Source: Gracilimonas sp.
GTDB taxonomy: Bacteria > Bacteroidota > Rhodothermia > Balneolales > Balneolaceae
NCBI RefSeq assembly: GCF_040218225.1
Contig: NZ_JAVJQO010000004.1
Location: 62,001 to 126,000, forward strand
Length of the DNA stretch: 64,000 nt
Direction of reading: 5' to 3'
This document shows positions 1 to 64,000 of the stretch, one piece after another. A program made the translations under genes and the position numbers. The notes under the pieces were generated by a model. It was not told the DNA's origin. It worked only from the letters and a program-made list of their open reading frames with translations, and did not search any database. Positions within the stretch are counted from its first letter, which is position 1. The number at the start of each line of letters is the position of its first letter.

Positions 1-1
1 T

Positions 2-1255
2 TTAGGTACCGAACGACATGAATCGCGTCGTATTGATTTGCAGCTTAGAGGGCGTGCCGGTCGTCAGGGTGATCCCGGTGAATCACAGTTTTATGTATCT
101 CTGGAAGATGACCTGATGGCATTGTTTATGAGCGACCGGGTTGCCAATGTAATGGACAAACTCAACTTTGAAGAAGGCGAAGTAATTACCCATCCGTGGA
201 TCACCAAATCGCTGGAACGAGCTCAGGGGAAGGTAGAGCAGAATAACTTCAGTATTCGTAAGCGACAACTGGAGTATGATGACGTGCTTAACAACCAGCG
301 TAATGTAATTTATGCGCGCAGAAAGCATGCCTTGTCAGGAGATCAGCTTCGAACTGATATTATGGATATGCTGGATGACCTGGTTGAGTCACTGGTTGAA
401 CAGCATGTGGCAGCAGGCGACTACGATGGTCTTCATGAATCCGTTTTACGACACCTTGCTGTAGATGTAGATTATGATCGTGAGAAGTGGTTCAACATGA
501 ACGAACGAGATCTTGCAGATCATATTATTGAAAAGGCTATTCAGGCTTATAGAAAGAAAGAAGAACGCATGGCCAAACCGCTTTATCAGGTTATGAAGCG
601 AATTACAGAAGCCAAACCGGAAAACCGGCCTGACAAAGTACAGGTTATTTTCACGGATGGTATTCGCCGCATGCGTATCGTGGTAGGTGTTGAGTCTGCC
701 CTTGAAAATGAAGGTCGCGAAGTAGCCCGCTCGCTTGAGAAAAGTGCCATCTTGTCTATCATCGACCAGAAATGGATGGAACATCTTCGTGAGCTGGATT
801 CTGTTAAAGAAGGTATTGGACTGCGTTCTTTTGCACAAAAGGATCCGCTGCTGGAATACAAGCGTGAAGCATTTGATATGTTCAAAATGCTGCTGGATGA
901 TATCAATCAAGAAGCGATCTCATTAATCTGGAAAGCTGTGCCTGAAGTGCAGGCAGAAGATTCCAAGCTGGAGACTGCTCAAAAGCAAAAGTCACGTTTT
1001 GATACTTCCTCCATGGAAACTCAGCATGCAGATTCTACCGGCATGGGGCTCAAAGCTCCTCAACCCCAACAAAATGGTGGTCAGAAACCGCAGGGCGGAA
1101 ACGCTAAGCGACAGCCTGTGGAAGTTGCTGATGAACCCGGCCGAAATGATTATGTAACGGTTCAGAATATGAATAGCGGCGAAACCAAGGAAATAAAATG
1201 GAAATACGCTAAGCGTATGGTGGATGAAGAAGGCTGGGTTGTAGTCGAGAAATAA
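2..1255 (+). CDS. secA: SecA preprotein translocase ATPase, C-terminal part (5' end outside window)
   Basis: SecA is the cytoplasmic ATPase that drives proteins through SecYEG. The frame is open from base 2, so only about the last 418 residues are present. Seen: the SecA version of helicase motif VI (QLRGRAGRQGDPG) at the very start, then SQFYVSLEDDLM, then the helical scaffold/wing region with QKWMEHLRELDSVKEGIGLRSFAQKDPL. The tail is Q/K-rich and ends in a short conserved-looking block (GRNDYVTVQNMNSGE). The CxCx8C zinc motif that many SecA tails use to bind SecB and lipids is absent. A strong terminator follows. Confidence 0.97.
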   Translation, partial: LGTERHESRRIDLQLRGRAGRQGDPGESQFYVSLEDDLMALFMSDRVANVMDKLNFEEGEVITHPWITKSLERAQGKVEQNNFSIRKRQLEYDDVLNNQRNVIYARRKHALSGDQLRTDIMDMLDDLVESLVEQHVAAGDYDGLHESVLRHLAVDVDYDREKWFNMNERDLADHIIEKAIQAYRKKEERMAKPLYQVMKRITEAKPENRPDKVQVIFTDGIRRMRIVVGVESALENEGREVARSLEKSAILSIIDQKWMEHLRELDSVKEGIGLRSFAQKDPLLEYKREAFDMFKMLLDDINQEAISLIWKAVPEVQAEDSKLETAQKQKSRFDTSSMETQHADSTGMGLKAPQPQQNGGQKPQGGNAKRQPVEVADEPGRNDYVTVQNMNSGETKEIKWKYAKRMVDEEGWVVVEK

Positions 1256-1266
1256 TCTATCTGCAC

Positions 1267-1317
1267 CATAGCAGGGCGCAAAATCTTGCGTCCCTGCTAT
1301 GTACCTAAACTTTTTTT
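1267..1317 (+). terminator. Rho-independent terminator after secA
   Basis: A 15-16 bp stem (CATAGCAGGGCGCAA, loop AATC, then the complement with one bulged base) is followed by a run of seven T about ten bases later. It separates secA from the downstream kinase. Confidence 0.85.
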
Positions 1318-1354
1318 CGCTATGTTTGTCGCGAACTAATTAAACACCGGATTT

Positions 1355-2116
1355 GTGGAAGTTTTAGGGATCGATATTGGGAGTTATGGCATCAAAGGTG
1401 CTATTGTGGATACAGAGAAGGGAGAGATTGTATCCAAGAAGCGCACTACCGACAAAATTGAAGATACCCGCCCCCACAAACTCATCTCTAAGTTACATAA
1501 GGTCGTTAAGAAATTCGATTGGGAAGGACCTATCGGGTGCGCTTTCCCTGCAGCAACCAGTAAAGGCATTGTACTTTCTACTACCCGCATGGATCAGGGT
1601 TGGGTTGATGCAGATGCGGACCATCTTTTCACTGAAATAACCGGGTGTAATGTGAGTGTGATTAATGATACCGATGCTGTCGGCTTAGCCGAAATGAAGT
1701 TTGGCGTAGGGAAAGAACAGCGCGGTACCGTTATTGTTTTGACAGTTGGCACCGGAATTGGCTCCTCCTTATTTGTTGATGGAACACTGGTACCCAATAC
1801 CGAACTTGGACAGATAGAAATCAAAGGCATCAGCATTGAAGAGAGAGCCTCAAACCGGGTTCGTAAAGAAGAAGGAATCCGAAAGAAAACCTGGGGAAAA
1901 AGACTACAGTTAGTTTTAGAACAGTATGAACGACTTTTCCATCCTGACCTTTTTATACTGGGAGGGCAGCTTTCCAAAAAAGCCGATAAAACTTTTCCTT
2001 ATATCAAAATAAAAACCAAGTTTAAGGCCGCCAGCCTGCTCAATAATGCAAGTATTGTGGGTGCAGCCTATTATGCGGCTTCGGTTCAGCTTAAGAATAA
2101 AGAGTTCTACCGGTAG
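1355..2116 (+). CDS. ppgK: Polyphosphate glucokinase-like ROK family sugar kinase
   Basis: The family phosphorylates glucose, using polyphosphate (sometimes ATP) as donor. Seen in 253 residues: the N-terminal phosphate-binding block GIDIGSYGIKGAIVD, a PPGK-style segment around GCAFPAATSKGIVLSTTRMDQGW, the catalytic NDTDAVGLAE (Asp near residue 106), the phosphate-binding GTGIGSSLF, and ELGQIEIKGISIEERAS, which is the family's E-rich block followed by the ERAS(D/N)RVR motif. Length fits PPGK. The start is GTG with no strong ribosome site. The second glycine of the usual GIDIGG(S/T) is Ser-Tyr here. A plain glucokinase activity is the alternative. Confidence 0.85.
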   Translation: MEVLGIDIGSYGIKGAIVDTEKGEIVSKKRTTDKIEDTRPHKLISKLHKVVKKFDWEGPIGCAFPAATSKGIVLSTTRMDQGWVDADADHLFTEITGCNVSVINDTDAVGLAEMKFGVGKEQRGTVIVLTVGTGIGSSLFVDGTLVPNTELGQIEIKGISIEERASNRVRKEEGIRKKTWGKRLQLVLEQYERLFHPDLFILGGQLSKKADKTFPYIKIKTKFKAASLLNNASIVGAAYYAASVQLKNKEFYR

Positions 2117-2122
2117 GATTAC

Positions 2123-2500
2123 TTATTCATTAGAATGAAGGGCAATTCGGTTTCCTTCACTATCCAGAATCACGGCCATATATCCATTGTCTTCTGTGAT
2201 AAGTCTTTTATGAATCATGATTTTACCTCCGGCATCTTCTACCCGGTCAAGAATCGGCTGAAGATTAGGGTTGGCATTCAGATACAATAATGGCCCGTGA
2301 CTGTCGCTGGGAAAATACCACTCCTTATTCTGAATAATCGTACCTCCAACTGTTCCCGTAGTAGCCGGGAAAAGAGCCATTCGCAAACCATCCCCTATAT
2401 CAAGATCAGGCATTTCAAATTCAAAAATAGTTTCATAGAATTTCTTTGCCCTGTCAATATCGTTTGCAGGTATTTCGAACCAGTTAATCGCATTATTCAT
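2123..2500 (-). CDS. VOC/glyoxalase-fold protein
   Basis: A 125-residue vicinal-oxygen-chelate protein. Seen: NWFEIPANDIDRAKKFYETIF at the N terminus, typical of the first beta-alpha unit, and MIHKRLITEDNGYMAVILDSEGNRIALHS at the C terminus, typical of the second. Substrate cannot be read from sequence. It converges with the ppgK-like gene (6 bp apart) and lies downstream of the marR gene on the same strand, so co-transcription with marR is possible. Confidence 0.85.
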   Translation of the reverse strand: MNNAINWFEIPANDIDRAKKFYETIFEFEMPDLDIGDGLRMALFPATTGTVGGTIIQNKEWYFPSDSHGPLLYLNANPNLQPILDRVEDAGGKIMIHKRLITEDNGYMAVILDSEGNRIALHSNE

Positions 2501-2565
2501 TAATATATTCCTCCATCCCGATTGTTTAAAAGACTGCCCGATAGTACGTTATGGAGATATTAAAT

Positions 2566-3009
2566 TCAAGAACGGGCTTTTTCGAGCAGTAAATTCAGTT
2601 GCTCTGCTTCTTCCTCCGAGAGTAACGTAAATTCATCATCAAGCTCATGAATCCGGTCTTCTATCTGGGCGAGTAATCTTAGCCCTTCGTACTTGATAAA
2701 CACCTGTATTAACCGGCCGTCTTTCGGATCTTTTCGTTTCCGGACCAAGCCCTTTTTTATGAGCCGGTCTACCAGCCGTGAGGTATCTGAGCTTTTGTCC
2801 ATCATTTCTGCCTGTATTTGTTTGGTGGACATAGGCTCGTTATTTGCTGCTTTCAATATTCTTAAAATGGAAAGCTGTTGCTGGGTAACTTCAAATTCCT
2901 CCAGAAAATCCTTGATGGCCGTTCGAAGCCAGACTTCAGTTTCGCAGATATTGTTGCGCAGTTCTTGCCATACGTTTTTTTGAGCAGTTGCAGTAGCATT
3001 TGTACTCAT
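2566..3009 (-). CDS. MarR-family transcriptional regulator
   Basis: A 147-residue winged-helix repressor. Seen: LRILKAANNEPMSTKQIQAEMMDKSSDTSRLVDRLIKKGL, which is the helix-turn-helix, followed by VRKRKDPKDGRLIQVFI, the wing with the family DxR motif. The C terminus is a Leu/Glu-rich dimerisation helix. The promoter just upstream holds a perfect 12-bp palindrome AACATTAATGTT between the -33 and -7 elements, so autoregulation is likely. A similar site lies in front of the 31-36 kb operon. Confidence 0.9.
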   Translation of the reverse strand: MSTNATATAQKNVWQELRNNICETEVWLRTAIKDFLEEFEVTQQQLSILRILKAANNEPMSTKQIQAEMMDKSSDTSRLVDRLIKKGLVRKRKDPKDGRLIQVFIKYEGLRLLAQIEDRIHELDDEFTLLSEEEAEQLNLLLEKARS

Positions 3010-3042
3010 AAGATCGGGTTATTTGCAGATGATTTAATTGTG

Positions 3043-3079
3043 ACAAATATAATGTCTAAACATTAATGTTCAAACAGAT
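3043..3079 (-). promoter_or_regulatory. marR promoter with operator palindrome in the spacer
   Basis: Read on the minus strand: TGTTTG, then a 19-base spacer containing AACATTAATGTT, then TATATTTG (matches the Bacteroidetes -33 TTG / -7 TAnnTTTG pattern). A dimer bound to the palindrome would block polymerase. A match of 20 of 26 bases in the same orientation occurs at 36057-36083. Confidence 0.6.
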
Positions 3080-3103
3080 CTCTTTTAAGTATTATGCTAG
3101 CGG

Positions 3104-4006
3104 TTAAACCTCTTGGGAAAGCGGAGCTTGTTTTGTTTTTCCGCGTTCAAGCACTATAAAATTTCCGGAAATAATGAAGATGACACCAAATACACCCGCT
3201 GATGTCCAGGTATAGTCTTCAAAAATAGTTGAAAGGATAAGTGCAATTATCGGGACCACAAGTTGCACGTATCCTGCCCGGCTTGCTCCAATTCGACCTA
3301 TTAAACTCAGATAAGCCCCAAAAGCAAAAACAGACCCGAATACTGCCAGGTACAGCAAAGACAAGCTGTATGAAAATTCAAGGCTGTACGAAAACTGGTA
3401 GCCAACCACCAGTGCAACAACAGCCATGGCAATTGCTCCATAAGTCATACCAATTGCATTTGTTTGGAGAACGGGTAATCCTGCAGACTGATTCCTGGCT
3501 GAAATGATGTTTCCCAGAGATGCTATATAGGAAGCCCCAACCGCTTGTAACAATGCAATGGATGCTGCATCTGAAAAAGAAAAACTGAGTAAATCCCGAT
3601 AAAAAATCATCACGATTCCTATTAACCCAAGAAAAGCACCACCATAAACTTTCCAGGGAATAACGTTTTTCAAAAAAATCCGGCTGTTGAAAATGTTCAT
3701 AAACAGCATAGTAGAAAAGATAAGGGCTACCAATCCACTCGTGAGTGTCTGCTCAGCCAAATACACCATCCAGTAATTAAAACCGAACAGAAACAATCCC
3801 TGCAAGAAAATAAACCCATGCTCAGACAGAGTATAACTAAGATTTAACTTCTTGATTTTTGAGTAGCCAAGCAGAATAAGCCCTGCCAGTAAAAACCGAT
3901 AGCTGACAGAAACAATAGAATCAACTTCTCCAACCTGAAAGGTAATGGCGAACCAGGTTGAGCCCCAGATAAGAGCCGGTATGAGATATAAAACGATGTT
4001 TTTCAA
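3104..4006 (-). CDS. EamA/DMT-superfamily membrane transporter
   Basis: A 300-residue inner-membrane protein with about ten hydrophobic helices in two EamA repeats. The family start LYLIPALIWGSTWFAI is visible, as is the second repeat (GAYLSLIGRIGASRAGYVQLVVPIIALILSTIFE). Members export amino acids or metabolites. The start is TTG at 4006; no ATG fits the family N terminus. It ends 95 bp upstream of the marR start on the same strand. Confidence 0.88.
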   Translation of the reverse strand: MKNIVLYLIPALIWGSTWFAITFQVGEVDSIVSVSYRFLLAGLILLGYSKIKKLNLSYTLSEHGFIFLQGLFLFGFNYWMVYLAEQTLTSGLVALIFSTMLFMNIFNSRIFLKNVIPWKVYGGAFLGLIGIVMIFYRDLLSFSFSDAASIALLQAVGASYIASLGNIISARNQSAGLPVLQTNAIGMTYGAIAMAVVALVVGYQFSYSLEFSYSLSLLYLAVFGSVFAFGAYLSLIGRIGASRAGYVQLVVPIIALILSTIFEDYTWTSAGVFGVIFIISGNFIVLERGKTKQAPLSQEV

Positions 4007-4088
4007 AGCTGCCGATTTTACTTAACCGGCAAATAGTAAGCAACTGGATTCAATAATAATTGTAATAAAACAGACGAACCCAAAAGTT

Positions 4089-4421
4089 TTAGCCAACACA
4101 TTTTACGCAACGGGTAGTATGTGGTATGTATTCCAACCGGCCAAAAGGAATTTCTTCTCCACATCGGGTACAAATACCAAATTTACCCGAGTCTGAGTTC
4201 TCTTCAGCCCGTTCCAGCTTTTTCAACTGTTGCAGTTTCTCTCTTAAAGATGATTCGTTAATAGTTTTGTTATTAATAGCGTCCATCCTTGAAACTCTGC
4301 CTATGGAAGCATCTAAGGGAATGGGCTTTACCAGCTCCTGAAGCTCAGCAATGTCATTCTTAGTCTGTTGAATTCTTGACCCAATAATTTCTTTAAGTCT
4401 GATCTTTTCTGAATCTGTCAT
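4089..4421 (-). CDS. TraR/DksA-family C4 zinc-finger protein
   Basis: About 110 residues. Seen: CTRCGEEIPFGRLEYIPHTTRCVKC at the C terminus, a CxxC-x17-CxxC zinc finger of the DksA C4 type, preceded by IGRVSRMDAIN and a charged coiled-coil stretch. Members bind the RNA polymerase secondary channel and tune transcription under stress. The ATG at 4421 (MTDSEKIRLKEI) is preferred because it leaves 13 bases to the upstream gene, whereas a start at 4472 would overlap it by 38 bases. Confidence 0.88.
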   Translation of the reverse strand: MTDSEKIRLKEIIGSRIQQTKNDIAELQELVKPIPLDASIGRVSRMDAINNKTINESSLREKLQQLKKLERAEENSDSGKFGICTRCGEEIPFGRLEYIPHTTRCVKCVG

Positions 4422-4434
4422 TATCAGCAGTTCA

Positions 4435-5223
4435 TTATTTTTCGTGGTAAAAAAGCAACTTCCAAAGTTCACTATTCACAATTTCGCGAGTATCTATAAT
4501 CGCGTTCATTGTTTCGGTAAAGTTAGCCCCGGGCATTACGCTCTGCATAATTTCATTTGTAAATCCATATTCGATATTACTTACTTTATCGTAGAAATCA
4601 GCGGTGATAAAATTATAATCATACCCTACACCACCGGGTTTCATAAGGGAATAAGTCCGCCAGTTATGCATTTTTTCCTGTTGAATGCGTTCTTCGTGCA
4701 AAGGCCGGGCAATGTCATTTTCTAAGGCGAGATACTGATTTTCCATTCCGGGCTTTACCCTCATAAAATTTATAACTGCATATCCTCCTGGCTTCGAATC
4801 CATTATACTCATAACACCAGCTTCAGTTTTCCATAGTTCGGAATACTGATAGTCTGCCAAAGCAAGTGATTTTGTCAGGATTTCTTTTTTATCTGCTGAA
4901 AGCAATTCGTTGAGCCTTTCTCCTTCAGCCATCATATCATCGAGATTCTCATATGTCCTTACAAGCACATAATTATATTTACTCAGGCTGCCCCCGGGAT
5001 AGACAACCTTATAGAAATAGCTCCCACTTATATCTTCGGAGTTTACTTCCTTCTCCAGAATTGCTTCCCAGTTTGAGTTTACCAACTCCTCAAACTCAAC
5101 CATATTCTCTGTCTCAACTTTCAGGTAATCTATATTCAGATAAGCGCCCTCTACAGTTTGCGAATAGGCAGAAATAGAAATGAGACACATTACGACTAAC
5201 GTAAGCAAAGTAACCTTTTTCAT
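4435..5223 (-). CDS. Exported protein of unknown function
   Basis: About 262 residues starting MKKVTLLTLVVMCLISISAYSQ, a clear signal peptide with cleavage near AYSQ-TVEGAY. The mature part contains two similar halves (YLKVE...NSNWEAIL... and FMRVKPGMENQYLALEND...), each followed by a Trp-Arg/Trp-Glu segment, suggesting a duplicated dimeric alpha/beta-barrel-like fold. I do not recognise a named family. An upstream in-frame ATG (5235) would add four residues before the signal peptide. It sits between the DksA-type gene and the TPR gene on the same strand. Confidence 0.7.
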   Translation of the reverse strand: MKKVTLLTLVVMCLISISAYSQTVEGAYLNIDYLKVETENMVEFEELVNSNWEAILEKEVNSEDISGSYFYKVVYPGGSLSKYNYVLVRTYENLDDMMAEGERLNELLSADKKEILTKSLALADYQYSELWKTEAGVMSIMDSKPGGYAVINFMRVKPGMENQYLALENDIARPLHEERIQQEKMHNWRTYSLMKPGGVGYDYNFITADFYDKVSNIEYGFTNEIMQSVMPGANFTETMNAIIDTREIVNSELWKLLFYHEK

Positions 5224-5304
5224 ACCGCACTCCATTTGTTAACCCTTACTTTAAAGTAGAAGAATGCCGCAAAATTTCAAGTTAGAATAGTGTCTTGAAG
5301 AGCT

Positions 5305-6774
5305 TTATTGCGATGCTAAACCTGTTGCCTGTTCTTTCCCAAGCCAGGATTTTCTACGCTTAGGAGTGCGTTCCAGTTGTTTTTCATAAGCATCAATAGC
5401 CTCTTCGTAATTTCCCGCTTCCATTAAAACTTCGGCTAGCAATTCATAGGATGGTTTTACAATGGTAGGTGGCCCAAAGTCTATGGGTAATTCAGATTCA
5501 GCCACTGCAGTTTCTTTAAGCAGTTCAAATCCTTCATCTTTATTGCCTTCTTCAATGAGCAACAAACTCTTAATTTGGTTCATCTGGATGTTCCGGTCCG
5601 GACTTTCCGGTACTTCCATCAGTTTATCCAGATTTTCACGGGCTTTTTCCAGCTCTCCCATTTTTATGGCCGCAAAAGCTGAGGTAAAGAAATAATTCTG
5701 CCCGGCTCTGTTTCCGGTTTCATATTCAGCTTTCCATTCCTCAGCTGCCACCCACATTTCGCTATCCACCACGAAGTGCCCCCTCATAACTGAAAAGTGC
5801 CACTTCTCTCCTCCGGTTGGTTCTTTTTTAATTCGGTCGTAACAGTTCAACAAAACCTCCCGGGCTTTCTCTTTTTCTCCGGCTTGAAGATATCCATACT
5901 GTAACCACCAGGGATAGTGACCACAAACAGTTAATTTCTCGTCCAGCTCTTTTTGGCGGGTTTGCTGTACATCACGAGCTACAATATTGGCATCAATGGT
6001 TTCTTTCCACATTCCCAATGCGAGGAAAATATGCGAGGTCATATGTTGTGCATGAGCCGCAGCCGGTGCGATTTCTGAATAAGCTTTCGCCATCGGCAAG
6101 CCGAGCGGAGCATGAACAGGATCATCAAAAGAATGAATCAGGTAATGCGCTGCACCGGGATGTTCATTATTTGCATTCCAAACATCAAATAACTCAGCTG
6201 CAGCTTTCATATAAATGGCAAAATCCCGCCCTTCATGGGCAGTCCCTAAAATGGACAGGCCATAAAAGGCTGTAATTTCATGATCTTCAGGATATTTTTC
6301 ATGAAGTCCTTTCATAAATTCCATATACAAATCATCCCGTTCTTCTTTCGAGAGGCCTTTTGAGTTCTCTGCATTTCCGTAGAGCACTTCCAGCGACATC
6401 AGCAGATCTTTTTCTCTTTGTGCAGATGCTTTTTTTTGTCGCTCTTCCACCGTTTCACCCAGCTTGCTTAAAATTGCCATTGCAGCCACGCGATCCTGCT
6501 GCATCCAGATGGGATGATTATGGGACTTAGCCTCTCCGTAATAAGCCATCACAAAGTTGGGATCTTTTTTTTGTGCCCGCTGAAAAGCCCGCGCTGCATC
6601 ATCATATTCAAAATTATGCAGGAACTTTACTCCCTCGATAAAATCAGCCTGTGCGGCTTCAGCACCTGAATTCGGGAAATCAATTTTACCTAAAAGCTTA
6701 TTTTGGGCAACAGATTCAACCGGAATAAAGATGAAGAGAGTAACTATCAGAAGTAAAGAGAAGTATTTTTTCAT
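5305..6774 (-). CDS. Exported tetratricopeptide-repeat protein
   Basis: About 489 residues, starting MKKYFSLLLIVTLFIFIPVESVAQ (signal peptide). Seen: TPR-like helical pairs from FLHNFEYDDAARAFQRAQKKDPNFVMAYYGEAK, a middle section rich in His (MTSHIFLALGMWKETIDAN), and C-terminal TPRs (YELLAEVLMEAGNYEEAIDAYEKQLERTP). The ATG at 6774 is chosen because the longer form from 6840 would overlap the amidohydrolase gene and hide the signal peptide. Probable operon with the amidohydrolase upstream (46 bp gap). Role unknown, likely periplasmic scaffold. Confidence 0.8.
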   Translation of the reverse strand: MKKYFSLLLIVTLFIFIPVESVAQNKLLGKIDFPNSGAEAAQADFIEGVKFLHNFEYDDAARAFQRAQKKDPNFVMAYYGEAKSHNHPIWMQQDRVAAMAILSKLGETVEERQKKASAQREKDLLMSLEVLYGNAENSKGLSKEERDDLYMEFMKGLHEKYPEDHEITAFYGLSILGTAHEGRDFAIYMKAAAELFDVWNANNEHPGAAHYLIHSFDDPVHAPLGLPMAKAYSEIAPAAAHAQHMTSHIFLALGMWKETIDANIVARDVQQTRQKELDEKLTVCGHYPWWLQYGYLQAGEKEKAREVLLNCYDRIKKEPTGGEKWHFSVMRGHFVVDSEMWVAAEEWKAEYETGNRAGQNYFFTSAFAAIKMGELEKARENLDKLMEVPESPDRNIQMNQIKSLLLIEEGNKDEGFELLKETAVAESELPIDFGPPTIVKPSYELLAEVLMEAGNYEEAIDAYEKQLERTPKRRKSWLGKEQATGLASQ

Positions 6775-6820
6775 GACTCTGAGATTTATTGGACTACTTA
6801 ATATTGATATACAAAATAAC

Positions 6821-8248
6821 CTATTGATCCTGAATTTCACTCACATTCATCATTTTTCCTTTGAGCATCACGTGAGAAAGGGTTCTCATATTCGAAATAT
6901 CTTCAGATGGATTTTTCTCTAACAAGATCAGATTAGCAAACTTACCAGACTCAAGTGTACCGAAATCATTATCACGGCGCATGGATTCTGCACCATTCCG
7001 GGTAGCCATCACAATCAAATCCTTTGCTGGAATACCAGCAGACTGCATGGCCTCAAGTTCATCAAAAATGGAAACACCATGCAGCGTACCCGGATTTCCG
7101 GCATCGGTACCTACCACAATAGGAATACCCGCTTCATAAACTTTTTTCAGGTTTGTTAAAGGTATTTCTCTTGTCATATCGGTTTCCGGATTAAATGCTT
7201 CAAGCCGATTTTTCATGTTTGCGGACAAACGCGGGTGATTTTTGAACTGACTTGCAGTGTTAATTAACTCCATCGTCCTTGAATCTATACAACCATTGGG
7301 ATCGGTTACCGGAATGGGAGCAATATCAGCAGCAGCTCTGAAGGCTAGCATATAGCCCGCACTTACAATCAGCGTAGGGTTATAATAGGTTCCGCTTTCT
7401 TTGGCCAATTCAATAAACTCTTCATCAATTTCAGTATTCTGCACACTATGAACCAGCAGTTTGGTGCCATTCCGTAAAGCTGCTTTTGCTTGTTCTAAAG
7501 TTGTGGCATGAGCTATCATCTGATTATCCTGACGTCGAATTTCTTCTGCAGTTGCTTGAACCCGCTGCATATACTCTTCGCTATCTTCATCAAAAGTCCA
7601 GAATTTGATACCGGTACTACCTAAAGCTGACAAATACTGAACCGTTTTTATTCCTGTTTCTTCGGAATCCAGAGTTACCAGCACTTTATCAGAGGGCAAA
7701 TCGAAAGGAGCACCCGGAACCGGAGTAATCAGCGGACCGGCAGCTGCTACATGTGGTGCTTTAGGATTGTTTTCGGCTTCTTCCTGAAGGTCGATCGACC
7801 AGCTCATCCCCCCTACATCATACACACCGGTAATTCCTGAACAGAGATATGAATTATAATATCGTTGAGGATTTTGTTTTTGGTAAGCTGCCACTTCCGG
7901 GAATGGGTATGTTTCCGTTATATCCATAGCATCAGGACGGCTGTCAAAAAAACCTGTTTGGAAAAAGTGCATATGAGCGTCAACGATGCCGGGCGTAATA
8001 TACTTCCCTTCCGCATTTACGACTTCAGCTCCGAGAGGAACTGAGCATTCCCCATCTTTGCCCACACAGTCAATTTCTGAACCGTTGATTACAACCATGC
8101 TATTCACGATTGGTTCTGATCCGGTTCCATCAAATAAAGTAGCCCCTGAGATAACGGTTACTTTTTTCGTTGATTCGGAACCGCTGCATCCGGCAGCAAC
8201 AGTTGCTGCTATTAACAGTCCAGCTACTATCCATTTTATTGATCTCAT
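6821..8248 (-). CDS. Amidohydrolase-family lipoprotein (imidazolonepropionase-like)
   Basis: 475 residues with a lipoprotein signal ending AAGC (Cys21). Seen metal-site motifs: VDAHMHF (HxH) near residue 90, TGIKFWTF (candidate bridging Lys), MIAHATT and LLVHSVQ (His ligands), and VVGTDAGNPG (Asp). This is the usual order for the metal-dependent hydrolase superfamily. These enzymes cleave cyclic amides or dipeptides (e.g. prolidase-like); substrate unknown. It is divergent from the S9 peptidase gene (153 bp between starts), so a shared peptide-degrading role is plausible. Confidence 0.88.
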   Translation of the reverse strand: MRSIKWIVAGLLIAATVAAGCSGSESTKKVTVISGATLFDGTGSEPIVNSMVVINGSEIDCVGKDGECSVPLGAEVVNAEGKYITPGIVDAHMHFFQTGFFDSRPDAMDITETYPFPEVAAYQKQNPQRYYNSYLCSGITGVYDVGGMSWSIDLQEEAENNPKAPHVAAAGPLITPVPGAPFDLPSDKVLVTLDSEETGIKTVQYLSALGSTGIKFWTFDEDSEEYMQRVQATAEEIRRQDNQMIAHATTLEQAKAALRNGTKLLVHSVQNTEIDEEFIELAKESGTYYNPTLIVSAGYMLAFRAAADIAPIPVTDPNGCIDSRTMELINTASQFKNHPRLSANMKNRLEAFNPETDMTREIPLTNLKKVYEAGIPIVVGTDAGNPGTLHGVSIFDELEAMQSAGIPAKDLIVMATRNGAESMRRDNDFGTLESGKFANLILLEKNPSEDISNMRTLSHVMLKGKMMNVSEIQDQ

Positions 8249-8401
8249 AAATTTATATCTGCTAAAATTTACACTTAACAGGATTTAAGCATTTAAAATC
8301 AGCATTACAAATGGGTACATAATTTCAGGCTAAGTCTTTAGATCAGGAGGCTTATTGAGTATATTTACCTCAATGAATTAATCATAATCAGGAGGATACC
8401 A

Positions 8402-10447
8402 ATGACACGATCTTTATTCCAAAAATCAGGCTTACTCACGACGCTTGTATTGGCGTTTAGTATTGGATTCATACAGCTTGGGTTTGCTCAAAATGGGCTC
8501 ACCCCTACACAAGTTGCTAAAATAAACAATGTTGGCTCTGTTTATTTGTCCGGTGATGGCAGTACAGCCGCTTATACCCTTTCGGTTCCGGCCGACCCGA
8601 TGAAAGAAAATGCTCTTCCAAGTACTCATTTATACATGATGAATATTGCAAGTGGAGAGACCAAACCCCTGATTACAGATATGAGTGTAAGTGGCATTGC
8701 CTTCAGGCCCGGAAGCAATAACATTACATATCTGGCTAAAAAAGAAGGGGATGAAACTACTTCATTATATGAATTGAATACGGAATCCGGAGCGAGTGAA
8801 AAGCTTTATGCTTTTGAACGAAATATTTCAGGATATAGCTGGGCTGCAGATGGAAACCATCTTGTATTCAGATCTGCCGAGCCAAAAAAAGAAAGCGAGT
8901 CTCCACTGCCTTACAGCCCGGAAGTCTATGAAGAGAATTTGACCAACACCTGGGCCTATATCCAAAACATAGCTATGGATGGCCATGAGCCGCATCGTAT
9001 TCCCGTGGAAGGAAGTGTGTATGATGCCGTCTGGAGTCCTGATCAACAAAAACTAGCCGTAGCCGTTGCTCCCACCCCATTGGTCGATGACTTTTATATG
9101 AGCCAAAAAGTAGTAATCATTGATCATGAATCCCGTGATGTGCTTGCAGAGGTTGATCATGAAGGGAAACTGGGACAAATTTCATGGAGTCCGGATAGCA
9201 AAAAACTGGCAATGATTGCCGCAGCTACTATTAATGACCCGATTGCAGGGCGTCTCAAGATTGCAGACGCAGCCACCGGCAACACAACCTTGCTTAAAGA
9301 AGATTTCAAAGGCAGCTTTGACCAAATAGAATGGGCAAATGCCAACACTATTCACTACCTCGCGAGTAAAGGCGTTTGGTCCGAATTTGGGAGTATAAAG
9401 AGTGACGGAAGCCAGATGAAAGCCATCATCCCAACCGGAGGCCCAATCCTTGCTTCCTTTGCGCATGCAGGAAATGGCACTCATGTTTTTAATGCCAATA
9501 CTCCAAATCACCCTGGCGAATTGTACCTGATGAAGAAAGGGAATAAAGAACCTAAAAGAGTCACAAACAGCAACCCCTGGCTGGATGAAGTTCCAAAAGG
9601 GAAACAAGAGGCGGTTACCTATACCACTAAAGATGGTATGAAAGTTGAGGGAATTGTTATTTACCCGCTGGATTATAAAGAAGGAATGCCTTACCCAACT
9701 ATTACAGTGGTTCATGGCGGACCTGAAGCCCATTACGACAACGGCTGGCTTACATCCTACTCTATGGCTGGGCAAATGGGGGCTGCGGAAGGCTTCGTTG
9801 TTTTTTACCCTAATTATAGGGGAAGTACTGGTCGCGGTGTTGAGTTTGCCATGAGCAGTCAGGGCGATTTAGCCGGTGCCGAGTTCGATGATATCGTAGA
9901 AGGGGTTGATTACCTGATTGCGGAAGGCGTGACCGATAAAACCAAAGTTGGGGTAACCGGTGGTTCTTATGGTGGATATGCCACTGCATGGATGAGCACC
10001 AAATACAGTGATCGCTTTGCGGCGGGAGTGATGTTCGTAGGTATTAGTAATAACCTCTCTAAATGGGGCACCAGCGATATTCCCGAAGAGCTCTATCATG
10101 TACATGCCCGCAAGCGAATCTGGGAAGATTACATGGGTTATCTCGAACGCAGTCCCATCTATCATGTAGATAACGCCAAAACACCATTACTGATTATGCA
10201 CGGAAAGGAAGACACCCGCGTAGATCCGGGACAATCCTACGAGCTTTACCGTCATATTAAAACCCGCACCGATACTCCGGTTCGTCTCGTACTCTATCCG
10301 GGAGAAGGACATGGTAACCGCCGAGCGACCGCTCGTTTTGATTATAACCTGCGGATGATGCGCTGGTTTAATGAATACCTGAAAGGAGAAGAAAATCAAC
10401 GCCCGGATACCGAACTTGAAGTAGACAAAATGACGATCGAAAACTAA
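8402..10447 (+). CDS. S9-family serine peptidase (prolyl oligopeptidase/DPP type), exported
   Basis: 681 residues with an N-terminal signal peptide ending near GFAQ. Residues about 40-400 form a beta-propeller of repeats such as YSWAADGNHLVF and ISWSPDSKKLAM, and the C-terminal third is the alpha/beta hydrolase. Catalytic triad by motif: Ser522 in TGGSYGGYA, Asp604 in MHGKEDTRVDP, His637 in PGEGHGNRR. It would trim peptides in the periplasm. The ATG has an excellent ribosome site (AGGAGG) 6 bases upstream. Confidence 0.93.
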   Translation: MTRSLFQKSGLLTTLVLAFSIGFIQLGFAQNGLTPTQVAKINNVGSVYLSGDGSTAAYTLSVPADPMKENALPSTHLYMMNIASGETKPLITDMSVSGIAFRPGSNNITYLAKKEGDETTSLYELNTESGASEKLYAFERNISGYSWAADGNHLVFRSAEPKKESESPLPYSPEVYEENLTNTWAYIQNIAMDGHEPHRIPVEGSVYDAVWSPDQQKLAVAVAPTPLVDDFYMSQKVVIIDHESRDVLAEVDHEGKLGQISWSPDSKKLAMIAAATINDPIAGRLKIADAATGNTTLLKEDFKGSFDQIEWANANTIHYLASKGVWSEFGSIKSDGSQMKAIIPTGGPILASFAHAGNGTHVFNANTPNHPGELYLMKKGNKEPKRVTNSNPWLDEVPKGKQEAVTYTTKDGMKVEGIVIYPLDYKEGMPYPTITVVHGGPEAHYDNGWLTSYSMAGQMGAAEGFVVFYPNYRGSTGRGVEFAMSSQGDLAGAEFDDIVEGVDYLIAEGVTDKTKVGVTGGSYGGYATAWMSTKYSDRFAAGVMFVGISNNLSKWGTSDIPEELYHVHARKRIWEDYMGYLERSPIYHVDNAKTPLLIMHGKEDTRVDPGQSYELYRHIKTRTDTPVRLVLYPGEGHGNRRATARFDYNLRMMRWFNEYLKGEENQRPDTELEVDKMTIEN

Positions 10448-10466
10448 ATTCAGGAATTCACTATAA

Positions 10467-10507
10467 AAAAGGCTTTCGCAGAGATACGGAAGCCTTTTCT
10501 TTTTTTA
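10467..10507 (+). terminator. Rho-independent terminator after the S9 peptidase gene
   Basis: Stem AAAAGGCTTTCG / CGGAAGCCTTTT with an 8-base loop, followed by a T-rich run. It lies 19 bp after the stop codon. Confidence 0.8.
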
Positions 10508-10538
10508 CGATATTAAAATAACTTCAAACCTAACGTAT

Positions 10539-10964
10539 ATGGAACAACCAAATAAAAAACCGCCTAAAGCATTTGCCTGGGTTTTTATGGCGGCAGGAAT
10601 CGGGATTATTCTTATCGCCTTTGAAGTTATCCTTGTTGATGAGTCGGCGGTTAATGCTCCTTTATGGGTGATTGGCATTTGTGGTTTGGTATTCTTTCTG
10701 GCGGGAGTGATGATCTTTTTAGGAGAAAAATCGCAGTACAACAATCTGCTTGCTGCCATTCTGGTAGCAGCAATGGGAACCATAGGCAGCTGGGTGGCTT
10801 TTTTTGGCACTGATGATGGTTTTTCCGGAGGAATTCCCTTTTTGAGTGCAGATTCAAACCTTTCTCTGGCCCGGCTCATGTTTGGCTTTGGAGGATTGGT
10901 CTGTTTCTTGATTGCAGGCTACGCTCTAAAACAACAGTTCGCCAAAAAAGAAAAGTCGGAATAA
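10539..10964 (+). CDS. Small membrane protein of unknown function
   Basis: 141 residues with four hydrophobic segments (AWVFMAAGIGIILIAFEVI; PLWVIGICGLVFFLAGVMIFL; LLAAILVAAMGTIGSWVAFFG; LMFGFGGLVCFLIAGYAL) and a charged C terminus. No motif suggests a function. It is preceded by a terminator and followed by a convergent gene, so it is probably transcribed alone. Confidence 0.7.
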   Translation: MEQPNKKPPKAFAWVFMAAGIGIILIAFEVILVDESAVNAPLWVIGICGLVFFLAGVMIFLGEKSQYNNLLAAILVAAMGTIGSWVAFFGTDDGFSGGIPFLSADSNLSLARLMFGFGGLVCFLIAGYALKQQFAKKEKSE

Positions 10965-10999
10965 GTCAGCTGTCTAAAGCTTGGATATAAAGTCACATT

Positions 11000-11476
11000 T
11001 TAAATAGTAACATTTGCAAAATAGTGATATGCCATCACTCCGGCCGCCATCACTTTTAAACCCGTTGCCGCCATAAATCCCACAAATGAGCCTAAAGCCG
11101 ATTTAAAGGCTTTGTCTGATTTATTCCCGGCAATAATCTCTCCAAGAAAAGCACCTGCCAAAGGACCTAAAACAAACCCAATAGGCGGAAAGAACAACCC
11201 TGCCACTAAACCCACCACAGAGCCTGTAACTCCGTAGGGCGACCCTCCGAATTTCTTGGTAGCCCAGGCAGGAATTACGTTATCCAGCACAAAACCAACC
11301 AGTATTACAATAGCTGCCCATACAATCAGGAAAGTAAGTGAAAAAGGTGCATACATGAATTGCAGAATGAGCAATCCTATATAGCTGAACGGAAGGCCCG
11401 GAACGACCGGCAAGAAGGCTCCTGCCAATCCAATTAACATTAATAAAGCACCGATAATAATTATAATGATTTCCAT
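11000..11476 (-). CDS. DUF456-family membrane protein
   Basis: 158 residues, four to five hydrophobic segments, glycine-rich. Seen: LIGLAGAFLPVVPGLPFSYIGLL at the N terminus and GVTGSVVGLVAGLFFPPIGFVLGPLAGAFLGEI in the centre, both characteristic of the DUF456 family. Function unknown. It ends convergent with the small membrane protein and lies 34 bp downstream of the hutH stop on the same strand. Confidence 0.85.
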   Translation of the reverse strand: MEIIIIIIGALLMLIGLAGAFLPVVPGLPFSYIGLLILQFMYAPFSLTFLIVWAAIVILVGFVLDNVIPAWATKKFGGSPYGVTGSVVGLVAGLFFPPIGFVLGPLAGAFLGEIIAGNKSDKAFKSALGSFVGFMAATGLKVMAAGVMAYHYFANVTI

Positions 11477-11510
11477 AATCGCTACACGATTCTAAGACCG
11501 CAAAGTTTCG

Positions 11511-12998
11511 TTACTGTAGTTCCAGCGGATCAAGTAATTCGGACTGCATTAATAATTTCACCGCTTCGTTAATCTCGTCTTTAAAGAAATGATCTTCCTG
11601 CGCATGCGAAATCTGCTCACGTATATATTTGTGTGCTCGATCTACCCCTTCGCCGGGTTTCAGTGGTTTTCTGAAATCCAGCGCTTGCGATGCTGTAAAC
11701 AACTCAATGGCCAACACCTGCTCTACATTTTTGAATACATTCAGTAACTTTAGTGCCCCGATGCTTCCCATGCTAACATGATCTTCCTGTCCGAGGCTGG
11801 TCGGAATAGAGTCAACAGATGCAGGATGACACAGCACCTTATTTTCCGACACTAACGCCGCCGATGTGTATTGTGGAATCATAAAGCCGGAGTTTATCCC
11901 GGTTTCTTCCATAAGCAGAGTAGGCAACCCATCGTGTCCTTCAAGCAGTAAGTACGTTCGCCGTTCTGAGATACTGGCAAGCTCTGCCAGGGCAATAGCG
12001 GCATAATCGAGCACAAGAGCCAGTGGCTGCCCGTGAAAATTCCCTCCGCTGATAATATCCCCATTCTGGAAAACAAGTGGATTATCCGTTACCGAGTTTA
12101 TTTCGGTTTGAACCGTGGATATACAATGAGCAATAGCATCACGACTTGCACCATGCACCTGCGGAATACATCGAAGCGAATACGGATCTTGTACCTTCCC
12201 GCAATTTCGATGCGATTCCAAAATCTCACTGTTTTGTAGCAAATGACGAACATTCCGGGCTACGGTCTGCTGTCCGGCATGTGGCCGGATTTCATGAATA
12301 CGCTCATCAAAAGGTTTGATGCTGCCTTGCAATGCTTCCAGACTCATAGCTCCCAATAAATCTGCGCTCTTTAGCAAATGAAGTGATTTTTCCAGGACAA
12401 AAGCACCATAAGCACTCATCAATTGCGTTCCGTTGATTAGTGATAATCCATCTTTGGGCTGAAGCTCGATCGGCTCCAGACTGTGCTCCTGCAATACCTT
12501 ATTCGCGGGAATCGTATCGGTTCCCTCCTCATTCCAGAATGAACCAAAACCTAATAATGGCAGTGACATATGAGCCAGCGGCGCCAAATCACCGGAAGCT
12601 CCCACACTTCCTTTTTCAGGAATAACGGGGATTAAATCATTGTCCACGAAATAGATAAGACGGTCAAAAGTTTCTTTAGAAATTCCGGAAAAGCCTATAC
12701 CCAGCGCATGAATTTTAAGCTGGAGCATTAGTCGTGAAATGTTTTTCGTGATCAAGTCACCGGTTCCAACAGCATGAGATAAAATCAGGTTTCGCTGGAG
12801 CTGTTTCAATTGATCATCGCCAATTCTTTTCGAAGCCAGAATACCAAAACCGGTATTAATGCCATAAAAAGCCTCATTTTTGGTGAGCGCATCATCCACA
12901 ATTGCTCGTGAGTTCAGCACCGGTGAAGGGTCTTTTTTTAGCTGAGCTAAAGACCGTTCGATATCCTTATACAAGCTGCTGATTTTAATTTCTATCAT
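11511..12998 (-). CDS. hutH: Histidine ammonia-lyase
   Basis: Converts L-histidine to trans-urocanate and ammonia. About 495 residues, normal length. Seen: GSVGASGDLAPLAHMSL around residues 131-147, where Ala-Ser-Gly cyclises to the MIO cofactor; YGINTGFG, which carries the catalytic Tyr; and LQEDHVSMG-like C-terminal conserved blocks. ATG 12998 has AGGGTGG just upstream; a GTG two codons earlier (13004) is possible. No hutU, hutI or hutG is in the window, so the rest of the pathway must be elsewhere. Divergent from the peptide transporter gene. Confidence 0.93.
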   Translation of the reverse strand: MIEIKISSLYKDIERSLAQLKKDPSPVLNSRAIVDDALTKNEAFYGINTGFGILASKRIGDDQLKQLQRNLILSHAVGTGDLITKNISRLMLQLKIHALGIGFSGISKETFDRLIYFVDNDLIPVIPEKGSVGASGDLAPLAHMSLPLLGFGSFWNEEGTDTIPANKVLQEHSLEPIELQPKDGLSLINGTQLMSAYGAFVLEKSLHLLKSADLLGAMSLEALQGSIKPFDERIHEIRPHAGQQTVARNVRHLLQNSEILESHRNCGKVQDPYSLRCIPQVHGASRDAIAHCISTVQTEINSVTDNPLVFQNGDIISGGNFHGQPLALVLDYAAIALAELASISERRTYLLLEGHDGLPTLLMEETGINSGFMIPQYTSAALVSENKVLCHPASVDSIPTSLGQEDHVSMGSIGALKLLNVFKNVEQVLAIELFTASQALDFRKPLKPGEGVDRAHKYIREQISHAQEDHFFKDEINEAVKLLMQSELLDPLELQ

Positions 12999-13135
12999 AT
13001 CCACCCTTTTTTATTCCTCTGAAAAGGTCGTCAGATATAACATTGAATTCAATCCATTCTTGCAACCGAGTAGCTCTTTAGGTATCATCACGCACTTTAT
13101 GGAATATCAAAACCCTTAACCAACCTTTATAAACT

Positions 13136-14815
13136 ATGGCAAACGGGAACCCAGCCACCGTCAACGATTTTTTTGGACATCCGCGTGGCTTATCAACATT
13201 ATTTTTCACTGAATTATGGGAGCGTTTCAGTTACTATGGAATGCGCGCTCTTCTCGTGCTTTTTATGACAGCAGAAGCTCTTGGAGATAACCCCGGGCTT
13301 GGATTCAGTGTTGGTGAAGCTGCTGCTATTTATGGAATCTATACCTTCTTCGTATATGTATTGTCGCTGCCGGGCGGCTGGGTAGCTGATAACATCTGGG
13401 GACAGAAAAAAGCTGTTTTCATAGGTGGATGTATCATTGCTGCCGGTCACTTTAGCATGGCTGTTCCCACCACTACCTTTTTCTTTATAGGATTGGCATT
13501 AATTGTTGTGGGAACTGGACTATTGAAACCTAACGTAAGTTCCATGGTCGGTGATTTGTATCCTGAAGGCGGCGCCCGACGTGATGCTGGATTCTCTATT
13601 TTCTATATGGGGATTAACTTCGGAGCCATTTTAGGTCCACTTCTTTGTGGTCTGCTTGGGGAAGGATACAACTGGCATTATGGATTCTCCCTTGCAGGTA
13701 TTGGAATGGTGCTGGGATTAATATCCTACAAAATTGGCGACAAGTACCTTGAAGGCGCCGGCGATCTTGATGAAAGCTTTACGGAAGAACAAATCAAGAA
13801 GCGAAGCAAACTCTTTTATGGAATATCTTCCTTCCTGGCAGCAGCCGTTGTCATTTTTGGATTCCTCCAAAGCTCAGGTGCAATTGATGTAGCCCTTGAA
13901 GCTCTGGCTCAAAACCTGGGGATTGTAGCCGTTATCATCACGCTTATTTTCTTCATCTACATCATCTTCTTTGGTGGCCATACACAGCAGGAAAAGAAAA
14001 GACTGGGGGTTATTTTCTGGCTCTTTATTCTCGCCGCTTTATTCTGGAGTGGATTTGAGCAGGCTGGTTCTTCCCTTAATCTTTTTGCCGCGGATTTAAC
14101 CGATCGTGCAGCTGGCCCCAGTGAGTTTCTGGGTGGGATGGGAGCACTTATACTCACCCTTGTTCTCGCTATACCTATTGGCTGGTACACGTTCAGAACC
14201 TTTAATCGAGACGATCTTTGGGTGATGGCAAAAGCAGCCGTGGCTGTTTCCGGAATTGGTTTACTTGCGTTCTTTTACTGGTTATTTACTCAGATAGGAA
14301 ATGGATGGATTATACCTGCCAGTACATTGCAGCTTATTAATCCAACCTTTATTGTGATTTTTGCTCCTATTTTTGGGATGCTCTGGACCTGGCTGGCTTC
14401 CCGCAACGCTAACCCTTCTATCCCGGTTAAATTCGGATTAGGACTGCTAGGCCTTGCCGCTGGTTTCTTCGTGCTATCATGGGGATCTGCCAATGCTTCA
14501 TCTACAAGCCTTGTATCTCCGGCCTGGCTGATCGTAACGTACTTCCTGCATACCGTTGGTGAGCTTTGTTTGTCGCCGGTAGGACTTTCATCCATGACCA
14601 AGCTTGCTCCGAAAAACCGTGTATCTCAGATGATGGGTATCTGGTTTGTAGCAACTGCTCTCGGTAATCTGATGGCTGGCTTAGTTGCAGGTCAGCTTGA
14701 GACACTTGCCCCATCCGGACTGTTCCAAAGTGTAGCACTGATTGTTGGTGGTGGTGGTATCATCGCATTGCTTGCTGCACCTCCGGTTCGAAAACTGATG
14801 GGAGATATTGAATAG
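13136..14815 (+). CDS. POT/PTR-family proton-coupled peptide transporter
   Basis: 559 residues, 12-14 membrane helices. Seen: the family signature ELWERFSYYGMRALLVLFM (ExxERFxYYG) at residues about 24-42, FSIFYMGINFGAILGPL in helix 5, and a long C-terminal half ending in a short cytoplasmic tail. Members import di- and tripeptides with protons. The exported peptidases nearby and hutH fit a peptide-using lifestyle. Ends in a strong bidirectional terminator. Confidence 0.92.
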   Translation: MANGNPATVNDFFGHPRGLSTLFFTELWERFSYYGMRALLVLFMTAEALGDNPGLGFSVGEAAAIYGIYTFFVYVLSLPGGWVADNIWGQKKAVFIGGCIIAAGHFSMAVPTTTFFFIGLALIVVGTGLLKPNVSSMVGDLYPEGGARRDAGFSIFYMGINFGAILGPLLCGLLGEGYNWHYGFSLAGIGMVLGLISYKIGDKYLEGAGDLDESFTEEQIKKRSKLFYGISSFLAAAVVIFGFLQSSGAIDVALEALAQNLGIVAVIITLIFFIYIIFFGGHTQQEKKRLGVIFWLFILAALFWSGFEQAGSSLNLFAADLTDRAAGPSEFLGGMGALILTLVLAIPIGWYTFRTFNRDDLWVMAKAAVAVSGIGLLAFFYWLFTQIGNGWIIPASTLQLINPTFIVIFAPIFGMLWTWLASRNANPSIPVKFGLGLLGLAAGFFVLSWGSANASSTSLVSPAWLIVTYFLHTVGELCLSPVGLSSMTKLAPKNRVSQMMGIWFVATALGNLMAGLVAGQLETLAPSGLFQSVALIVGGGGIIALLAAPPVRKLMGDIE

Positions 14816-14837
14816 AATCTAAACCATAAGGATCTGC

Positions 14838-14869
14838 AAAAGGCTTCTTCGTACGAAGAAGCCTTTTTT
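14838..14869. terminator. Bidirectional terminator between the POT transporter gene and glpK
   Basis: Near-perfect palindrome: AAAGGCTTCTTCG followed by TA and its complement, flanked by A-run and T-run. It can serve both convergent genes (stop codons at 14815 and 14873). Confidence 0.88.
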
Positions 14870-14872
14870 ATT

Positions 14873-16372
14873 TTATCTATCATCAGCCCACGCTATCGCT
14901 GATTTTACAGCTCGATTCCAGCCCCTGATAAGCTTATCCACTTCTTCGGAATCTTTCTGTTGATCAAATTTTTGATCCACCTTCCATAGCTTTCGTATCT
15001 TTTCAATATCGTCCCAAAATCCAACGGCCAGTCCTGCCAGATAAGCCGCTCCTAAGGCTGTGGTTTCGGTTACCATCGGGCGAATAACGGGAACTTCCCC
15101 AAGTAAATCACTCTGAAATTGCATAAGTGTATCATTTACAGTAGCCCCACCATCAACCCTGAGTTCTTTTACCTTGATCCCGGAATCAGCTTTCATCGCA
15201 TTCAAAAGATCCAGCACCTGGTATGCAATGGAATCCTGAGCAGCTCTCGCCAGATGAGCCCGATTAGTGCCACGGGTTATTCCCACCATCATACCCCGGG
15301 CATGCTGTTTCCAATGCGGGGCTCCTAGTCCTGCAAAAGCCGGAACCAGATACACGCCATCCGAATCATCTACCTTATTGGCGAAGTATTCAATGTCTTT
15401 GGATTCCTGTATAATGCCCATCTCATCCCGTAACCACTGAACTACAGCTCCGCCTATGAACACAGATCCTTCCAGAGCATATTTCGTTTCCCCATTGATC
15501 TTCCAGGCTATGGTGGTCAGAAGGTTGCCCTCAGACTTCACAGGTTCACCCCCCACATTCATCAGCATGAAACATCCCGTTCCATAGGTGTTTTTAACCA
15601 TCCCGGGTTCCGTACACATTTGCCCAAACAGAGCCGCTTGCTGATCACCGGCAATGCCGGCAATCGCAATGGTACTTGCAAAAAGGCTGGACTTGGTTTC
15701 CCCATATACTTCGCTCGACTCCCGTACTTCCGGCAGCATATTTTTGGGGATCTCCAGGAGCTTAAGCAATTCGTCATCCCATTCCAGTGTATTGATATTA
15801 TACAGCATGGTCCTGGAAGCATTGGTTACATCTGTGATGTGTAAATCACCCTGAGTGAAATTCCAAATCAGCCACGAGTCGATAGTTCCAAAAGCAAGTT
15901 CGCCCTTTTCAGCTTTTTCCCGAGCTCCTTCCACATTATCGAGTATCCATTTCACTTTGGTTCCTGAAAAATAAGAATCTACAATCAGTCCGGTTTTTTC
16001 CTGAATCATGCTGGCGTGACCTGCTTCTTTTAGACTGTCACAGTAGTCAGAAGTTCGGCGATCTTGCCAAACAATAGCATTATAAATGGGCTTTCCGCTT
16101 TTCCGGTCCCAAACCACTGTTGTTTCCCTCTGATTGGTTATACCAATGCATGAAATTGCCCTGCCATTTACACCTGCAGAAGCAACAGCCTCTGCAGCAA
16201 CTCCGGCCTGTGTCGACCAAATCTCTTGTGCATCATGCTCAACCCAACCGGGTTCAGGATAAATTTGTCTGAATTCCTTTTGAGCTACAGAAACAATTTC
16301 ACCTTTCTTGTTAAAAAGCATTGCTCTTGAGCTGGTGGTTCCCTGATCTAATGCTAAAACAAATTGCTCCAT
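14873..16372 (-). CDS. glpK: Glycerol kinase
   Basis: ATP-dependent phosphorylation of glycerol to glycerol-3-phosphate in the cytoplasm. 499 residues, normal for the family. Seen: [18 protein letters not shown] at the N terminus (phosphate 1 motif), [38 protein letters not shown], and AGLGAPHW with GLAVGFW near the C terminus. All are FGGY-kinase hallmarks of GlpK. No glpF or glpD in the window. Confidence 0.96.
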
Positions 16373-16502
16373 ACCAATTCTGGTTGATTAGTTACTATTG
16401 GATTATCCGGGTTGCAGATCTACTCTGCCATCAAGTCTAACATATTCTTTTAAGAGCTGATAATTTCGTCCTAAAAGCAGATCCTAAATATTATTCCAGA
16501 AC

Positions 16503-17258
16503 TCAGAATCCCTGGGCAAACCCAATTCCAATAAATAGTGATTCCTGTTCAATCTCATAGCCTGCATTTAAATCCAGTTGAGCTCCGTCATTTACAATCA
16601 AAGCCAGACCAGCTTCTGTATAATGATAATGCTCGTTTATATTTCCGCCGCTATAAATACCTGCATATCCTGCATAAAAACTCAGATTCTCCTGGTTAGG
16701 CAAGCTAAAACCGGGCGTTAACGTAAAAAGCCAGTTATCATTCAGATCTCCTATTCCAAAAGTATATCCAAGATTGGAAGAGATACTAATATTTTCAGCT
16801 ACTGACTGATCCACAACTCCAAATAACGTCGGTACAATTTCATCGTTTGTGAATGAGGAAGCCCCTACCGGCAAGCTTATTTTTCCAATGGATGAAACTC
16901 TCGTTTTACCCTCTTCAGATTCAAAGAGCTTATATTTAGCTGCCAGCCCCAAATCCTGAAAGCCGGAATTTACTGCGTCTGTTTGATCAAAATACTGAGT
17001 GGAATAAGAATTCAGCAGGGCTCTCAATTCAAAGTTTTCAATCACTCCAAACCGAAGCAGCATTTGTCCGATATCAAACTGATTTATCGCATTCCCCGTT
17101 GAAAGCTGAATGCCCGTCTCCAGGCCAAAAACTCCGGTTTCCACCACATACGACCCATTACCAATTCCTGGCCGGTCGGCAGTGTAATTTTCCTGAGCTA
17201 AAGCGTAATTAGAAATTAGAAGAAAACATAAGGCTACGATGAGATGTGTATATTTCAT
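16503..17258 (-). CDS. Outer-membrane beta-barrel protein (phenol-degradation MetA-like 'transporter' family)
   Basis: About 251 residues starting MKYTHLIVALCFLLISNYALAQ (signal peptide), then ENYTADRPGIGNGSYVVETG, the usual opening of this barrel family, then alternating hydrophobic beta-strands and a final strand FIGIGFAQGF. ATG 17258 is selected because translation from 17447 would run across the mnmE start and add a non-family N terminus. Only 34 bp separate this start from the divergent mnmE start. Confidence 0.8.
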   Translation of the reverse strand: MKYTHLIVALCFLLISNYALAQENYTADRPGIGNGSYVVETGVFGLETGIQLSTGNAINQFDIGQMLLRFGVIENFELRALLNSYSTQYFDQTDAVNSGFQDLGLAAKYKLFESEEGKTRVSSIGKISLPVGASSFTNDEIVPTLFGVVDQSVAENISISSNLGYTFGIGDLNDNWLFTLTPGFSLPNQENLSFYAGYAGIYSGGNINEHYHYTEAGLALIVNDGAQLDLNAGYEIEQESLFIGIGFAQGF

Positions 17259-17292
17259 AGAATTATTTTGGTTCAGATGAATATCTTTAAAT

Positions 17293-18666
17293 ATGAATGA
17301 AATTACAGAAAAACCACCGATTGCAGCTATTGCCACTCCCGTTGGAGAAGGCGGAATTGCCGTTATCCGCGTTTCTGGCAAAGGTGCCATTTCTAAAGTA
17401 AATGAAGCCTTTAAAGGCAAAGATTTAACGAAGCTCAATTCCCACACCGTTCATTTTGGTAAGATCATGAATAAAAAGGGGTTTCCGGTAGATGAAGTAT
17501 TAGTTACCCTATTTCACTCTCCCAAATCCTATACCGGGGAAGAAACCGTGGAGATTTCTTGTCATGGCGGAGTTCTGGTCACACAATCGGTACTGGAAAC
17601 GATTTTAGCTCTTGGGGTGAAATCGGCCGAGCCCGGAGAGTTTACCCAGCGTGCTTTCCTCAATGGGAAATTAGATCTGGATCAGGCAGAAGCAGTGGCC
17701 GATCTCATTCATGCCAAAAGCTCAAAAGCAGTAGATGCCGCCCATCAGCAACTAGAAGGCCGACTTGGAGAACACATCAAGAGCTTTCGTCAGCAGATTA
17801 TTGATGCCACAGCCATGGTGGAACTGGAACTCGATTTTGTTGAAGAAGACGTCGAGTTCGCAAACAAAGAGCAACTTCAAAAACTTCTGGAAGATCTGGA
17901 TGCCGAAATCACAGAACTGCTTGAGACTTATGAAACCGGACGTCTGGTGAAAGACGGCGTTAAAACGGTACTTATTGGACGACCAAATGCGGGAAAATCA
18001 ACTTTACTGAATACCCTGGTGGGAAGTGACCGGGCCATTGTAACAGAAATTGCAGGTACTACCCGCGACACCATCGATGCCGACTGGAGCTACGACGGAT
18101 TATTGTTCAAACTCATTGATACGGCAGGGCTCCGGGAAACCGAAGATATCGTAGAGGCAGAAGGAGTAAAACGCTCCCAGCAAGCTTTTGAAAAAGCCGA
18201 CCTGGTCATCTACCTTAAGGATTTATCCCAGCCTTTTTCCGAAACCGAGAGAAAGGAAATTGCCGACTTTCAGTCACGCGCCAAAGATACTCCCTTTATC
18301 CTCATTGGCACCAAAGCCGATATTGAAGCAGAGCAGGAATGGCGTACCGAATTCGATCTCAAGATTTCCGCCCTGGAGGGAGAGCGAATCAAAGACCTGA
18401 AGCAGTTATTGAAAGATCGTGCTTTGGAGAACAAGCATTATGATGCATCGAGCCTGTTGGTCACCTCAACCCGACACCGCGATGCCCTTCAAAAAACCAA
18501 AGACCATATAGAATCTGCCTTACAGGCTCTGGATCAGGGCATGACCGGAGATTTTCTGTCCATAGATTTACGGGCAGCCCTGAAAGAACTGGGCACCATC
18601 ACTGGGGAAATTACCAATGAAGATGTGCTGGATTCGATATTCTCACGGTTTTGTATCGGTAAGTAG
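17293..18666 (+). CDS. mnmE: tRNA modification GTPase MnmE
   Basis: With MnmG installs the carboxymethylaminomethyl group on U34 of certain tRNAs. 457 residues. Seen: IAAIATPVGEGGIAVIRVSG at the N terminus (folate-binding domain), GEFTQRAFLNGKLDLDQAEAV, the G domain with GRPNAGKSTL (G1), DTAGLR (G3) and TKAD (G4), and the C-terminal FCIGK with the conserved cysteine. All essential motifs are intact. Convergent with the LOV kinase gene (1 bp gap). Confidence 0.97.
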   Translation: MNEITEKPPIAAIATPVGEGGIAVIRVSGKGAISKVNEAFKGKDLTKLNSHTVHFGKIMNKKGFPVDEVLVTLFHSPKSYTGEETVEISCHGGVLVTQSVLETILALGVKSAEPGEFTQRAFLNGKLDLDQAEAVADLIHAKSSKAVDAAHQQLEGRLGEHIKSFRQQIIDATAMVELELDFVEEDVEFANKEQLQKLLEDLDAEITELLETYETGRLVKDGVKTVLIGRPNAGKSTLLNTLVGSDRAIVTEIAGTTRDTIDADWSYDGLLFKLIDTAGLRETEDIVEAEGVKRSQQAFEKADLVIYLKDLSQPFSETERKEIADFQSRAKDTPFILIGTKADIEAEQEWRTEFDLKISALEGERIKDLKQLLKDRALENKHYDASSLLVTSTRHRDALQKTKDHIESALQALDQGMTGDFLSIDLRAALKELGTITGEITNEDVLDSIFSRFCIGK

Positions 18667-18667
18667 A

Positions 18668-19726
18668 CTATTCTTGAACGAAGGGAATTCTTTTGCTCTG
18701 GGAAGATCCGGCTACATCTTTTTGCTTAAATTTCACCAAAACGACAGTTGAACAATCTTCAGAGCATTTTTTTATATCAAACTTCCCATTCAATTGAGAC
18801 GTAAGTTGTGAGACCATTGTAAATCCCATTTTATTGAACCTTCCTTCCATATTTTCTTTACCAAATCCAACTCCCCGGTCTCTAACTTCCAAGCTAACTT
18901 CCTTTTCAATATTTTTACTCAAGCAAATAGTAACATCACCATACTCCTTATTCGGATAAGCATGTTTATAAACATTATTGAGTAATTCAGCCAGAATAAC
19001 GGAGAGGGGAATAGCTTGGTTTACACTGAGTATAACTTCATCGACATCAAGATGGTACTGCAACTTCAAATTTCGCTTTTCCTGAATTAAATCAATTTTG
19101 CTTACAAACTTCGATATAAACTTATTGAACTGAATACGGTGCAATCCATCTTCATTGTAGAGGTCTTCATGGATCATCGCCATTGACTGAAGACGAATCC
19201 TGCTTTTTTCGAGGGATGAAATTTTATTTTGTTGAGCAAGCTCCAAATCAAGCATTCCGGCCATTACAGCAAGGTTATTTTTAACCCGGTGATGAACTTC
19301 CCCTATTAACACCTGATTCTCCTTTTCTGTATCCTGTATTTTTTCCCGAAGCATGAAAAGGTCCGTAACGTCATGCTGAATACCCAAAAAATATTCTGCC
19401 TCTCCCTTTTCATTTAATAGAGGAGATATACTGAGATTATTATAAAATAACTCCCCGCTTTTTTTATAGTTTCGAAGAACAACTTTACACGGTTTTTTTC
19501 CCTTCAACTCAGATCGTAGTGTTACAAGTGCAGCTTGATCTCGGTCTTTACCTTGCAAAAACCGGCAGTTTTTTCCAATTACCTCCTCTCTTGAATATCC
19601 TGTCAACTTACAAAAGGCATCATTACAATAAATGAGAGGTTGGTCTGCTTTTTTCATATTTGCAATTACTACACCCTCAAGACTTTGGTCAAAGAATTTT
19701 GCCAGAACTCTCACCTTTTCAACCAT
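18668..19726 (-). CDS. LOV-domain (blue-light) sensor histidine kinase
   Basis: 352 residues. Residues about 10-125 are a LOV-type PAS domain: GKNCRFLQG at 51-59 with the flavin-binding cysteine Cys54, Asn at 86 and 97 (NYKKSG, FYNNLSISP) and Gln117 (FLGIQHDVT), the residues that contact FMN. A short coiled coil leads to a HisKA_2 box, GEVHHRVKNNLAVMAG, with His145, and a HATPase domain (LLNNVYKHAYPN, DRGVGFG). No membrane segment, so soluble. No response regulator is adjacent. Light sensing is inferred from intact residues. Confidence 0.88.
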   Translation of the reverse strand: MVEKVRVLAKFFDQSLEGVVIANMKKADQPLIYCNDAFCKLTGYSREEVIGKNCRFLQGKDRDQAALVTLRSELKGKKPCKVVLRNYKKSGELFYNNLSISPLLNEKGEAEYFLGIQHDVTDLFMLREKIQDTEKENQVLIGEVHHRVKNNLAVMAGMLDLELAQQNKISSLEKSRIRLQSMAMIHEDLYNEDGLHRIQFNKFISKFVSKIDLIQEKRNLKLQYHLDVDEVILSVNQAIPLSVILAELLNNVYKHAYPNKEYGDVTICLSKNIEKEVSLEVRDRGVGFGKENMEGRFNKMGFTMVSQLTSQLNGKFDIKKCSEDCSTVVLVKFKQKDVAGSSQSKRIPFVQE

Positions 19727-19953
19727 TTTGCTCAGTTTTTGTTACTCCTAATATCCGTTGAGTTTTATCGACTCAGTGCAAAAAATATTAAGCTATAAAT
19801 TGTTGATTTTTCAAGGAAGATTAGAAAAGTCAACTAAAAGAGCATCATAGTTTTTATGATTATCTTGATTTGACAAATATTCTACTAATTTAGGATCCAT
19901 TTAAATTCAACATCCGTATTATATTTCAATGCTGATAAATCAAAATTTCTAAA

Positions 19954-20691
19954 ATGAGACTATTCATCCTGTTGCTTGCAGCATCTATAACTTTCGGCTG
20001 CGCCAAAGAAAAAGAACGTCCTAATCATTTGCGCCAGGGTTACCGTATGCTTGATAAAAACCAATTCAAAGAAGCCGAAGACGCATTTCAAAAAGCTTTG
20101 GAATATGGCTATGATTACAACAGGGCATACATTGGCTTGAGTCTCGTCAAAACCCGAAGCTTCCCCGAAGACAGTGCTGCATTCTATATACAGAATTTTA
20201 AGGATGCCATTCCTATACTGGATAAAGCCATTGAAGCCGATCCTAAAAACCCCTACGGATATGCCCTGAGAGGAGAATCCAAATTATATTCTTATGATTA
20301 TCAGGGAGCTATCCGGGATTATGAAAAACTGGTTACCATGGCTCCCACCAATCCCGGAAGTTTTTTCTTTTTGGGGAAAGCAAAGTTTGAAAGCGGAGAC
20401 TTCCAGGGGGCAATAAACACACTATCTTATGCTATTGGCCTCGACTCTGCCTTATCCCAATCATTCTATCTACGTGCTCAGGCTAACGATAGTTTGGGCA
20501 ACTACAACGAAGCTATTTCTGATTATAACTTCTCAACAAGATTGGATTCGGGCAATACCGATGTCTTTATTAACAGAGGTAAAACCTATCTTCAACTAAA
20601 TGCGGTGGAAAACGCTTGTTCAAATTTCAGCACCGCAAAACAACTGGGAGCTGAATCAGCAAATCAGCTTTGGCAAGAGCATTGTAAGTAA
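19954..20691 (+). CDS. TPR-repeat lipoprotein
   Basis: 245 residues with lipobox ITFGC (Cys16). The remainder is TPR pairs: YRMLDKNQFKEAEDAFQKALEYG, AIPILDKAIEADPKNPYGYALRG, AIRDYEKLVTMAPTNPGSFFFLG, AINTLSYAIGLDSALSQSFYL and a last repeat. Likely anchored in the outer or inner membrane as a protein-protein scaffold. Partner unknown. Confidence 0.85.
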   Translation: MRLFILLLAASITFGCAKEKERPNHLRQGYRMLDKNQFKEAEDAFQKALEYGYDYNRAYIGLSLVKTRSFPEDSAAFYIQNFKDAIPILDKAIEADPKNPYGYALRGESKLYSYDYQGAIRDYEKLVTMAPTNPGSFFFLGKAKFESGDFQGAINTLSYAIGLDSALSQSFYLRAQANDSLGNYNEAISDYNFSTRLDSGNTDVFINRGKTYLQLNAVENACSNFSTAKQLGAESANQLWQEHCK

Positions 20692-20781
20692 CCTAACCAA
20701 CCGCTCAATTCTGATAATCTAATTGCAGAAGTGATTGCGAACTGATATACTAATTAAATAGTATAATAAAATTCTTTCCTG

Positions 20782-21540
20782 ATGAAGAAATCTTGTGTCC
20801 TGTTTTTACTCTTTATATGGACTGGCGTACAGGCTCAGCCTGATTTTATTTCCCTACAAGAAGAATGGCTTCATACTGTTAAAGCTGGTGAATCAACTTC
20901 TGATTTTTATTGGTCTGAGAAAAACCTGATTTATTCTAAAATCAATACTGAAAACACTGAAGCACTTACACAATTTACCCAATCCAAAAAGCTTTCCAGC
21001 CTTCAAAAGTATCATCATTTTTCCTCTTTTCGTCATGATGATCTTAGATACGTGACCACAGGTCAGCTTTTAACCGAATCGGATTCGCTGTTGATACTTA
21101 CCGGGTGGCGGGATGTTGACAGAAGCTGGAAAAAAGAAATTGACATAATACTCACCCAAAAAAGTAATACTACCGAAGTCAGCAAAAAAATTAACCAGAT
21201 CTTAAATGAAGAACGTCTGGAATGGGTAAAACTAGCAAACAAGCATAACCCGGAAGCTCACATCAAAGCAACTTATACCAAAGACGCCACCTATTTTGGG
21301 AATGGCCAAAAATCAGAAGGCTGGCAGGAAATAGCTGAGCGTTATTTCTATATGGAGAACCCCAATTATCAGGTTGACCTTGAAAAGGAACAACTCTGGA
21401 AACTTTCTGATGAGCATATACTCGAAATCGGCCGATATTTTACGGGCTCAGAAAGGGTTGGAACTGGTGGAATTTATGTAATCCTTTGGCAGAAACAACA
21501 TGATGAAAGCTGGCTGATTGAGCTGGACTTTAACTTTTAA
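20782..21540 (+). CDS. Exported protein with C-terminal SnoaL/DUF4440-like domain
   Basis: 252 residues with a signal peptide (MKKSCVLFLLFIWTGVQA-QP). The N-terminal half has no recognisable motif. The C-terminal half (about residue 145 on: EWVKLANKHNPEAHIKATYTKDATYFGNGQK...) has the pattern of an NTF2-like cone domain, with a final beta-strand SWLIELDFNF. Its stop overlaps the convergent alkylation-repair gene by 11 bp. Confidence 0.7.
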   Translation: MKKSCVLFLLFIWTGVQAQPDFISLQEEWLHTVKAGESTSDFYWSEKNLIYSKINTENTEALTQFTQSKKLSSLQKYHHFSSFRHDDLRYVTTGQLLTESDSLLILTGWRDVDRSWKKEIDIILTQKSNTTEVSKKINQILNEERLEWVKLANKHNPEAHIKATYTKDATYFGNGQKSEGWQEIAERYFYMENPNYQVDLEKEQLWKLSDEHILEIGRYFTGSERVGTGGIYVILWQKQHDESWLIELDFNF

Positions 21541-22285
21541 GCAGCTTCGGATCTACCTTTCGTGTAGCGTAATTTATGATCCATTGCGTATGTTCATTTT
21601 CTGTTGGTTGCCAGTCAGATATTAAAGTTCGGGCGGCAACCGGATTCACTTTAAAGTAATCGGTGATATGGTTTGCAACCGACTTCTTTACAAAATGAAT
21701 TTCATCTTCCCTCAACAGTGTCAGGACATCAAATACAGGTGATGGATCTTCAATAAACAATTCCAGTTTAGGTGCCCAGGGAAGCTTGGGCCTTAGCCCT
21801 TCTGAAGCCAGTCTCCGAAGATGAAAATTACCGGACTTTGCCCAGTTTTTCATCACAACCAATGTTTCCTGAGGATACTTCTCAATAAAGGGCCGAATGG
21901 CATATTCACCGGTATTTCTCTTTGTGATTTCCTCAATAGCTTCTATGGATAATTGAAAATGACCTAACCCAAACTTCTCTACAAACTTAGCTACCGGCAT
22001 CAACCAGTAGTAGTTGGTAAACATCCCGGTTTCCTCAGGATTTTCCGGGCCTAAAATTTGTAGTAAAACCATTACAGCAGTTGAATAATCATTTGGAAGA
22101 TATTTAAATAACTGGTCAGCTATTAATTCTACCCGCTGCTTTAAAGCTTTATTTTTATAGGATGATCTTACAGCTTCTATGAAATTAGATGCATCAAAAT
22201 CCACATAGACCATACCAATTTTTTCCGCCAGCATTATGGCTAATTCTTCATCAAAGTAGTCGGTTGGTTTTTTATAACTGCTCAT
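21530..22285 (-). CDS. DNA alkylation repair protein (HEAT-like AlkD-type fold)
   Basis: About 251 residues from ATG 22285. Helical repeats throughout, with ENPEETGMFTNYYWLMPVAKFVEKFGL in the middle and HLRRLASEGLRPKLPW, a signature of this DNA-alkylation-repair subfamily, near residue 165, then VKKSVANHITDYFKVNP. Family members bind or excise alkylated bases. The start leaves one base after the upstream small gene, indicating translational coupling in a 23573-21530 operon. Confidence 0.82.
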   Translation of the reverse strand: MSSYKKPTDYFDEELAIMLAEKIGMVYVDFDASNFIEAVRSSYKNKALKQRVELIADQLFKYLPNDYSTAVMVLLQILGPENPEETGMFTNYYWLMPVAKFVEKFGLGHFQLSIEAIEEITKRNTGEYAIRPFIEKYPQETLVVMKNWAKSGNFHLRRLASEGLRPKLPWAPKLELFIEDPSPVFDVLTLLREDEIHFVKKSVANHITDYFKVNPVAARTLISDWQPTENEHTQWIINYATRKVDPKLLKS

Positions 22286-22286
22286 C

Positions 22287-22526
22287 TCAAATTTCCATTT
22301 CGCTGCAATAAAAGCCTTTGGAGCGTAGCAATAACTTGATACCATTTACATCAATGCCACTGGATTCAACCCGGAGCACTTTTTCCCAATTCTCCAAATC
22401 AACACTCCACTCTGCGATATCAGGGTGAGTATTCATGGCAACTGAAATTTGCTCCACATCTCTTTTATCTATGAGTGAAGTTCTGAAGACAAAACACGCT
22501 ATTTCGGAATCAATCTCTTTCATCAT
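22287..22526 (-). CDS. Small HMA-like protein without the CxxC metal site
   Basis: 79 residues. The core VDLENWEKVLRVESSG-x-D matches a second small protein in the window (32413-32631: FDLDDCDKVLRIES), and the predicted order beta-alpha-beta-beta-alpha-beta resembles the heavy-metal-associated fold, but there is no CxxC, so metal transfer is unlikely. One base from the downstream repair gene and directly after the GyrI-like gene. Function unknown. Confidence 0.65.
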   Translation of the reverse strand: MMKEIDSEIACFVFRTSLIDKRDVEQISVAMNTHPDIAEWSVDLENWEKVLRVESSGIDVNGIKLLLRSKGFYCSEMEI

Positions 22527-22988
22527 TTAATCTGTCACTGATATGAATGTTTCTACCTCGGCATTTTCTCCATCATAGTATTTCTCTCCGTGCACTGTAA
22601 AATCAGCTTTATAAGCTCTGTTCAAGTCTTTGTGCTCCCAAATTTCCATCCATGTATTTACTACAGCTTCCGGCATCTTTCCTTTTGAAACAAACTTCTG
22701 GTACGTCGCCTTTTCAATAGTTATTCCGACAAAATCTTCAGGAATATTTTCCATTGAACTTACAGGCAGCCCAATAATTACTGTATAAGGACCGGTGAAG
22801 TCTGTTTCATATTCTGTATACACTGCATAAATATCTTCACTTACTTTATTCGGAATTTGTTTTTGAATTTCATTGCCCCAGAATTTCCCCCATAACTTTT
22901 CTATGGCTTCAATAGCTTGTCCGTTTTCATTAGTCGTTCTTATGGAAATACCGACTACATTAAATTTTTGGATAACCTGATTTTTCAT
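22527..22988 (-). CDS. GyrI-like/AraC effector-binding domain protein
   Basis: 153 residues from ATG 22988 (MKNQVIQKFNVVGISIRTTNENG). Pattern of the GyrI-like small-molecule-binding domain: Gly-Ile-Ser-Ile-Arg strand at the start, IYAVYTEYETDFTGPYTVIIGLPVS in the middle (the usual Y-x-D/G-x-Y-x-x-x-I-G block), EKATYQKFVSKG, and IWEHKDLNRAYKADFTVHGEKY at the end. Freestanding, without a DNA-binding domain. Possible role in binding planar or toxic compounds. Confidence 0.82.
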   Translation of the reverse strand: MKNQVIQKFNVVGISIRTTNENGQAIEAIEKLWGKFWGNEIQKQIPNKVSEDIYAVYTEYETDFTGPYTVIIGLPVSSMENIPEDFVGITIEKATYQKFVSKGKMPEAVVNTWMEIWEHKDLNRAYKADFTVHGEKYYDGENAEVETFISVTD

Positions 22989-23072
22989 GTGTTCTGTTTT
23001 TTGTTGAGATTTTGTCGTGCTAAGTTGCAAAGGCAATAATTGCTTTGCGTATTTTGTGTCTTCAGCGGTTTC

Positions 23073-23573
23073 TCACCGTTCCCAGAAAAAAGGTGGCTCA
23101 ATTCCCAGGGAACGCAGATACACATACCCTTGCCCGCGATGGTGAATTTCATTATCAATAAAGTAAAACATATGCCACCAGGTTTGACCTTCCCACTGTC
23201 CAAAGGCTACATCTTTTTCCTGGAAACGTCCCTCCGGAATGGAAGACCATATTTTATTGATTTGTTCAGTACTCCAGTCCCACAACTTTAGTAGCTCTTC
23301 TTTTGTGTTTACTTCCAAAGAAATATCATCGCCTGAGAAGTCTCCAAATTCTTCCCATTTCCCGGATGCTATACCACTAATTCCGGGCGATGCCATTTTA
23401 ATCATCTCTAAAGCAAGTTCTGAAAACGGGCGCATCCCGCCTATTGAATGAGTAAACAGCTTGTCATCTGGAAAAGCTTCAATTACACGGCGGGTAAGAC
23501 TTCGGTGCCCCTGCCAGTGCTCTAATAATTGATCCGGAGTTATAATGAGTGAAGTTGAGTTGTCTTTTGTCAT
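23073..23573 (-). CDS. DinB-family protein
   Basis: 166 residues from ATG 23573. Four-helix-bundle pattern with the metal-site histidines: LLEHWQGHRSLTRRVIEAF, LFTHSIGGMRPFSELALEMIKM and WWHMFYFIDNEIHHRGQGYVYLRSLGI. The last block is the family's C-terminal HxxxHxGQ motif. DinB proteins include thiol transferases; substrate unknown. First gene of the likely operon that continues to the alkylation-repair gene. Confidence 0.87.
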   Translation of the reverse strand: MTKDNSTSLIITPDQLLEHWQGHRSLTRRVIEAFPDDKLFTHSIGGMRPFSELALEMIKMASPGISGIASGKWEEFGDFSGDDISLEVNTKEELLKLWDWSTEQINKIWSSIPEGRFQEKDVAFGQWEGQTWWHMFYFIDNEIHHRGQGYVYLRSLGIEPPFFWER

Positions 23574-23707
23574 GATTTTGTACTTGGTTAACGTATTGTG
23601 AGCCAATGTACAAGCCGCTACTGACAACCCTATGTCAATGCAATAAAAATAATCTGAAAAAATTTTCTAAGCTTGCGCTCTTTGCGCCTTCGTGGTTGTT
23701 ACAAATA

Positions 23708-24664
23708 TTACGAGCTATAGTGCTCATACAATTCCCCTGCCAGTTCTTTCATTCTTTTTTTAGCAGAATCTGGTTTTAAAACTCTTGCCCCGTTACCCCA
23801 CACAAGCACCCAGCGACAAAGGTATTCGGGGTGAGAAGTCAAAAAAGTCATTTCCAGTCCATTTTCAACCCGCTTCTCCCATGCCCATCCATAGTGATAT
23901 TTCGAATCGCCAATATACCGAACCATCTCATCCTCAAACCAAACTGTTACTTCTTTAAGTTCTTTTTCTTCATTTAAATTACGTTCATGAAATTCTTTCA
24001 ATGTATGCTCCGGCGGCTCCTCAAGGTATTTCCCTGTTGGTTTATACTGAAGAAAACGGTCCAACCGAAACATGCGATAATCTTCTCTCAGGCAACACCA
24101 GGCTGCCAGATACCAATGATTTCCCATGAGCAACAACCCCAGCGGTTCTACCTTGCGAGTAGACTTTTTCTTCTTATGAGGAGAGGAATAGATTATCTCG
24201 ATTATTTCCTTTTTGAAGATGGCATTTTGAAGAGCTACAAAAATCTGATTATCAGGCTGCGGCTGGTTTTTATTTTGATTGTGAAAAGCCTGTATGTGAG
24301 CATCCAGAGTCTCAAAATATTCTTTTTCATCAGGTGGCAGAATAGCACGTATTTTATCCAGAGCAGATAAGTAAGATTTCCCTAAATCCGTTGTATTCCA
24401 CTTTTGCATCAACCGTTCTCCGGCTAATAACGAAGCGGCCTCATTACGATCGAACATTACCGGTGGCAGATGAAATCCACGAACGATGTAATATCCGCTG
24501 CCTGGTTCAGAACCGATTGGCACTCCTGCTTCTTGCAGTGCAACTAAATCACGATACACCGTACGCTCACTAATATCATACCGCTCCGAAAGTTCTTCAA
24601 CAGTCACTTTTTTTCTTCCCTGCAGAAAAATAATAATGGCGGTAAGTCGATCAATACGGTTCAT
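23708..24664 (-). CDS. WYL-domain transcriptional regulator (YafY type)
   Basis: 318 residues. N-terminal winged helix (MNRIDRLTAIIIFLQGRKKVTVEELSERYDISERTVYRDLVAL...), followed by a WYL ligand-binding domain (EPLGLLLMGNHWYLAAWCCLREDYRMFRLDRF, with the Trp-Tyr-Leu triad) and a WCX C-terminal part (CRWVLVWGNGARVLKP). Divergent from the TonB receptor gene, 109 bp between coding starts, and could control it or the DinB cluster. Confidence 0.9.
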   Translation of the reverse strand: MNRIDRLTAIIIFLQGRKKVTVEELSERYDISERTVYRDLVALQEAGVPIGSEPGSGYYIVRGFHLPPVMFDRNEAASLLAGERLMQKWNTTDLGKSYLSALDKIRAILPPDEKEYFETLDAHIQAFHNQNKNQPQPDNQIFVALQNAIFKKEIIEIIYSSPHKKKKSTRKVEPLGLLLMGNHWYLAAWCCLREDYRMFRLDRFLQYKPTGKYLEEPPEHTLKEFHERNLNEEKELKEVTVWFEDEMVRYIGDSKYHYGWAWEKRVENGLEMTFLTSHPEYLCRWVLVWGNGARVLKPDSAKKRMKELAGELYEHYSS

Positions 24665-24779
24665 GAATTAAAAGCTAAATGCTTGGTACACAAATATATA
24701 TAGAGATAATGATTGTGACTTATTCTTTTTTTTCTAACATTCAATCGGGTACAAATTTAACGAAAATCTAACCTTGCAA

Positions 24780-27101
24780 ATGAAACATATCATCTATCCT
24801 GGGATAATAATATTCTGGCTGCTTTTTACATCTTTATTGGCAGCACAGGTGCCTACCCAAACTATACGTGGAGGAGTTACTGACGCTTCTTCCGGGGCTC
24901 CCATGGCGGGCGTGAGTATTATGTTGTTAGATTCTGAACCAGTCAAAGGAACTACAACCGATGCAAATGGAAGTTTTAGCTTACAGAAAGTTCCTTTAGG
25001 ACGACAAACCCTGCGTTTTTCATTCATAGGATATGAGACCCATTTTGTAAGTGACATTATGGTGAGTTCATCCCGCGAAGTGGTATTGAATATCACTATG
25101 CGCGAATCGGTTACGGAAATGGAAGAAGTAGTTGTAAACCCGGGTATCATCAAAAACCAGCCTATTAATTCCATGGCTGTTTCCAGTGCCCGGCAATTGA
25201 GCATGGAAGAAGCCTCGCGTTATGCCGGAGGGTTTGATGATCCGGCACGTCTGGCTGCTTCATTTGCAGGCGTGGCAGGTAATTTAAGTGATAATGCCTT
25301 AGTGATTCGGGGCAACGCCCCTAAAGGAATGCTTTGGCAGATGGAAGGCGTAGAAATTCCAACACCCAGTCATTTTGCTAATATCACCGTGATTGGAGGG
25401 GGAGGCATTACAGCCCTAAGCAGTCATCTTGTAGCCAATTCGGATTTTTATACCGGTGCTTTTCCTGCGGAATATGGCAATGCTCTCTCCGGAGTATTTG
25501 ACCTAAACCTGCGTAACGGTAATAACCAACAATATGAACATACGGTTGAGGCAGGAATTATTGGGATTGATGTCGCCTCAGAAGGACCGATTGCCGGAGA
25601 TGCTTCCTATCTCTTCAATTATCGCTTATCTACTTTCTCCCTCATTGCCCCTTTGTTACCTGATGGTGCCGATCTTATCAGATATCAGAATCTATCTTAT
25701 AAGTTTAATATCCCAACAAAAGAAGCCGGTACCTTTAGTTTTTGGGGGATTGGCGGAAATGATTATTCCGGTGGGCCGCCAGAAGATAATCCCGAAGATT
25801 GGACCTATAATTATGATCGGGAAGACGTAGAAAGTCCTACTAGATTTGGTGCAGCAGGGTTTAAACACCGAATTTTATTCGGGGACCGAGCATATCTTAC
25901 TACCTCATTGGTTGGCTCCGGCAGTGGTTTTGATTGGAATTTGGATCGATATACCGAAGATGGATTAACACTATATCCGCGCGAGTATATACGCAATCGG
26001 GCATGGAAGCTGACAGCAAAATCAGTGCTAAATACCAAAGTTAATGGCGGCCACACAAACCGTACAGGAGCATCGGTAAACCGTGTGGGGTATAGTCAGG
26101 AATCTCGCTTTTCGGACAACCCTCAGACACCTCTGCGACTTATTTTAGATGAAAGCGGACACAGCTATCTGCACCAGGGCTTTAGTCAGTCCCGATTCAA
26201 TTTTGGAAAATTTTTGGTCACCGGAGGATTCCATATTCAGCATTTTGAATTGACAAATGCCAGCTCACTGGAACCACGCATGGCCATTCAGTTTAGACCA
26301 AACGAAAACAGTTTTAGCTTATCTTATGGCCGTCATTCCCAAGTAGAGCCTCTGACAATATATTTTGCCCATCCCAATAATCGCATGTTAGGTTTGACCA
26401 AAGCCGATCATTTTGTGGCAGGTTACAGTCGGTCGTTTAGCGAAAAGATATTCCTGAATCTGGAGCTTTACTACCAGCGATTAACGGATGTGCCCGTAAT
26501 TCCTGATTCCAGCTTTTCGACGCTCAACATGGAAGAAGATTGGTTTCTCGAAGAGCGTATGGAAAACGACGGTGCCGGTGAAAATTTCGGAGTAGACCTC
26601 ACGATTGAGCGCTATCTCTCGGATGGTTGGTACGGCCTTTTTACCGGGTCGCTGTTTGAATCAACGTACCGGGGAGGAGACAATGTATGGCGAAGCACCC
26701 GCTTTGACCGTGGCTATATTATTACCTTGTTAGGAGGAAGGGAATGGGAATTCAGAGACCCCGACCGTATTCGCTATTTTAGCATTAACGCCCGGTTAAA
26801 TATGATGGGAGGCAAGCGGATTTCCCCGGTAGATGAAGCCCGAACTTTCAACGAAAGGGAAGTTTTTTATGATGAAACCCGAGCCTACATAAATCAAGAG
26901 CCCAATATTTTATATGGAGATTTGACACTGGAGTATCGAAAAAATCTCAGGAATATTGCCAAGGTTTGGTCGCTGCAGATCATAAATTTGACGGGCTATC
27001 AGGAGTTTTATGGATATGTGTTCAACCTGAAGAGGGACCGGATTGAAGAAGATCGCGAAATGGTGTTAGTACCAAACCTAAGCTATAAAATCGAGTTCTG
27101 A
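24780..27101 (+). CDS. TonB-dependent outer-membrane receptor with carboxypeptidase-regulatory-like domain
   Basis: 773 residues from ATG 24780 (a TTG two codons earlier is less likely). Signal peptide to about residue 23, then a CarboxypepD_reg-like domain (IRGGVTDASSGAPMAGVSI to about residue 105), a plug domain (LVIRGNAPKGMLWQMEGVEIPTPSHFANI) and a beta-barrel ending in VPNLSYKIEF with terminal Phe. No TonB-box motif clear to me. Substrate unknown; no SusD partner adjacent. Confidence 0.88.
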   Translation: MKHIIYPGIIIFWLLFTSLLAAQVPTQTIRGGVTDASSGAPMAGVSIMLLDSEPVKGTTTDANGSFSLQKVPLGRQTLRFSFIGYETHFVSDIMVSSSREVVLNITMRESVTEMEEVVVNPGIIKNQPINSMAVSSARQLSMEEASRYAGGFDDPARLAASFAGVAGNLSDNALVIRGNAPKGMLWQMEGVEIPTPSHFANITVIGGGGITALSSHLVANSDFYTGAFPAEYGNALSGVFDLNLRNGNNQQYEHTVEAGIIGIDVASEGPIAGDASYLFNYRLSTFSLIAPLLPDGADLIRYQNLSYKFNIPTKEAGTFSFWGIGGNDYSGGPPEDNPEDWTYNYDREDVESPTRFGAAGFKHRILFGDRAYLTTSLVGSGSGFDWNLDRYTEDGLTLYPREYIRNRAWKLTAKSVLNTKVNGGHTNRTGASVNRVGYSQESRFSDNPQTPLRLILDESGHSYLHQGFSQSRFNFGKFLVTGGFHIQHFELTNASSLEPRMAIQFRPNENSFSLSYGRHSQVEPLTIYFAHPNNRMLGLTKADHFVAGYSRSFSEKIFLNLELYYQRLTDVPVIPDSSFSTLNMEEDWFLEERMENDGAGENFGVDLTIERYLSDGWYGLFTGSLFESTYRGGDNVWRSTRFDRGYIITLLGGREWEFRDPDRIRYFSINARLNMMGGKRISPVDEARTFNEREVFYDETRAYINQEPNILYGDLTLEYRKNLRNIAKVWSLQIINLTGYQEFYGYVFNLKRDRIEEDREMVLVPNLSYKIEF

Positions 27102-27252
27102 GGAAACATCTTAAGCTGAAGCTTTTAAAAAAAATGGAGGGCGCTATTTCCAATAAATCAGCAGGCTTTATCAGCACCAAGATGTACAATAAAGGGAACA
27201 ATTTCTGTCACATCCGATTGGAATATATAAATACAACAAAATCGGAGAGTAT

Positions 27253-27417
27253 ATGTTACGATGGACAATCACATTTTTAGTTATTGCGATAATCGCTGGT
27301 ATTTTGGGTTTTGGAGGTATTGCCGGAGCTGCAGCTGGTATCGCTGAAATTTGTTTTTACGTATTTATTGTGCTATTTCTAGTCTCATTGGTTTTTGGAA
27401 AACGCCCCAAAGTATAG
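27253..27417 (+). CDS. DUF1328 (YtjA-type) small membrane protein
   Basis: 54 residues. Sequence [20 protein letters not shown] then [21 protein letters not shown], and a short basic tail GKRPKV: exactly the two-helix DUF1328 pattern, including the conserved G-F-x-G-I-A-G-A-A block. Function unknown; often stress-induced in other bacteria. Located between the TonB receptor and the phospholipase-D-like gene, 12 bp before the latter. Confidence 0.85.
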
Positions 27418-27429
27418 CACACAACCTGC

Positions 27430-28587
27430 ATGCCGGAACCCACTTCCTATTACAAACAGTTATTAGAGCAGAGCCTTGGCACCCCATTTACCGCGGGCAA
27501 TAAAGTAGACATCCTTAAAAACGGGAATGAAATTTTCCCAGCTATGCTGGAGGCAATTAACAACGCCAGAGAGAGAATAGAGTTCTTAACTTTTGTTTAT
27601 TGGACTGGAAATATTGCCTACGACTTTGCTAAAGCACTTTCAAGAAAAGCCGAGGAAGGCCTGGAAGTTTTTGTGATCCTCGATAGTTTTGGTGCCGCAA
27701 AAATGCCCCGGGAAATATCACTGCTGATGGAACGCAGTGGAGTCAATATAAAATGGTTTCGGCCTATGCCACAGTGGAAGCTGTGGAAGATTGACAACCG
27801 GACTCACCGAAAAGTATTGATTTGTGACGGTGAAGTTGCCTTCACAGGTGGCGTTGGTATAGCCGAAGAATGGGAAGGCGATGCCCGAAATGAAAGGGAA
27901 TGGCGTGATACCCATTTCCGTATTCAGGGTCCTGCTGTATTTGGACTTCAGGCTGCTTTTATGGAAAATTGGATCGAAACCGGGCAAAAGCTGAAATTTG
28001 ATCATAGCATAAAAGGAAACAGCCTGCCTGATAGTAATACCCACATCCAGGTTATTCGAACCGCTGCTTCCGTTCGTTGGAGCGATATTGTAATGCTGTA
28101 TCAGGCGCTAATAAAAATGGCCAAGGAGAGTATCCGCATCACCACAGCTTACTTCAACCCCAATCCGGTGATGATTGAATTACTGAAAGAAGCTGCTCAA
28201 CGCGGGGTGGAAGTTCAAATTATGGTTCCCGGAAAGAATATTGACAAACATGTCGCGCGCATGGCAGGTGACGGTAGCTTTGAACCACTTTTAGACTCTG
28301 ATGTGAAGCTTTGGTACTACCAAAAAACCATGCTCCACGCCAAAATCATTACCGTTGATGACCAACTGAGCTGTGTAGGCTCCGCTAATTTTAATCATCG
28401 TTCCATGCTTAAAGACGATGAGGTTAACGTCGTGATTCTGGATAAAGAAATAACCGGCACGCTAAACGATCACTTTGAAGAAGATTTGCTCCATTGTGAA
28501 CAAGTAGAAAAAGACCGTTGGAAAAAACGAAGTCTTCTCAAGCGAGCGCTGGAAAAAATCACCTGGATTATTAACAGACAGATTTAG
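27430..28587 (+). CDS. Phospholipase D-like protein, cardiolipin synthase type
   Basis: 385 residues with two HKD motifs: HRKVLICDGEVAFTGGVGIAEEW near residue 128 and HAKIITVDDQLSCVGSANFNHRS near residue 304. Makes cardiolipin from phosphatidylglycerol or related lipids in the family. It lacks the two N-terminal membrane helices of Cls, so it is closer to the ClsB/ClsC-like soluble forms. Possibly co-transcribed with the DUF1328 gene. Confidence 0.86.
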   Translation: MPEPTSYYKQLLEQSLGTPFTAGNKVDILKNGNEIFPAMLEAINNARERIEFLTFVYWTGNIAYDFAKALSRKAEEGLEVFVILDSFGAAKMPREISLLMERSGVNIKWFRPMPQWKLWKIDNRTHRKVLICDGEVAFTGGVGIAEEWEGDARNEREWRDTHFRIQGPAVFGLQAAFMENWIETGQKLKFDHSIKGNSLPDSNTHIQVIRTAASVRWSDIVMLYQALIKMAKESIRITTAYFNPNPVMIELLKEAAQRGVEVQIMVPGKNIDKHVARMAGDGSFEPLLDSDVKLWYYQKTMLHAKIITVDDQLSCVGSANFNHRSMLKDDEVNVVILDKEITGTLNDHFEEDLLHCEQVEKDRWKKRSLLKRALEKITWIINRQI

Positions 28588-28596
28588 CTTTCTGTA

Positions 28597-30984
28597 TCAC
28601 TCACTCCGCAGGCTTTTAACCGGATTTTCCGTGGCTGCTTTATAGGACTGAATACTAACCGTAATCCCGGCAATCAGCATAGAAATAACCATTGCGGCCA
28701 GGAAGGGGACAATATCCAGATCGATGCGATAGCGGAAGTTGGCCAGCCATTCTTTTAATAAATACCATGCAACTGGCAAGCTGATGATATTTGAAAGCAG
28801 AATCCATTTCAGGAAATCTTTACTTAGCAATATTCCGATTCCAGTTGTAGTGGAACCAAGCACCTTTCTGATTCCGATCTCTTTTCTTCGTTGTTGAACG
28901 GTAAACACCGACAGAATAAACAGCCCGATAGCTGCTATAGAAATAGCCAGAATTGAAAAGTGACGTATCATCTGTGAAAGAGTTTGCTCGGTACTGTACT
29001 GCTGAGCAAAAGAATCGTCAAGGAAATTATACTCAAAAGAGCGATTGGGTAAGAATTTACTCCATACTTCTTCTACTTCCGTCAGAGTTCTGCTCATATT
29101 TTGTGCGTCCATTTTCAATGATACAGTCGGTAAAGCCTCACCGTAAAACATGATCAGAGGCTCCACCTCATGGCGTACCGTAGCAAAGTGAAAGTCCTCC
29201 ACCACGCCTACTATATTCAGAACCGTTGGATTATCGCTGTTAGCTCCAAACGTCAGGGTTTTGTCGGTTCCTGTTTCCCAGCCCAGCATCCTTAAAAAAG
29301 CCTGGTTCACCAAAACTGAATTGCCCGAATCAGCATATTGAGTTGAAAAGTTGCGGCCTTCAGCAATACCGATTCCCATCGTTGGGATGTAATTATCGTT
29401 AATGTTTGTCACACTGGAGATAATGTTTTCCTCTGACGAAATGCCTTCTGGCGTAACTCCTGACCGCCCATATTGAGATCCGATTTGCTGAACTGAAGCC
29501 CCAACTGATTTAACACCGGGAATTTTGGCAAGTTCATCATAAAAAGTGACTGCATTATCCGGGTTTTGAAACTGCCCCGCACTTAACGTTACAATCTGGT
29601 CACGATCATACCCTAAATCAGCGTTAAAAATGAAATTCATCTGCTGAAATACAACAATGGTTCCAGCCAGCAAAGCAATAGAAATCATAAACTGCAGAAC
29701 TACCAGGGAATGTCTCAAAAAGGACCCTTTGGAACTGCTTGAAAATGCACCTTTTAAAACCGTGGTCGGCTTGAATGACGACAGTACTGCAGCGGGATAT
29801 AATCCGGATAGCATCCCGATAAGCAAAATGCCTGCTATAGATGCACCGATAAACTCCGGAGTCAGCAGCCAGCTGATATCCGCATATCTCGAATACATAT
29901 CATTTAGTACAGGAAGCATCGCATAAACCAACGCGACTGACATCACAAAGGCCAGCAGTACCAGGAAGATTGATTCAATCAAATGCTGGGCAATAAGCTG
30001 ACTTCGCACTCCGCCAACCACTTTTCTCAATCCAATTTCTTTTGCCCGGGAAGTTGAACGGGCTGTCACCAAATTCACATAATTAAAGCAGGCAAGAATC
30101 AACACCATCAAAGCAATAGCCATCATGATATACACATTACTGATATCGCTTTTCCGGTTATTTACATCAAAAAGAATTTCCGATGAATTCAGGTGAACAT
30201 CTGAAAGTGGAATGATGGTCGGGAAAAACATTTCGTATCCGCCGTTATCGGTAGCAATTTGCATGAGCCGGTCTGCAAACTGTTCGGTATCTCTCGGCCG
30301 GTCAAAAAGCACATAGGTTTGAACGGAGATCGAATTCCAGGATTCCAGAAACTGAGAAAACCCCTGCTGTCCTTCACCCGCTACCATTGCCTGCAGAACT
30401 TCGAACTGAAAGTGTGAGCTGGGAGGGACATCTTCCATTACTCCAACCACTTCCAGCAAGTTTCCCTGCTGGTTTTCAATAGTCTCTCCAATAATGTCTT
30501 CCCTTCCAAATACCCGATCTGCAAAGCTTTGTGTTACTACCACCGTACCGGGACGGGTAAGTACATCTTCATATGAACCCCGAATCAGTTCAAAATCAAA
30601 AATTTTAAAAAATGAGTTTTCCGTGAGATAAGAAGTTTCAACCAGGTAATTCTCGTTATTATACCTTATTGAGTTCTGTCCCTGATTGCTGATTCTCACC
30701 GTCTCAACAATCTCCGGTAAATTTTCTTCCAGCGCCGGTCCCAAAGCAGGATAAGAGACGCCTACACGTTGTGAAGAAACACCGCGAGCTTTGTCAATCG
30801 TTACCACACGGCCAATACGCTCATAGTTAGAATTGAATTTATTGAAGCTTAAATCTTCCCACACATAGAGTCCAAGAATGATGAACGCTGAAATCCCCAA
30901 AACCAAACCAAGTAAATTTACCCCGGTATATCCCTTATGCTTGATCAGGTTTCTCCACGAGGTCAGAATATAATTTTTAAACAT
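28597..30984 (-). CDS. FtsX/MacB-type ABC transporter permease
   Basis: 795 residues. N-terminal helix in MFKNYILTSWRNLIKHKGYTGVNLLGL (the standard opening of the Bacteroidetes permease family), a large periplasmic MacB-PCD domain, then three FtsX helices (about residues 285-420), a second periplasmic domain, and a second set of helices at the C terminus with QRRKEIGIRKVLGS. No ATPase subunit is adjacent. ATG 30984 has AAGGTG upstream; a GTG at 30990 is in frame. Confidence 0.9.
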   Translation of the reverse strand: MFKNYILTSWRNLIKHKGYTGVNLLGLVLGISAFIILGLYVWEDLSFNKFNSNYERIGRVVTIDKARGVSSQRVGVSYPALGPALEENLPEIVETVRISNQGQNSIRYNNENYLVETSYLTENSFFKIFDFELIRGSYEDVLTRPGTVVVTQSFADRVFGREDIIGETIENQQGNLLEVVGVMEDVPPSSHFQFEVLQAMVAGEGQQGFSQFLESWNSISVQTYVLFDRPRDTEQFADRLMQIATDNGGYEMFFPTIIPLSDVHLNSSEILFDVNNRKSDISNVYIMMAIALMVLILACFNYVNLVTARSTSRAKEIGLRKVVGGVRSQLIAQHLIESIFLVLLAFVMSVALVYAMLPVLNDMYSRYADISWLLTPEFIGASIAGILLIGMLSGLYPAAVLSSFKPTTVLKGAFSSSSKGSFLRHSLVVLQFMISIALLAGTIVVFQQMNFIFNADLGYDRDQIVTLSAGQFQNPDNAVTFYDELAKIPGVKSVGASVQQIGSQYGRSGVTPEGISSEENIISSVTNINDNYIPTMGIGIAEGRNFSTQYADSGNSVLVNQAFLRMLGWETGTDKTLTFGANSDNPTVLNIVGVVEDFHFATVRHEVEPLIMFYGEALPTVSLKMDAQNMSRTLTEVEEVWSKFLPNRSFEYNFLDDSFAQQYSTEQTLSQMIRHFSILAISIAAIGLFILSVFTVQQRRKEIGIRKVLGSTTTGIGILLSKDFLKWILLSNIISLPVAWYLLKEWLANFRYRIDLDIVPFLAAMVISMLIAGITVSIQSYKAATENPVKSLRSE

Positions 30985-31100
30985 GAGCACACCTTTTTTG
31001 ATGAAGGATGAAGGTAATATTCCGATGCTTTACGCATCAAATAATATCAGGTTACCCGAAAGACGATTGAAATCCGAAAAAAGGTGTAAAATCACATGTT

Positions 31101-31529
31101 TTAATTACGACCCTTCTTAGTTTGATTGGCTTCCGTGTGTTTCTTGAAGTTATTCAGAATGACCTGCCACCCCTCCCTTTGCATCTCAATTGAGTTTTCA
31201 GATTCCGCGTCAAAAACGGTAGTTACTTTAGTTTCACCATCCTGATTCTCAAAATCTGTAACCACTTTCCGGCCGTCGTCGAGGGTATATACGATTTTCT
31301 TTTTGTTGATTATCTCATCGTAAGTAGCTTTAAAATCAAAGCCAAAACTGCCATCTTTGGCCTCCATTCTTGCCTTATATCTGCCGCCGGGTTGCAGGTC
31401 ATTCTCTGCACTTGGACAGTGCCAGTCATCGGAAGCAAAGTTCCAGTTTTTGATATGTTCGGGCAGCGTATAGCAGTCCCATGCCTTTTGGGTATCAGCT
31501 TTAACTATAGCTTTAATTGTGATTTTCAT
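31101..31529 (-). CDS. SRPBCC/AHSA1-domain protein
   Basis: 142 residues from ATG 31529 (MKITIKAIVKADTQKAWDCYTLPEHIKNWNFASDDWHC...). The pattern WDCYTxPEHIKNWNFASDDWHCP and GGRYKARMEAKDGSFGFDF is that of the activator-of-HSP90-like START subfamily, with the C-terminal helix EMQREGWQVILNNFKKHTE. Binds hydrophobic ligands in the family. Last gene of the minus-strand cluster that begins at 35944. Confidence 0.85.
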   Translation of the reverse strand: MKITIKAIVKADTQKAWDCYTLPEHIKNWNFASDDWHCPSAENDLQPGGRYKARMEAKDGSFGFDFKATYDEIINKKKIVYTLDDGRKVVTDFENQDGETKVTTVFDAESENSIEMQREGWQVILNNFKKHTEANQTKKGRN

Positions 31530-31595
31530 TTTATAAACGTTTGATTGTTGTTGCACTAAATTGGTTTTATGGACTTAACAGCACCATAATGGAGC

Positions 31596-32018
31596 TTAGT
31601 CTGCGAAAGTAATCATCCACCTGATGCCAAATTTATCTGTGAGCATTCCAAAATAATCGCCCCAGAACGCATCATGCATTTCCATATCAACTTCAGCTCC
31701 ATCCGAAAGCCCTTCAAAAAAATGGTCAGCCTGAACCCTGCTGTCAGCCGAAATGCACAGGTAGAAGTTATTCCCCGTTTTTATTTTTTGCCCCATCGAC
31801 TCAAGAGCATCGGTGGCCATAATCATGTTGTTTTCGCCAAAGGGCAGGGCAATGTGCATTACCTTATTCTTTTCGTCTTCGGAGAGCTTATCCGATTCCG
31901 GTGCATTGTTGAATCTGGAAATTCCGCCAATGAAATCTCCTCCAAAAATGGATTGGTAAAATTTAAAGGCTTCCTCAGTATTCCCCTGAAAATTCAGATA
32001 AGGATTGATCGTTGGCAT
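31596..32018 (-). CDS. VOC-family protein, PhnB/DUF899-like glyoxalase fold
   Basis: 140 residues. Seen: PYLNFQGNTEEAFKFYQSIFGG at the N terminus and VDMEMHDAFWGDYFGMLTDKFGIRWMITF at the C terminus, the standard PhnB-type opening and closing. The active-site histidine (MHIALPFG) is present. Substrate unknown. Part of the 31-36 kb operon. Confidence 0.88.
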   Translation of the reverse strand: MPTINPYLNFQGNTEEAFKFYQSIFGGDFIGGISRFNNAPESDKLSEDEKNKVMHIALPFGENNMIMATDALESMGQKIKTGNNFYLCISADSRVQADHFFEGLSDGAEVDMEMHDAFWGDYFGMLTDKFGIRWMITFAD

Positions 32019-32065
32019 AGATTTAGTTTTTGGGTTATTGGTTTTTAAAATTCAGTATCTGCTTT

Positions 32066-32416
32066 TCATTTTATTTCTATCACATAAGAGCTCAGTTCTT
32101 TTACTTTCGGGTTTTTAAACCCACTGAATTTATATACATCACAAAATGCATAGCTCTTTTTACTGTCCGGCATCTTCATGACTCCATCTACTGCAGCTGA
32201 GTCTCCATGTGTAATTATATTATTAATTTTGATCTGATACGCTTTCTCGCTTTTCATTTTTTCGAGTGCTTTTGTGAATTCTTCCTTGCCCTTCACCGAA
32301 AAATCACCAACGGCGATCCAGCTTATATCGTCCGTAACATTTTCAAGAATAAAGTTGATATCACTTTTGGCAAAAGCTTCGTTGAATTTTTTTAAAAACT
32401 TCCCTTTTTGTGTCAT
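32066..32416 (-). CDS. SnoaL-like/NTF2-fold protein
   Basis: 116 residues from ATG 32416 (MTQKGKFLKKFNEAFAKSDINFILENVTDDISWIAVGD...). NTF2-like pattern, with KEEFTKALEKM and INNIITHGDSAAVDGVMKM followed by a final strand. No catalytic residues identified. The ATG overlaps the stop of the upstream HMA-like gene (ATGA), so the two are translationally coupled. Confidence 0.82.
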   Translation of the reverse strand: MTQKGKFLKKFNEAFAKSDINFILENVTDDISWIAVGDFSVKGKEEFTKALEKMKSEKAYQIKINNIITHGDSAAVDGVMKMPDSKKSYAFCDVYKFSGFKNPKVKELSSYVIEIK

Positions 32417-32631
32417 GGCAATACCTCCATTTGATGACCACAATTTTCAATAATTTCTTTGATTAGCACTTCTTTTACATCCTTGTGGCTTTCGATCCGC
32501 AATACTTTATCGCAATCATCCAGGTCAAAGCTGGAATCACTCTCCGGCAATTCTTCGCGGATCTTCCGAAGGACTTCTATGGCTAGCTCCCTGTTAACTA
32601 CGTCGGTTTTATATACTTTGATATCGCTCAT
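32413..32631 (-). CDS. Small HMA-like protein without CxxC (relative of the 22287-22526 protein)
   Basis: 72 residues, MSDIKVYKTDVVNRELAIEV followed by a helix and the FDLDDCDKVLRIES core. Same length class and central motif as the 22287-22526 product, and the same company (DinB/VOC/stress-type genes). Contains one Cys in the motif, but no CxxC. ATGA overlap with the next gene and only 2 bp from the upstream VOC gene. Function unknown. Confidence 0.65.
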   Translation of the reverse strand: MSDIKVYKTDVVNRELAIEVLRKIREELPESDSSFDLDDCDKVLRIESHKDVKEVLIKEIIENCGHQMEVLP

Positions 32632-32633
32632 TC

Positions 32634-33011
32634 CTATTCTTCAATAATTGATAAAATATTCCCTGCCGGGTCTTTGAACCAAGCAATTAAAGGGCCGTTT
32701 TCACGCATAATTCCTTTTTCATCTGTAGCAATATCTCCTGAATACTGTTCAAAGATGATCCCTTTGTTAATGAGGACTTCCACGGCTTTTTCTATATCCT
32801 TAACAACAAAATTCAGGACCGTAAATACGGCAGGTTTATGTTCTTTTTCTTTTGGATATATAACAGCCCGCCCCCCACCTGACAAATCAATATTTAGAAA
32901 TCCCATTTCGTCTTTCGTCACTTTCAACCCAAGTGTTTCGCTATAGAATTTGTAAGCTTCTTCAAGATCATCGACCGAAAAACTGCTGAATGTATTTTTG
33001 ATATTAAACAT
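32634..33011 (-). CDS. VOC/glyoxalase-fold protein
   Basis: 125 residues: FSVDDLEEAYKFYSETLGLKV at the N terminus and DIATDEKGIMRENGPLIAWFKDPAGNILSII at the C terminus, the canonical VOC start and finish (D-P-x-G-N). Second half has GRAVIYPKEKEHKPA. Substrate unknown. Two bp upstream of the HMA-like gene; 4 bp after the DHFR-like gene. Confidence 0.88.
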   Translation of the reverse strand: MFNIKNTFSSFSVDDLEEAYKFYSETLGLKVTKDEMGFLNIDLSGGGRAVIYPKEKEHKPAVFTVLNFVVKDIEKAVEVLINKGIIFEQYSGDIATDEKGIMRENGPLIAWFKDPAGNILSIIEE

Positions 33012-33015
33012 ATGC

Positions 33016-33573
33016 TCAGGTTTTAAGGTTATACTTCAACATTACGACTCCGCCAGGAAATACCCGGCTTTCTGTTAGTTTCAGATCTAATCTCTTATCA
33101 ACCGGAAACATCGGTTTACCTCCGCCAATGGCTACAGGGTGAATGTATACCTGAAACTCATCAACCAGCCCGTGTTCAATAAATGTGGAAGCCAGATTTG
33201 CCCCTCCAACCGCCATATTGTTGCCGGGTTTATTTTTCAGCTTTTGGATTTCATCAGGATCGAATTCCCGGCGAAGCTCCGCATTACCTTTCACCTCTTC
33301 GAGTGTTTTTGAGAAGACAATGCGCTTGGTTTCTTGCCAAAACTTTGCATATTCAATTTCAAAATCGCTTAAATCTGGGTTTTGATCTGCTGTCAGCCAA
33401 AAATCCATCACCCCTGACATACGCCTTCCGTAGAAATTGACATCAAGGTTCTTTTCCATCTCATTAAAGTGCCTGTGTAGCTCTTCTCCGGGTTTGGTCC
33501 AGTCAATGTTGCCGTTTTCGTCCTCGATGTATCCATCGAGAGAAACCAGCTGGGCATAGATTATTTTTCTCAT
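33016..33573 (-). CDS. Dihydrofolate reductase-like (RibD C-terminal domain) protein
   Basis: 185 residues: IYAQLVSLDGYIEDENGNIDW (the family's conserved opening with the SLDG motif), KRIVFSKTLEEVKGNAEL, NNMAVGGANLASTFIEHGLVDEFQVYIHPVAIGGGKPMFP, all typical of the RibD-C/DHFR family of stand-alone reductases. NADPH-binding Gly block AVGGANL present. Not FolA itself. Middle of the operon. Confidence 0.88.
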   Translation of the reverse strand: MRKIIYAQLVSLDGYIEDENGNIDWTKPGEELHRHFNEMEKNLDVNFYGRRMSGVMDFWLTADQNPDLSDFEIEYAKFWQETKRIVFSKTLEEVKGNAELRREFDPDEIQKLKNKPGNNMAVGGANLASTFIEHGLVDEFQVYIHPVAIGGGKPMFPVDKRLDLKLTESRVFPGGVVMLKYNLKT

Positions 33574-33593
33574 CTTTGTTGTTCTTTAAAATT

Positions 33594-34097
33594 TCAGTCT
33601 TTCCTTTTTAGGACATAGACCAAACAGTCATCTTCATTAAACCTGCGTTTTTCTACAAATTTGAAGCCCAGTCGTTCATAAAAGCGGTGGGCATCGGTAT
33701 TACTTTCCAGTGGGTCAATCAGGATTGCTTCTACTCCTGGCTGTTCAAAGCAATGATTGATGGCCAGCCGCATCATTTCAGTTCCAAACCCTTTTCCAAG
33801 ATCTGTTGCTTCTCCAATCCAGATATCGATGGCCCGAAAGCCGTCCTCTATTTCACCCCAATACTGCGATTCTTCATGAGCCGGATCGATAATCTGAATA
33901 AATCCAAGAGGCCTTCCATCCAGTTCGGCGATAAACATTTCGAGCCAATCTTCATCACGCTGTAGAGCCGTTTCCCACTCCCAGTCATCATTTGGGTCAG
34001 CAGCAATTACATGAGGCTGTTCATCCCAATGCTTCAGCAGAGGCAAATCATCCAGGTTTGCTTTTCTAAAGGTGATATGGGAAGAGACTTGGTTCAT
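33594..34097 (-). CDS. GNAT acetyltransferase (aminoglycoside 6'-acetyltransferase-like)
   Basis: 167 residues. Seen: FRKANLDDLPLLKHWDEQPHVIAAD at the N terminus, WIGEATDLGKGFGTEMMRLAINHCFEQP (acetyl-CoA-binding motif A, with GKGFG) and EAILIDPLESNTDAHRFYERLGFKFVEKRRF (motif B). This layout resembles AAC(6')-type and RimI-like enzymes, but acceptor unknown. 6 bp after the upstream VOC gene. Confidence 0.87.
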   Translation of the reverse strand: MNQVSSHITFRKANLDDLPLLKHWDEQPHVIAADPNDDWEWETALQRDEDWLEMFIAELDGRPLGFIQIIDPAHEESQYWGEIEDGFRAIDIWIGEATDLGKGFGTEMMRLAINHCFEQPGVEAILIDPLESNTDAHRFYERLGFKFVEKRRFNEDDCLVYVLKRKD

Positions 34098-34103
34098 AAG
34101 AAA

Positions 34104-34481
34104 TTATTCTCCGGCATTTTCATCCACTTCAAACAAGCCAAAAGTATTTCCTTCTGTATCGATGAAGTAGCCTTGCCAGCACGTTTTTGGGATGGCAAAC
34201 TTCGGCATGGCAATCTGTCCGCCAAGCTGTAGTATCTTTTTAGCCTTTGCGTCAAAGTCATCAACTTCCATAGAACATACATAAGCATTGGTTCCACATT
34301 CCGGCGGCGGAGTATCGGCTGGCCGTTTTAGTAGTCCTCCTCTTGTACCGCCGGTTTCAATACTAAAATATTCCACGGGTACATGAGGGTTTTCTTTGAA
34401 CTTCCACCCAAATACTTCAGCATAAAAATTAGAAGCTCGATTTAGGTCATCAGCTTGAATTTCGAAATATAAATGTGCCAT
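34104..34481 (-). CDS. VOC/glyoxalase-fold protein
   Basis: 125 residues: YFEIQADDLNRASNFYAEVFGW at the N terminus and CWQGYFIDTEGNTFGLFEVDENAG at the C terminus, the standard two-module pattern of the lactoylglutathione-lyase-like branch. PADTPPPECGTNAYVCSMEVDDFDAKAKKI is the module junction. Substrate unknown. Part of the operon. Confidence 0.88.
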   Translation of the reverse strand: MAHLYFEIQADDLNRASNFYAEVFGWKFKENPHVPVEYFSIETGGTRGGLLKRPADTPPPECGTNAYVCSMEVDDFDAKAKKILQLGGQIAMPKFAIPKTCWQGYFIDTEGNTFGLFEVDENAGE

Positions 34482-34500
34482 TGTCTCGGACTTTTAGATG

Positions 34501-34914
34501 TTAGCTTTCCGACATTTTACTCATATCCATATACAACACGTTCCAGCGGTGGCCGTCCAAATCGGTGAAAGCGCAGCCGTACATCCAGCCTTGTATTTCT
34601 GAAGGCTTGGAAAAAACCGTTCCTCCGGCTTTCTCTACTTTTTGAGCAATCTCATCCACCTCTTCACGACTTTCAGCATCAAACGAAATCATCATTTCCG
34701 ATGACTTAGAGGTATCTGTGATATTATGCTGAATAACATTTTTGAATGTGTTTTCGGTAATGAGCATCACAGGTACTTTCTTTTCACCGACCTTCATGGC
34801 CGCCATGTCTTCTCTTTCCCGTTCCTCATCAAATGAAAAACCAATCGTTTTAAAAAATGCTTTAGAATTTGGAATCTTTTTAACCGGAAGATTTAGCCAT
34901 AGTTCTTTAGTCAT
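34501..34914 (-). CDS. VOC/glyoxalase-fold protein
   Basis: 137 residues: LWLNLPVKKIPNSKAFFKTIGFSF at the N terminus and EIQGWMYGCAFTDLDGHRWNVLYMD at the C terminus, typical of the YaeR/'lactoylglutathione lyase' subgroup with D-x-D-G-H-x-W. Start codon overlaps the DUF1801 stop (ATGA), so translationally coupled. Substrate unknown. Confidence 0.88.
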   Translation of the reverse strand: MTKELWLNLPVKKIPNSKAFFKTIGFSFDEEREREDMAAMKVGEKKVPVMLITENTFKNVIQHNITDTSKSSEMMISFDAESREEVDEIAQKVEKAGGTVFSKPSEIQGWMYGCAFTDLDGHRWNVLYMDMSKMSES

Positions 34915-35285
34915 TGTTCGTTCCTCTTTTTCTTGTTTGAATTTTCCTGAACTCTGAATTTCACAATTTTAGCTATCAGATCGAACGGAATGGGTTGGTC
35001 CAGCGGGAACCGCATCGAACCTTTCGCATGTTTATAATCCTTAATCTCGCTTTCAAATGCGCTAATACCAGACGGTGCCGGATAAAGTCCAATATGGTTT
35101 TTAAATGCTGCAAAATGCACAAGATTGCCATTCAGTTTAAACGTTGGCATCTGGTAACTAATAGCTTCTTCAGCATTCGGAGCTGCTTTACGGACCACTT
35201 CTCTGATCTTTTGAAGTTTTTGCTGTACTTCTTTAGGAAATGTTTCTATGTACTCATCAATAGATTGGAAATCAGTTTTTGCCAT
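34911..35285 (-). CDS. DUF1801-family protein
   Basis: 124 residues: the family block ETFPKEVQQKLQKIREVVRKAAPNAEEAISYQMPTFK, then LVHFAAFKNHIGLYPAPSGISAF and GSMRFPLDQPIPFDLIAKIVKFRV. Clear YdhG/DUF1801 signature. Structure family known, function not. 8 bp downstream of the DHFR-like gene stop, overlapping the next gene by ATGA. Confidence 0.9.
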   Translation of the reverse strand: MAKTDFQSIDEYIETFPKEVQQKLQKIREVVRKAAPNAEEAISYQMPTFKLNGNLVHFAAFKNHIGLYPAPSGISAFESEIKDYKHAKGSMRFPLDQPIPFDLIAKIVKFRVQENSNKKKRNEQ

Positions 35286-35293
35286 TGTCTTCC

Positions 35294-35944
35294 TTACGAT
35301 TTCTTCTTTATAACCACATGCGTAGCCTTACCCGTAGCTACATGTTCAACACATTCATATCCCAGGGACTTCAAATTCATTCCTGAGAAAAGGTTTTCTC
35401 CTTTTCCTAAAAGCACCGGTGAAATTGCGATATGCATCTTATCAATCAACTTTGCATTCAGATACTGCCTGATGGTATGTACGCCACCTCCTACCCGAAC
35501 GTCTTTACCTTTTGCCGCTTCAAAAGCTTGTTCAAGTGCCGCATGAATACCTTCGGTAACAAAGTAAAATACCGTCCCGCCTTCCATTTCAATGGGCTTC
35601 CGTTTGTGGTGTGTTAACACAAATACCGGCACCTGATAGGGAGGATTATCTCCCCACCAGCCTTTCCACTCATCATCCAGCCATGGGCCGCGTATGGGAC
35701 CAAACATATTGCGTCCTAAGATCCAGGCTCCGATATTTTCAAACCCTCGTGAAGCGAAATCATCGTCTACCCCGGTTTCGCCATTTCCCCCTTCACCATG
35801 CATGGATTGAAACGTTTTTGTGGGGAAAAACCACTGATGAAGGTCTTCTCCCCCCACTCCCAGCGGATTCTCTAAGCTTTGATCAGGACCTGCTCCAAAA
35901 CCATCTATTGATATGGAAAAACTTTCTACCCGTAATTTTTGCAT
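35294..35944 (-). CDS. Dihydrofolate reductase-like (RibD C-terminal domain) protein
   Basis: 216 residues: [32 protein letters not shown] (family opening with SIDG), [72 protein letters not shown]. Same branch as many Bacteroidetes 'dihydrofolate reductase family' proteins. Second DHFR-like protein in the cluster. The VOC remnant (35926-36048) overlaps its first 19 bases in another frame. Confidence 0.9.
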
Positions 35945-36048
35945 CCGACTGTTTCTTTAATTTTTGAATCTTTAGATACTGAAGTATAAAATTTAGCTGC
36001 TTCTTCGGCCTGACTGTCAAACCAAAAACACGTTCTTATTTTACTCAT
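35926..36048 (-). pseudogene. Truncated VOC (PhnB/3-dmu-9-3-mt type) gene remnant
   Basis: A 40-codon frame, with an N terminus [20 protein letters not shown] that is the standard opening of PhnB-like VOC proteins (…WFD-Q-AEEAA-FY…). After about 30 codons homology stops and the frame ends inside the next gene. It sits at the head of the 31-36 kb operon, just after the promoter/operator, as if the 3' part of a sixth VOC gene had been deleted. A short leader peptide is a less likely reading. Confidence 0.65.
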
Positions 36049-36056
36049 CTGAACAT

Positions 36057-36083
36057 CTATTGTTTAAATATCAATGTTTGAAC
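36057..36083 (-). promoter_or_regulatory. Candidate operator/promoter of the 31-36 kb operon
   Basis: On the minus strand it aligns with the marR promoter/operator at about 3050-3076: 20 of 26 positions match, including the AACATT half-site and the start of the -7 box. It ends about 10 bases upstream of the first ATG (36048). Suggests that the MarR-type regulator at 2566-3009 also controls this operon. Confidence 0.45.
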
Positions 36084-36098
36084 TTATTATGACTATTT

Positions 36099-36587
36099 TT
36101 ACTCATAGCTCATCGGAGCTTTATTAAATCCCCTTCTCATGATACTTATTTGTCCAATATGATATCCTATATGATGATTCACAAAAGCCCACAAATCCAA
36201 TACTGTTTCTGCAACCTGGCTAAAAGGCTCTTCCGGCACTTTAGCTAAATCATTCTTATCAAGTTTGGCAAGTCCTTTTCGGGTTAACTCATACAAAGCA
36301 TTCCATTCACTTTTAATCTCTTCAATATCCGGGTATTCAAAATTGTCTTTAGCGGCAGACTGCCCCATCACTGCAAAAAGCTCATTCCACTTTACCTCCG
36401 GATTTACACCAGCTATTTGTGCCAAGGCATATTGTGAGTTCAATAGATGACCTGCCAAATATTTTACATGATTCATTTTTGGATATCCGTCAAGCCGGGA
36501 ATTTGTCTCAGCATCAGAAAAACCCTTCAGCACATTATTGAATAACTGCTGATGTAAATCGAATTGTATAAGTAGTGCTTTTTGCAT
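36099..36587 (-). CDS. DinB-family protein
   Basis: 162 residues from ATG 36587 (MQKALLIQFDLHQQLFNNVL). Helical DinB pattern: NHVKYLAGHLLNSQYALAQIAG (first His), FEYPDIEEIKSEWNALYELTRKGL, and LWAFVNHHIGYHIGQISIMRRGF with the C-terminal metal-binding HxxYHxGQ. ATG 36587 is preferred because residues upstream have no family match. Separate from the operon by its promoter region, but on the same strand and could be read through. Confidence 0.86.
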   Translation of the reverse strand: MQKALLIQFDLHQQLFNNVLKGFSDAETNSRLDGYPKMNHVKYLAGHLLNSQYALAQIAGVNPEVKWNELFAVMGQSAAKDNFEYPDIEEIKSEWNALYELTRKGLAKLDKNDLAKVPEEPFSQVAETVLDLWAFVNHHIGYHIGQISIMRRGFNKAPMSYE

Positions 36588-36790
36588 AATAAATACAGAA
36601 TTTAATTGTCGATGGAAACTTTGTAAGAAACTGAGCCGCATCGACTTTTCAGAACATAATGCCTGAAAACCAATGTTACCCTGTGTAATTACGGCAATCT
36701 TGCAGGTTGATTGCGACATCCGGTTTTAATTACTTATCAAAAGCAGTACATAAATGATCATTCTTATTGACCAACTTTAATTTATAAGCC

Positions 36791-37774
36791 ATGAAGCACG
36801 TTTCTATTCTTATCCCAAAAGGGCATACCAGCATTGTTAATATTGGCGGGACTCACCAGATTTTAAATATGGTAAACGGCATGCTCCAGGAAAAAGGCAG
36901 ACCGCCCGTATTTGATGTTCATATGGTTGGGTTGGAGAAAGAGGTTAAACAAACAACCGGTCTTTTTGCGATAAGCCCGGATTGCCTGTTGGAAGATGTG
37001 CTCAAAACAGATCTCATTATCATACCTGCTATTCATGATGATTTAGAGAAGGCTCTGAAACGAAATAAAGCATTTATTCCCTGGATTGTAGATCAGTATA
37101 AAAATGGAGCTGAGGTAGTCAGTTTCTGCGTAGGTGCTTTCTTTCTGGCAAAAACCGGATTACTGGACGGCAAACAATGCGCTACCCACTGGATGCATGC
37201 TGCCAACCTCCGGAAACTATTCCCAAAAGTGAAGGTGGTTGATGAAAAAATTATGACAGAAGAAGATGGAATTTATACCAGTGGCGGGGCTTATGCTTTT
37301 CTGAATCTTGTGCTGCATTTAATCGAGAAATATGCCGGAAGGGAAGCGGCTATATTTTCGTCTAAAGCTTTTTCTATTGATATCGACCGAAACAGCCAAT
37401 CTCCCTTTATTATTTTTGAGGGACAAAAAGATCATACTGATGATAAAGTGAAAAAAGCGCAGAAATTCATTGAAGATCACTATGAAGAAATGATTCGTGT
37501 TGATGATCTCGCCGACCAATTTGCAATGAGTCGCCGAACACTGGAGCGCCGGTTTAAAAAAGCCACTTGCAACACTATCACCGAATATATACAGCGGGTA
37601 AAGGTAGAAGCCGCAAAGAAAAGCCTGGAATCGAGCCGAAAGAACGTGACAGAAGTGATGTATGATGTAGGCTATTCTGACACCAAATCATTCCGGGATT
37701 TATTTCGCCGAATCACCGGACTCACCCCCATCGAGTACCGCGATAAGTATAATCGGGATGCCGTAGCGGTTTAG
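36791..37774 (+). CDS. GlxA-type transcriptional regulator (DJ-1/PfpI + AraC)
   Basis: 327 residues. N-terminal class I glutamine-amidotransferase-like domain (PAIHDDLEKAL..., VSFCVGAFFLAKTGLLDGKQCATHW with the nucleophile-elbow Cys) about residues 1-190, C-terminal AraC HTH with KFIEDHYEEMIRVDDLADQFAMSRRTLERRFKKATCNTITEYIQRVKVEAAKKSLESS and SDTKSFRDLFRRITGLTPIEYR. Transcribed away from the DinB gene; might regulate neighbours. A bidirectional terminator follows 150 bp downstream. Confidence 0.92.
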   Translation: MKHVSILIPKGHTSIVNIGGTHQILNMVNGMLQEKGRPPVFDVHMVGLEKEVKQTTGLFAISPDCLLEDVLKTDLIIIPAIHDDLEKALKRNKAFIPWIVDQYKNGAEVVSFCVGAFFLAKTGLLDGKQCATHWMHAANLRKLFPKVKVVDEKIMTEEDGIYTSGGAYAFLNLVLHLIEKYAGREAAIFSSKAFSIDIDRNSQSPFIIFEGQKDHTDDKVKKAQKFIEDHYEEMIRVDDLADQFAMSRRTLERRFKKATCNTITEYIQRVKVEAAKKSLESSRKNVTEVMYDVGYSDTKSFRDLFRRITGLTPIEYRDKYNRDAVAV

Positions 37775-37921
37775 TTTTGCTGAACTACTTTTTGAGAGTC
37801 AGACGACTTCTTCGTTTGCAAAAACAGTAACCTGAGTACTTGCTTTGGATTCATGGTATTTCCAATAATCAACCCCATGATTTTCAGCTGGGCGATATCT
37901 GTCATAGAAAGTAGGTTAACT

Positions 37922-37957
37922 AAAAAAGTCCTGTACGGTTATACAGGACTTTTTTTA
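37922..37957. terminator. Bidirectional terminator between the GlxA-like gene and the lipoprotein gene
   Basis: Inverted repeat AGTCCTGTA / TACAGGACT with a 6-base loop, flanked by A5-6 and T7, so it works in both directions. Confidence 0.82.
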
Positions 37958-37978
37958 GAACCTCACAAGTAAAATTGA

Positions 37979-38947
37979 TCAGAAACTGTTAAGCATGGTT
38001 TCGGCATCGGTTCCAAAATCCATCAGCTCCAGTGAGGAAATCACTTCTTCACCTTCCATCGTTGATGATTTTACTACTCCGCCGGGAACTTCCTCCGAAG
38101 TTACTCTCCATAGTTTAAGTGAAATTTCGGGAGCTACGCCAAAGTCGATAAGATCGGTTGTAAATGTACCTTTGGGAACGTTCACCGAAACTCCGGTTTC
38201 AGCAACCGCACCTTCAATAGATTCCTTAGTTAGCTTTTGAGGCTGAGAATACCACCCTTCGGAAACAGGTTTTTCCTGTGGTTCAGAATCTCCCATTTTT
38301 TCGCGAAGCCGCACAATTTGCTGTCTTCCTTCCGAAAAAAGTACTTCTGCGATATAAACAGGCTCCTCTTCGTCTTTTTCAAACATCACGATTTGCCACC
38401 ACTGCTGTCCGTTTTCCAGTTCTTTGAGAAATCCTTTCTTCATAATGGTTCCAACTTCGCCTTCTCCATCTGATACCTGCCATTGGGTCCAGCCACCTTC
38501 CGTATAGTCTTCAACTTCCAGCTCATAACCATATCCTGTGAACAAGTAGTTGAACATCATGGGATACATATTCACATTCATATTGATCCCAAAATTCAGA
38601 GAAGCCATTTGCACCTCACCGGTCAGACGAGCTGTTACCGTATTCCCGTTATCAGTCGGCATGGTTACGATCATATTATTCGGCATGTAGTTATCAGCAT
38701 ATACCGAGATATTGTGAATCCCCAGCGAGCCAAACCTGATTTTTGCTTTTCCATTGGCACCGGTTGTAGTTTGCCGGCCGTTGGATGCTTCCACCTGTGC
38801 TCCCTGAATAGGATTACCCTCCTGATCCAGCACTTCTACCGTCACTGAATTGATGGGCACTTTGTTCAGCATTTCTGCCCCCGGCATCATACAGCCTGAA
38901 ATTACAAGCAATGATATCACGCTAAATATTCCCAAAACCCTTTTCAT
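37979..38947 (-). CDS. Lipoprotein with carboxypeptidase-regulatory-like domain
   Basis: 322 residues. Lipobox VISGC (Cys19). Residues about 35-110 read as a CarboxypepD_reg-like beta-sandwich (VTVEVLDQEGNPIQGAQVEASNGRQTTTGANGKAKIRF...). The rest is beta-rich without known motif: ELEVEDYTEGGWTQWQV... and a final Ser/Thr-rich tail. Role unknown; likely on the outer-membrane periplasmic face. Upstream 190 bp to secG region has no other gene. Confidence 0.75.
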   Translation of the reverse strand: MKRVLGIFSVISLLVISGCMMPGAEMLNKVPINSVTVEVLDQEGNPIQGAQVEASNGRQTTTGANGKAKIRFGSLGIHNISVYADNYMPNNMIVTMPTDNGNTVTARLTGEVQMASLNFGINMNVNMYPMMFNYLFTGYGYELEVEDYTEGGWTQWQVSDGEGEVGTIMKKGFLKELENGQQWWQIVMFEKDEEEPVYIAEVLFSEGRQQIVRLREKMGDSEPQEKPVSEGWYSQPQKLTKESIEGAVAETGVSVNVPKGTFTTDLIDFGVAPEISLKLWRVTSEEVPGGVVKSSTMEGEEVISSLELMDFGTDAETMLNSF

Positions 38948-39085
38948 TTTTATCTCCTTTAGTTAGTTATTTAAGGGATATGTTCATAATAAATTGCGAA
39001 AAAAATAAGAAAAAAGGACCACCCACAGTCTGAATTCATAAAAAATAGTTCAGCTTTCTCCCTGTAAAAACAATCACTATAAAAA

Positions 39086-39113
39086 AAGCCTCACCAACTA
39101 AATGATGAGGCTT
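39086..39113 (-). terminator. Rho-independent terminator after secG
   Basis: Read on the minus strand: AAGCCTCA, 12-base loop, TGAGGCTT, then a T run. It starts about 25 bp past the secG stop. Confidence 0.75.
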
Positions 39114-39137
39114 CAATATCTTAACCGAAATCAGCTG

Positions 39138-39509
39138 TTAATTATCGCCGTTTCCTTCGGTGTTATCCTGCTGCTGTTGCTGAGGAATAGCCGGAGCCGT
39201 TTGAGAAGGAGATTCAATAGGTGCATTTACACCCGGTCCGCCTTCCTGTAAAATACTCCGATCCACTTCTCCGCGATCAATCGCAAAGTTAGCCAGCACA
39301 CAAAGTGCTAAAAATAGAGCTGCAAGTATTGATGTCGACTTCGATAGCAAGTCAGCTGTTCTTCGGGCGCCAAGTCCGCCACCTCCACCGAGGCCGCCTC
39401 CGCCACCCATTCCGGAAATTCCTTGTCCCTGACCTGGCTGCAGTAAAACAACCACGATTAACAGGAAGCAAATAACAGCAATAACTCCTACAATTATATT
39501 ATAAAGCAT
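39138..39509 (-). CDS. secG: Preprotein translocase subunit SecG
   Basis: 123 residues. Two hydrophobic helices: NIIVGVIAVICFLLIVVVLLQPGQGQG, then a Gly-rich loop GGGGGLGGGGGLGARRTADLLSKSTSILAALFLALCVLANF. The LLQPG-x-G and the TA-DLLSKST pattern are characteristic of SecG. C-terminal Gln-rich tail. Component of SecYEG, matching the secA end at the start of the window. Confidence 0.93.
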   Translation of the reverse strand: MLYNIIVGVIAVICFLLIVVVLLQPGQGQGISGMGGGGGLGGGGGLGARRTADLLSKSTSILAALFLALCVLANFAIDRGEVDRSILQEGGPGVNAPIESPSQTAPAIPQQQQQDNTEGNGDN

Positions 39510-39604
39510 GTAATTAGATTCTTATCTTTTTGAAGAGTGCAAAGATATCCATTTTTACATACTATCCCAAGCACGGAGATACCAAAAATAATTAAATAAC
39601 GAGG

Positions 39605-40525
39605 ATGCAAGAGTTCACAGACCAAATCGCCGAATTTATCGCAAGCTCACCAAGTCTTACCGTTCAGATTGTAGAAACGGTTGCCATCATCCTCATCCTT
39701 TGGGTTATCCGGTTAATAACGGTTCGTGTTATTCAGCGCAATGTAGAGAACAAAAAGAGTGTTTATAAGTGGCGCAAGAATATCACGTACATCGCTTTCT
39801 TTATTGGCCTTTTGATTGTAGGTCAGATTTGGTTTGATGCTCTCGGCTCCCTTGGCACGTTCCTGGGGCTGTTATCTGCGGGTATCGCTATTGCCCTGAA
39901 AGACCCGGTAACCGATATCGCCGCCTGGATGTTCTTAATCTGGAGAAAGCCTTTCGATATCGGCGATCGCATTCAGGTCGGGTCATCAAAAGGTGATGTA
40001 ATCGATATCCGGGTGTTCAAATTCACCATACTGGAAATAGGAAATTGGGTAGATGCTGACCAAAGTACCGGCCGGGTCATTCATATTCCCAACCACAAAG
40101 TATTCACTGAAGACCTTGCTAACTACACCAGCGACTTCGAGTTCATCTGGAATGAGATGGGCGTGCTCGTAACCTTTGAGAGTGATTGGAAGAAAGCCAA
40201 GAAGATTTTGGAAGAAGTAGTTGATGAAAACATGCAGGAATTTGTGGAACAGGCACGGGAGGAAGTCAAAAAAGCCGAAAAATCCTATCTCATTCAGTAT
40301 CGATACCTGACCCCTATTGTTTATACCAGCGTAAAAGACAGCGGAATCAACCTTTCCATTCGCTACTTATCGGACCCCAGAAAAAGAAGGGGTATTTCAC
40401 AGGCTATTTGGGAATCTGTGCTGGATCGATTTGCAGAACACGACGATATCGACTTCGCCTACCCAACCATCCGCTACTACGACAACTCCACCGAAGGGAA
40501 GCCCGGAACTACTCCAGATAGCTAA
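39605..40525 (+). CDS. MscS-family mechanosensitive ion channel
   Basis: 306 residues. Two-to-three membrane helices (TVQIVETVAIILILWVIRL and ITYIAFFIGLLIVGQIWF), then LGTFLGLLSAGIAIALKDPVTDIAAWMFLIWRKPFDIGDRI, the conserved TM3/beta-domain junction of small MscS-like channels, a cytoplasmic beta/alpha domain and a polar tail. Releases solutes on osmotic downshift. Its ATG has a GAGG upstream; divergent from secG, 95 bp between starts. Confidence 0.9.
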   Translation: MQEFTDQIAEFIASSPSLTVQIVETVAIILILWVIRLITVRVIQRNVENKKSVYKWRKNITYIAFFIGLLIVGQIWFDALGSLGTFLGLLSAGIAIALKDPVTDIAAWMFLIWRKPFDIGDRIQVGSSKGDVIDIRVFKFTILEIGNWVDADQSTGRVIHIPNHKVFTEDLANYTSDFEFIWNEMGVLVTFESDWKKAKKILEEVVDENMQEFVEQAREEVKKAEKSYLIQYRYLTPIVYTSVKDSGINLSIRYLSDPRKRRGISQAIWESVLDRFAEHDDIDFAYPTIRYYDNSTEGKPGTTPDS

Positions 40526-40528
40526 ACA

Positions 40529-40619
40529 TGTCATTCCTGCGAAAGCAGGAATCTGGATGAAATTTTAAGTCAGTTTCTATATAAATATCCAGATCTCGAG
40601 CATACGCCGCGAGATGACA
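40529..40619. repeat. REP-like double-hairpin element
   Basis: Two palindromes: ATTCCTGC-GAAA-GCAGGAAT (40533-40552) and ATCTCG ... CGAGAT (40593-40615), with terminal inverted TGTCAT/ATGACA ends. Convergent genes on both sides have stop codons at 40525 and 40641, so it may terminate transcription. A different family from the 45-49 kb units. Confidence 0.8.
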
Positions 40620-40640
40620 GTTTTTAACATTTTTAATTCT

Positions 40641-41324
40641 TCAGTCGTCATCAGCACCATCATAGTTGCGGAGTTTTGGGATTGGCTGCACCAGCTCTTT
40701 GGAGTTATTAGAAGGGTCATTCACTAATTCAGGTACTCTGAAAACCGACATATCCGGCAGCAAGTGATTTCCTGAAAACCCTTTTTCCAGCATTTCGGGA
40801 GCATCTCCGTTTAACCAACGGCCGTAGTCCTTTTCATCCAATATAACCGGCATCCGGTCATCCAATGGCTCAACCAGAGCATTCGCCGGCATAGTAATAA
40901 CAGCATATGAATGAACCTTCCTTCCGTTTTTATTTTCAAATGAAGAGTAGATTCCAGCAAGACCTGTAACATCGGTAGTCAATACTCTTAAAAAAAATGG
41001 CAGCGGATCTTCCACCGTCTCTTTCCATTTATAAAACCCTGAAACCGGAATGATACATGGGGAATTTTCCACGAGTTTGTCCAGGTTTTCTTTTTCAGCA
41101 ATCTCTTCCTGAGGTACTTCGAAAAATTCTTCATCAGTATTTTTTTGCTGAAGTCCCCATTCCGAACTTACCACTGTCCGACTCTCACCATCTTTGATAA
41201 TGATAGGCATCGTAGTGCCGGGTATCACATTATAATTAGGATTAAAGAGGCTTTCAGCATCGGTATTGGCATCAAATGCTTCCTCAATGATAAATTTATC
41301 GGCTTCTAAAACATATCGTTTCAT
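40641..41324 (-). CDS. SRAP-fold (YedK/HMCES-like) protein lacking catalytic residues
   Basis: 227 residues. Recognisable SRAP blocks: YNVIPGTTMPII (canonical YNVxPG) and SEWGLQ, CIIPVSGFYKWKET, LAGIYSSFENKNG, AVITMPANALVEP and DDRMPVILDEKDYGRWL. In active SRAP proteins residue 2 is Cys (crosslinks to abasic DNA), the Glu in GFYEWK and the His in IHxRMPVIL are catalytic. Here residue 2 is Lys, residue 99 is Lys, and the His position (155) is Asp. The NARxET DNA-binding motif also looks missing. No in-frame Met-Cys start exists upstream (stop 24 bp before). Probably a pseudoenzyme. Confidence 0.8.
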   Translation of the reverse strand: MKRYVLEADKFIIEEAFDANTDAESLFNPNYNVIPGTTMPIIIKDGESRTVVSSEWGLQQKNTDEEFFEVPQEEIAEKENLDKLVENSPCIIPVSGFYKWKETVEDPLPFFLRVLTTDVTGLAGIYSSFENKNGRKVHSYAVITMPANALVEPLDDRMPVILDEKDYGRWLNGDAPEMLEKGFSGNHLLPDMSVFRVPELVNDPSNNSKELVQPIPKLRNYDGADDD

Positions 41325-41389
41325 AAATCTATTATTTAGCTTGATTTATAGGGATAACGAAAAAAGTCTGAGGTATTGTTCATTTTTTT

Positions 41390-41426
41390 AACGCAGAGAC
41401 GCAAAGGTTTCGCAGAGAGCACTGAG
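41390..41426. repeat. Left GCAGAG-rich flank of the GxxExxY gene
   Basis: ACGCAGAGACGCAAAGG, then TTCGCAGAGAGCACTGAG. Inverted relative to the right flank at 41850-41922 (which reads GCAGAG on its minus strand). Confidence 0.7.
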
Positions 41427-41454
41427 CCTTCTATGTTGACTCTTTCAGGAATAA

Positions 41455-41848
41455 ATGCTTAAATCAGGAATGATAGAAAATGAATTATCAAAAATAATAA
41501 TAGGAACTTGTATTGAAATTCATCGGGAGCTTGGGCCCGGGCTTTTGGAATCAGTTTATGAAGAGGTTTTGTTTTCTGAATTAAGTGAGAAGGGATTGCA
41601 TGTTCAACGTCAGGTTTCAGTTCCGCTATTATATAAAGAGATACACTTTGAAACTGCTTACAGATTAGACCTGCTCGTAAATAACCGGGTTATCATGGAA
41701 ATTAAGGCTGCAGAAAGCTTAGCTCCGGTCCATTATTCACAATTACTCACTTATTTAAAACTATCGAATAAAAAAACTGGGCTTGCTCATAAACTTCAAT
41801 GTGAAGCTCTTAAAGGAAGGTATCCATCGAGTGGTAAACAAACTATAA
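41455..41848 (+). pseudogene. GxxExxY-family gene, frameshifted in an A7 run
   Basis: Seen: IIIGTCIEIHRELGPGLLESVYEEVLF (the GxxExxY motif, GLLESVY), LLYKEIHFETAYRLDLLVNNRVIMEIKAAESLAPVHYSQLLTYLKL. Codons to 41775 are normal; after the AAAAAAA run (41770-41776) the frame leaves the family. With one A fewer, translation continues KKLGLLINFNVKLLKEGIHRV... to a stop at 41846-41848, the complete family C terminus. So the gene is either broken by slippage, a sequencing error, or phase-variable. As read it fuses with the next ORF. Confidence 0.8.
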
Positions 41849-41849
41849 A

Positions 41850-41922
41850 CTCTGCGAGCTTTGCGATACCTCCGCGTTCTTTGCGATCTCCTTTGAGAGT
41901 CTCTCCGCGCCCTCTGCGTTTA
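41850..41922. repeat. Right GCAGAG-type repeat flank of the GxxExxY gene
   Basis: Five TCTGCG/TTTGCG/CCGCG-type units (CTCTGCGAGCTTTGCG, CCGCGTTCTTTGCG, CTCCGCGCCCTCTGCG). Reverse complement of the same unit type as the left flank; the pair brackets the GxxExxY gene. Confidence 0.7.
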
Positions 41923-41973
41923 ATACACACTTTTTTTATTACCTTCCTCCAAAACATACATCAACCATTGCCC

Positions 41974-42924
41974 ATGCAAAATCCATTTTTTAATTCGGAA
42001 GAAAACAGGCTTCGGTCTTTATTTCGGGTACTCCTGTTCATCTTCTTATTTGTTTTTATGATGGTAATTCCATCCCTGATCCCCTACACGGCTCTGGATT
42101 ACATAGGCAGATCCGTACTCACCCTTGGGCTGTTCTACATCATGTTCCGCTATGTTGATGGACGTTCCTGGACTTTTTCAGGCTTAATTATTGACAGAAC
42201 ATGGCTCAAAGAGTGCGTAGCCGGAATAGTAATTGCTGGTGGCGTGATGGGGCTAATTTTCTTCACCGAATGGCAAACGGACGGACTGGAAATAACCGGC
42301 TTTAGCTGGGACCGCAGCGGAGAAACATTTTGGCTGATTTCCCTGCTTGTCTTTTTTGTACAAATGGCTTCCGTAGGTTTTTATGAGGAAGTAATGGCCC
42401 GGGGATATTTGTTGCCAAATATTACAGAGGGATTCACACTGGGCAGTATCACTCCTCAAAAAGTCGCCATCATAGCCATTGTCATTAGTTCAGCTATTTT
42501 TGGGCTTGGTCATGCCGGAAACCCCAATGCAAACATAACCGCAGTTGTGAACATCGTTTTGGCTGGGGTGATGCTGGCCGTGCCCTTCATTATTACTGGT
42601 CGTTTAGCGTTCTCCATTGGCATTCACTTTTCATGGAATTTTTTCCAGGGCGGAATATTCGGCTTTCGGGTAAGCGGCACAGAAGTGCGGAACTCACTGG
42701 TTCAGATTCAGCAGGGCGGGCCAGATTGGTGGACGGGGGGCTCCTTCGGTCCCGAAGCCGGGCTGATTGGAGTGTTGGGCATCCTCTTAATTTTGGGCTT
42801 AACGCTGTTTTACCTGAAACAAACAGGCGTTAAAATGACCTATGCAGAATTATTTTCGAACACCTTTACAGAACAAAAGAGAATGAAAGAAATAGCCGAA
42901 GATTCTAATTTGGAACCGAAGTAA
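41974..42924 (+). CDS. CPBP-family intramembrane metalloprotease (CAAX protease-like)
   Basis: 316 residues from ATG 41974 (MQNPFFNSEENRLRSLFRVLLF). Multiple membrane helices. CPBP/Abi motifs: FYEEVMARGYLL (EExxxR), FGLGHAGNP (FxxxH) and HFSWNFFQGG (HxxxN). Proteolysis of membrane-bound proteins, unknown target. The upstream frame is open through the GxxExxY remnant, but ATG 41974 is the proper start. Confidence 0.87.
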   Translation: MQNPFFNSEENRLRSLFRVLLFIFLFVFMMVIPSLIPYTALDYIGRSVLTLGLFYIMFRYVDGRSWTFSGLIIDRTWLKECVAGIVIAGGVMGLIFFTEWQTDGLEITGFSWDRSGETFWLISLLVFFVQMASVGFYEEVMARGYLLPNITEGFTLGSITPQKVAIIAIVISSAIFGLGHAGNPNANITAVVNIVLAGVMLAVPFIITGRLAFSIGIHFSWNFFQGGIFGFRVSGTEVRNSLVQIQQGGPDWWTGGSFGPEAGLIGVLGILLILGLTLFYLKQTGVKMTYAELFSNTFTEQKRMKEIAEDSNLEPK

Positions 42925-43657
42925 GTCCCTTTAGATTAGAATTTACCCCTTAGGCAATACAACCTTATCCTTCCAAACAAAATGACGCAACGCGGCATCG
43001 CCCCGCTCTCGGGGCGAAGAAAATGTGCGAACAAGCCTTGTCATCCCGAAGGAAAGAGCGTAGCGAATGACTGAGGGATCTCTATGATTCGCGAATGATC
43101 GAAAGACCGAACGACCGATTTGCGATTTGGTTTTCTACGACCATAACCACGATCACCCACCATAAAGGGTTGAAACCCATTCGCTTGTGTAAAGGAACAC
43201 AATATACCCTCATCACATGTCATCCCGGGCCTGCCTTTGCCGCAGGCAGGCGAAGTGCATACGAAGATCCGGGATTTCCCTTGCACGGCGACCAAGTAAC
43301 CAAGGAGTCCTCTTTCCCTGCGGTGGTTGCCCCACACAAAACCTTAATGCTGGCGCGCCGGAGGGAAAGAGACAGAGATAGGGTCCGACAGCTAAGGATA
43401 ACATTGCCTATTCAGCACATTTCGTTCACTCCACTACTGCTTTCAACGTGAAATGAGCAATGCGAATAACTAAGGGATCTCTATGATTTGCGAAGATTTC
43501 AACATTCAGTGTTGAATGTTCTTTAATCAATGTTCTAAGCCAATGTTCAAAATCTCTGAGCTTCATGTACATTTTTTGTATATTGGAAAGTCTTTTAGTT
43601 AAAGACATGATCTTTGAAAATTGAACTATAACGCCAAAATTGAAAGAGGTGTAACCA
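42925..43657. repeat. Intergenic repeat-rich stretch without genes
   Basis: Holds a CGCCCCG-CTCT-CGGGGCG hairpin (42999-43016), a copy of the common 42-bp stem-loop element (43040-43082), a 115-bp segment (43085-43200) matching 47871-47986, a hairpin around CCTGCC...GGCAGG (43222-43250), and a TGTTC/GAACA tract (43500-43555). The many antisense ORFs here are repeat translations. No promoter called. Confidence 0.75.
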
Positions 43658-45292
43658 TTGTCTTTTGAAGAATTTGGCCTTAGCCCCGAACTATTGAGTG
43701 GGCTGGCCGACGTACGAATTGAAAAACCCACACCTCTCCAAACTGAAGTTATTCCACCGGCACTACAAGGCAGACATATGCTTGTAAAACATGAAGCCGG
43801 TGATGACGGTGTATTTTTGATACCTGCTTTGCAAAAGCTGACAAGCAACGGAGAGGTTTCTGGCATACGAGTTTTAATACTAACACCATCTATTGAGCGA
43901 GTTAAGGAAATAGACGAAACGGTTTGGGCCATGGGCTACCATGCTCAAATTAGTAGCGCAGCACTTTCCATGAAAGGAATTCGCACTGCTCAGGAAGAAG
44001 CAATAAAAGATGGAGCACCGGTTGTGGTAGCTAACCCCGGCCGGCTGATTGAAATACTGGATAAAAATAAGCTTAAGCTTCCCAAAGTGGATCTCGTCAT
44101 TATTGATGAAGCCCACGGCATGGAAAACTATAACCTGGTGAGCCGGGTGAAGGACATCATGCAGCTAACGGAGGGCGAACCACAGACCCTTATTTTTTCC
44201 AAATCCAATAACAAAGCTACCCAACAGCTTACTTCAGCCCTGCTGAAAGATCCCGTTGTGCACGGCTTTGATGCCTCTAATGTTGAGGATGCAAAACCCG
44301 AGGCTTCTTCCGACCAAAAAGCTGATGACAAAGAAGAAGAATCTGAAAAAGAGAATTCAACTTCAGAGCAGAAACAGGAAGATTTCGAGCTGAATCAGGA
44401 AGAAGTGAACCGCAAGCTTGCCGAAGCCAGTGTAAGTGTAGTGCTCAACCCGGAAGAAAATAAAGAGGAAGAAGAGAAACAGGATAAAAAAGAAGCCAAA
44501 GCTGAAGCTGAAGCTCAGAATGAAGAAGAGCCTGCTGTTCCTGAAGACCTGACCCAGGCGTATATTTACGTTCCTCCCAGAGCAAAAATATCAACTCTGC
44601 TGGCCCATCTTGAAGATACACTGACCGACAAGATCGTGGTTTTTGCTGCTTCCAAGCGCACCACCGACCGCCTGTTCCGCATTATCCGCAAGAAAGGATG
44701 GGGTGTGGTTAGCATCAACGAAGGACTGAAGCAGGAATATTATGACGAACGCTTTGGTAAGTTTACTTCCGGCGACATGAAGATTCTGCTGGTTGGCGGA
44801 CTTTCAGCCACTGAAGTAGAACTCAATGAAGTGAAGCAGGTCATTAATTATGACGTGCCGAACGAAGTGGAAGAGTATAAGTATCGCGCGGAGCTGGTTG
44901 GAAATGGAAAAGCCGCCCGAATGGTGTCGCTGGTATCCAAAATGGATAAAGACGACATCGACGAAATTGTGAAGAAAGTAGGTTACGCGCCCACTGAAAT
45001 CCCGCTTCCTGAAGAAGTGAAGGAGAAAAAAGGCCGTGGTAAAAAGTCTGACAAATCTGATAAAAAAGACAAAAGCTCGAAGAAAAAGAGCAAGAGTAAT
45101 AACAATAAAAAGAACGACGACCGCGACCGAAAGCGCCGCCAAAAGCCGAAAGAGAAGCAATCCTCCAACGGTCTGCCACGACCAAGTTATGACGGGCTTT
45201 CCGGTGGAAAAGAAGGCGATAAAAACGGCAAACGACCAAACCCGGGCAAATCTGACGGAGCCTTCGGCTGGATTAAGAAGCTGTTTGATTAA
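43658..45292 (+). CDS. DEAD-box helicase-like protein without a P-loop
   Basis: 544 residues. Domain 1 (about 1-205) keeps the Q motif (KPTPLQTEVIPPAL), a motif-Ib-like NPGRL and DEAH at 150-153, but the Walker A lysine motif (AxTGxGKT) is replaced by KHEAGDDG at 44-51. Motif III (SAT) is SKS. An acidic low-complexity insert (about 207-295) precedes domain 2 (296-430), which has KIVVFAASKRTTD and VINYDVPNEVEEY, but motif VI (HRxGRxGR) is YRAELVGNG. C-terminal Lys-rich tail from 456. TTG start with AGAGGTG upstream. Likely RNA-binding pseudohelicase. Confidence 0.85.
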   Translation: MSFEEFGLSPELLSGLADVRIEKPTPLQTEVIPPALQGRHMLVKHEAGDDGVFLIPALQKLTSNGEVSGIRVLILTPSIERVKEIDETVWAMGYHAQISSAALSMKGIRTAQEEAIKDGAPVVVANPGRLIEILDKNKLKLPKVDLVIIDEAHGMENYNLVSRVKDIMQLTEGEPQTLIFSKSNNKATQQLTSALLKDPVVHGFDASNVEDAKPEASSDQKADDKEEESEKENSTSEQKQEDFELNQEEVNRKLAEASVSVVLNPEENKEEEEKQDKKEAKAEAEAQNEEEPAVPEDLTQAYIYVPPRAKISTLLAHLEDTLTDKIVVFAASKRTTDRLFRIIRKKGWGVVSINEGLKQEYYDERFGKFTSGDMKILLVGGLSATEVELNEVKQVINYDVPNEVEEYKYRAELVGNGKAARMVSLVSKMDKDDIDEIVKKVGYAPTEIPLPEEVKEKKGRGKKSDKSDKKDKSSKKKSKSNNNKKNDDRDRKRRQKPKEKQSSNGLPRPSYDGLSGGKEGDKNGKRPNPGKSDGAFGWIKKLFD

Positions 45293-45323
45293 TTAAGCTT
45301 CTTCCGTTTATCTAAACTCATTT

Positions 45324-45359
45324 AAGGCGTATCTGTTCATTCAGATGCGCCTTTTTTTT
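45324..45359 (+). terminator. Rho-independent terminator after the helicase-like gene
   Basis: Stem AAGGCGTATCTG / CAGATGCGCCTT (one G-T pair), 6-base loop, then eight T's. 31 bp after the stop codon. Confidence 0.88.
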
Positions 45360-45360
45360 A

Positions 45361-45563
45361 TGGCACAACGCACCATCGCCCTGCCCGGGGCGTACGAGAT
45401 TCAACCACTGGTAATGTCATCCTGAGGAATGAGCGTAGCGAATGACGAAGGATCTCTTTATCATGTTTGGTATCCATGACACCAAGATCCTTCACTCCGC
45501 ATGCGCTGCGTTCAGGATGACAGGGGTATTGGTATACAATCTTAGCCACCTTTCAGGCAGGCA
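45361..45563. repeat. Hairpin-repeat unit 1 (left part)
   Basis: GCCC...GGGCG hairpin (about 45376-45393), stem-loop element 'SL' 45416-45456, its inverted partner 'SR' 45486-45521, then TTAGCCACCTTTCAGGCAGGCATTAC leading into the end of the GIY-YIG gene. The 106-bp SL-SR block is identical to 45955-46060 except for one base. Confidence 0.82.
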
Positions 45564-45857
45564 TTACTTTGCAAGTAATTTAGGATACAGGTCTTCCCAG
45601 TCTGGATTGATGGACTCGATGAGTTTGATCTTCTTCTCCCGTCTCCAGCCTTTGATTTCTTTTTCCCGGATGATCGCATCTTGTACCCACTGGAATTCTT
45701 CGAACCAAACCAATCGATTAGCATTGTATTTTGCAGAAAACCCTTTAAACACTTTCTCTTTATGCTGATTGGTTCGGATAATCAGATTATTGGTCATCCC
45801 AGTATATAAGACTCCTCTTTTTCGGTTTGTGGTGATATAGGTAAAATATGTTTTCAT
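45564..45857 (-). CDS. Single-domain GIY-YIG nuclease 1
   Basis: 97 residues from ATG 45857 (MKTYFTYITTNRKRGVLYTG). Catalytic elements: Tyr-Ile-Thr (the GIY-equivalent), LYTG (YIG-equivalent), Arg28 and Glu65 (REKEIK), in the UPF0213/small GIY-YIG family with the C-terminal WRREKKIKLIESINPDWEDLYP. Embedded in hairpin-repeat unit 1. A nearly identical copy is at 48272-48565 (15 differences in 97). Candidate mobilising nuclease. Confidence 0.9.
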   Translation of the reverse strand: MKTYFTYITTNRKRGVLYTGMTNNLIIRTNQHKEKVFKGFSAKYNANRLVWFEEFQWVQDAIIREKEIKGWRREKKIKLIESINPDWEDLYPKLLAK

Positions 45858-45884
45858 ACATAGTAAGAGCAGGAATGAACCCAT

Positions 45885-46105
45885 TCCTTACAAAAAATGA
45901 CGCACAACGCACCATCGCCCCGTCCGGGGCGTAAGATGATTCAACCCCAGTAATGTCATCCTGAGGAATGAGCGTAGCGAATGACGAAGGATCTCTTTAT
46001 CATGTTTGGTATCCATGACACCAAGATCCTTCACTCCGCATGCGCTACGTTCAGGATGACAGGAGTGTTGGTAGCATCCTTAGCCGTCCTGCGGACGGGC
46101 ATTAC
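45885..46105. repeat. Hairpin-repeat unit 2 (no nuclease gene)
   Basis: Starts at CCTTACAAAAAATGACGC, includes the two-hairpin module CGCCCCG-TC-CGGGGCG, SL 45955-45995, SR 46025-46060, and TTAGCCGTCCTGCGGACGG with a CATTAC-CGTTCTG-GTAAT hairpin. This is the short, nuclease-less form next to unit 1. A TGTTC tract follows (46115-46160). Confidence 0.82.
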
Positions 46106-46196
46106 CGTTCTGGTAATTCTACATTCCATGTTCTTTATTGAATGTTCGATGTTCTATCGGTACCATCCATAGCGATATTCATCAAATGGAATACCT

Positions 46197-47762
46197 ATGA
46201 GTAATGATTTTGCCGGAACCAAAGAAAAGTGGAAAGACCCCAAAACGCGTCGTAAAATAGGCGTTGGGGCGTTTATCGTTTTAATTATCGCCGGAGTGTA
46301 TGCCGGGATGAACCAGATCTTTCCCGAGCAAAACGGTCACTATGGGTTTTGGTCTGTCATGCCACCGCTGGTCGCCATCGTTTTGGCTTTTTATACCCGC
46401 GAGGTTGTGAGTTCTTTATTTATCGGGATTTGTTTGGGTGGAGTGATTTCCGGGAACCTCAATATCGTACAGGACTTCCTGATTCCTTCTGTAGGTACCG
46501 AAAGTTTTGCCCTCATCATCATTGTATACCTGTGGGCTTTGGGAGGGTTGATCGGTATCTGGACACGGACCGGAGGGGCCGAAAAGTTTGCCGTCTGGGC
46601 GAGTAAGAAAATGGTGCGCGGACCTCAAACCGCCAAATTCTTCACCTGGCTGATGGGACTTATCTTTCACCAGGGAGGCACCATCAGTACGGTATTGACC
46701 GGAGCCACCGTTCGTCCCGTTGCCGACAAACACAAGGTATCGCACGAAGAACTGGCCTATATGGTTGACTCCACTGCCTCTCCAGCCGCCACGCTGATTC
46801 CTTTTAACGTGTGGCCGTTTTATGTAGGCGGATTGATCATCGGCACCCTGCCCTTTTTGGAAACCACACAACAAAGCATTGCCTTCTTCTTCTCGGCTCT
46901 GCCCTATAATTTTTATGCGATTTTTGCCATCGTACTAACTCTCGCTTTTGCCTGGGATAAATTCCCATTTGTACCCGGAAAGAAAATGAGAGCCGCTATC
47001 AAACGCGCCCGGGCCGGAAAAGGACTGGATCGCGATGGAGCCACGCCCATGGCCGCCGATGAACTCACCAAAAATGCCGTTCCCGAAGACTATAACCCCG
47101 GACTCATTGATTTCTTTGGACCGATTGGAACCTTGCTGGGTGTAGCTATTATTCCTTACGTGGTAACCTATTTCTTTCTGGATATGGGCGAAAACTCCTC
47201 GCTACTAATTGCCGAAGCGTTTGTACTGGCGGTATTAGTCGGATTTGGGATTGCCTTAGCCAAAGGCATGAACCTGCAGGAAGTGATCAATGGCTTTATT
47301 GACGGCTGTAAAGGCGTAACCATCGGGGCGATTATCCTGGCGCTGGCCGTCACCCTTAAAGAGGTAGCCGATGCCGTTGGAACGGCCGCTTATGTAGTCG
47401 ATACCGTCGGCGATGTAATTCCAGCCTTCCTCCTTCCCGGATTACTAATGATTTTATGTATGCTGATTGCTTTTTCTACCGGGACATCATGGGGAACCTA
47501 TGCGGTTGTATTTCCGGTCGCCATTCCTCTGGCCTGGGCCGTAGTTCCGGACGTCTTTTTCCTCACCCTTTGCTTTTCAGCGGTGATTGGAGGTTCGGTA
47601 TTTGGAGACCAGTGTTCTCCTATTTCAGATACCACCATCCTCTCCTCCCTGGCCACCGGCTGTGATTTAATGGATCACGTTCAAACCCAGTTTCCACTGG
47701 CCATGCTAGCCGGAACGCTGGCCGTTATAGCCTATGCCGGTATGGTGCTGATATTTGTGTAA
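46197..47762 (+). CDS. NhaC-family Na+/H+ antiporter
   Basis: 521 residues, about 12 helices. Seen: PPLVAIVLAFYTREVVSSLFIGICLGG at the N terminus, FHQGGTISTVLTGATVRPVADKHKVSHEELAYMVDSTASPAATLIPFNVWP, LIAFSTGTSWGTYAVVFPVAIPLA, GGSVFGDQCSPISDTTILSS. These are NhaC-family blocks. Exchanges Na+ for H+, as suits a marine or saline lifestyle. Sits between two clusters of hairpin repeats. Confidence 0.9.
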   Translation: MSNDFAGTKEKWKDPKTRRKIGVGAFIVLIIAGVYAGMNQIFPEQNGHYGFWSVMPPLVAIVLAFYTREVVSSLFIGICLGGVISGNLNIVQDFLIPSVGTESFALIIIVYLWALGGLIGIWTRTGGAEKFAVWASKKMVRGPQTAKFFTWLMGLIFHQGGTISTVLTGATVRPVADKHKVSHEELAYMVDSTASPAATLIPFNVWPFYVGGLIIGTLPFLETTQQSIAFFFSALPYNFYAIFAIVLTLAFAWDKFPFVPGKKMRAAIKRARAGKGLDRDGATPMAADELTKNAVPEDYNPGLIDFFGPIGTLLGVAIIPYVVTYFFLDMGENSSLLIAEAFVLAVLVGFGIALAKGMNLQEVINGFIDGCKGVTIGAIILALAVTLKEVADAVGTAAYVVDTVGDVIPAFLLPGLLMILCMLIAFSTGTSWGTYAVVFPVAIPLAWAVVPDVFFLTLCFSAVIGGSVFGDQCSPISDTTILSSLATGCDLMDHVQTQFPLAMLAGTLAVIAYAGMVLIFV

Positions 47763-47768
47763 GAGAAT

Positions 47769-48271
47769 ATGACGCCACCAGCGTCATCGCCGGGCTTGCA
47801 CGGCGCCAGAGATGTACAAATAAGCCTGTCATCCTGAGGAATGAGCAAAGCGAATGACGAAGGATCTCCTTGATTTGCGAATGATCGATAGACAGATGAC
47901 CAATTTGTGATCTGGTTTTCTACAATCATAGCCATGATCAACCACCGAGAAGGGTTGAGACCCATTCGCTTGTGTAAATGAACACATCCTGCCCTTCCCA
48001 CCCGTCATCCCGGACGAAGTGTAACGGAGATCCGGGATCTCCCTGTCACGCATCCCAACTTGTTAATGCATTACCTTAGCCACATCAAGCCCTGAAGCAG
48101 AGAGCCATAGCGAACGACTGAAGGATCTCCCTGATTTGTAAATAATCGATTTAAGAACAATTCTGCATTCAACATTCGATGTTCTACAGGCAGATCCTTC
48201 ACTCCGCATGCGCTACGCTCAGGATGACATGGGCATTGGCATATAACTCTTAGCCGCCTTTCAGGCGGACA
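47769..48271. repeat. Hairpin-repeat unit 3 (left part, long form)
   Basis: TGACGCCACCAGCGTCATCG double hairpin, SL 47828-47868, a 115-bp segment (47871-47986) shared with 43085-43200, a GTCATCCCGGACGAAG element (about 48004-48045), TGTTC tract 48160-48190, SR 48193-48228, TTAGCCGCCTTTCAGGCGG, then the nuclease gene. This is the longest copy and may be closest to a full element. Confidence 0.8.
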
Positions 48272-48565
48272 TTACTTTGCAAGTAATTTTGGATAGAGGT
48301 CTTCCCAGTCCGGGTTGGATTCTTCGATGAGGGCTATTTTCTTTTCCCGTCTCCAGCCTTTGATTTCTTTTTCCCTGATAATCGCATCTTGTACCCACTG
48401 GAACTCTTCGAACCATACTAATTGATCCGCGTTATACTTCGAGGTAAACCCTCTCTGTACTTTTTCTTTATGCTGACTAACCCTTACAATCAAATTATTG
48501 GTCATCCCGGTATAAAGAACCCCCTTTTTTCGGTTTGTAGTGATATAGGTAAAATAAGCCGTCAT
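48272..48565 (-). CDS. Single-domain GIY-YIG nuclease 2
   Basis: 97 residues from ATG 48565 (MTAYFTYITTNRKKGVLYTG). Same catalytic residues as nuclease 1: LYTG, Arg28, Glu65. Only about 15 residue differences, mostly in the central helix. The stop codon lies inside the TTACTTTGCAAGTAAT hairpin of the repeat unit, so the gene and the repeat share their border, as for nuclease 1. Confidence 0.9.
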   Translation of the reverse strand: MTAYFTYITTNRKKGVLYTGMTNNLIVRVSQHKEKVQRGFTSKYNADQLVWFEEFQWVQDAIIREKEIKGWRREKKIALIEESNPDWEDLYPKLLAK

Positions 48566-48585
48566 ACTATGTAAGAACAGAACCA

Positions 48586-49135
48586 AAGCCATTCCTTACA
48601 AAAAATATGACGCCCCTGCGTCATCGTCCCCCAAACGGGACGTAAGAGATGCTTTAAAAGCAATGTCATCCTGAGGAATGAGCATAGCGAATGACGAAGG
48701 ATCTCCATAACATAGCCACCTACTAACCATAGAGTCCTTTCCCCTTACCAAGGGGAAAGACAGAAGGGGGTCTGCCCGCTAAGAACGATTATGGGCATTT
48801 AAAGCAGATCCTTCACTCCGCATACGCTGCGTTCAGGATGACAGGGGCGTTGTTAAACTATCTTAGCTGACCAAACCCACTCCTTACAAAAAACATGACG
48901 CCATCAGCGTCATCGCCCTGTAAACAGGGCGTAAGAAATACGTGAACAAGCCCTGTCATCCCGAAGGAATGAGCGTAGCGAATGACGGAGGGATCTCCCT
49001 GTCACGCATCCCAACGCATCACCTTAACCACATCAAGCCTTATTCAAGCAGATCTTTCGCTACGCTCAGGATGACAGGGGCGTTGTTAACCATTTATAGC
49101 CGTCCTTCGGACGGACGTTACTCCAAGAGCAACAA
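48586..49135. repeat. Hairpin-repeat units 4 and 5
   Basis: Unit 4: CCTTACAAAAAATATGACGC border, TGACGC/GCGTCA and GTCCC/GGGAC hairpins, SL 48665-48705, SR 48807-48842, then TTAGC directly followed by TGACCAAACCCACTCCTTAC (the border normally found upstream of the nuclease gene). Unit 5: hairpins from 48896, SL 48955-48997, SR 49051-49075, TTAGCCGTCCTTCGGACGG. Confidence 0.78.
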
Positions 49136-49138
49136 AAA

Positions 49139-49262
49139 TTGTCATCCTGAGCGGCCGTTAGTTAGTAAATGATTCTCTTGCAAAACGCGAAGGATCTCAA
49201 ACTTTGAGATTCCTCGTCGTATAAACTTGACCCCTTTCTACTTAGCACACTCGGGATGACAT
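49139..49262. repeat. Separate inverted-end repeat element
   Basis: Begins TTGTCATCCTGAGCGGCCG and ends CTCGGGATGACA (inverted GTCATCC...GGATGAC ends). The middle has GGATCTCAAACTTTGAGATTCC, a hairpin. Related in its ends to the SL/SR family. Confidence 0.6.
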
Positions 49263-49285
49263 GTAGTTAGAAATTGAATAATGAA

Positions 49286-50113
49286 CTACATTCCTGCTTC
49301 GCTGGCAGTGGCAAACGTCTCCTCAAAAAATGATTTCATCTCTTCCCAGCTGAGGCTGTCCGCTTCGGCGTTGTAGGCCAGAGGAAGCTCAAACTTCTGC
49401 CCCAGGGTATCGGCGCCGGGATTGGTGTAGGCGTGCACCGCTCCGTCGTAGCTGATGTACTGATAATCCGCATTCAGGTTTTCATACGCGCCGGTCAGAT
49501 TGGAAACCTGCTCTTCGGTTACAAAAGGATCATCAGCACCATTCAGGATTAGCACGCGGGATGAAAGTCCCTCCTGCGGCATGACGGGTAGCTGAAGTCC
49601 CGCATGGAAAGCGGCCACTCCATCCAGTTCCATTCCGGAGTTGGCCATAGCCAGAATCACACTTCCGCCAAAGCAATAGCCAATGGCTCCGATCTTGGTG
49701 GAATCTACATTGTCCTGAGCCTTCAGGGTTTGCAAAGCGGCATTAAATCGAGCTTTTGCAGAATCAAAATTACTCATCACGTTGTTGGAAAATTTCATGG
49801 CATCATCCGGGTGAGAAGCTTGTTTTCCTTCCCCATACATATCTACTGCCAGGGCTACATAACCGAGTTCGGCCAGTTTCTCTGCGCTGTTGCGGGCATG
49901 GTCATCATGTCCCCACCACTCGTGCACCACCAGGATACCCGGTCGTTTTTCAAATTTATTTTCATCCTGGGCGATATACCCGTTCATGGTGAGTTCATCG
50001 GTGGAGTAGCTGATCTCCTGCCCCACTACATTTGGTTCGTTCTCTGTGTATTCGCCTTTTCCACACGCCGCGATTAAAAATAGTACAGGCGCTAGCAGTA
50101 ATAATCTCTTCAT
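49286..50113 (-). CDS. Dienelactone hydrolase-family lipoprotein
   Basis: 275 residues, lipobox LIAAC (Cys17). Alpha/beta hydrolase with the DLH triad: Cys in GAIGYCFGGS (about residue 160), Asp in NGADDPFV and His in GAVHAYTNPGAD. ILVVHEWWGHDDHARNSAEKLAELGYVALAVDMYG at about residue 60. Hydrolyses lactones or other esters; exact substrate unknown. Its stop is 24 bp from the last repeat element. Confidence 0.88.
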   Translation of the reverse strand: MKRLLLLAPVLFLIAACGKGEYTENEPNVVGQEISYSTDELTMNGYIAQDENKFEKRPGILVVHEWWGHDDHARNSAEKLAELGYVALAVDMYGEGKQASHPDDAMKFSNNVMSNFDSAKARFNAALQTLKAQDNVDSTKIGAIGYCFGGSVILAMANSGMELDGVAAFHAGLQLPVMPQEGLSSRVLILNGADDPFVTEEQVSNLTGAYENLNADYQYISYDGAVHAYTNPGADTLGQKFELPLAYNAEADSLSWEEMKSFFEETFATASEAGM

Positions 50114-50330
50114 GATCGTTTTTCCGTAGTTCGTTTGTTTGATATTAATTCTTTGAATAGTTGGTGGGTATAAAAGGTTTTGGAAGCAAATGGTTCCACC
50201 CGGTTGATAGGTGTTGTTTATGGGGGTGATGGTAAACTCCGGATTTCTTCTTTATAGCAATTTAACTGGGTCTGTATAATTGCATAAGAATTCGTTGGTG
50301 TTTATAAAGTCCGGTTAGTATGTTTGTGAT

Positions 50331-51326
50331 ATGAATGGACAAGTACCTGTTTTGGCAGAGCCTTTATTTAACCTTAATTCTGATTCTTCTCACAACTGGG
50401 ATGAAAAGACGAAAGGCCGCGCTCCCCACAAACCATTCCTGATTCTAAGTATTCTCGATGGGATTTCTGAGGGCTGGATTGACTCTCCTGAGATTGATCC
50501 CAACCAAGAGCTGGCTAATCATTTTTTTGAATATTGGGATCGCATTATGGGTACAGATCGCACCACCACGGTAGCTCTCCCTTTCTTTCATATGAATAGT
50601 GAACCTTTTTGGAATCTGAAGTATAAATCCGGTGAAAAACCATTTACTTATTCGCCTTCGTGGGGAGCTGTTAAAGAGCGGATAGCTTATGCAGAAATTA
50701 ATGAGGACCTGTTCAACCTGGTAGTTAATGCTGAAGAAAGGAATAAAATCCGCAACAAGTTATTCGAAACCTATTTTAGTGATGAAGCGGCAGTTGAGAT
50801 TAACAAGATAAGCAACACAAATAGTGAAGTTTATAGTTATTCAGAAAAGATACTCTCTTTGGCGGCCGGACCCTTTATAAAAAATCATGCAGAACACAAT
50901 AAAGCTTACCACAGAAATGTCCGGCAGCAGATAAGAAAGGACGGATTCTCCAAAGCCATACGCAAAAATTATGCTGACATCTGTGCTGTCTGCAGAGACA
51001 AAGTAATTACTCCCGGTGGGAAAACATTAGTGGAAGGTGCCCATATCATCCCCTGGAGTGAAAGCAGAAATGACGATCCCCGAAATGGTCTTTCACTTTG
51101 CCCAACTCACCACTGGTTGTTTGACCAATTTATGATCACAATCAGAGACGATTTCAGTGTCAGAGTATCCAAGTGGCTTAAAAAAGAAGAAACGAAGATA
51201 CGTGACTTAGCCACTCTGAAGAATACAACATTACATCTGCCAATTGACGAAAAGTTACACCCTGCCCATGATGCATTGACGTATCATAATGAGCAATTTG
51301 AAAAAGCACATAAGGAATGGAAGTAA
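50331..51326 (+). CDS. HNH endonuclease with N-terminal phosphorothioate-DNA-binding-type (SBD) domain
   Basis: 331 residues. N-terminal part has GRAPHKPFLILSILDGISEG and FFEYWDRIMGTD...VALPFFHMNSEPFWNL, the pattern of the sulfur-binding domain of ScoMcrA/SprMcrA type IV restriction enzymes. C-terminal HNH (about 215-275): CAVCRDK, EGAHIIPWSESRNDDPRNGLSLCPTHHWLFD. So predicted to cut phosphorothioate-modified DNA. Convergent with a second HNH gene. Confidence 0.78.
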   Translation: MNGQVPVLAEPLFNLNSDSSHNWDEKTKGRAPHKPFLILSILDGISEGWIDSPEIDPNQELANHFFEYWDRIMGTDRTTTVALPFFHMNSEPFWNLKYKSGEKPFTYSPSWGAVKERIAYAEINEDLFNLVVNAEERNKIRNKLFETYFSDEAAVEINKISNTNSEVYSYSEKILSLAAGPFIKNHAEHNKAYHRNVRQQIRKDGFSKAIRKNYADICAVCRDKVITPGGKTLVEGAHIIPWSESRNDDPRNGLSLCPTHHWLFDQFMITIRDDFSVRVSKWLKKEETKIRDLATLKNTTLHLPIDEKLHPAHDALTYHNEQFEKAHKEWK

Positions 51327-51363
51327 TGACAGACGTTCACGAACCAGAAACCCGCAGTTATAA

Positions 51364-52260
51364 TTAATGCTGTGTGGAAACAAACTCTTCCTGGTGTTTT
51401 CTCAAATAGGTTTTGTTACCCTGATGCAGTCTCTGCAATTTTTCGCTTCCTGAAACTCCAATTTTAAGAAATGAGTCTTTCATGATTTGATTAGATAGAA
51501 CAATTTTACCTTGTTCATCAAATGTAATAAGGTGCCTATCAAATAAAGCGTCATAGGTTGGAGATAAGAGAATGCCATTATCAACATCTAGTCGTTCTTC
51601 ATCATTTGAATCCTTCCATGCAACGATGTGTGAAGCTATCAAAACTCTAGTATCATCAAATTTTGTAACTGCGCACTGATATTCCCAACGATGAAGTATG
51701 CTTTTTCGATATGCCCCTTGTCCAACACGACTTGTCACCAATCCACTACGCTCAGTAGTTTTTGTATTATCCAAGTCGCTAACGAATGATGGTTCAGAAG
51801 AAGCTGTATATTTTAGATCATTTGTTGTGATATTTAGATTGACCCCAGCTTTCTTAAAAAAGAACTTTATTCCCTCTCTTAAATTTCCTTCCCTATCAGG
51901 TGTTGTGAAAAAATCAAAATCAAATAGTTCGAGCTCTGTCTCAAAACGAACATATCCAGTCTTAATATATTCGAACAAAAAAACTCTCTTTCCATTCTTG
52001 ATGTGCTCCTTTAAAGCTAAATTTCCTCTTGCAAACTCCATATCACCAACTTGCCCTTCACCTGTATAACTAAATACATTTTGATTCTCCCATTGATCAC
52101 GATATCCATGCTTTTCACCCTTTGAACCTGTAAAAATAAATATGAAGGGATAATTTGCGCATGGAGAGATACCACCTTGTCGACTCCCACCATATTCATC
52201 ATGAATAATAGATCTTTTATAACTTTGTCCTGGTATGAAAGGTAATTTTTGCAGAAACAA
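51364..52260 (-). CDS. HNH endonuclease with SRA/YDG-like N-terminal domain
   Basis: 298 residues. N-terminal half: SIIHDEYGGSRQGGISPC and FIFIFTGSKGEKHGYRDQW, with GQVGDMEFARGNLALKEH, as in SRA-like modification-reading proteins. C-terminal HNH_2: GAYRKSILHRWEYQCAVTKFDDTRVLIASHIVAWKD, NGILLSPTYDALFDRHLITFD. Predicted modification-dependent endonuclease. The start is uncertain: a stop lies 12 bases upstream and no ATG fits; TTG 52260 (or CTG 52254) is used. The upstream 230 bp carry remnants of the repeats. Confidence 0.7.
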   Translation of the reverse strand: MFLQKLPFIPGQSYKRSIIHDEYGGSRQGGISPCANYPFIFIFTGSKGEKHGYRDQWENQNVFSYTGEGQVGDMEFARGNLALKEHIKNGKRVFLFEYIKTGYVRFETELELFDFDFFTTPDREGNLREGIKFFFKKAGVNLNITTNDLKYTASSEPSFVSDLDNTKTTERSGLVTSRVGQGAYRKSILHRWEYQCAVTKFDDTRVLIASHIVAWKDSNDEERLDVDNGILLSPTYDALFDRHLITFDEQGKIVLSNQIMKDSFLKIGVSGSEKLQRLHQGNKTYLRKHQEEFVSTQH

Positions 52261-52470
52261 TAGAATAACTTAAGAATTGAACCAAAAGTAATTCTACTAC
52301 TTTGTGATTGCAAAATATTCTTTCAGCACAATAAAAATCACCTTCCAAACCTCAGTCCTCTCGCAGAGAGTCAAAAACCTCACTCCAACACAAAGCATCA
52401 GGAGCGAGTCTTCACCGTTCAATGTTCGGCGTTCCTTGTTCAAAATTGTCTCATCGACACATCCCCAAAA

Positions 52471-52496
52471 CGTGTCGAAATCATCGACATATCAGG
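52471..52496. repeat. 26-bp palindromic repeat, copy overlapping the fic1 stop
   Basis: Contains TGTCGA at 52473 and TCGACA at 52484 (6-5-6 palindrome), then TATCAG. Direct repeat of 53635-53660 (23 of 26 identical). A further TCGACA lies at 52454. Overlaps the stop codon of the Fic gene at 52492. Confidence 0.8.
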
Positions 52497-53574
52497 AGGA
52501 AAGCAGCTCGTAGAGGCGCGTATTCAGGTATAACATTTCGCGTCCCACCTGTTTGCTCTTCAAAATTCCGGCCGACTCCAGTTCTTTTAAATAGTCGGCA
52601 GCGGTCTGTCGCTTGGCCAGGTTTCGGTCTACCAGGAATTTAACTTTGCAATAAGGCTGTTCAAAAAGCAACTCAATCAATTCCTTGGAATACACCCGGT
52701 CGGGCAGTTTGTGTTTGGCTTCTTCCAGGATTTCATCCAGCAGGATGCGTATATCATCAATCCGCTTCATGGTTTTTTCGGCGGTTACTTCCACGGCCTT
52801 TAACATGAAAATGAGCCAGGGTTCCCAATCCTGTTGTTCGGTCACTCCCCGGAGGAGGCGATAATATTCCGGCTTGTGGGAAATCACATAATCACTCAGG
52901 TAAAGAACCGGCTGATGCAATAACTTTTGATGGATCAGGTACAGGATGTTTAAAATTCGCCCGGTTCTGCCGTTTCCGTCGTTAAAGGGATGGATGGCTT
53001 CAAACTGATAATGCATCACCGCCATTTTCACCAGCGGATCGGTGTTATCATCAGCCTGCATATATTCGGTCAGATTTTCCAGTAAATCCTGAATCAGTGC
53101 TTTGCCCTCGGGCGGCCAGTAAATAATTTCCCGTGTTCTGGGATTTGCAATCACGGTTCCCGAATCGTCCCGGATTCCCTCTTCGGTTTCCTTTATAATC
53201 TGCATGATCCTCACATACAGCTGCTGGTTGAGGTGCCCGCTTTCCAGAGCGCTCACTCCTTCCCACAACGCCTTGCGGTAGCGGAGTACCTCCTTGGTTT
53301 GGGGATCCGTCTGCTGATCTTTGGCAGAAAGGGCAATAAAAAGCTTATCGTTGGTGGTGATCACATTCTCAATTTCCGAACTGGCCTTCGCCTCCTGCAA
53401 CACTACATTATTAATCAGGATATCAGGATTAGGCAGGCTTACGGCTTTTCCTTTCAGCTCCGCCAGCATCCGGTTTGCTGCTATGGAGGCTTTTAAGACA
53501 GCCGGTGTTTCCAGGGTTTTATCCGGCGGAAGCAAAGGGAGGATATTATAAGGCTGATTTGCATAGTCTGACAT
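52492..53574 (-). CDS. Fic-domain protein 1, class II, with C-terminal winged helix
   Basis: 360 residues. Fic motif HPFNDGNGRTGR at 195-206; inhibitory helix motif SSEIEN at 65-70 (S-xxx-E-N), which blocks ATP unless relieved, placed before the Fic core (class II, as in SoFic). C terminus: winged-helix-like AADYLKELESAGILKSKQVGREMLYLN. AMPylates target proteins in the family. Bracketed by a 26-bp palindromic direct repeat on both sides. Confidence 0.92.
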   Translation of the reverse strand: MSDYANQPYNILPLLPPDKTLETPAVLKASIAANRMLAELKGKAVSLPNPDILINNVVLQEAKASSEIENVITTNDKLFIALSAKDQQTDPQTKEVLRYRKALWEGVSALESGHLNQQLYVRIMQIIKETEEGIRDDSGTVIANPRTREIIYWPPEGKALIQDLLENLTEYMQADDNTDPLVKMAVMHYQFEAIHPFNDGNGRTGRILNILYLIHQKLLHQPVLYLSDYVISHKPEYYRLLRGVTEQQDWEPWLIFMLKAVEVTAEKTMKRIDDIRILLDEILEEAKHKLPDRVYSKELIELLFEQPYCKVKFLVDRNLAKRQTAADYLKELESAGILKSKQVGREMLYLNTRLYELLSS

Positions 53575-53596
53575 AGAAGGCGACTCTTTTAATTTA

Positions 53597-53660
53597 TGTC
53601 GAAATATACACTATTTTTCGACACTTCATAAAAACCTGTCGAAGTCATCGACATATCAGA
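53597..53660 (-). promoter_or_regulatory. Candidate operator region of fic1 (TGTCGA/TCGACA half-sites)
   Basis: Upstream of the Fic1 start (53574). TGTCGA at 53597 and TCGACA at 53618 form one wide inverted pair; TGTCGA at 53637 and TCGACA at 53648 form the tight 6-5-6 palindrome in the second 26-bp repeat (53635-53660). The Fic1 winged helix may bind here. Confidence 0.5.
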
Positions 53661-53734
53661 TTTTTTGCCCCGAAAGCATTAAAACACAAAATGAAAAGGA
53701 GAAGATGGGGTGTGGTTGTTGTTTGGGCGAGGTA
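53661..53734. other. Spacer between fic1 and the first 430-bp repeat
   Basis: 74 bp, A-rich with GAAAGCATTAAAACACAAAATG; nothing recognisable. Confidence 0.4.
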
Positions 53735-54164
53735 AAACTTTATGGCTTATTCAGATCCCGGATCAGGTCCGGGATGACGAATAGAACATCAAACAAGGAA
53801 CACTCAACTCCGAACATTGAAGTATATCGTCATCCCGCGGCGCAGGCCGGGATCCGGATATTAGGTGCGGTTTAACTATAGTAAGAGTGCAACTACTTTT
53901 ACCCATAGCTTATAGGCCTCCCTTGTGCATTGATTAATGAAATCTGGTCATTGCGAGGAGCCGACTATGATCATGCAGGAATTGGTTTTGGAGGTGTGGT
54001 CAATATTGAATTGCCTGCAAGTAATGTCCGTCCGAAGGGCGGCTTAGAAATAGTGACTATGGCCTCTGTCATCCTGAAGGAATGAGCCGGAAGGCGAATG
54101 ACTGAAGGATCTCCCTTTAATGCTTATCAAATTACTAACCACCGGAAGCAGGAGCTTCCGCTAT
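53735..54164. repeat. 430-bp direct repeat, left copy (flanks fic2)
   Basis: Matches 55948-56379 with about ten differences. Contains the GATCCCGGATCAGGTCCGGGAT hairpin (53754-53775), a TGTTC/GAACA tract, GTCCGTCCGAAGGGCGGCTTAG (reverse of the TTAGCCG...CATTAC module of the 45-49 kb units) and an SL copy (54068-54113). Confidence 0.88.
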
Positions 54165-54588
54165 GGCATTCCGAAGGGTAAATCGTTAAGGCCTTGCCCT
54201 ACTCCATTCGCTCCGACGCAGAGCGTCGGGAGCGAGTCTTTACCACTCAATGTTCGGTGGTCCTTACTCAATATCCCAACGACCTTAACCATCAGACGAC
54301 CCTTTGCTGGTTTGGCATCCTTCCCCTTAGCTCAGTCCTCAGATGGACTTTTGGGCTGCAACTCACATTTCACCAAGGCGTCCCCTTACCCTGGCACATA
54401 AATCCTGGCCCAGCAGGCAGATCAAAAACAGCGCTGCAGTAAAATTCACACCCACTCACCTTAAAAAGTGTGTTAGGGCAAGGGACAGGGATTGGGTTTT
54501 GTTAGACCGGGCAACTCTGCTTCAACCAACCATGCCATTCGCTCCAACGCAGAGCGTCGGGAGCGAGTCTTTACCGCTCAAGTGTAAC
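54165..54588. mobile_element. Approx. 425-bp insert in the left 430-bp repeat
   Basis: Interrupts the sequence continuity of the right copy: GCTTCCGCTAT occurs at both borders (54154-54164 and 54589-54599). Near its ends it has two 46-bp copies (54204-54250 and 54535-54580) containing the hairpin GCTCCGACGC-AGA-GCGTCGGGAGC. No protein. Could be a small non-autonomous (MITE-like) element. Confidence 0.55.
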
Positions 54589-54756
54589 GCTTCCGCTATT
54601 GGGCTTGGCCTTTGAAGTTCAGGAGGTTGTATTCATGCCTTTTAAGGTCCAAAATCAATCCATACATTAAAAATTAAAATATTTAAGGTATGCAAAGGTA
54701 AATATGTTATATTTGAGGTCACATTCAGCGCCAAACATTAATTAATCGATTTTTTA
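54589..54756. other. Sequence between the insert and fic2
   Basis: Ends the interrupted 430-bp repeat (54589-54616) and includes the probable fic2 promoter: TATATTTG at 54708-54715 overlapping the palindrome AAATAT-GTT-ATATTT. No TTG at the expected -33 distance. Confidence 0.45.
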
Positions 54757-55893
54757 ATGCCTCAAATGCCGCTTTATACCGTGAATCCGGATCGCAATGA
54801 ACCATGGAATGCGCTGCCTGAGCTGCCGATCCATCAAGAGTTGTACCGCTCGCTTCCGGTATATGAACAGCTCGGGAAGGCCAAAGAAGCATTGGCTTTG
54901 CTGGCCGGCCGGAGTGTAGCCATCCCGAATCCCGGCGTGCTTATCAACTCCATCACCCTGCAGGAGGCGAAGGACTCCAGTGCCATCGAAAATATTTTTA
55001 CTACGGATGATGAACTCTACCAGGCGTTCAGCGATGCCCGTACTGAGCTGGAGGCTTCCGGCTCTGCCAAGGAAGTACTGCGATACCGGCAAGCTCTTTG
55101 GCAGGGATATAATTATCTCAATCAGCAAAAGAAATTTGACCTGAATTATTTTATCAAACTGTATCAGGAAATCAAAGAGGCCGGAGATGGAATTCGCCCG
55201 CCTTTTGCACGAACCTACATCCGGATGGGAGGCAGCGGACCCAATGCCGGTAAGCCGATTTATACTCCGCCCCGTGGGGAAGGTGTAGTAGAATCAAAGC
55301 TGGATAACCTGATTCAGTTTCTGAATGATCCTGATATCTCTCCTGCGGAACCTTTGCTTAAATTGGCTATTGCTCATTATCAGTTTGAGGTGATTCACCC
55401 CTTCCGGGATGGAAACGGACGTGTGGGCCGGATCATGAATATCCACCTGCTCACACACTCCGGCCTGCTGGAACTGCCTATCCTGTATTTGAGCCGCTAT
55501 ATCATTCAGAACAAGGAAGATTATTACGAAACTCTGGCGGGTGTTTCTCAACGTGGTGACTGGGAAAGCTGGTTTATGTTTATGCTGAAAGCGGTTGAGT
55601 CTACCGCCCGACTAACTTATCAAAAAGTGAACGACATCATTGAGACGAAGGAATCTCTGCTGGATGTCATTCGGAAAAAAACCTCTGTACGTCGACCGGA
55701 ACAGCTGACTGAAGCGATCTTTTCGCAGCCGTATGTGAAGGTAAATCACCTGGTGGACAATGGAATCTATGCCGAAAATACCGCCCGCAATTACCTGAAC
55801 GAGCTTTCAGAAATAGGTGTGCTTGAAAAGCGGCAGATCAAGGGAAAGCACTATTACGTAAATATGGAACTGGAACAGATTTTGTCTTATTGA
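54757..55893 (+). CDS. Fic-domain protein 2, class II
   Basis: 378 residues. Fic motif HPFRDGNGRVGR at 214-225; inhibitory SSAIEN at 74-79; C-terminal winged helix (ARNYLNELSEIGVLEKRQIKGKHYYVN). Same architecture as Fic1 (class II) but clearly divergent; on the opposite strand and enclosed by 430-bp direct repeats. AMPylation of unknown targets. Confidence 0.92.
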   Translation: MPQMPLYTVNPDRNEPWNALPELPIHQELYRSLPVYEQLGKAKEALALLAGRSVAIPNPGVLINSITLQEAKDSSAIENIFTTDDELYQAFSDARTELEASGSAKEVLRYRQALWQGYNYLNQQKKFDLNYFIKLYQEIKEAGDGIRPPFARTYIRMGGSGPNAGKPIYTPPRGEGVVESKLDNLIQFLNDPDISPAEPLLKLAIAHYQFEVIHPFRDGNGRVGRIMNIHLLTHSGLLELPILYLSRYIIQNKEDYYETLAGVSQRGDWESWFMFMLKAVESTARLTYQKVNDIIETKESLLDVIRKKTSVRRPEQLTEAIFSQPYVKVNHLVDNGIYAENTARNYLNELSEIGVLEKRQIKGKHYYVNMELEQILSY

Positions 55894-55947
55894 AAGAGGG
55901 AAGAACATTGAACATTCGAACGCTGAACATTGAAGTGGGTGGTGGTC

Positions 55948-56379
55948 AAACTTTATGAGCCTGTTCAGATCCCGGATCAGGTCCGGGATGACGAATAGAA
56001 CATCAAACAAGGAACACTCAACTACGAACATTGAAGTATATCGTCATCCCGCGGCGCAGGGCGGGGTCCGGATATTAGGTGCGGTTTAACTATAGTAAGA
56101 GTGCAACTACTTTTACCCATAGCTTATAGGCCTCCCTTGTGCATTGATTAATGAAATCTGGTCATTGCGAGGAGCCGACTATGATCATGCAGGAATTGGG
56201 TTTGGAGGTGTGGTCAATATTGAATTGCCTGCAAGGTAATGTCCGGCCGAAGGGCAGCTTAGAAATAGTGACTATGGCCTCTGTCATCCTGAAGGAATGA
56301 GCCGGAAGGCGAATGACTGAAGGATCTCCCTTTAATGCTTATCAAATTACTAACCACTGGAAACAGGAGCTTCCGCTAT
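55948..56379. repeat. 430-bp direct repeat, right copy (flanks fic2)
   Basis: Matches 53735-54164, continuous through CTTCCGCTATTGGG... at its right border, where the left copy is interrupted. Contains the same hairpin (55968-55989), TGTTC tract, and SL copy (56283-56328). Confidence 0.88.
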
Positions 56380-56410
56380 TGGGTTTGGCCTTTGAAGCTT
56401 GGGATTTCCC

Positions 56411-56935
56411 CTAAATCACCTCTTCCACATACCGCTCCACATTAAATTCATCCATGGGAGAAGTTTTCCTTAGGTACAGCGGATGGTGCGGATGTCCGGC
56501 TTTGGAAATTTTCCCTCTTGTAAAAAACCGGTTACCATTACCGGAGATGGCTTCATAAATATCCTGCAGGCACCGGGACAGATACGGCCGCTTTTCGATC
56601 AGGGTTCCCCAGGCACACCAGATATCGGCGGAGAGATCCCGGGTCAGCTTGGCGATCACTTCCACATTTTTATCGTGAATGTTCTTTTGAAAGTGCTTGT
56701 GCATCTTATCCGGGTTAGTGGCCCGCTGCGGATAGAGGTTGAACATAAGCCAGCCGTCGTAGTCGTTTTCCATCGCAAAGCGGGCAACGGAAGCTACGGT
56801 GGGATCCAGATCGCCGGGCTTGGCTGTAGACGGATTCACCCCAAAACAAATCAGCGGATTATCACCTTCCTGCCCCAGTGAATAACGGGTCAGCGGTTCA
56901 TCGTGGTGGTAGATCCAGGTGCGATCGGGATACAT
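56411..56935 (-). CDS. DUF1643-family protein
   Basis: 174 residues. Family pattern: RYSLGQEGDNPLICFGVNPSTA, DPTVASVARFAMENDYDGWLMFNLYPQRATNPDKM, WCAWGTLIEKRPYL and a C-terminal AGHPHHPLYL. Members are often phage- or plasmid-linked; function unknown. ATG 56935 supported by the family start. Adjacent to the right 430-bp repeat, at the edge of the accessory region. Confidence 0.88.
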   Translation of the reverse strand: MYPDRTWIYHHDEPLTRYSLGQEGDNPLICFGVNPSTAKPGDLDPTVASVARFAMENDYDGWLMFNLYPQRATNPDKMHKHFQKNIHDKNVEVIAKLTRDLSADIWCAWGTLIEKRPYLSRCLQDIYEAISGNGNRFFTRGKISKAGHPHHPLYLRKTSPMDEFNVERYVEEVI

Positions 56936-57035
56936 AGGATGGTTTTTGTTCGGTCTTTTTTGAGGATGGGAATATCGATGTTTTAATTTCCAAGTTCCAA
57001 ATTCTAATGACTAAGGAATGATCAGTAATTCGCCA

Positions 57036-57203
57036 GTCATCCTGAGGGTACTCCCGAAGGATCTTCACGGGTTAAATAAAGCATCAGGGACGGTTTAAGC
57101 TCTTGAAGATTCTTCACTATCGTTCAGAATGACTTATTGAAGAGTGTAATCCTTATCATGCAACATACCTGGCCTAAAGATCCCGGATCAAGTCCGGGAT
57201 GAC
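57036..57203. repeat. Two repeat elements upstream of tilS
   Basis: An inverted pair 57036-57133 (GTCATCCTGAGGG...TTCAGAATGAC ends) and a REP hairpin ATCCCGGA-TCAAG-TCCGGGAT (57180-57200). A TGTTC/GAACA tract follows to about 57300. No gene in 56936-57333. Confidence 0.7.
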
Positions 57204-57333
57204 AGTTCTTAAGATAAAAAGTCATCTTTGATCCAGCGCAGGGTTTCAAACGAGGAAGACCCCTCCTTCAAAGTTCGATGTTTCTTGTTCGGTGTTCTCT
57301 CGACATTCTCCCAATTTCCCCCTACTTTTTTCT

Positions 57334-58674
57334 ATGGCAAAATCGATTTCCAAAAAATTGCAGAAGCATCTTTCAAAGAGCCTCGCTGATTATTTTGAAC
57401 CGGATACTTTTTTCATTCTTGGGGTGAGTGGCGGTCCTGATTCCATGGCATTGCTCTATCTTTTTCACTTGCTGAACCGGGAGGCGCTGGTGGTTCATAT
57501 AAACTATGGCAAGCGGGGAAAACAGTCCGATAAAGATCAGGAGCTTGTAGAACAGCTGGCTTTTCAGTGGGGATTTGAGTGCTGTTCCATCCGGCTCAAC
57601 CCTAAAGATGCCGGAGGAGAGAATTTCCAGAACTGGGCCCGAAAGCAGCGCTATCAGTTTTTTCGGGATTTAAAGGCGGAATCCAAAGCCGAAGCCATCG
57701 TGACCGCTCATCATCAGGATGACCAGGTGGAAACCATTTTACAGAAGTTGTTTCGGGGAAGCGGACCGGCTGCCTGGCAGGGCATGAAAGAATGGGATGG
57801 CGAATTGTTTCGGCCACTGCTGAGTTTTGAAAAAGACAACATCCTGGCTTTTTGTGAATCGGAAGCTGTTCCCTATCGCACCGATGAAAGCAACAAAAGC
57901 TCTGAATATGCCCGCAATTTCATCCGGAATGAATTTGCCCAGAAGATGGATGACCTGCTGCCCGGCTGGAAGCAGAATATCCTGGACTTGCCACAGCAGG
58001 GAGAAATCTTTGAAGCCAGTATTCTGGAAATCACGGATCAGGTAGCTAAAAAGAATATCATTAATCTGAAGAAATTTTCGAAGCTGCCAGCCATTCTGAA
58101 GCCTGCCGTTCTAAAGAACCTGCTCGATCAGTTTGGGGCTGAGGGCAAGTATTCTAAAGGTCAGCTGAAAGAATTGACCGAGCTCGAATACCTTCAGCCC
58201 GGAAAAAGCATGAAGGCCGGAAACCTGGTCCTGATCCGCGAACGGGATGAAATCCACCTTCACCCCAACAAAGAATTCAAAGATATCTCGAAAGAGATTT
58301 CAGAAGATGAGATTGAGGAAGGGCTTAAACTGAACGGCATCACGCTAAAAAAGACACAGAAATCTGCCTCCAAAGCAGCTCTAAAACTGGATGCTTCCAA
58401 ACTTAGCTGGCCTCTGTCGCTCAGAACCTGGAGCGCCGGCGATGCCTTTCAACCTCTGGGGATGGATGGACATCAGAGAATATCGGATCACCTGACAAAC
58501 CGAAAAATTCCCTCATATTTTAAGGAAAAAGCCTTGGTATTGTGCGGATCAGATGGTACTATTTATGCTATTCTATATCCTGCTCCAGCAATTAACAAAG
58601 AGCGGGGTGCCATCTCTGAATTGGCGAAATGCGAAACCACATCAACTTCTTTTTTGACGATAAATTTCAGTTAG
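57334..58674 (+). CDS. tilS: tRNA(Ile)-lysidine synthase TilS
   Basis: Modifies C34 of tRNA-Ile(CAU) to lysidine. 446 residues from ATG 57334 (MAKSISKKLQKHL). PP-loop SGGPDSMALL at about 30-39, ARKQRYQFF, TAHHQDDQVETILQKLFRGSG, DESNKSSEYARNFIRNE, and a C-terminal domain LSLRTWSAGDAFQPLGMDGHQRISDHLTNRKIP. All TilS hallmarks. One base before the hpt start; classical tilS-hpt pair. The upstream ATG at 57292 has no support. Confidence 0.94.
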   Translation: MAKSISKKLQKHLSKSLADYFEPDTFFILGVSGGPDSMALLYLFHLLNREALVVHINYGKRGKQSDKDQELVEQLAFQWGFECCSIRLNPKDAGGENFQNWARKQRYQFFRDLKAESKAEAIVTAHHQDDQVETILQKLFRGSGPAAWQGMKEWDGELFRPLLSFEKDNILAFCESEAVPYRTDESNKSSEYARNFIRNEFAQKMDDLLPGWKQNILDLPQQGEIFEASILEITDQVAKKNIINLKKFSKLPAILKPAVLKNLLDQFGAEGKYSKGQLKELTELEYLQPGKSMKAGNLVLIRERDEIHLHPNKEFKDISKEISEDEIEEGLKLNGITLKKTQKSASKAALKLDASKLSWPLSLRTWSAGDAFQPLGMDGHQRISDHLTNRKIPSYFKEKALVLCGSDGTIYAILYPAPAINKERGAISELAKCETTSTSFLTINFS

Positions 58675-58675
58675 C

Positions 58676-59245
58676 ATGAGTTCAACTTTTTACCAACCGG
58701 ATACAGTGACCTGTAACGGCGAAAAATTTAAAATCTTCATTACCAAAGACCAGATCGATGAGCGCCTGAATCAGCTGGGCAACCAGCTCGATAAACACTA
58801 TGAGGGCAAAAAGCCTATTTTTATAGGGATTCTGAATGGGGCTTTTATTTTTCTGGCTGATATCATGCGCCATGTCAGCATCGACTGTGAGGTGGATTTC
58901 ATGAAGCTTAGCAGCTATGGAGATCAGAAAGTATCTTCGGGACAGGTAACTGAGCTCAAGCATATTGATGCAAAGATTGAAGGCCGGCATGTGATCTTGG
59001 TGGAAGACATCGTCGATACCGGCCTCTCGATGAATTACATGGTAAAGCGGATTAAAGAAAACAATCCGGCTTCCGTAGCAGTATGTACACTGCTTCATAA
59101 AAAAGAAGCCACCCACCACGATGTACAACTCGACTATGTGGGTTTTGAGATCCCAAATGCTTTTGTTTTGGGCTATGGCCTTGATTATGCTCAGGAAGGA
59201 CGAAATCTTTCTCAAATTTATGTTATTGACAAAGAGGACGATTAA
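58676..59245 (+). CDS. hpt: Hypoxanthine phosphoribosyltransferase
   Basis: Purine salvage: hypoxanthine or guanine plus PRPP to IMP or GMP. 189 residues, normal length. PRPP motif HVILVEDIVDTGLSMNYMV at about 105, FIGILNGAFIFLADIMRH and VDFMKLSSYG, VGFEIPNAFVLGYGLDYAQEGRNL. The tilS stop and this ATG are separated by one base, so coupled. Followed by a new transcription unit after 58 bp. Confidence 0.94.
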   Translation: MSSTFYQPDTVTCNGEKFKIFITKDQIDERLNQLGNQLDKHYEGKKPIFIGILNGAFIFLADIMRHVSIDCEVDFMKLSSYGDQKVSSGQVTELKHIDAKIEGRHVILVEDIVDTGLSMNYMVKRIKENNPASVAVCTLLHKKEATHHDVQLDYVGFEIPNAFVLGYGLDYAQEGRNLSQIYVIDKEDD

Positions 59246-59303
59246 CATGTGATCAACAACAGGTTCGGTAGATTACATTGGCTTTGGGTTGGAAAAGGAC
59301 ATT

Positions 59304-62300
59304 ATGATTAGAAAAGGGATTTTATTTTTTGCTCTGCTTTTTATTGCAGAGGCAGCTTTTGCTTTTCAGCCTTCATTGCTGCAAAGGCTGGATACGCTCA
59401 CCTATCGCGAATGGAGCATTGAAGATGGCCTTCCAGTAAATACCGTTAACAGTATCACTCAGGATTCACTTGGCTACCTGTGGATTAGTACTTATGACGG
59501 ACTCGTACGCTTCGACGGGCTGAACTTTAAGACTTTCGATTATTCCAATACCCCCGAGATGCCTCATAACCGGGCTACGCTCGTTCATAGGCAGAACGGT
59601 GTAGGTATGTGGTTTACCCTCGAATATGGCGGAGTTTTACTGTACCAGAACGGCAATTTCAAACACTATGGTACCAACAACGGGTTTACAAATTCTGATG
59701 TCACAAAAATATACGAGGTCGCCGATGGCCGGATGTTCTTTGTTACCCACCGGGGACTTTATGTATATGAAGGTGGAGCTTTTTCCCTCTTTTATAATTT
59801 TTCTTCTTTTCAGAACCAGGTCTCTCATTTTTTAGAGGATAATGACGGTTCTTTCTGGATATCCACTAATGATGGTTTGCTGCACCATACCGAGACTGGT
59901 TTTCATCAGTATGATATAAGTGACAATCGGGTTAATAACCAGATGAGAGTTGCGCACCGTAGTAAAGAGGGAGCGCTGCTGGTTGGCACGGTGAATGGGC
60001 TTTATGAGCTTAAAGATGGCAAACTAATTCTCCCTGAAAAGTATACTATCCTGAGAGGCAAAATTATACGGCATATTTTTGAGGGTGATGATTACTTGCT
60101 TTATTTCATGCCTGGTGAAGTATATATCGAAACCGATGGTAAAGTTAGCCGGGTAAGGAACAGAGAAATAGTGGAGGGAGAAACCTACACCGAATTTTAT
60201 GAAGACAGTGACGGTAATGTCTGGATGCTGGGAAATGCCGGCTCCCTTGGGGTTTTTAAAAACGGCAGAATTGAGAAATTCAATGCACTTGATAAAATCA
60301 AGGATTATTACTTCAACAGCATGTTCGAAGACCGGGAAGGCAACCTTTGGTTTGCAACCAATACAAATGGACTAATCACAGTAAGCAAATCCAAGGTGCG
60401 GACACTAGGTTCGCCGGAAGGTTTATCAGGTGACAATATCCTGGCTTTGTTTAAGGACAGCCGGGACGCTTATTGGGTGGGAACCCGGGGGGCAGGCCTC
60501 AATAAAATTGAAGGTGACCAGATCGTTACTTACCAGACAACTACCAGCAATATTGCTTCTAATATCATTCATGCTATAGAAGAAGACGGAAATGGAAACA
60601 TCTGGGTTGGCTACTATCAGGAAGGACTTGACCTGATCACTCAAAATGGTTTTAAAAATTACCGGCTTGGAACCAATGTTGAAGTGAATGACGTCCGCTC
60701 GATTTTCAACGACAGCAACAACCAGCTTTGGGTGGGTACTTATGGAGGCTTGGTGAAATTTGACCCGGTCAATGAAACCCATCAATTTTTTGGCATTGAG
60801 GAAGGCATGGCTGGTTACAAAATCCGCTATATCACGGAAGATAGTGACCATGCTCTTTGGATTGGAACACTGGATGGAGGCGTAAGCCGCTTCAAAAACG
60901 GTGATTTCAGAAACTACACCACGGAAAACGGACTTTCTTCAAACAACATCAGATCTGTGTATGTGGATGAAAAAGAAGCCGGAGTGATATGGGTTGGCAC
61001 GGAGAATAACGGATTGAACCGGATCAAAAACGGTGAAGTCACATTCATTAACACCAGAGACGGGCTGCCCGATCATATCGTGCACTGGATTTCTCAGGAT
61101 CAGGAAGGCTGGCTTTGGATCTCCTCCAACCGGGGCATCATTAAAATTGACAAGTCTGAACTCAACACCTACCTGGATGGCAACAGTGGCAATTTCACGC
61201 TGCTACATTATGGCCGGCAGGAAGGCATGCGCAACCCGGAGGCTAATGGCTCATTCCAGGAGGCGGGAATCAGAACCCATAATGGGGATTTTTGGTTTTC
61301 AACACAGGAAGGGGTTGCTATTTTTCAGTCCGAAATTACTACTACCAATAATATCCCTCCCACGGTTTTAATCAAGAACGTCCGGACAGGAAATCTTGAA
61401 TACAACTCCTCCGAAATCACCATTGAAAAAGGCTATAAGGCATTTGATATCAGTTTCCATGCGCTCACTTTTGTGGCTCCCGAAAAAACCCGGTTCCGAT
61501 ACCGCCTTAAAGGATATGATGACGACTGGATCGAAGTTTTTGGGGAACGAACTGCTTCTTATGCAGATGTGCCTGCCGGTAATTATACCTTCGAAGTCAT
61601 AGCTGCTAACAATGACGGGGTTTGGAGTAAAAACCCGGCTATAGCAGCCATCACGGTGCAGCCCTTTTTCTACGAACAGGCCTGGTTTTATTTCCTTTTA
61701 ATCTTGCTGGTGGGTGGAGGCTATTATGGAGCGTCCAAAATCCGATATCAATATCTGATTCGGAAGCAACAAAAGATGGAGAAGATTATAGAGGAGCAGA
61801 CTGCTCAGCTGCGTAAAGAGAAAAATGAAATTGAAGAGAAGAGTAAAATCATCCGTGAGCAGGCTCAGAAACTGGAAGAGAGCAATAAAACCAAGGATAA
61901 ATTTTTCTCCTTAATTGCACACGACCTGCGCAATCCGTTTCAGGCTATTCTGGGATACAGCGAAATGATGATTACAGAAGTTGATGAATCAGATCCTGAG
62001 GAACTGAAAACCAGCCTGCAGCATATTCATGCATCATCAAAATCATTACTAACGCTGGTTGAACACTTGCTGAACTGGGCTTCATTACACACAGGCAAAA
62101 TTAGTCCTGTTCCTGAGAAAGTAAACCTCAGAGAGCTCATCGAAAGAATGCACCAGCTGTTTGAGCACGTCGCCAATCAAAAGAATATAAGCTTGCAGAA
62201 TAAAGCCAGCGAAGATGCGTACCTGCTGGCTGACCTGAATATGCTGGAGACGATTCTGCGAAACCTGATTTCAAATGCCATTAAGTTTACCCGTGAAGGT

Positions 62301-62612
62301 GGTACTATCTGTATGGCTTTGCGCCGGGACGAAGGCTTTTACTATATCGAAGTTGAAGATGACGGGATAGGAATGTCGGAAAAGTTGGTGAACGAACTAT
62401 TACGCCTTGATTCAACTACGTCGAGAGCGGGCACCAGAGATGAACAAGGAACCGGACTTGGATTGTTAATTTGCAAGGAAATGATGAACCTGCACAATGG
62501 AGAAATCCTGATTGAATCTGAACAGGATAAGGGCACGAAGTTCACCTTAAAATTCCCAATCGAAGGCTTATCTGGCGACGATATCGAGGATAAAATAAAG
62601 CAGGCAGATTAA
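59304..62612 (+). CDS. Periplasmic-propeller sensor histidine kinase (Reg_prop/Y_Y_Y)
   Basis: 1102 residues from ATG 59304 with GGAAAAGG upstream. Signal peptide to about residue 23, then many ligand-binding propeller repeats (e.g. YLWISTYDGLVRFDG, NIWVGYYQEGLDLI), a Y_Y_Y domain at about 700-770 (FRYRLKGYDDDWIE), one membrane helix (FYFLLILLVGGGYYGA), a coiled coil, HisKA with His873 (LIAHDLRNPFQ) and HATPase (NLISNAIKFT, GTGLGLLI). No receiver or DNA-binding domain, so its partner regulator is elsewhere. Confidence 0.92.
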   Translation: MIRKGILFFALLFIAEAAFAFQPSLLQRLDTLTYREWSIEDGLPVNTVNSITQDSLGYLWISTYDGLVRFDGLNFKTFDYSNTPEMPHNRATLVHRQNGVGMWFTLEYGGVLLYQNGNFKHYGTNNGFTNSDVTKIYEVADGRMFFVTHRGLYVYEGGAFSLFYNFSSFQNQVSHFLEDNDGSFWISTNDGLLHHTETGFHQYDISDNRVNNQMRVAHRSKEGALLVGTVNGLYELKDGKLILPEKYTILRGKIIRHIFEGDDYLLYFMPGEVYIETDGKVSRVRNREIVEGETYTEFYEDSDGNVWMLGNAGSLGVFKNGRIEKFNALDKIKDYYFNSMFEDREGNLWFATNTNGLITVSKSKVRTLGSPEGLSGDNILALFKDSRDAYWVGTRGAGLNKIEGDQIVTYQTTTSNIASNIIHAIEEDGNGNIWVGYYQEGLDLITQNGFKNYRLGTNVEVNDVRSIFNDSNNQLWVGTYGGLVKFDPVNETHQFFGIEEGMAGYKIRYITEDSDHALWIGTLDGGVSRFKNGDFRNYTTENGLSSNNIRSVYVDEKEAGVIWVGTENNGLNRIKNGEVTFINTRDGLPDHIVHWISQDQEGWLWISSNRGIIKIDKSELNTYLDGNSGNFTLLHYGRQEGMRNPEANGSFQEAGIRTHNGDFWFSTQEGVAIFQSEITTTNNIPPTVLIKNVRTGNLEYNSSEITIEKGYKAFDISFHALTFVAPEKTRFRYRLKGYDDDWIEVFGERTASYADVPAGNYTFEVIAANNDGVWSKNPAIAAITVQPFFYEQAWFYFLLILLVGGGYYGASKIRYQYLIRKQQKMEKIIEEQTAQLRKEKNEIEEKSKIIREQAQKLEESNKTKDKFFSLIAHDLRNPFQAILGYSEMMITEVDESDPEELKTSLQHIHASSKSLLTLVEHLLNWASLHTGKISPVPEKVNLRELIERMHQLFEHVANQKNISLQNKASEDAYLLADLNMLETILRNLISNAIKFTREGGTICMALRRDEGFYYIEVEDDGIGMSEKLVNELLRLDSTTSRAGTRDEQGTGLGLLICKEMMNLHNGEILIESEQDKGTKFTLKFPIEGLSGDDIEDKIKQAD

Positions 62613-62625
62613 AGCTTTAACAGGG

Positions 62626-62656
62626 TTGCTATTAGTGTGTAAAGGTCGCTATATTT
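62626..62656 (+). promoter_or_regulatory. Promoter of tRNA-Ser (Bacteroidetes type)
   Basis: TTG at 62626 and TATATTTG at 62649-62656 with a 20-base spacer, matching -33/-7 consensus of Bacteroidetes-type sigma factor promoters. Start expected near 62663, ten bases before the tRNA. Confidence 0.6.
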
Positions 62657-62672
62657 GTTGCCCTTCAAAAAA

Positions 62673-62762
62673 CGGAGAGGTGGCTGAGTGGCTGAAAGCG
62701 CTCCCCTGCTAAGGGAGTATACCTCTAACGAGGTATCGAGGGTTCGAATCCCTCCCTCTCCG
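62673..62762 (+). tRNA. tRNA-Ser (anticodon GCT)
   Basis: 90-base sequence with 7-bp acceptor stem GGAGAGG/CCTCTCC, D-arm, anticodon loop CTGCTAA, a long variable arm (CCTCTAACGAGG region) typical of serine tRNAs, and a T-loop GAGGGTTCGAATCCCTC. Discriminator G; CCA not encoded. Starts 60 bp after the sensor kinase gene. Confidence 0.95.
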
Positions 62763-62773
62763 CATTTACATGC

Positions 62774-64000
62774 TTATTTGCTCTCCATTACAAATACTCC
62801 ATTCCAGTCATTACCCGGAGATTTTTCTTTCATCAACTCGCACCGCTTTATAAATATTCCGGATGGATTTCTCTCATATTGCTCCAGTTCAACTGACTTT
62901 TTGAACCTGTCAATTGCTGTATCCCACTCTTGGTTAAAATAATGCTGCAGTCCTTCTTCATATAAACCAATACAATCGTGCAGTACCTGATCAGCATCGG
63001 CTCTCAAGCCCGCTATCTCATATACTTTAACCGGTTTTGTTCTTCCTTTGACCACAATATTATCGAGCAAGCGGAACAGGCAGTCATCTCCAAATTCTTC
63101 GGCTTCCGTTTTTGTGGATTCGGTAACCATGGTATACACCCCGTATTGCCTTGCTCCGCTTTCACAGCGAGCCGCAAGGTTTACGTTATCTCCCATCATG
63201 GTGTAGTTAAACCGCCGGGATGAACCCATATTACCCGTTACCATAACGCCTGTATTCATCCCTATTCGCTGGTGCATATTAGCCACCATTTCTGACCATC
63301 CCTCTTTTTGCCATTTTTTGCGTAATTCGGCCAGTTCTTTTTGCATCAGCTGAGAAGCTACACAAGCCTGGAACGCATGATCTTCCATAGGAACCGGAGA
63401 TCCAAAAAAGGCTACAATGGCATCCCCTATATATTTATCCAGCGTGCCGCCGCGACTATTCAGGATATCCGTCATCGTACTTAGGTAATCATTAATCAGC
63501 GTTACAAGCTCCTTTGCTTCAAGCTGTTCAGAGAAAGTCGAAAAGGCAACCACATCACTGAAAAAAGCTGTCATATGAGTTTCTTCACCACCCAGTTGCG
63601 GTTCCTCACCCGATTCTATCATCCGGTTTACCAACTCCGGAGAAACGTAGGAAGCAAACATCCCTTTAATGCGGCGCTTTTCTTTTTGCTCAACATAATA
63701 TTCGTAACTGACCATCCCTACCTGTGTTACTACAATGGCAATGATGGGGCCGGTGATCATCATCAACAAGTTGTAACTCATAAAGGCCCAGTAGGTAATT
63801 CCAAAATACCCTCCCGCAAATACTACTGAAGCCAAAATAGCCCATGTTGCATTCGCAAATCGGTTCAATAAGGTGATGGAAAGACATAGAAAAAACATGA
63901 TAACCAGCGTGTACCAACCCCGAAACCGCTCGATATAGTTGCTGTCTAAAATGGTTTGAATAGCGTTGGCGTGAACCTGATATCCGGGACGCGGGTTGTT
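62774..64000 (-). CDS. CHASE2-domain class III adenylate/guanylate cyclase, 5' part outside the window
   Basis: The frame is open to base 64000, so about the last 408 residues are seen. First residues (NPRPGYQVHANAIQTILDS) are the end of a CHASE2 extracellular sensor, followed by about three or four membrane helices and the cyclase domain: MTAFFSDVVAFSTFSEQL (metal Asp), DKYIGDAIVAFFG, FNYTMMGDNVNLAARCESG. A helical C-terminal extension follows. Makes cAMP (or cGMP) from intracellular NTP in response to a periplasmic cue. Full length unknown. Confidence 0.92.
   Translation of the reverse strand, partial: NNPRPGYQVHANAIQTILDSNYIERFRGWYTLVIMFFLCLSITLLNRFANATWAILASVVFAGGYFGITYWAFMSYNLLMMITGPIIAIVVTQVGMVSYEYYVEQKEKRRIKGMFASYVSPELVNRMIESGEEPQLGGEETHMTAFFSDVVAFSTFSEQLEAKELVTLINDYLSTMTDILNSRGGTLDKYIGDAIVAFFGSPVPMEDHAFQACVASQLMQKELAELRKKWQKEGWSEMVANMHQRIGMNTGVMVTGNMGSSRRFNYTMMGDNVNLAARCESGARQYGVYTMVTESTKTEAEEFGDDCLFRLLDNIVVKGRTKPVKVYEIAGLRADADQVLHDCIGLYEEGLQHYFNQEWDTAIDRFKKSVELEQYERNPSGIFIKRCELMKEKSPGNDWNGVFVMESK

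What the first reader, a model, noticed from the sequence alone, without database searches (positions are those of the whole stretch)
40641..41324. SRAP/YedK-like protein with Cys2, Glu and His replaced
Residue 2 is Lys, GFYEWK reads GFYKWK (Lys99), and the His of IHxRMPVIL is Asp155. The fold motifs (YNVxPG, DRMPVIL) remain. In the known enzyme, Cys2 crosslinks to abasic sites in single-stranded DNA and Glu/His assist. This paralog cannot form that crosslink and is not translated from a Met-Cys start.
Basis: partly seen in the sequence, partly recalled or inferred. Interest (0 to 1): 0.62.

Follow-up and report, generated by a model that had tools for sequence, protein, structure and literature searches.

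The report
Retired DNA-repair enzyme kept in place
A marine bacterium keeps, under strong selection, a protein with the shape of a known DNA-damage-capping enzyme but without its chemical working parts, and related bacteria carry the working version at the same spot in the genome.

Summary
The 227-aa protein at 40641-41324 (-) is a full SRAP-fold protein (PF02586; model pLDDT 94; Z about 26 to YedK) without Cys2, Glu105, His160 and the N-x-R motif of YedK/HMCES. No start codon exposes a Cys. It is not a private oddity: from 77 of 92 Balneolaceae genomes I fetched this ortholog without Cys; the 77 form one group, are under purifying selection (dN/dS 0.04-0.18 in 18 pairs) and share a signature of their own (PF..R, N.L..P, a C-terminal Q(P/A)(I/L)PK segment). 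In sister family f3 an intact Cys2 SRAP sits at the same position (13 of 13 loci tested). So the enzyme seems to have lost its chemistry in place. The window genome also has an intact SRAP elsewhere, of another SRAP lineage; 25 of the 77 genomes show no other SRAP. The same in-place loss appears separately in another Bacteroidota family (f39), with graded intermediates. The paper that named the domain calls these residues absolutely conserved. Best reading: a pseudoenzyme with a non-covalent binding role; its partner is unknown. [quoted passage not shown]

The parts
40641..41324 (-). SRAP-fold gene without the catalytic residues (227 aa)
   Evidence: ORF; PF02586 132.6 bits; model pLDDT 94.0, pTM 0.90; Z about 26
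41319..41324 (-). Met1-Lys2; Met1 takes the register of YedK Cys2
41112..41120 (-). residues 69-71 (EVP) at the place of the N-x-R motif
   Evidence: local alignment there is loose
41028..41030 (-). Lys99 codon, at the catalytic Glu position (YedK Glu105)
40860..40862 (-). Asp155 codon, at the catalytic His position (YedK His160)
40674..40697 (-). ELVQPIPK (residues 210-217), C-terminal segment conserved in the Balneolaceae clade without Cys
39605..40525 (+). MscS-family channel, conserved syntenic neighbour
39138..39509 (-). SecG, conserved syntenic neighbour
41455..42924 (+). CAAX-type (CPBP) protease, divergent neighbour, here with a GxxExxY domain joined in frame at its start
43658..45292 (+). 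DEAD-box helicase, conserved syntenic neighbour

Best explanation
It is a pseudoenzyme: an SRAP repair protein that lost its abasic-site crosslinking chemistry in place, at its ancestral locus, and is kept for a non-covalent role. Shown by computation: fold, loss of Cys/Glu/His/N-x-R, orthology by position to a Cys2 SRAP, purifying selection, and a clade-specific conserved residue set. Inferred: the former active-site cleft and the C-terminal PIPK segment form a binding site for a cellular partner (a protein, or a DNA structure other than an abasic site). It no longer captures abasic sites, because the residues that open the sugar ring and form the Schiff base and thiazolidine are replaced, conserved Arg residues near the pocket are mostly lost in the clade, and Gly3 next to the nucleophile is replaced by a larger, mostly charged or polar residue. 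The partner is not identified.
For: Residues: all 43 Cys2-type Balneolales rows keep C, E, H and the N of N-x-R; of 79 rows without Cys, Glu is kept in 1, His in 2, the N-x-R Asn in 2 and its Arg in 5, the Arg of H-x-R-M-P in 25 (the window protein keeps that last Arg). New constraint: F110 76 of 76, R113 75 of 76, L150 and P153 76 of 76, P216 and K217 76 of 76, D203 69 of 76; in the 43 Cys2 rows the same letters occur in 17, 17, 22, 22, 0, 9 and 2. Selection: 18 pairs without Cys give dN/dS 0.042-0.176, 2 more saturated; 8 Cys2 pairs give 0.017-0.136, 3 saturated. Fold: pLDDT 94.0, pTM 0.90; Z 26.8 to BT_1218 and 26.0 to YedK C2A-DNA. Orthology: each of the 30 Balneolaceae loci has at least one of helicase, CAAX, MscS, SecG near the gene; 13 of 13 tested f3 loci have a Cys2 SRAP near one or more of the same genes (8, 2, 3); f3-type Cys2 rows and 9 rows without Cys group at 96*. 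Replicate in f39: 18 of 20 tested degenerate loci and 6 of 8 tested Cys2 loci have the same alpha/beta hydrolase or FabH-like gene beside them. It does not need an active SRAP: 25 of the 77 genomes have no other SRAP match, 19 of them at least 90% complete.
Against: No partner, expression or binding data. The conserved neighbourhood was already there with the Cys2 enzyme, so it says nothing about the new role. The acidity of the window protein (net -20) is not general: the 35 rows that are neither M-x-R nor MS(D/E)R, which include genus g19, average -3.5, like the Cys2 rows at -3.2, so charge does not exclude DNA binding. Loss of the Asn alone need not matter: YedK N75A slows internal-site crosslinking only modestly (PMC9436759). 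One ortholog carries an in-frame TAG (G059 = L091; the named record L145 ends alike), and 14 of 92 Balneolaceae genomes gave no ortholog (several are incomplete), so it can be lost. Tests for coupled loss of residues are underpowered (5 independent pairs on starred branches).
Confidence: 0.6

Rival explanations
1. Altered chemistry: the N-terminal alpha-amine still forms a Schiff base with abasic sites (lyase or transient cap), without the thiol that locks it.
For: The mature N-terminus is mostly kept in register: the model aligns from residue 1 to YedK residue 2; of 27 M-x-R rows, 26 have a residue 2 after which Met should stay (the 27th, MARR, can be read either way), and of 51 M-x-x-R rows 40 have a small residue after which Met should be removed (the methionine aminopeptidase rule is recalled). 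YedK without the thiol acts as a lyase, and C2A and C2S adducts were trapped with borohydride through the N-terminal amine (PMC9436759, passages). Lys99 could itself act as a nucleophile in the rows that have it (inference).
Against: Glu105 is needed for Schiff-base formation: C2A E105Q lyase is 25-fold slower than C2A (PMC9436759). Here Glu is Lys in 32, Ile 18, Val 17, Leu 7 of 79, so no general base is conserved and Lys is not conserved either. 11 of 51 M-x-x-R rows should keep an extra Met. The register pattern is largely one subclade against others, not many independent events.
Confidence: 0.15
2. Non-covalent sensor of ssDNA, abasic sites or ss-ds junctions that keeps the SRAP DNA-binding mode but releases its target.
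For: Complete fold; the Arg after position 3 (L001 Arg4), W67 and N42 are invariant, 79 of 79 each.
Against: N-x-R is lost, the Arg of H-x-R-M-P is lost in 54 of 79 (though kept in the window protein), Gly3 is replaced, net charge -20 here. The invariant residues may serve the fold.
Confidence: 0.15
3. A decaying relic with no function.
For: Catalytic residues gone; one ortholog has an in-frame stop; 14 of 92 genomes gave no ortholog.
Against: dN/dS 0.04-0.18 in 18 pairs, presence in 77 of 92 genomes, a new invariant residue set.
Confidence: 0.05
4. Partner or inhibitor subunit of an active Cys2 SRAP in the same cell.
For: A second SRAP match occurs in the window genome and in 52 of the 77 genomes by match count (not every second copy was fetched).
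Against: 25 of 77 genomes have no second SRAP match, 19 of them at least 90% complete.
Confidence: 0.05

Closest known systems
E. coli YedK (SRAP; 6NUA, 6KCQ, 8D2M, 2ICU)
   Same: Whole fold: Z 24.6-26.4 over about 200-213 residues, 18-20% identity
   Different: No Cys2, Glu105, His160, N-x-R; N-terminus one residue shorter; different C-terminal segment
Human HMCES SRAP domain (5KO9, 6OEB)
   Same: Same fold, Z 25.6 and 25.3
   Different: As for YedK; HMCES residues are taken from PMC9436759, not aligned here one by one
Cys2 SRAP of sister Balneolales family f3 (L018, L016, L139 = L149)
   Same: Same genomic locus; 38% identity to L149
   Different: f3 copies keep Cys2, Glu, His and N-A-R
BT_1218 of Bacteroides thetaiotaomicron (2F20)
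   Same: Best structural match, Z 26.8, 22% identity
YedK C2A / C2S laboratory mutants
   Same: SRAP without the thiol
   Different: Mutants keep Glu105 and His160; without the thiol YedK acts as a lyase (PMC9436759); here Glu and His are gone too

Membership tests
SRAP superfamily by homology (Pfam PF02586) | Profile match above the curated cut-off | tested here: met
   132.6 bits, cut-off 27.1
SRAP superfamily by homology (Pfam PF02586) | SRAP fold | tested here: met
   model pLDDT 94.0; Z 21.0-26.8 to the 15 SRAP entries listed; all 20 Foldseek hits with E <= 0.001 are SRAP entries
Abasic-site crosslinking SRAP enzymes (YedK/HMCES type) | N-terminal Cys2 after Met removal | tested here: not met
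   Met1-Lys2; no alternative start with Cys
Abasic-site crosslinking SRAP enzymes (YedK/HMCES type) | Catalytic Glu (YedK Glu105) | tested here: not met
   Lys99
Abasic-site crosslinking SRAP enzymes (YedK/HMCES type) | Catalytic His (YedK His160) | tested here: not met
   Asp155
Abasic-site crosslinking SRAP enzymes (YedK/HMCES type) | N-x-R motif (YedK Asn75 region) | tested here: not met
   E69-V70-P71 at that place; local alignment there is loose
Abasic-site crosslinking SRAP enzymes (YedK/HMCES type) | Crosslink to abasic ssDNA | not testable with these tools
   needs an assay
Schiff-base AP lyases | Amine nucleophile in register with a base to activate it | tested here: inconclusive
   Met1 amine in register, but the Glu base is lost

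The most novel reading that the evidence does not exclude
In Bacteroidota the suicide abasic-site capping enzyme has repeatedly been turned, at its own locus, into a reusable, non-covalent protein with a new conserved binding surface, through graded steps (in some lineages Gly3, Glu and His went while Cys was still there, in others Cys went first), so that some species rely on a retired SRAP alone.
Probability: 0.4. Interest if true: 0.72.

Novelty: new variant of a known kind. Interest (0 to 1): 0.55.

Why it matters
SRAP is usually explained by its N-terminal Cys crosslink, and the 2013 paper that named the domain calls the Cys, Glu and His absolutely conserved (PMC3765255, passages read). 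A bacterial family that keeps the fold under strong selection without the three suggests that SRAP proteins have a second, non-covalent job, which active family members may share. Species in which only the retired form is found offer a natural test: what happens to abasic sites in ssDNA where no crosslinker exists?

Tried and rejected
Rejected: alternative start exposing Cys; pseudogene decay; recent duplicate of the intact copy in the same genome (29% identity; other SRAP lineage); obligate partner of an active SRAP; Lys99 as a universal catalytic Lys (Lys in 32 of 79). The Lys99-Asp155 pair changes together (K/D 23, V/S 14, I/S 11, I/T 6, L/E 6 of 79), which looks like a refitted contact, but the states follow subclades, so it is weak evidence.

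Led nowhere: an upstream-region alignment of 15 loci showed no shared operator that I could see. NCBIfam gave only a sub-cut-off hit to PRK09951 (29 bits, cut-off 349). The YedK-ssDNA structure paper I looked for is not held. PMC3765255 predicts that two conserved Arg contact DNA; that these match the N-x-R and H-x-R Arg is my assumption and was not checked. Paper searches for SRAP with pseudoenzyme, for Cys2-lacking homologs, for SRAP with Balneola, and for inactive SRAP/YedK paralogs listed nothing that by title or abstract start deals with such proteins; this covers the held open-access library only. No model coordinates were available, so no electrostatics or pocket geometry were computed. 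A phylum search with the Balneolaceae profile found no match above 157.2 bits outside the order, but that profile is no census: the f39 protein without Cys scored 132 in it.

Rows dropped: L060 (odd row) from the trees; identical proteins and repeat fetches collapsed from 143 hits to 123; L091 (in-frame stop) and the two f5 rows left out of the 76-row conservation count; L239, L240, L241, L255, L266, L306 left out of the 104-row set (L255 and L306 repeat L264 and L305; L266 had no clear start and is itself without Cys); L324 and L325 were used without an ATG start. The f39 loci were chosen for lower PF02586 score, so their counts are not frequencies. Of the 14 Balneolaceae genomes without a fetched ortholog, the SRAP matches of G107, G108 and G110-G114 were not inspected. 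The genome-contig scan kept the best 80 of at least 575 relatives. Alignment A2 used 53 of those 80 loci plus the window.

Full report
The observation. The ORF at 40641-41324 on the minus strand encodes 227 aa with an ATG start and matches PF02586 at 132.6 bits. The seven codons between the upstream stop and the ATG contain no Cys and no ATG/GTG/TTG. The model from a 54-row alignment has mean pLDDT 94.0 and pTM 0.90. It matches YedK, HMCES and BT_1218 entries at Z 24.6-26.8, mostly with aligned ranges that start at model residue 1 and chain residue 2. Met1 therefore occupies the Cys2 register, and Lys2 the Gly3 register.

It is a clade, not an oddity. The window lies in a Balneolaceae genome; its nearest named relatives in the scan are Gracilimonas, a Balneolaceae bin, Balneola and Aliifodinibius. 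Of 128 Balneolales genomes searched, 92 are in the window's family by my count of the listing. I fetched a SRAP without Cys from 77 of the 92, one of them with an in-frame TAG. In one more, G092, fragments of it lie on two contigs. On the 122-row tree these 77 lie on one side of a starred branch. All 43 Cys2-type rows in the same alignment keep Cys, Glu, His and the Asn of N-x-R. Among 79 rows without Cys, Glu is kept in 1 (L044), His in 2 (L041, L042), the N-x-R Asn in 2 and its Arg in 5, and the Arg of H-x-R-M-P in 25, the window among them.

It is under selection for something else. In 76 Balneolaceae rows, F110, N148, L150, P153, V197, P216 and K217 are invariant, R113 is 75 of 76 and D203 69 of 76. 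P216 is found in 0 of 43 Cys2 rows and D203 in 2 of 43. dN/dS is 0.042-0.176 in 18 close pairs, with 2 further pairs saturated; 8 Cys2 pairs gave 0.017-0.136 with 3 saturated. The strict QP(I/L/V)P(K/R) segment is in 69 of 79 rows without Cys and 0 of 43 Cys2 rows. Of the ten misses, six read QAIPK, one RPLPK, two are the f5 rows, and one is the TAG-truncated ortholog.

Loss in place. The gene order helicase-CAAX protease-SRAP-MscS-SecG is conserved: each of the 30 Balneolaceae loci has at least one of the four neighbours. In sister family f3 one or more of the same neighbours flank an intact Cys2 SRAP in 13 of 13 loci tested: 8, 2 (one without the CAAX gene) and 3 (one, L140, with the CAAX gene only). 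The other 31 Cys2-type loci had none of these neighbours within their short flanks. In an 88-row tree, f3-type Cys2 rows and 9 rows without Cys (two of them of family f5) form a starred set, while L001, the intact copy of the window genome, falls elsewhere. L001 is 29% identical to the window protein over the local alignment and the f3-type L149 is 38%. The simplest account is that the ancestral enzyme lost its chemistry where it stood and other SRAP genes were acquired later; the acquisition is inference. Family f5 (L044, L049) also lacks Cys and has the CAAX gene near it. It lies apart from the 77, next to them, and is unresolved, so one or two losses there cannot be decided.

Other lineages. 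Of 19 hits fetched from several families, 18 start Met-Cys and one (L255, f39) does not. Among f39 loci fetched later there are rows with Cys gone and Glu gone (MIERY/MVERY), rows with Cys kept but Glu and His gone (L304, L305, L317, L321, L322), and rows with Cys replaced by Ser or Pro but Glu and His kept (L288, L294). Of 20 degenerate f39 loci tested, 18 have beside them the same alpha/beta hydrolase or FabH-like gene as 6 of 8 tested Cys2 loci. One close f39 pair, L264/L265, has pN 0.07 against a saturated pS of 0.74. On the 104-row tree the fewest changes are 7 for Cys, 7 for Glu and 9 for His. This is a quick tree with many weak forks, so these are counts on that tree, not proven events. 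In a Geobacteraceae bin, L198 and L210 keep Cys but have Lys for Glu and Asn for His.

Mechanism. By PMC9436759 (passages and one section read) YedK without the Cys2 thiol makes no stable crosslink and gives lyase products through its N-terminal amine. Glu105 is needed for Schiff-base formation, and Glu105 and His160 for ring opening. With these gone, neither a crosslink nor efficient lyase is expected here. The best account is a non-covalent pseudoenzyme. That its partner binds the former cleft and the PIPK segment is inference from conservation. A residual Schiff-base role is kept alive by the N-terminal register (26 of 27 M-x-R rows and 40 of 51 M-x-x-R rows fit the recalled Met-removal rule).

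Against my reading: no partner is known, 14 of 92 genomes gave no ortholog (several are incomplete and seven of their SRAP matches were not inspected), one ortholog is broken, and the tests for coupled loss of residues are underpowered. The acidity of the window protein (net -20) is not general: the 35 rows that include genus g19 average -3.5.

Novelty. PMC3765255 (passages read) describes the Cys, Glu and His as absolutely conserved. Searches for SRAP pseudoenzymes or inactive paralogs listed nothing on such proteins (listings and abstract starts seen). I rate it a new variant of a known kind.

Noticed in passing
window 41455-42924 (+): A GxxExxY protein (TIGR04256, residues 11-110) is joined in frame to the start of the CAAX-type protease ORF; many relatives have a separate protease of about 300-340 aa, and four other loci (L036, L037, L039, L048) show a separate cluster-mate of 125-130 aa beside it. 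Looks like an inserted element between the divergent pair.
   Followed up: partly
L288, L294 (family f39); L190 (alphaproteobacterium): Natural SRAPs with Ser2, Pro2 or Thr2 in place of Cys but with Glu and His kept. By analogy with YedK without its thiol they are predicted Schiff-base abasic-site lyases; Pro2 recalls the N-terminal Pro of Fpg/Nei (recalled).
   Followed up: partly
L198:3992-4645, L210:259-909 (Geobacteraceae bin-1737): Two SRAPs of one bin keep Cys2 but have Asp/Glu for Gly3, Lys for Glu, Asn for His and no N-x-R, a convergent change with the window protein.
   Followed up: partly
C-termini of Cys2 SRAPs, e.g. L182, L211, L180, L164, L195, L282: Q-x-x-L-F within the last 16 residues of 10 of 174 Cys2 SRAPs (shuffle mean 0.6, most 3 in 200 shuffles) and [QN]-x-x-L-F in 42 of 174 (shuffle mean 1.3); rows are related, so not independent. 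Resembles the bacterial sliding-clamp binding motif (recalled). None of the 77 Balneolaceae rows without Cys has L-F there.
   Followed up: partly
L091 and L145 (Balneola-type orthologs): In-frame TAG shortens the protein to 176 aa, a sign that the gene can be lost.
   Followed up: no
window about 41390-41430: Short repeat-like stretch between the SRAP gene and the GxxExxY ORF, nearly the same upstream of the gene in L037.
   Followed up: no
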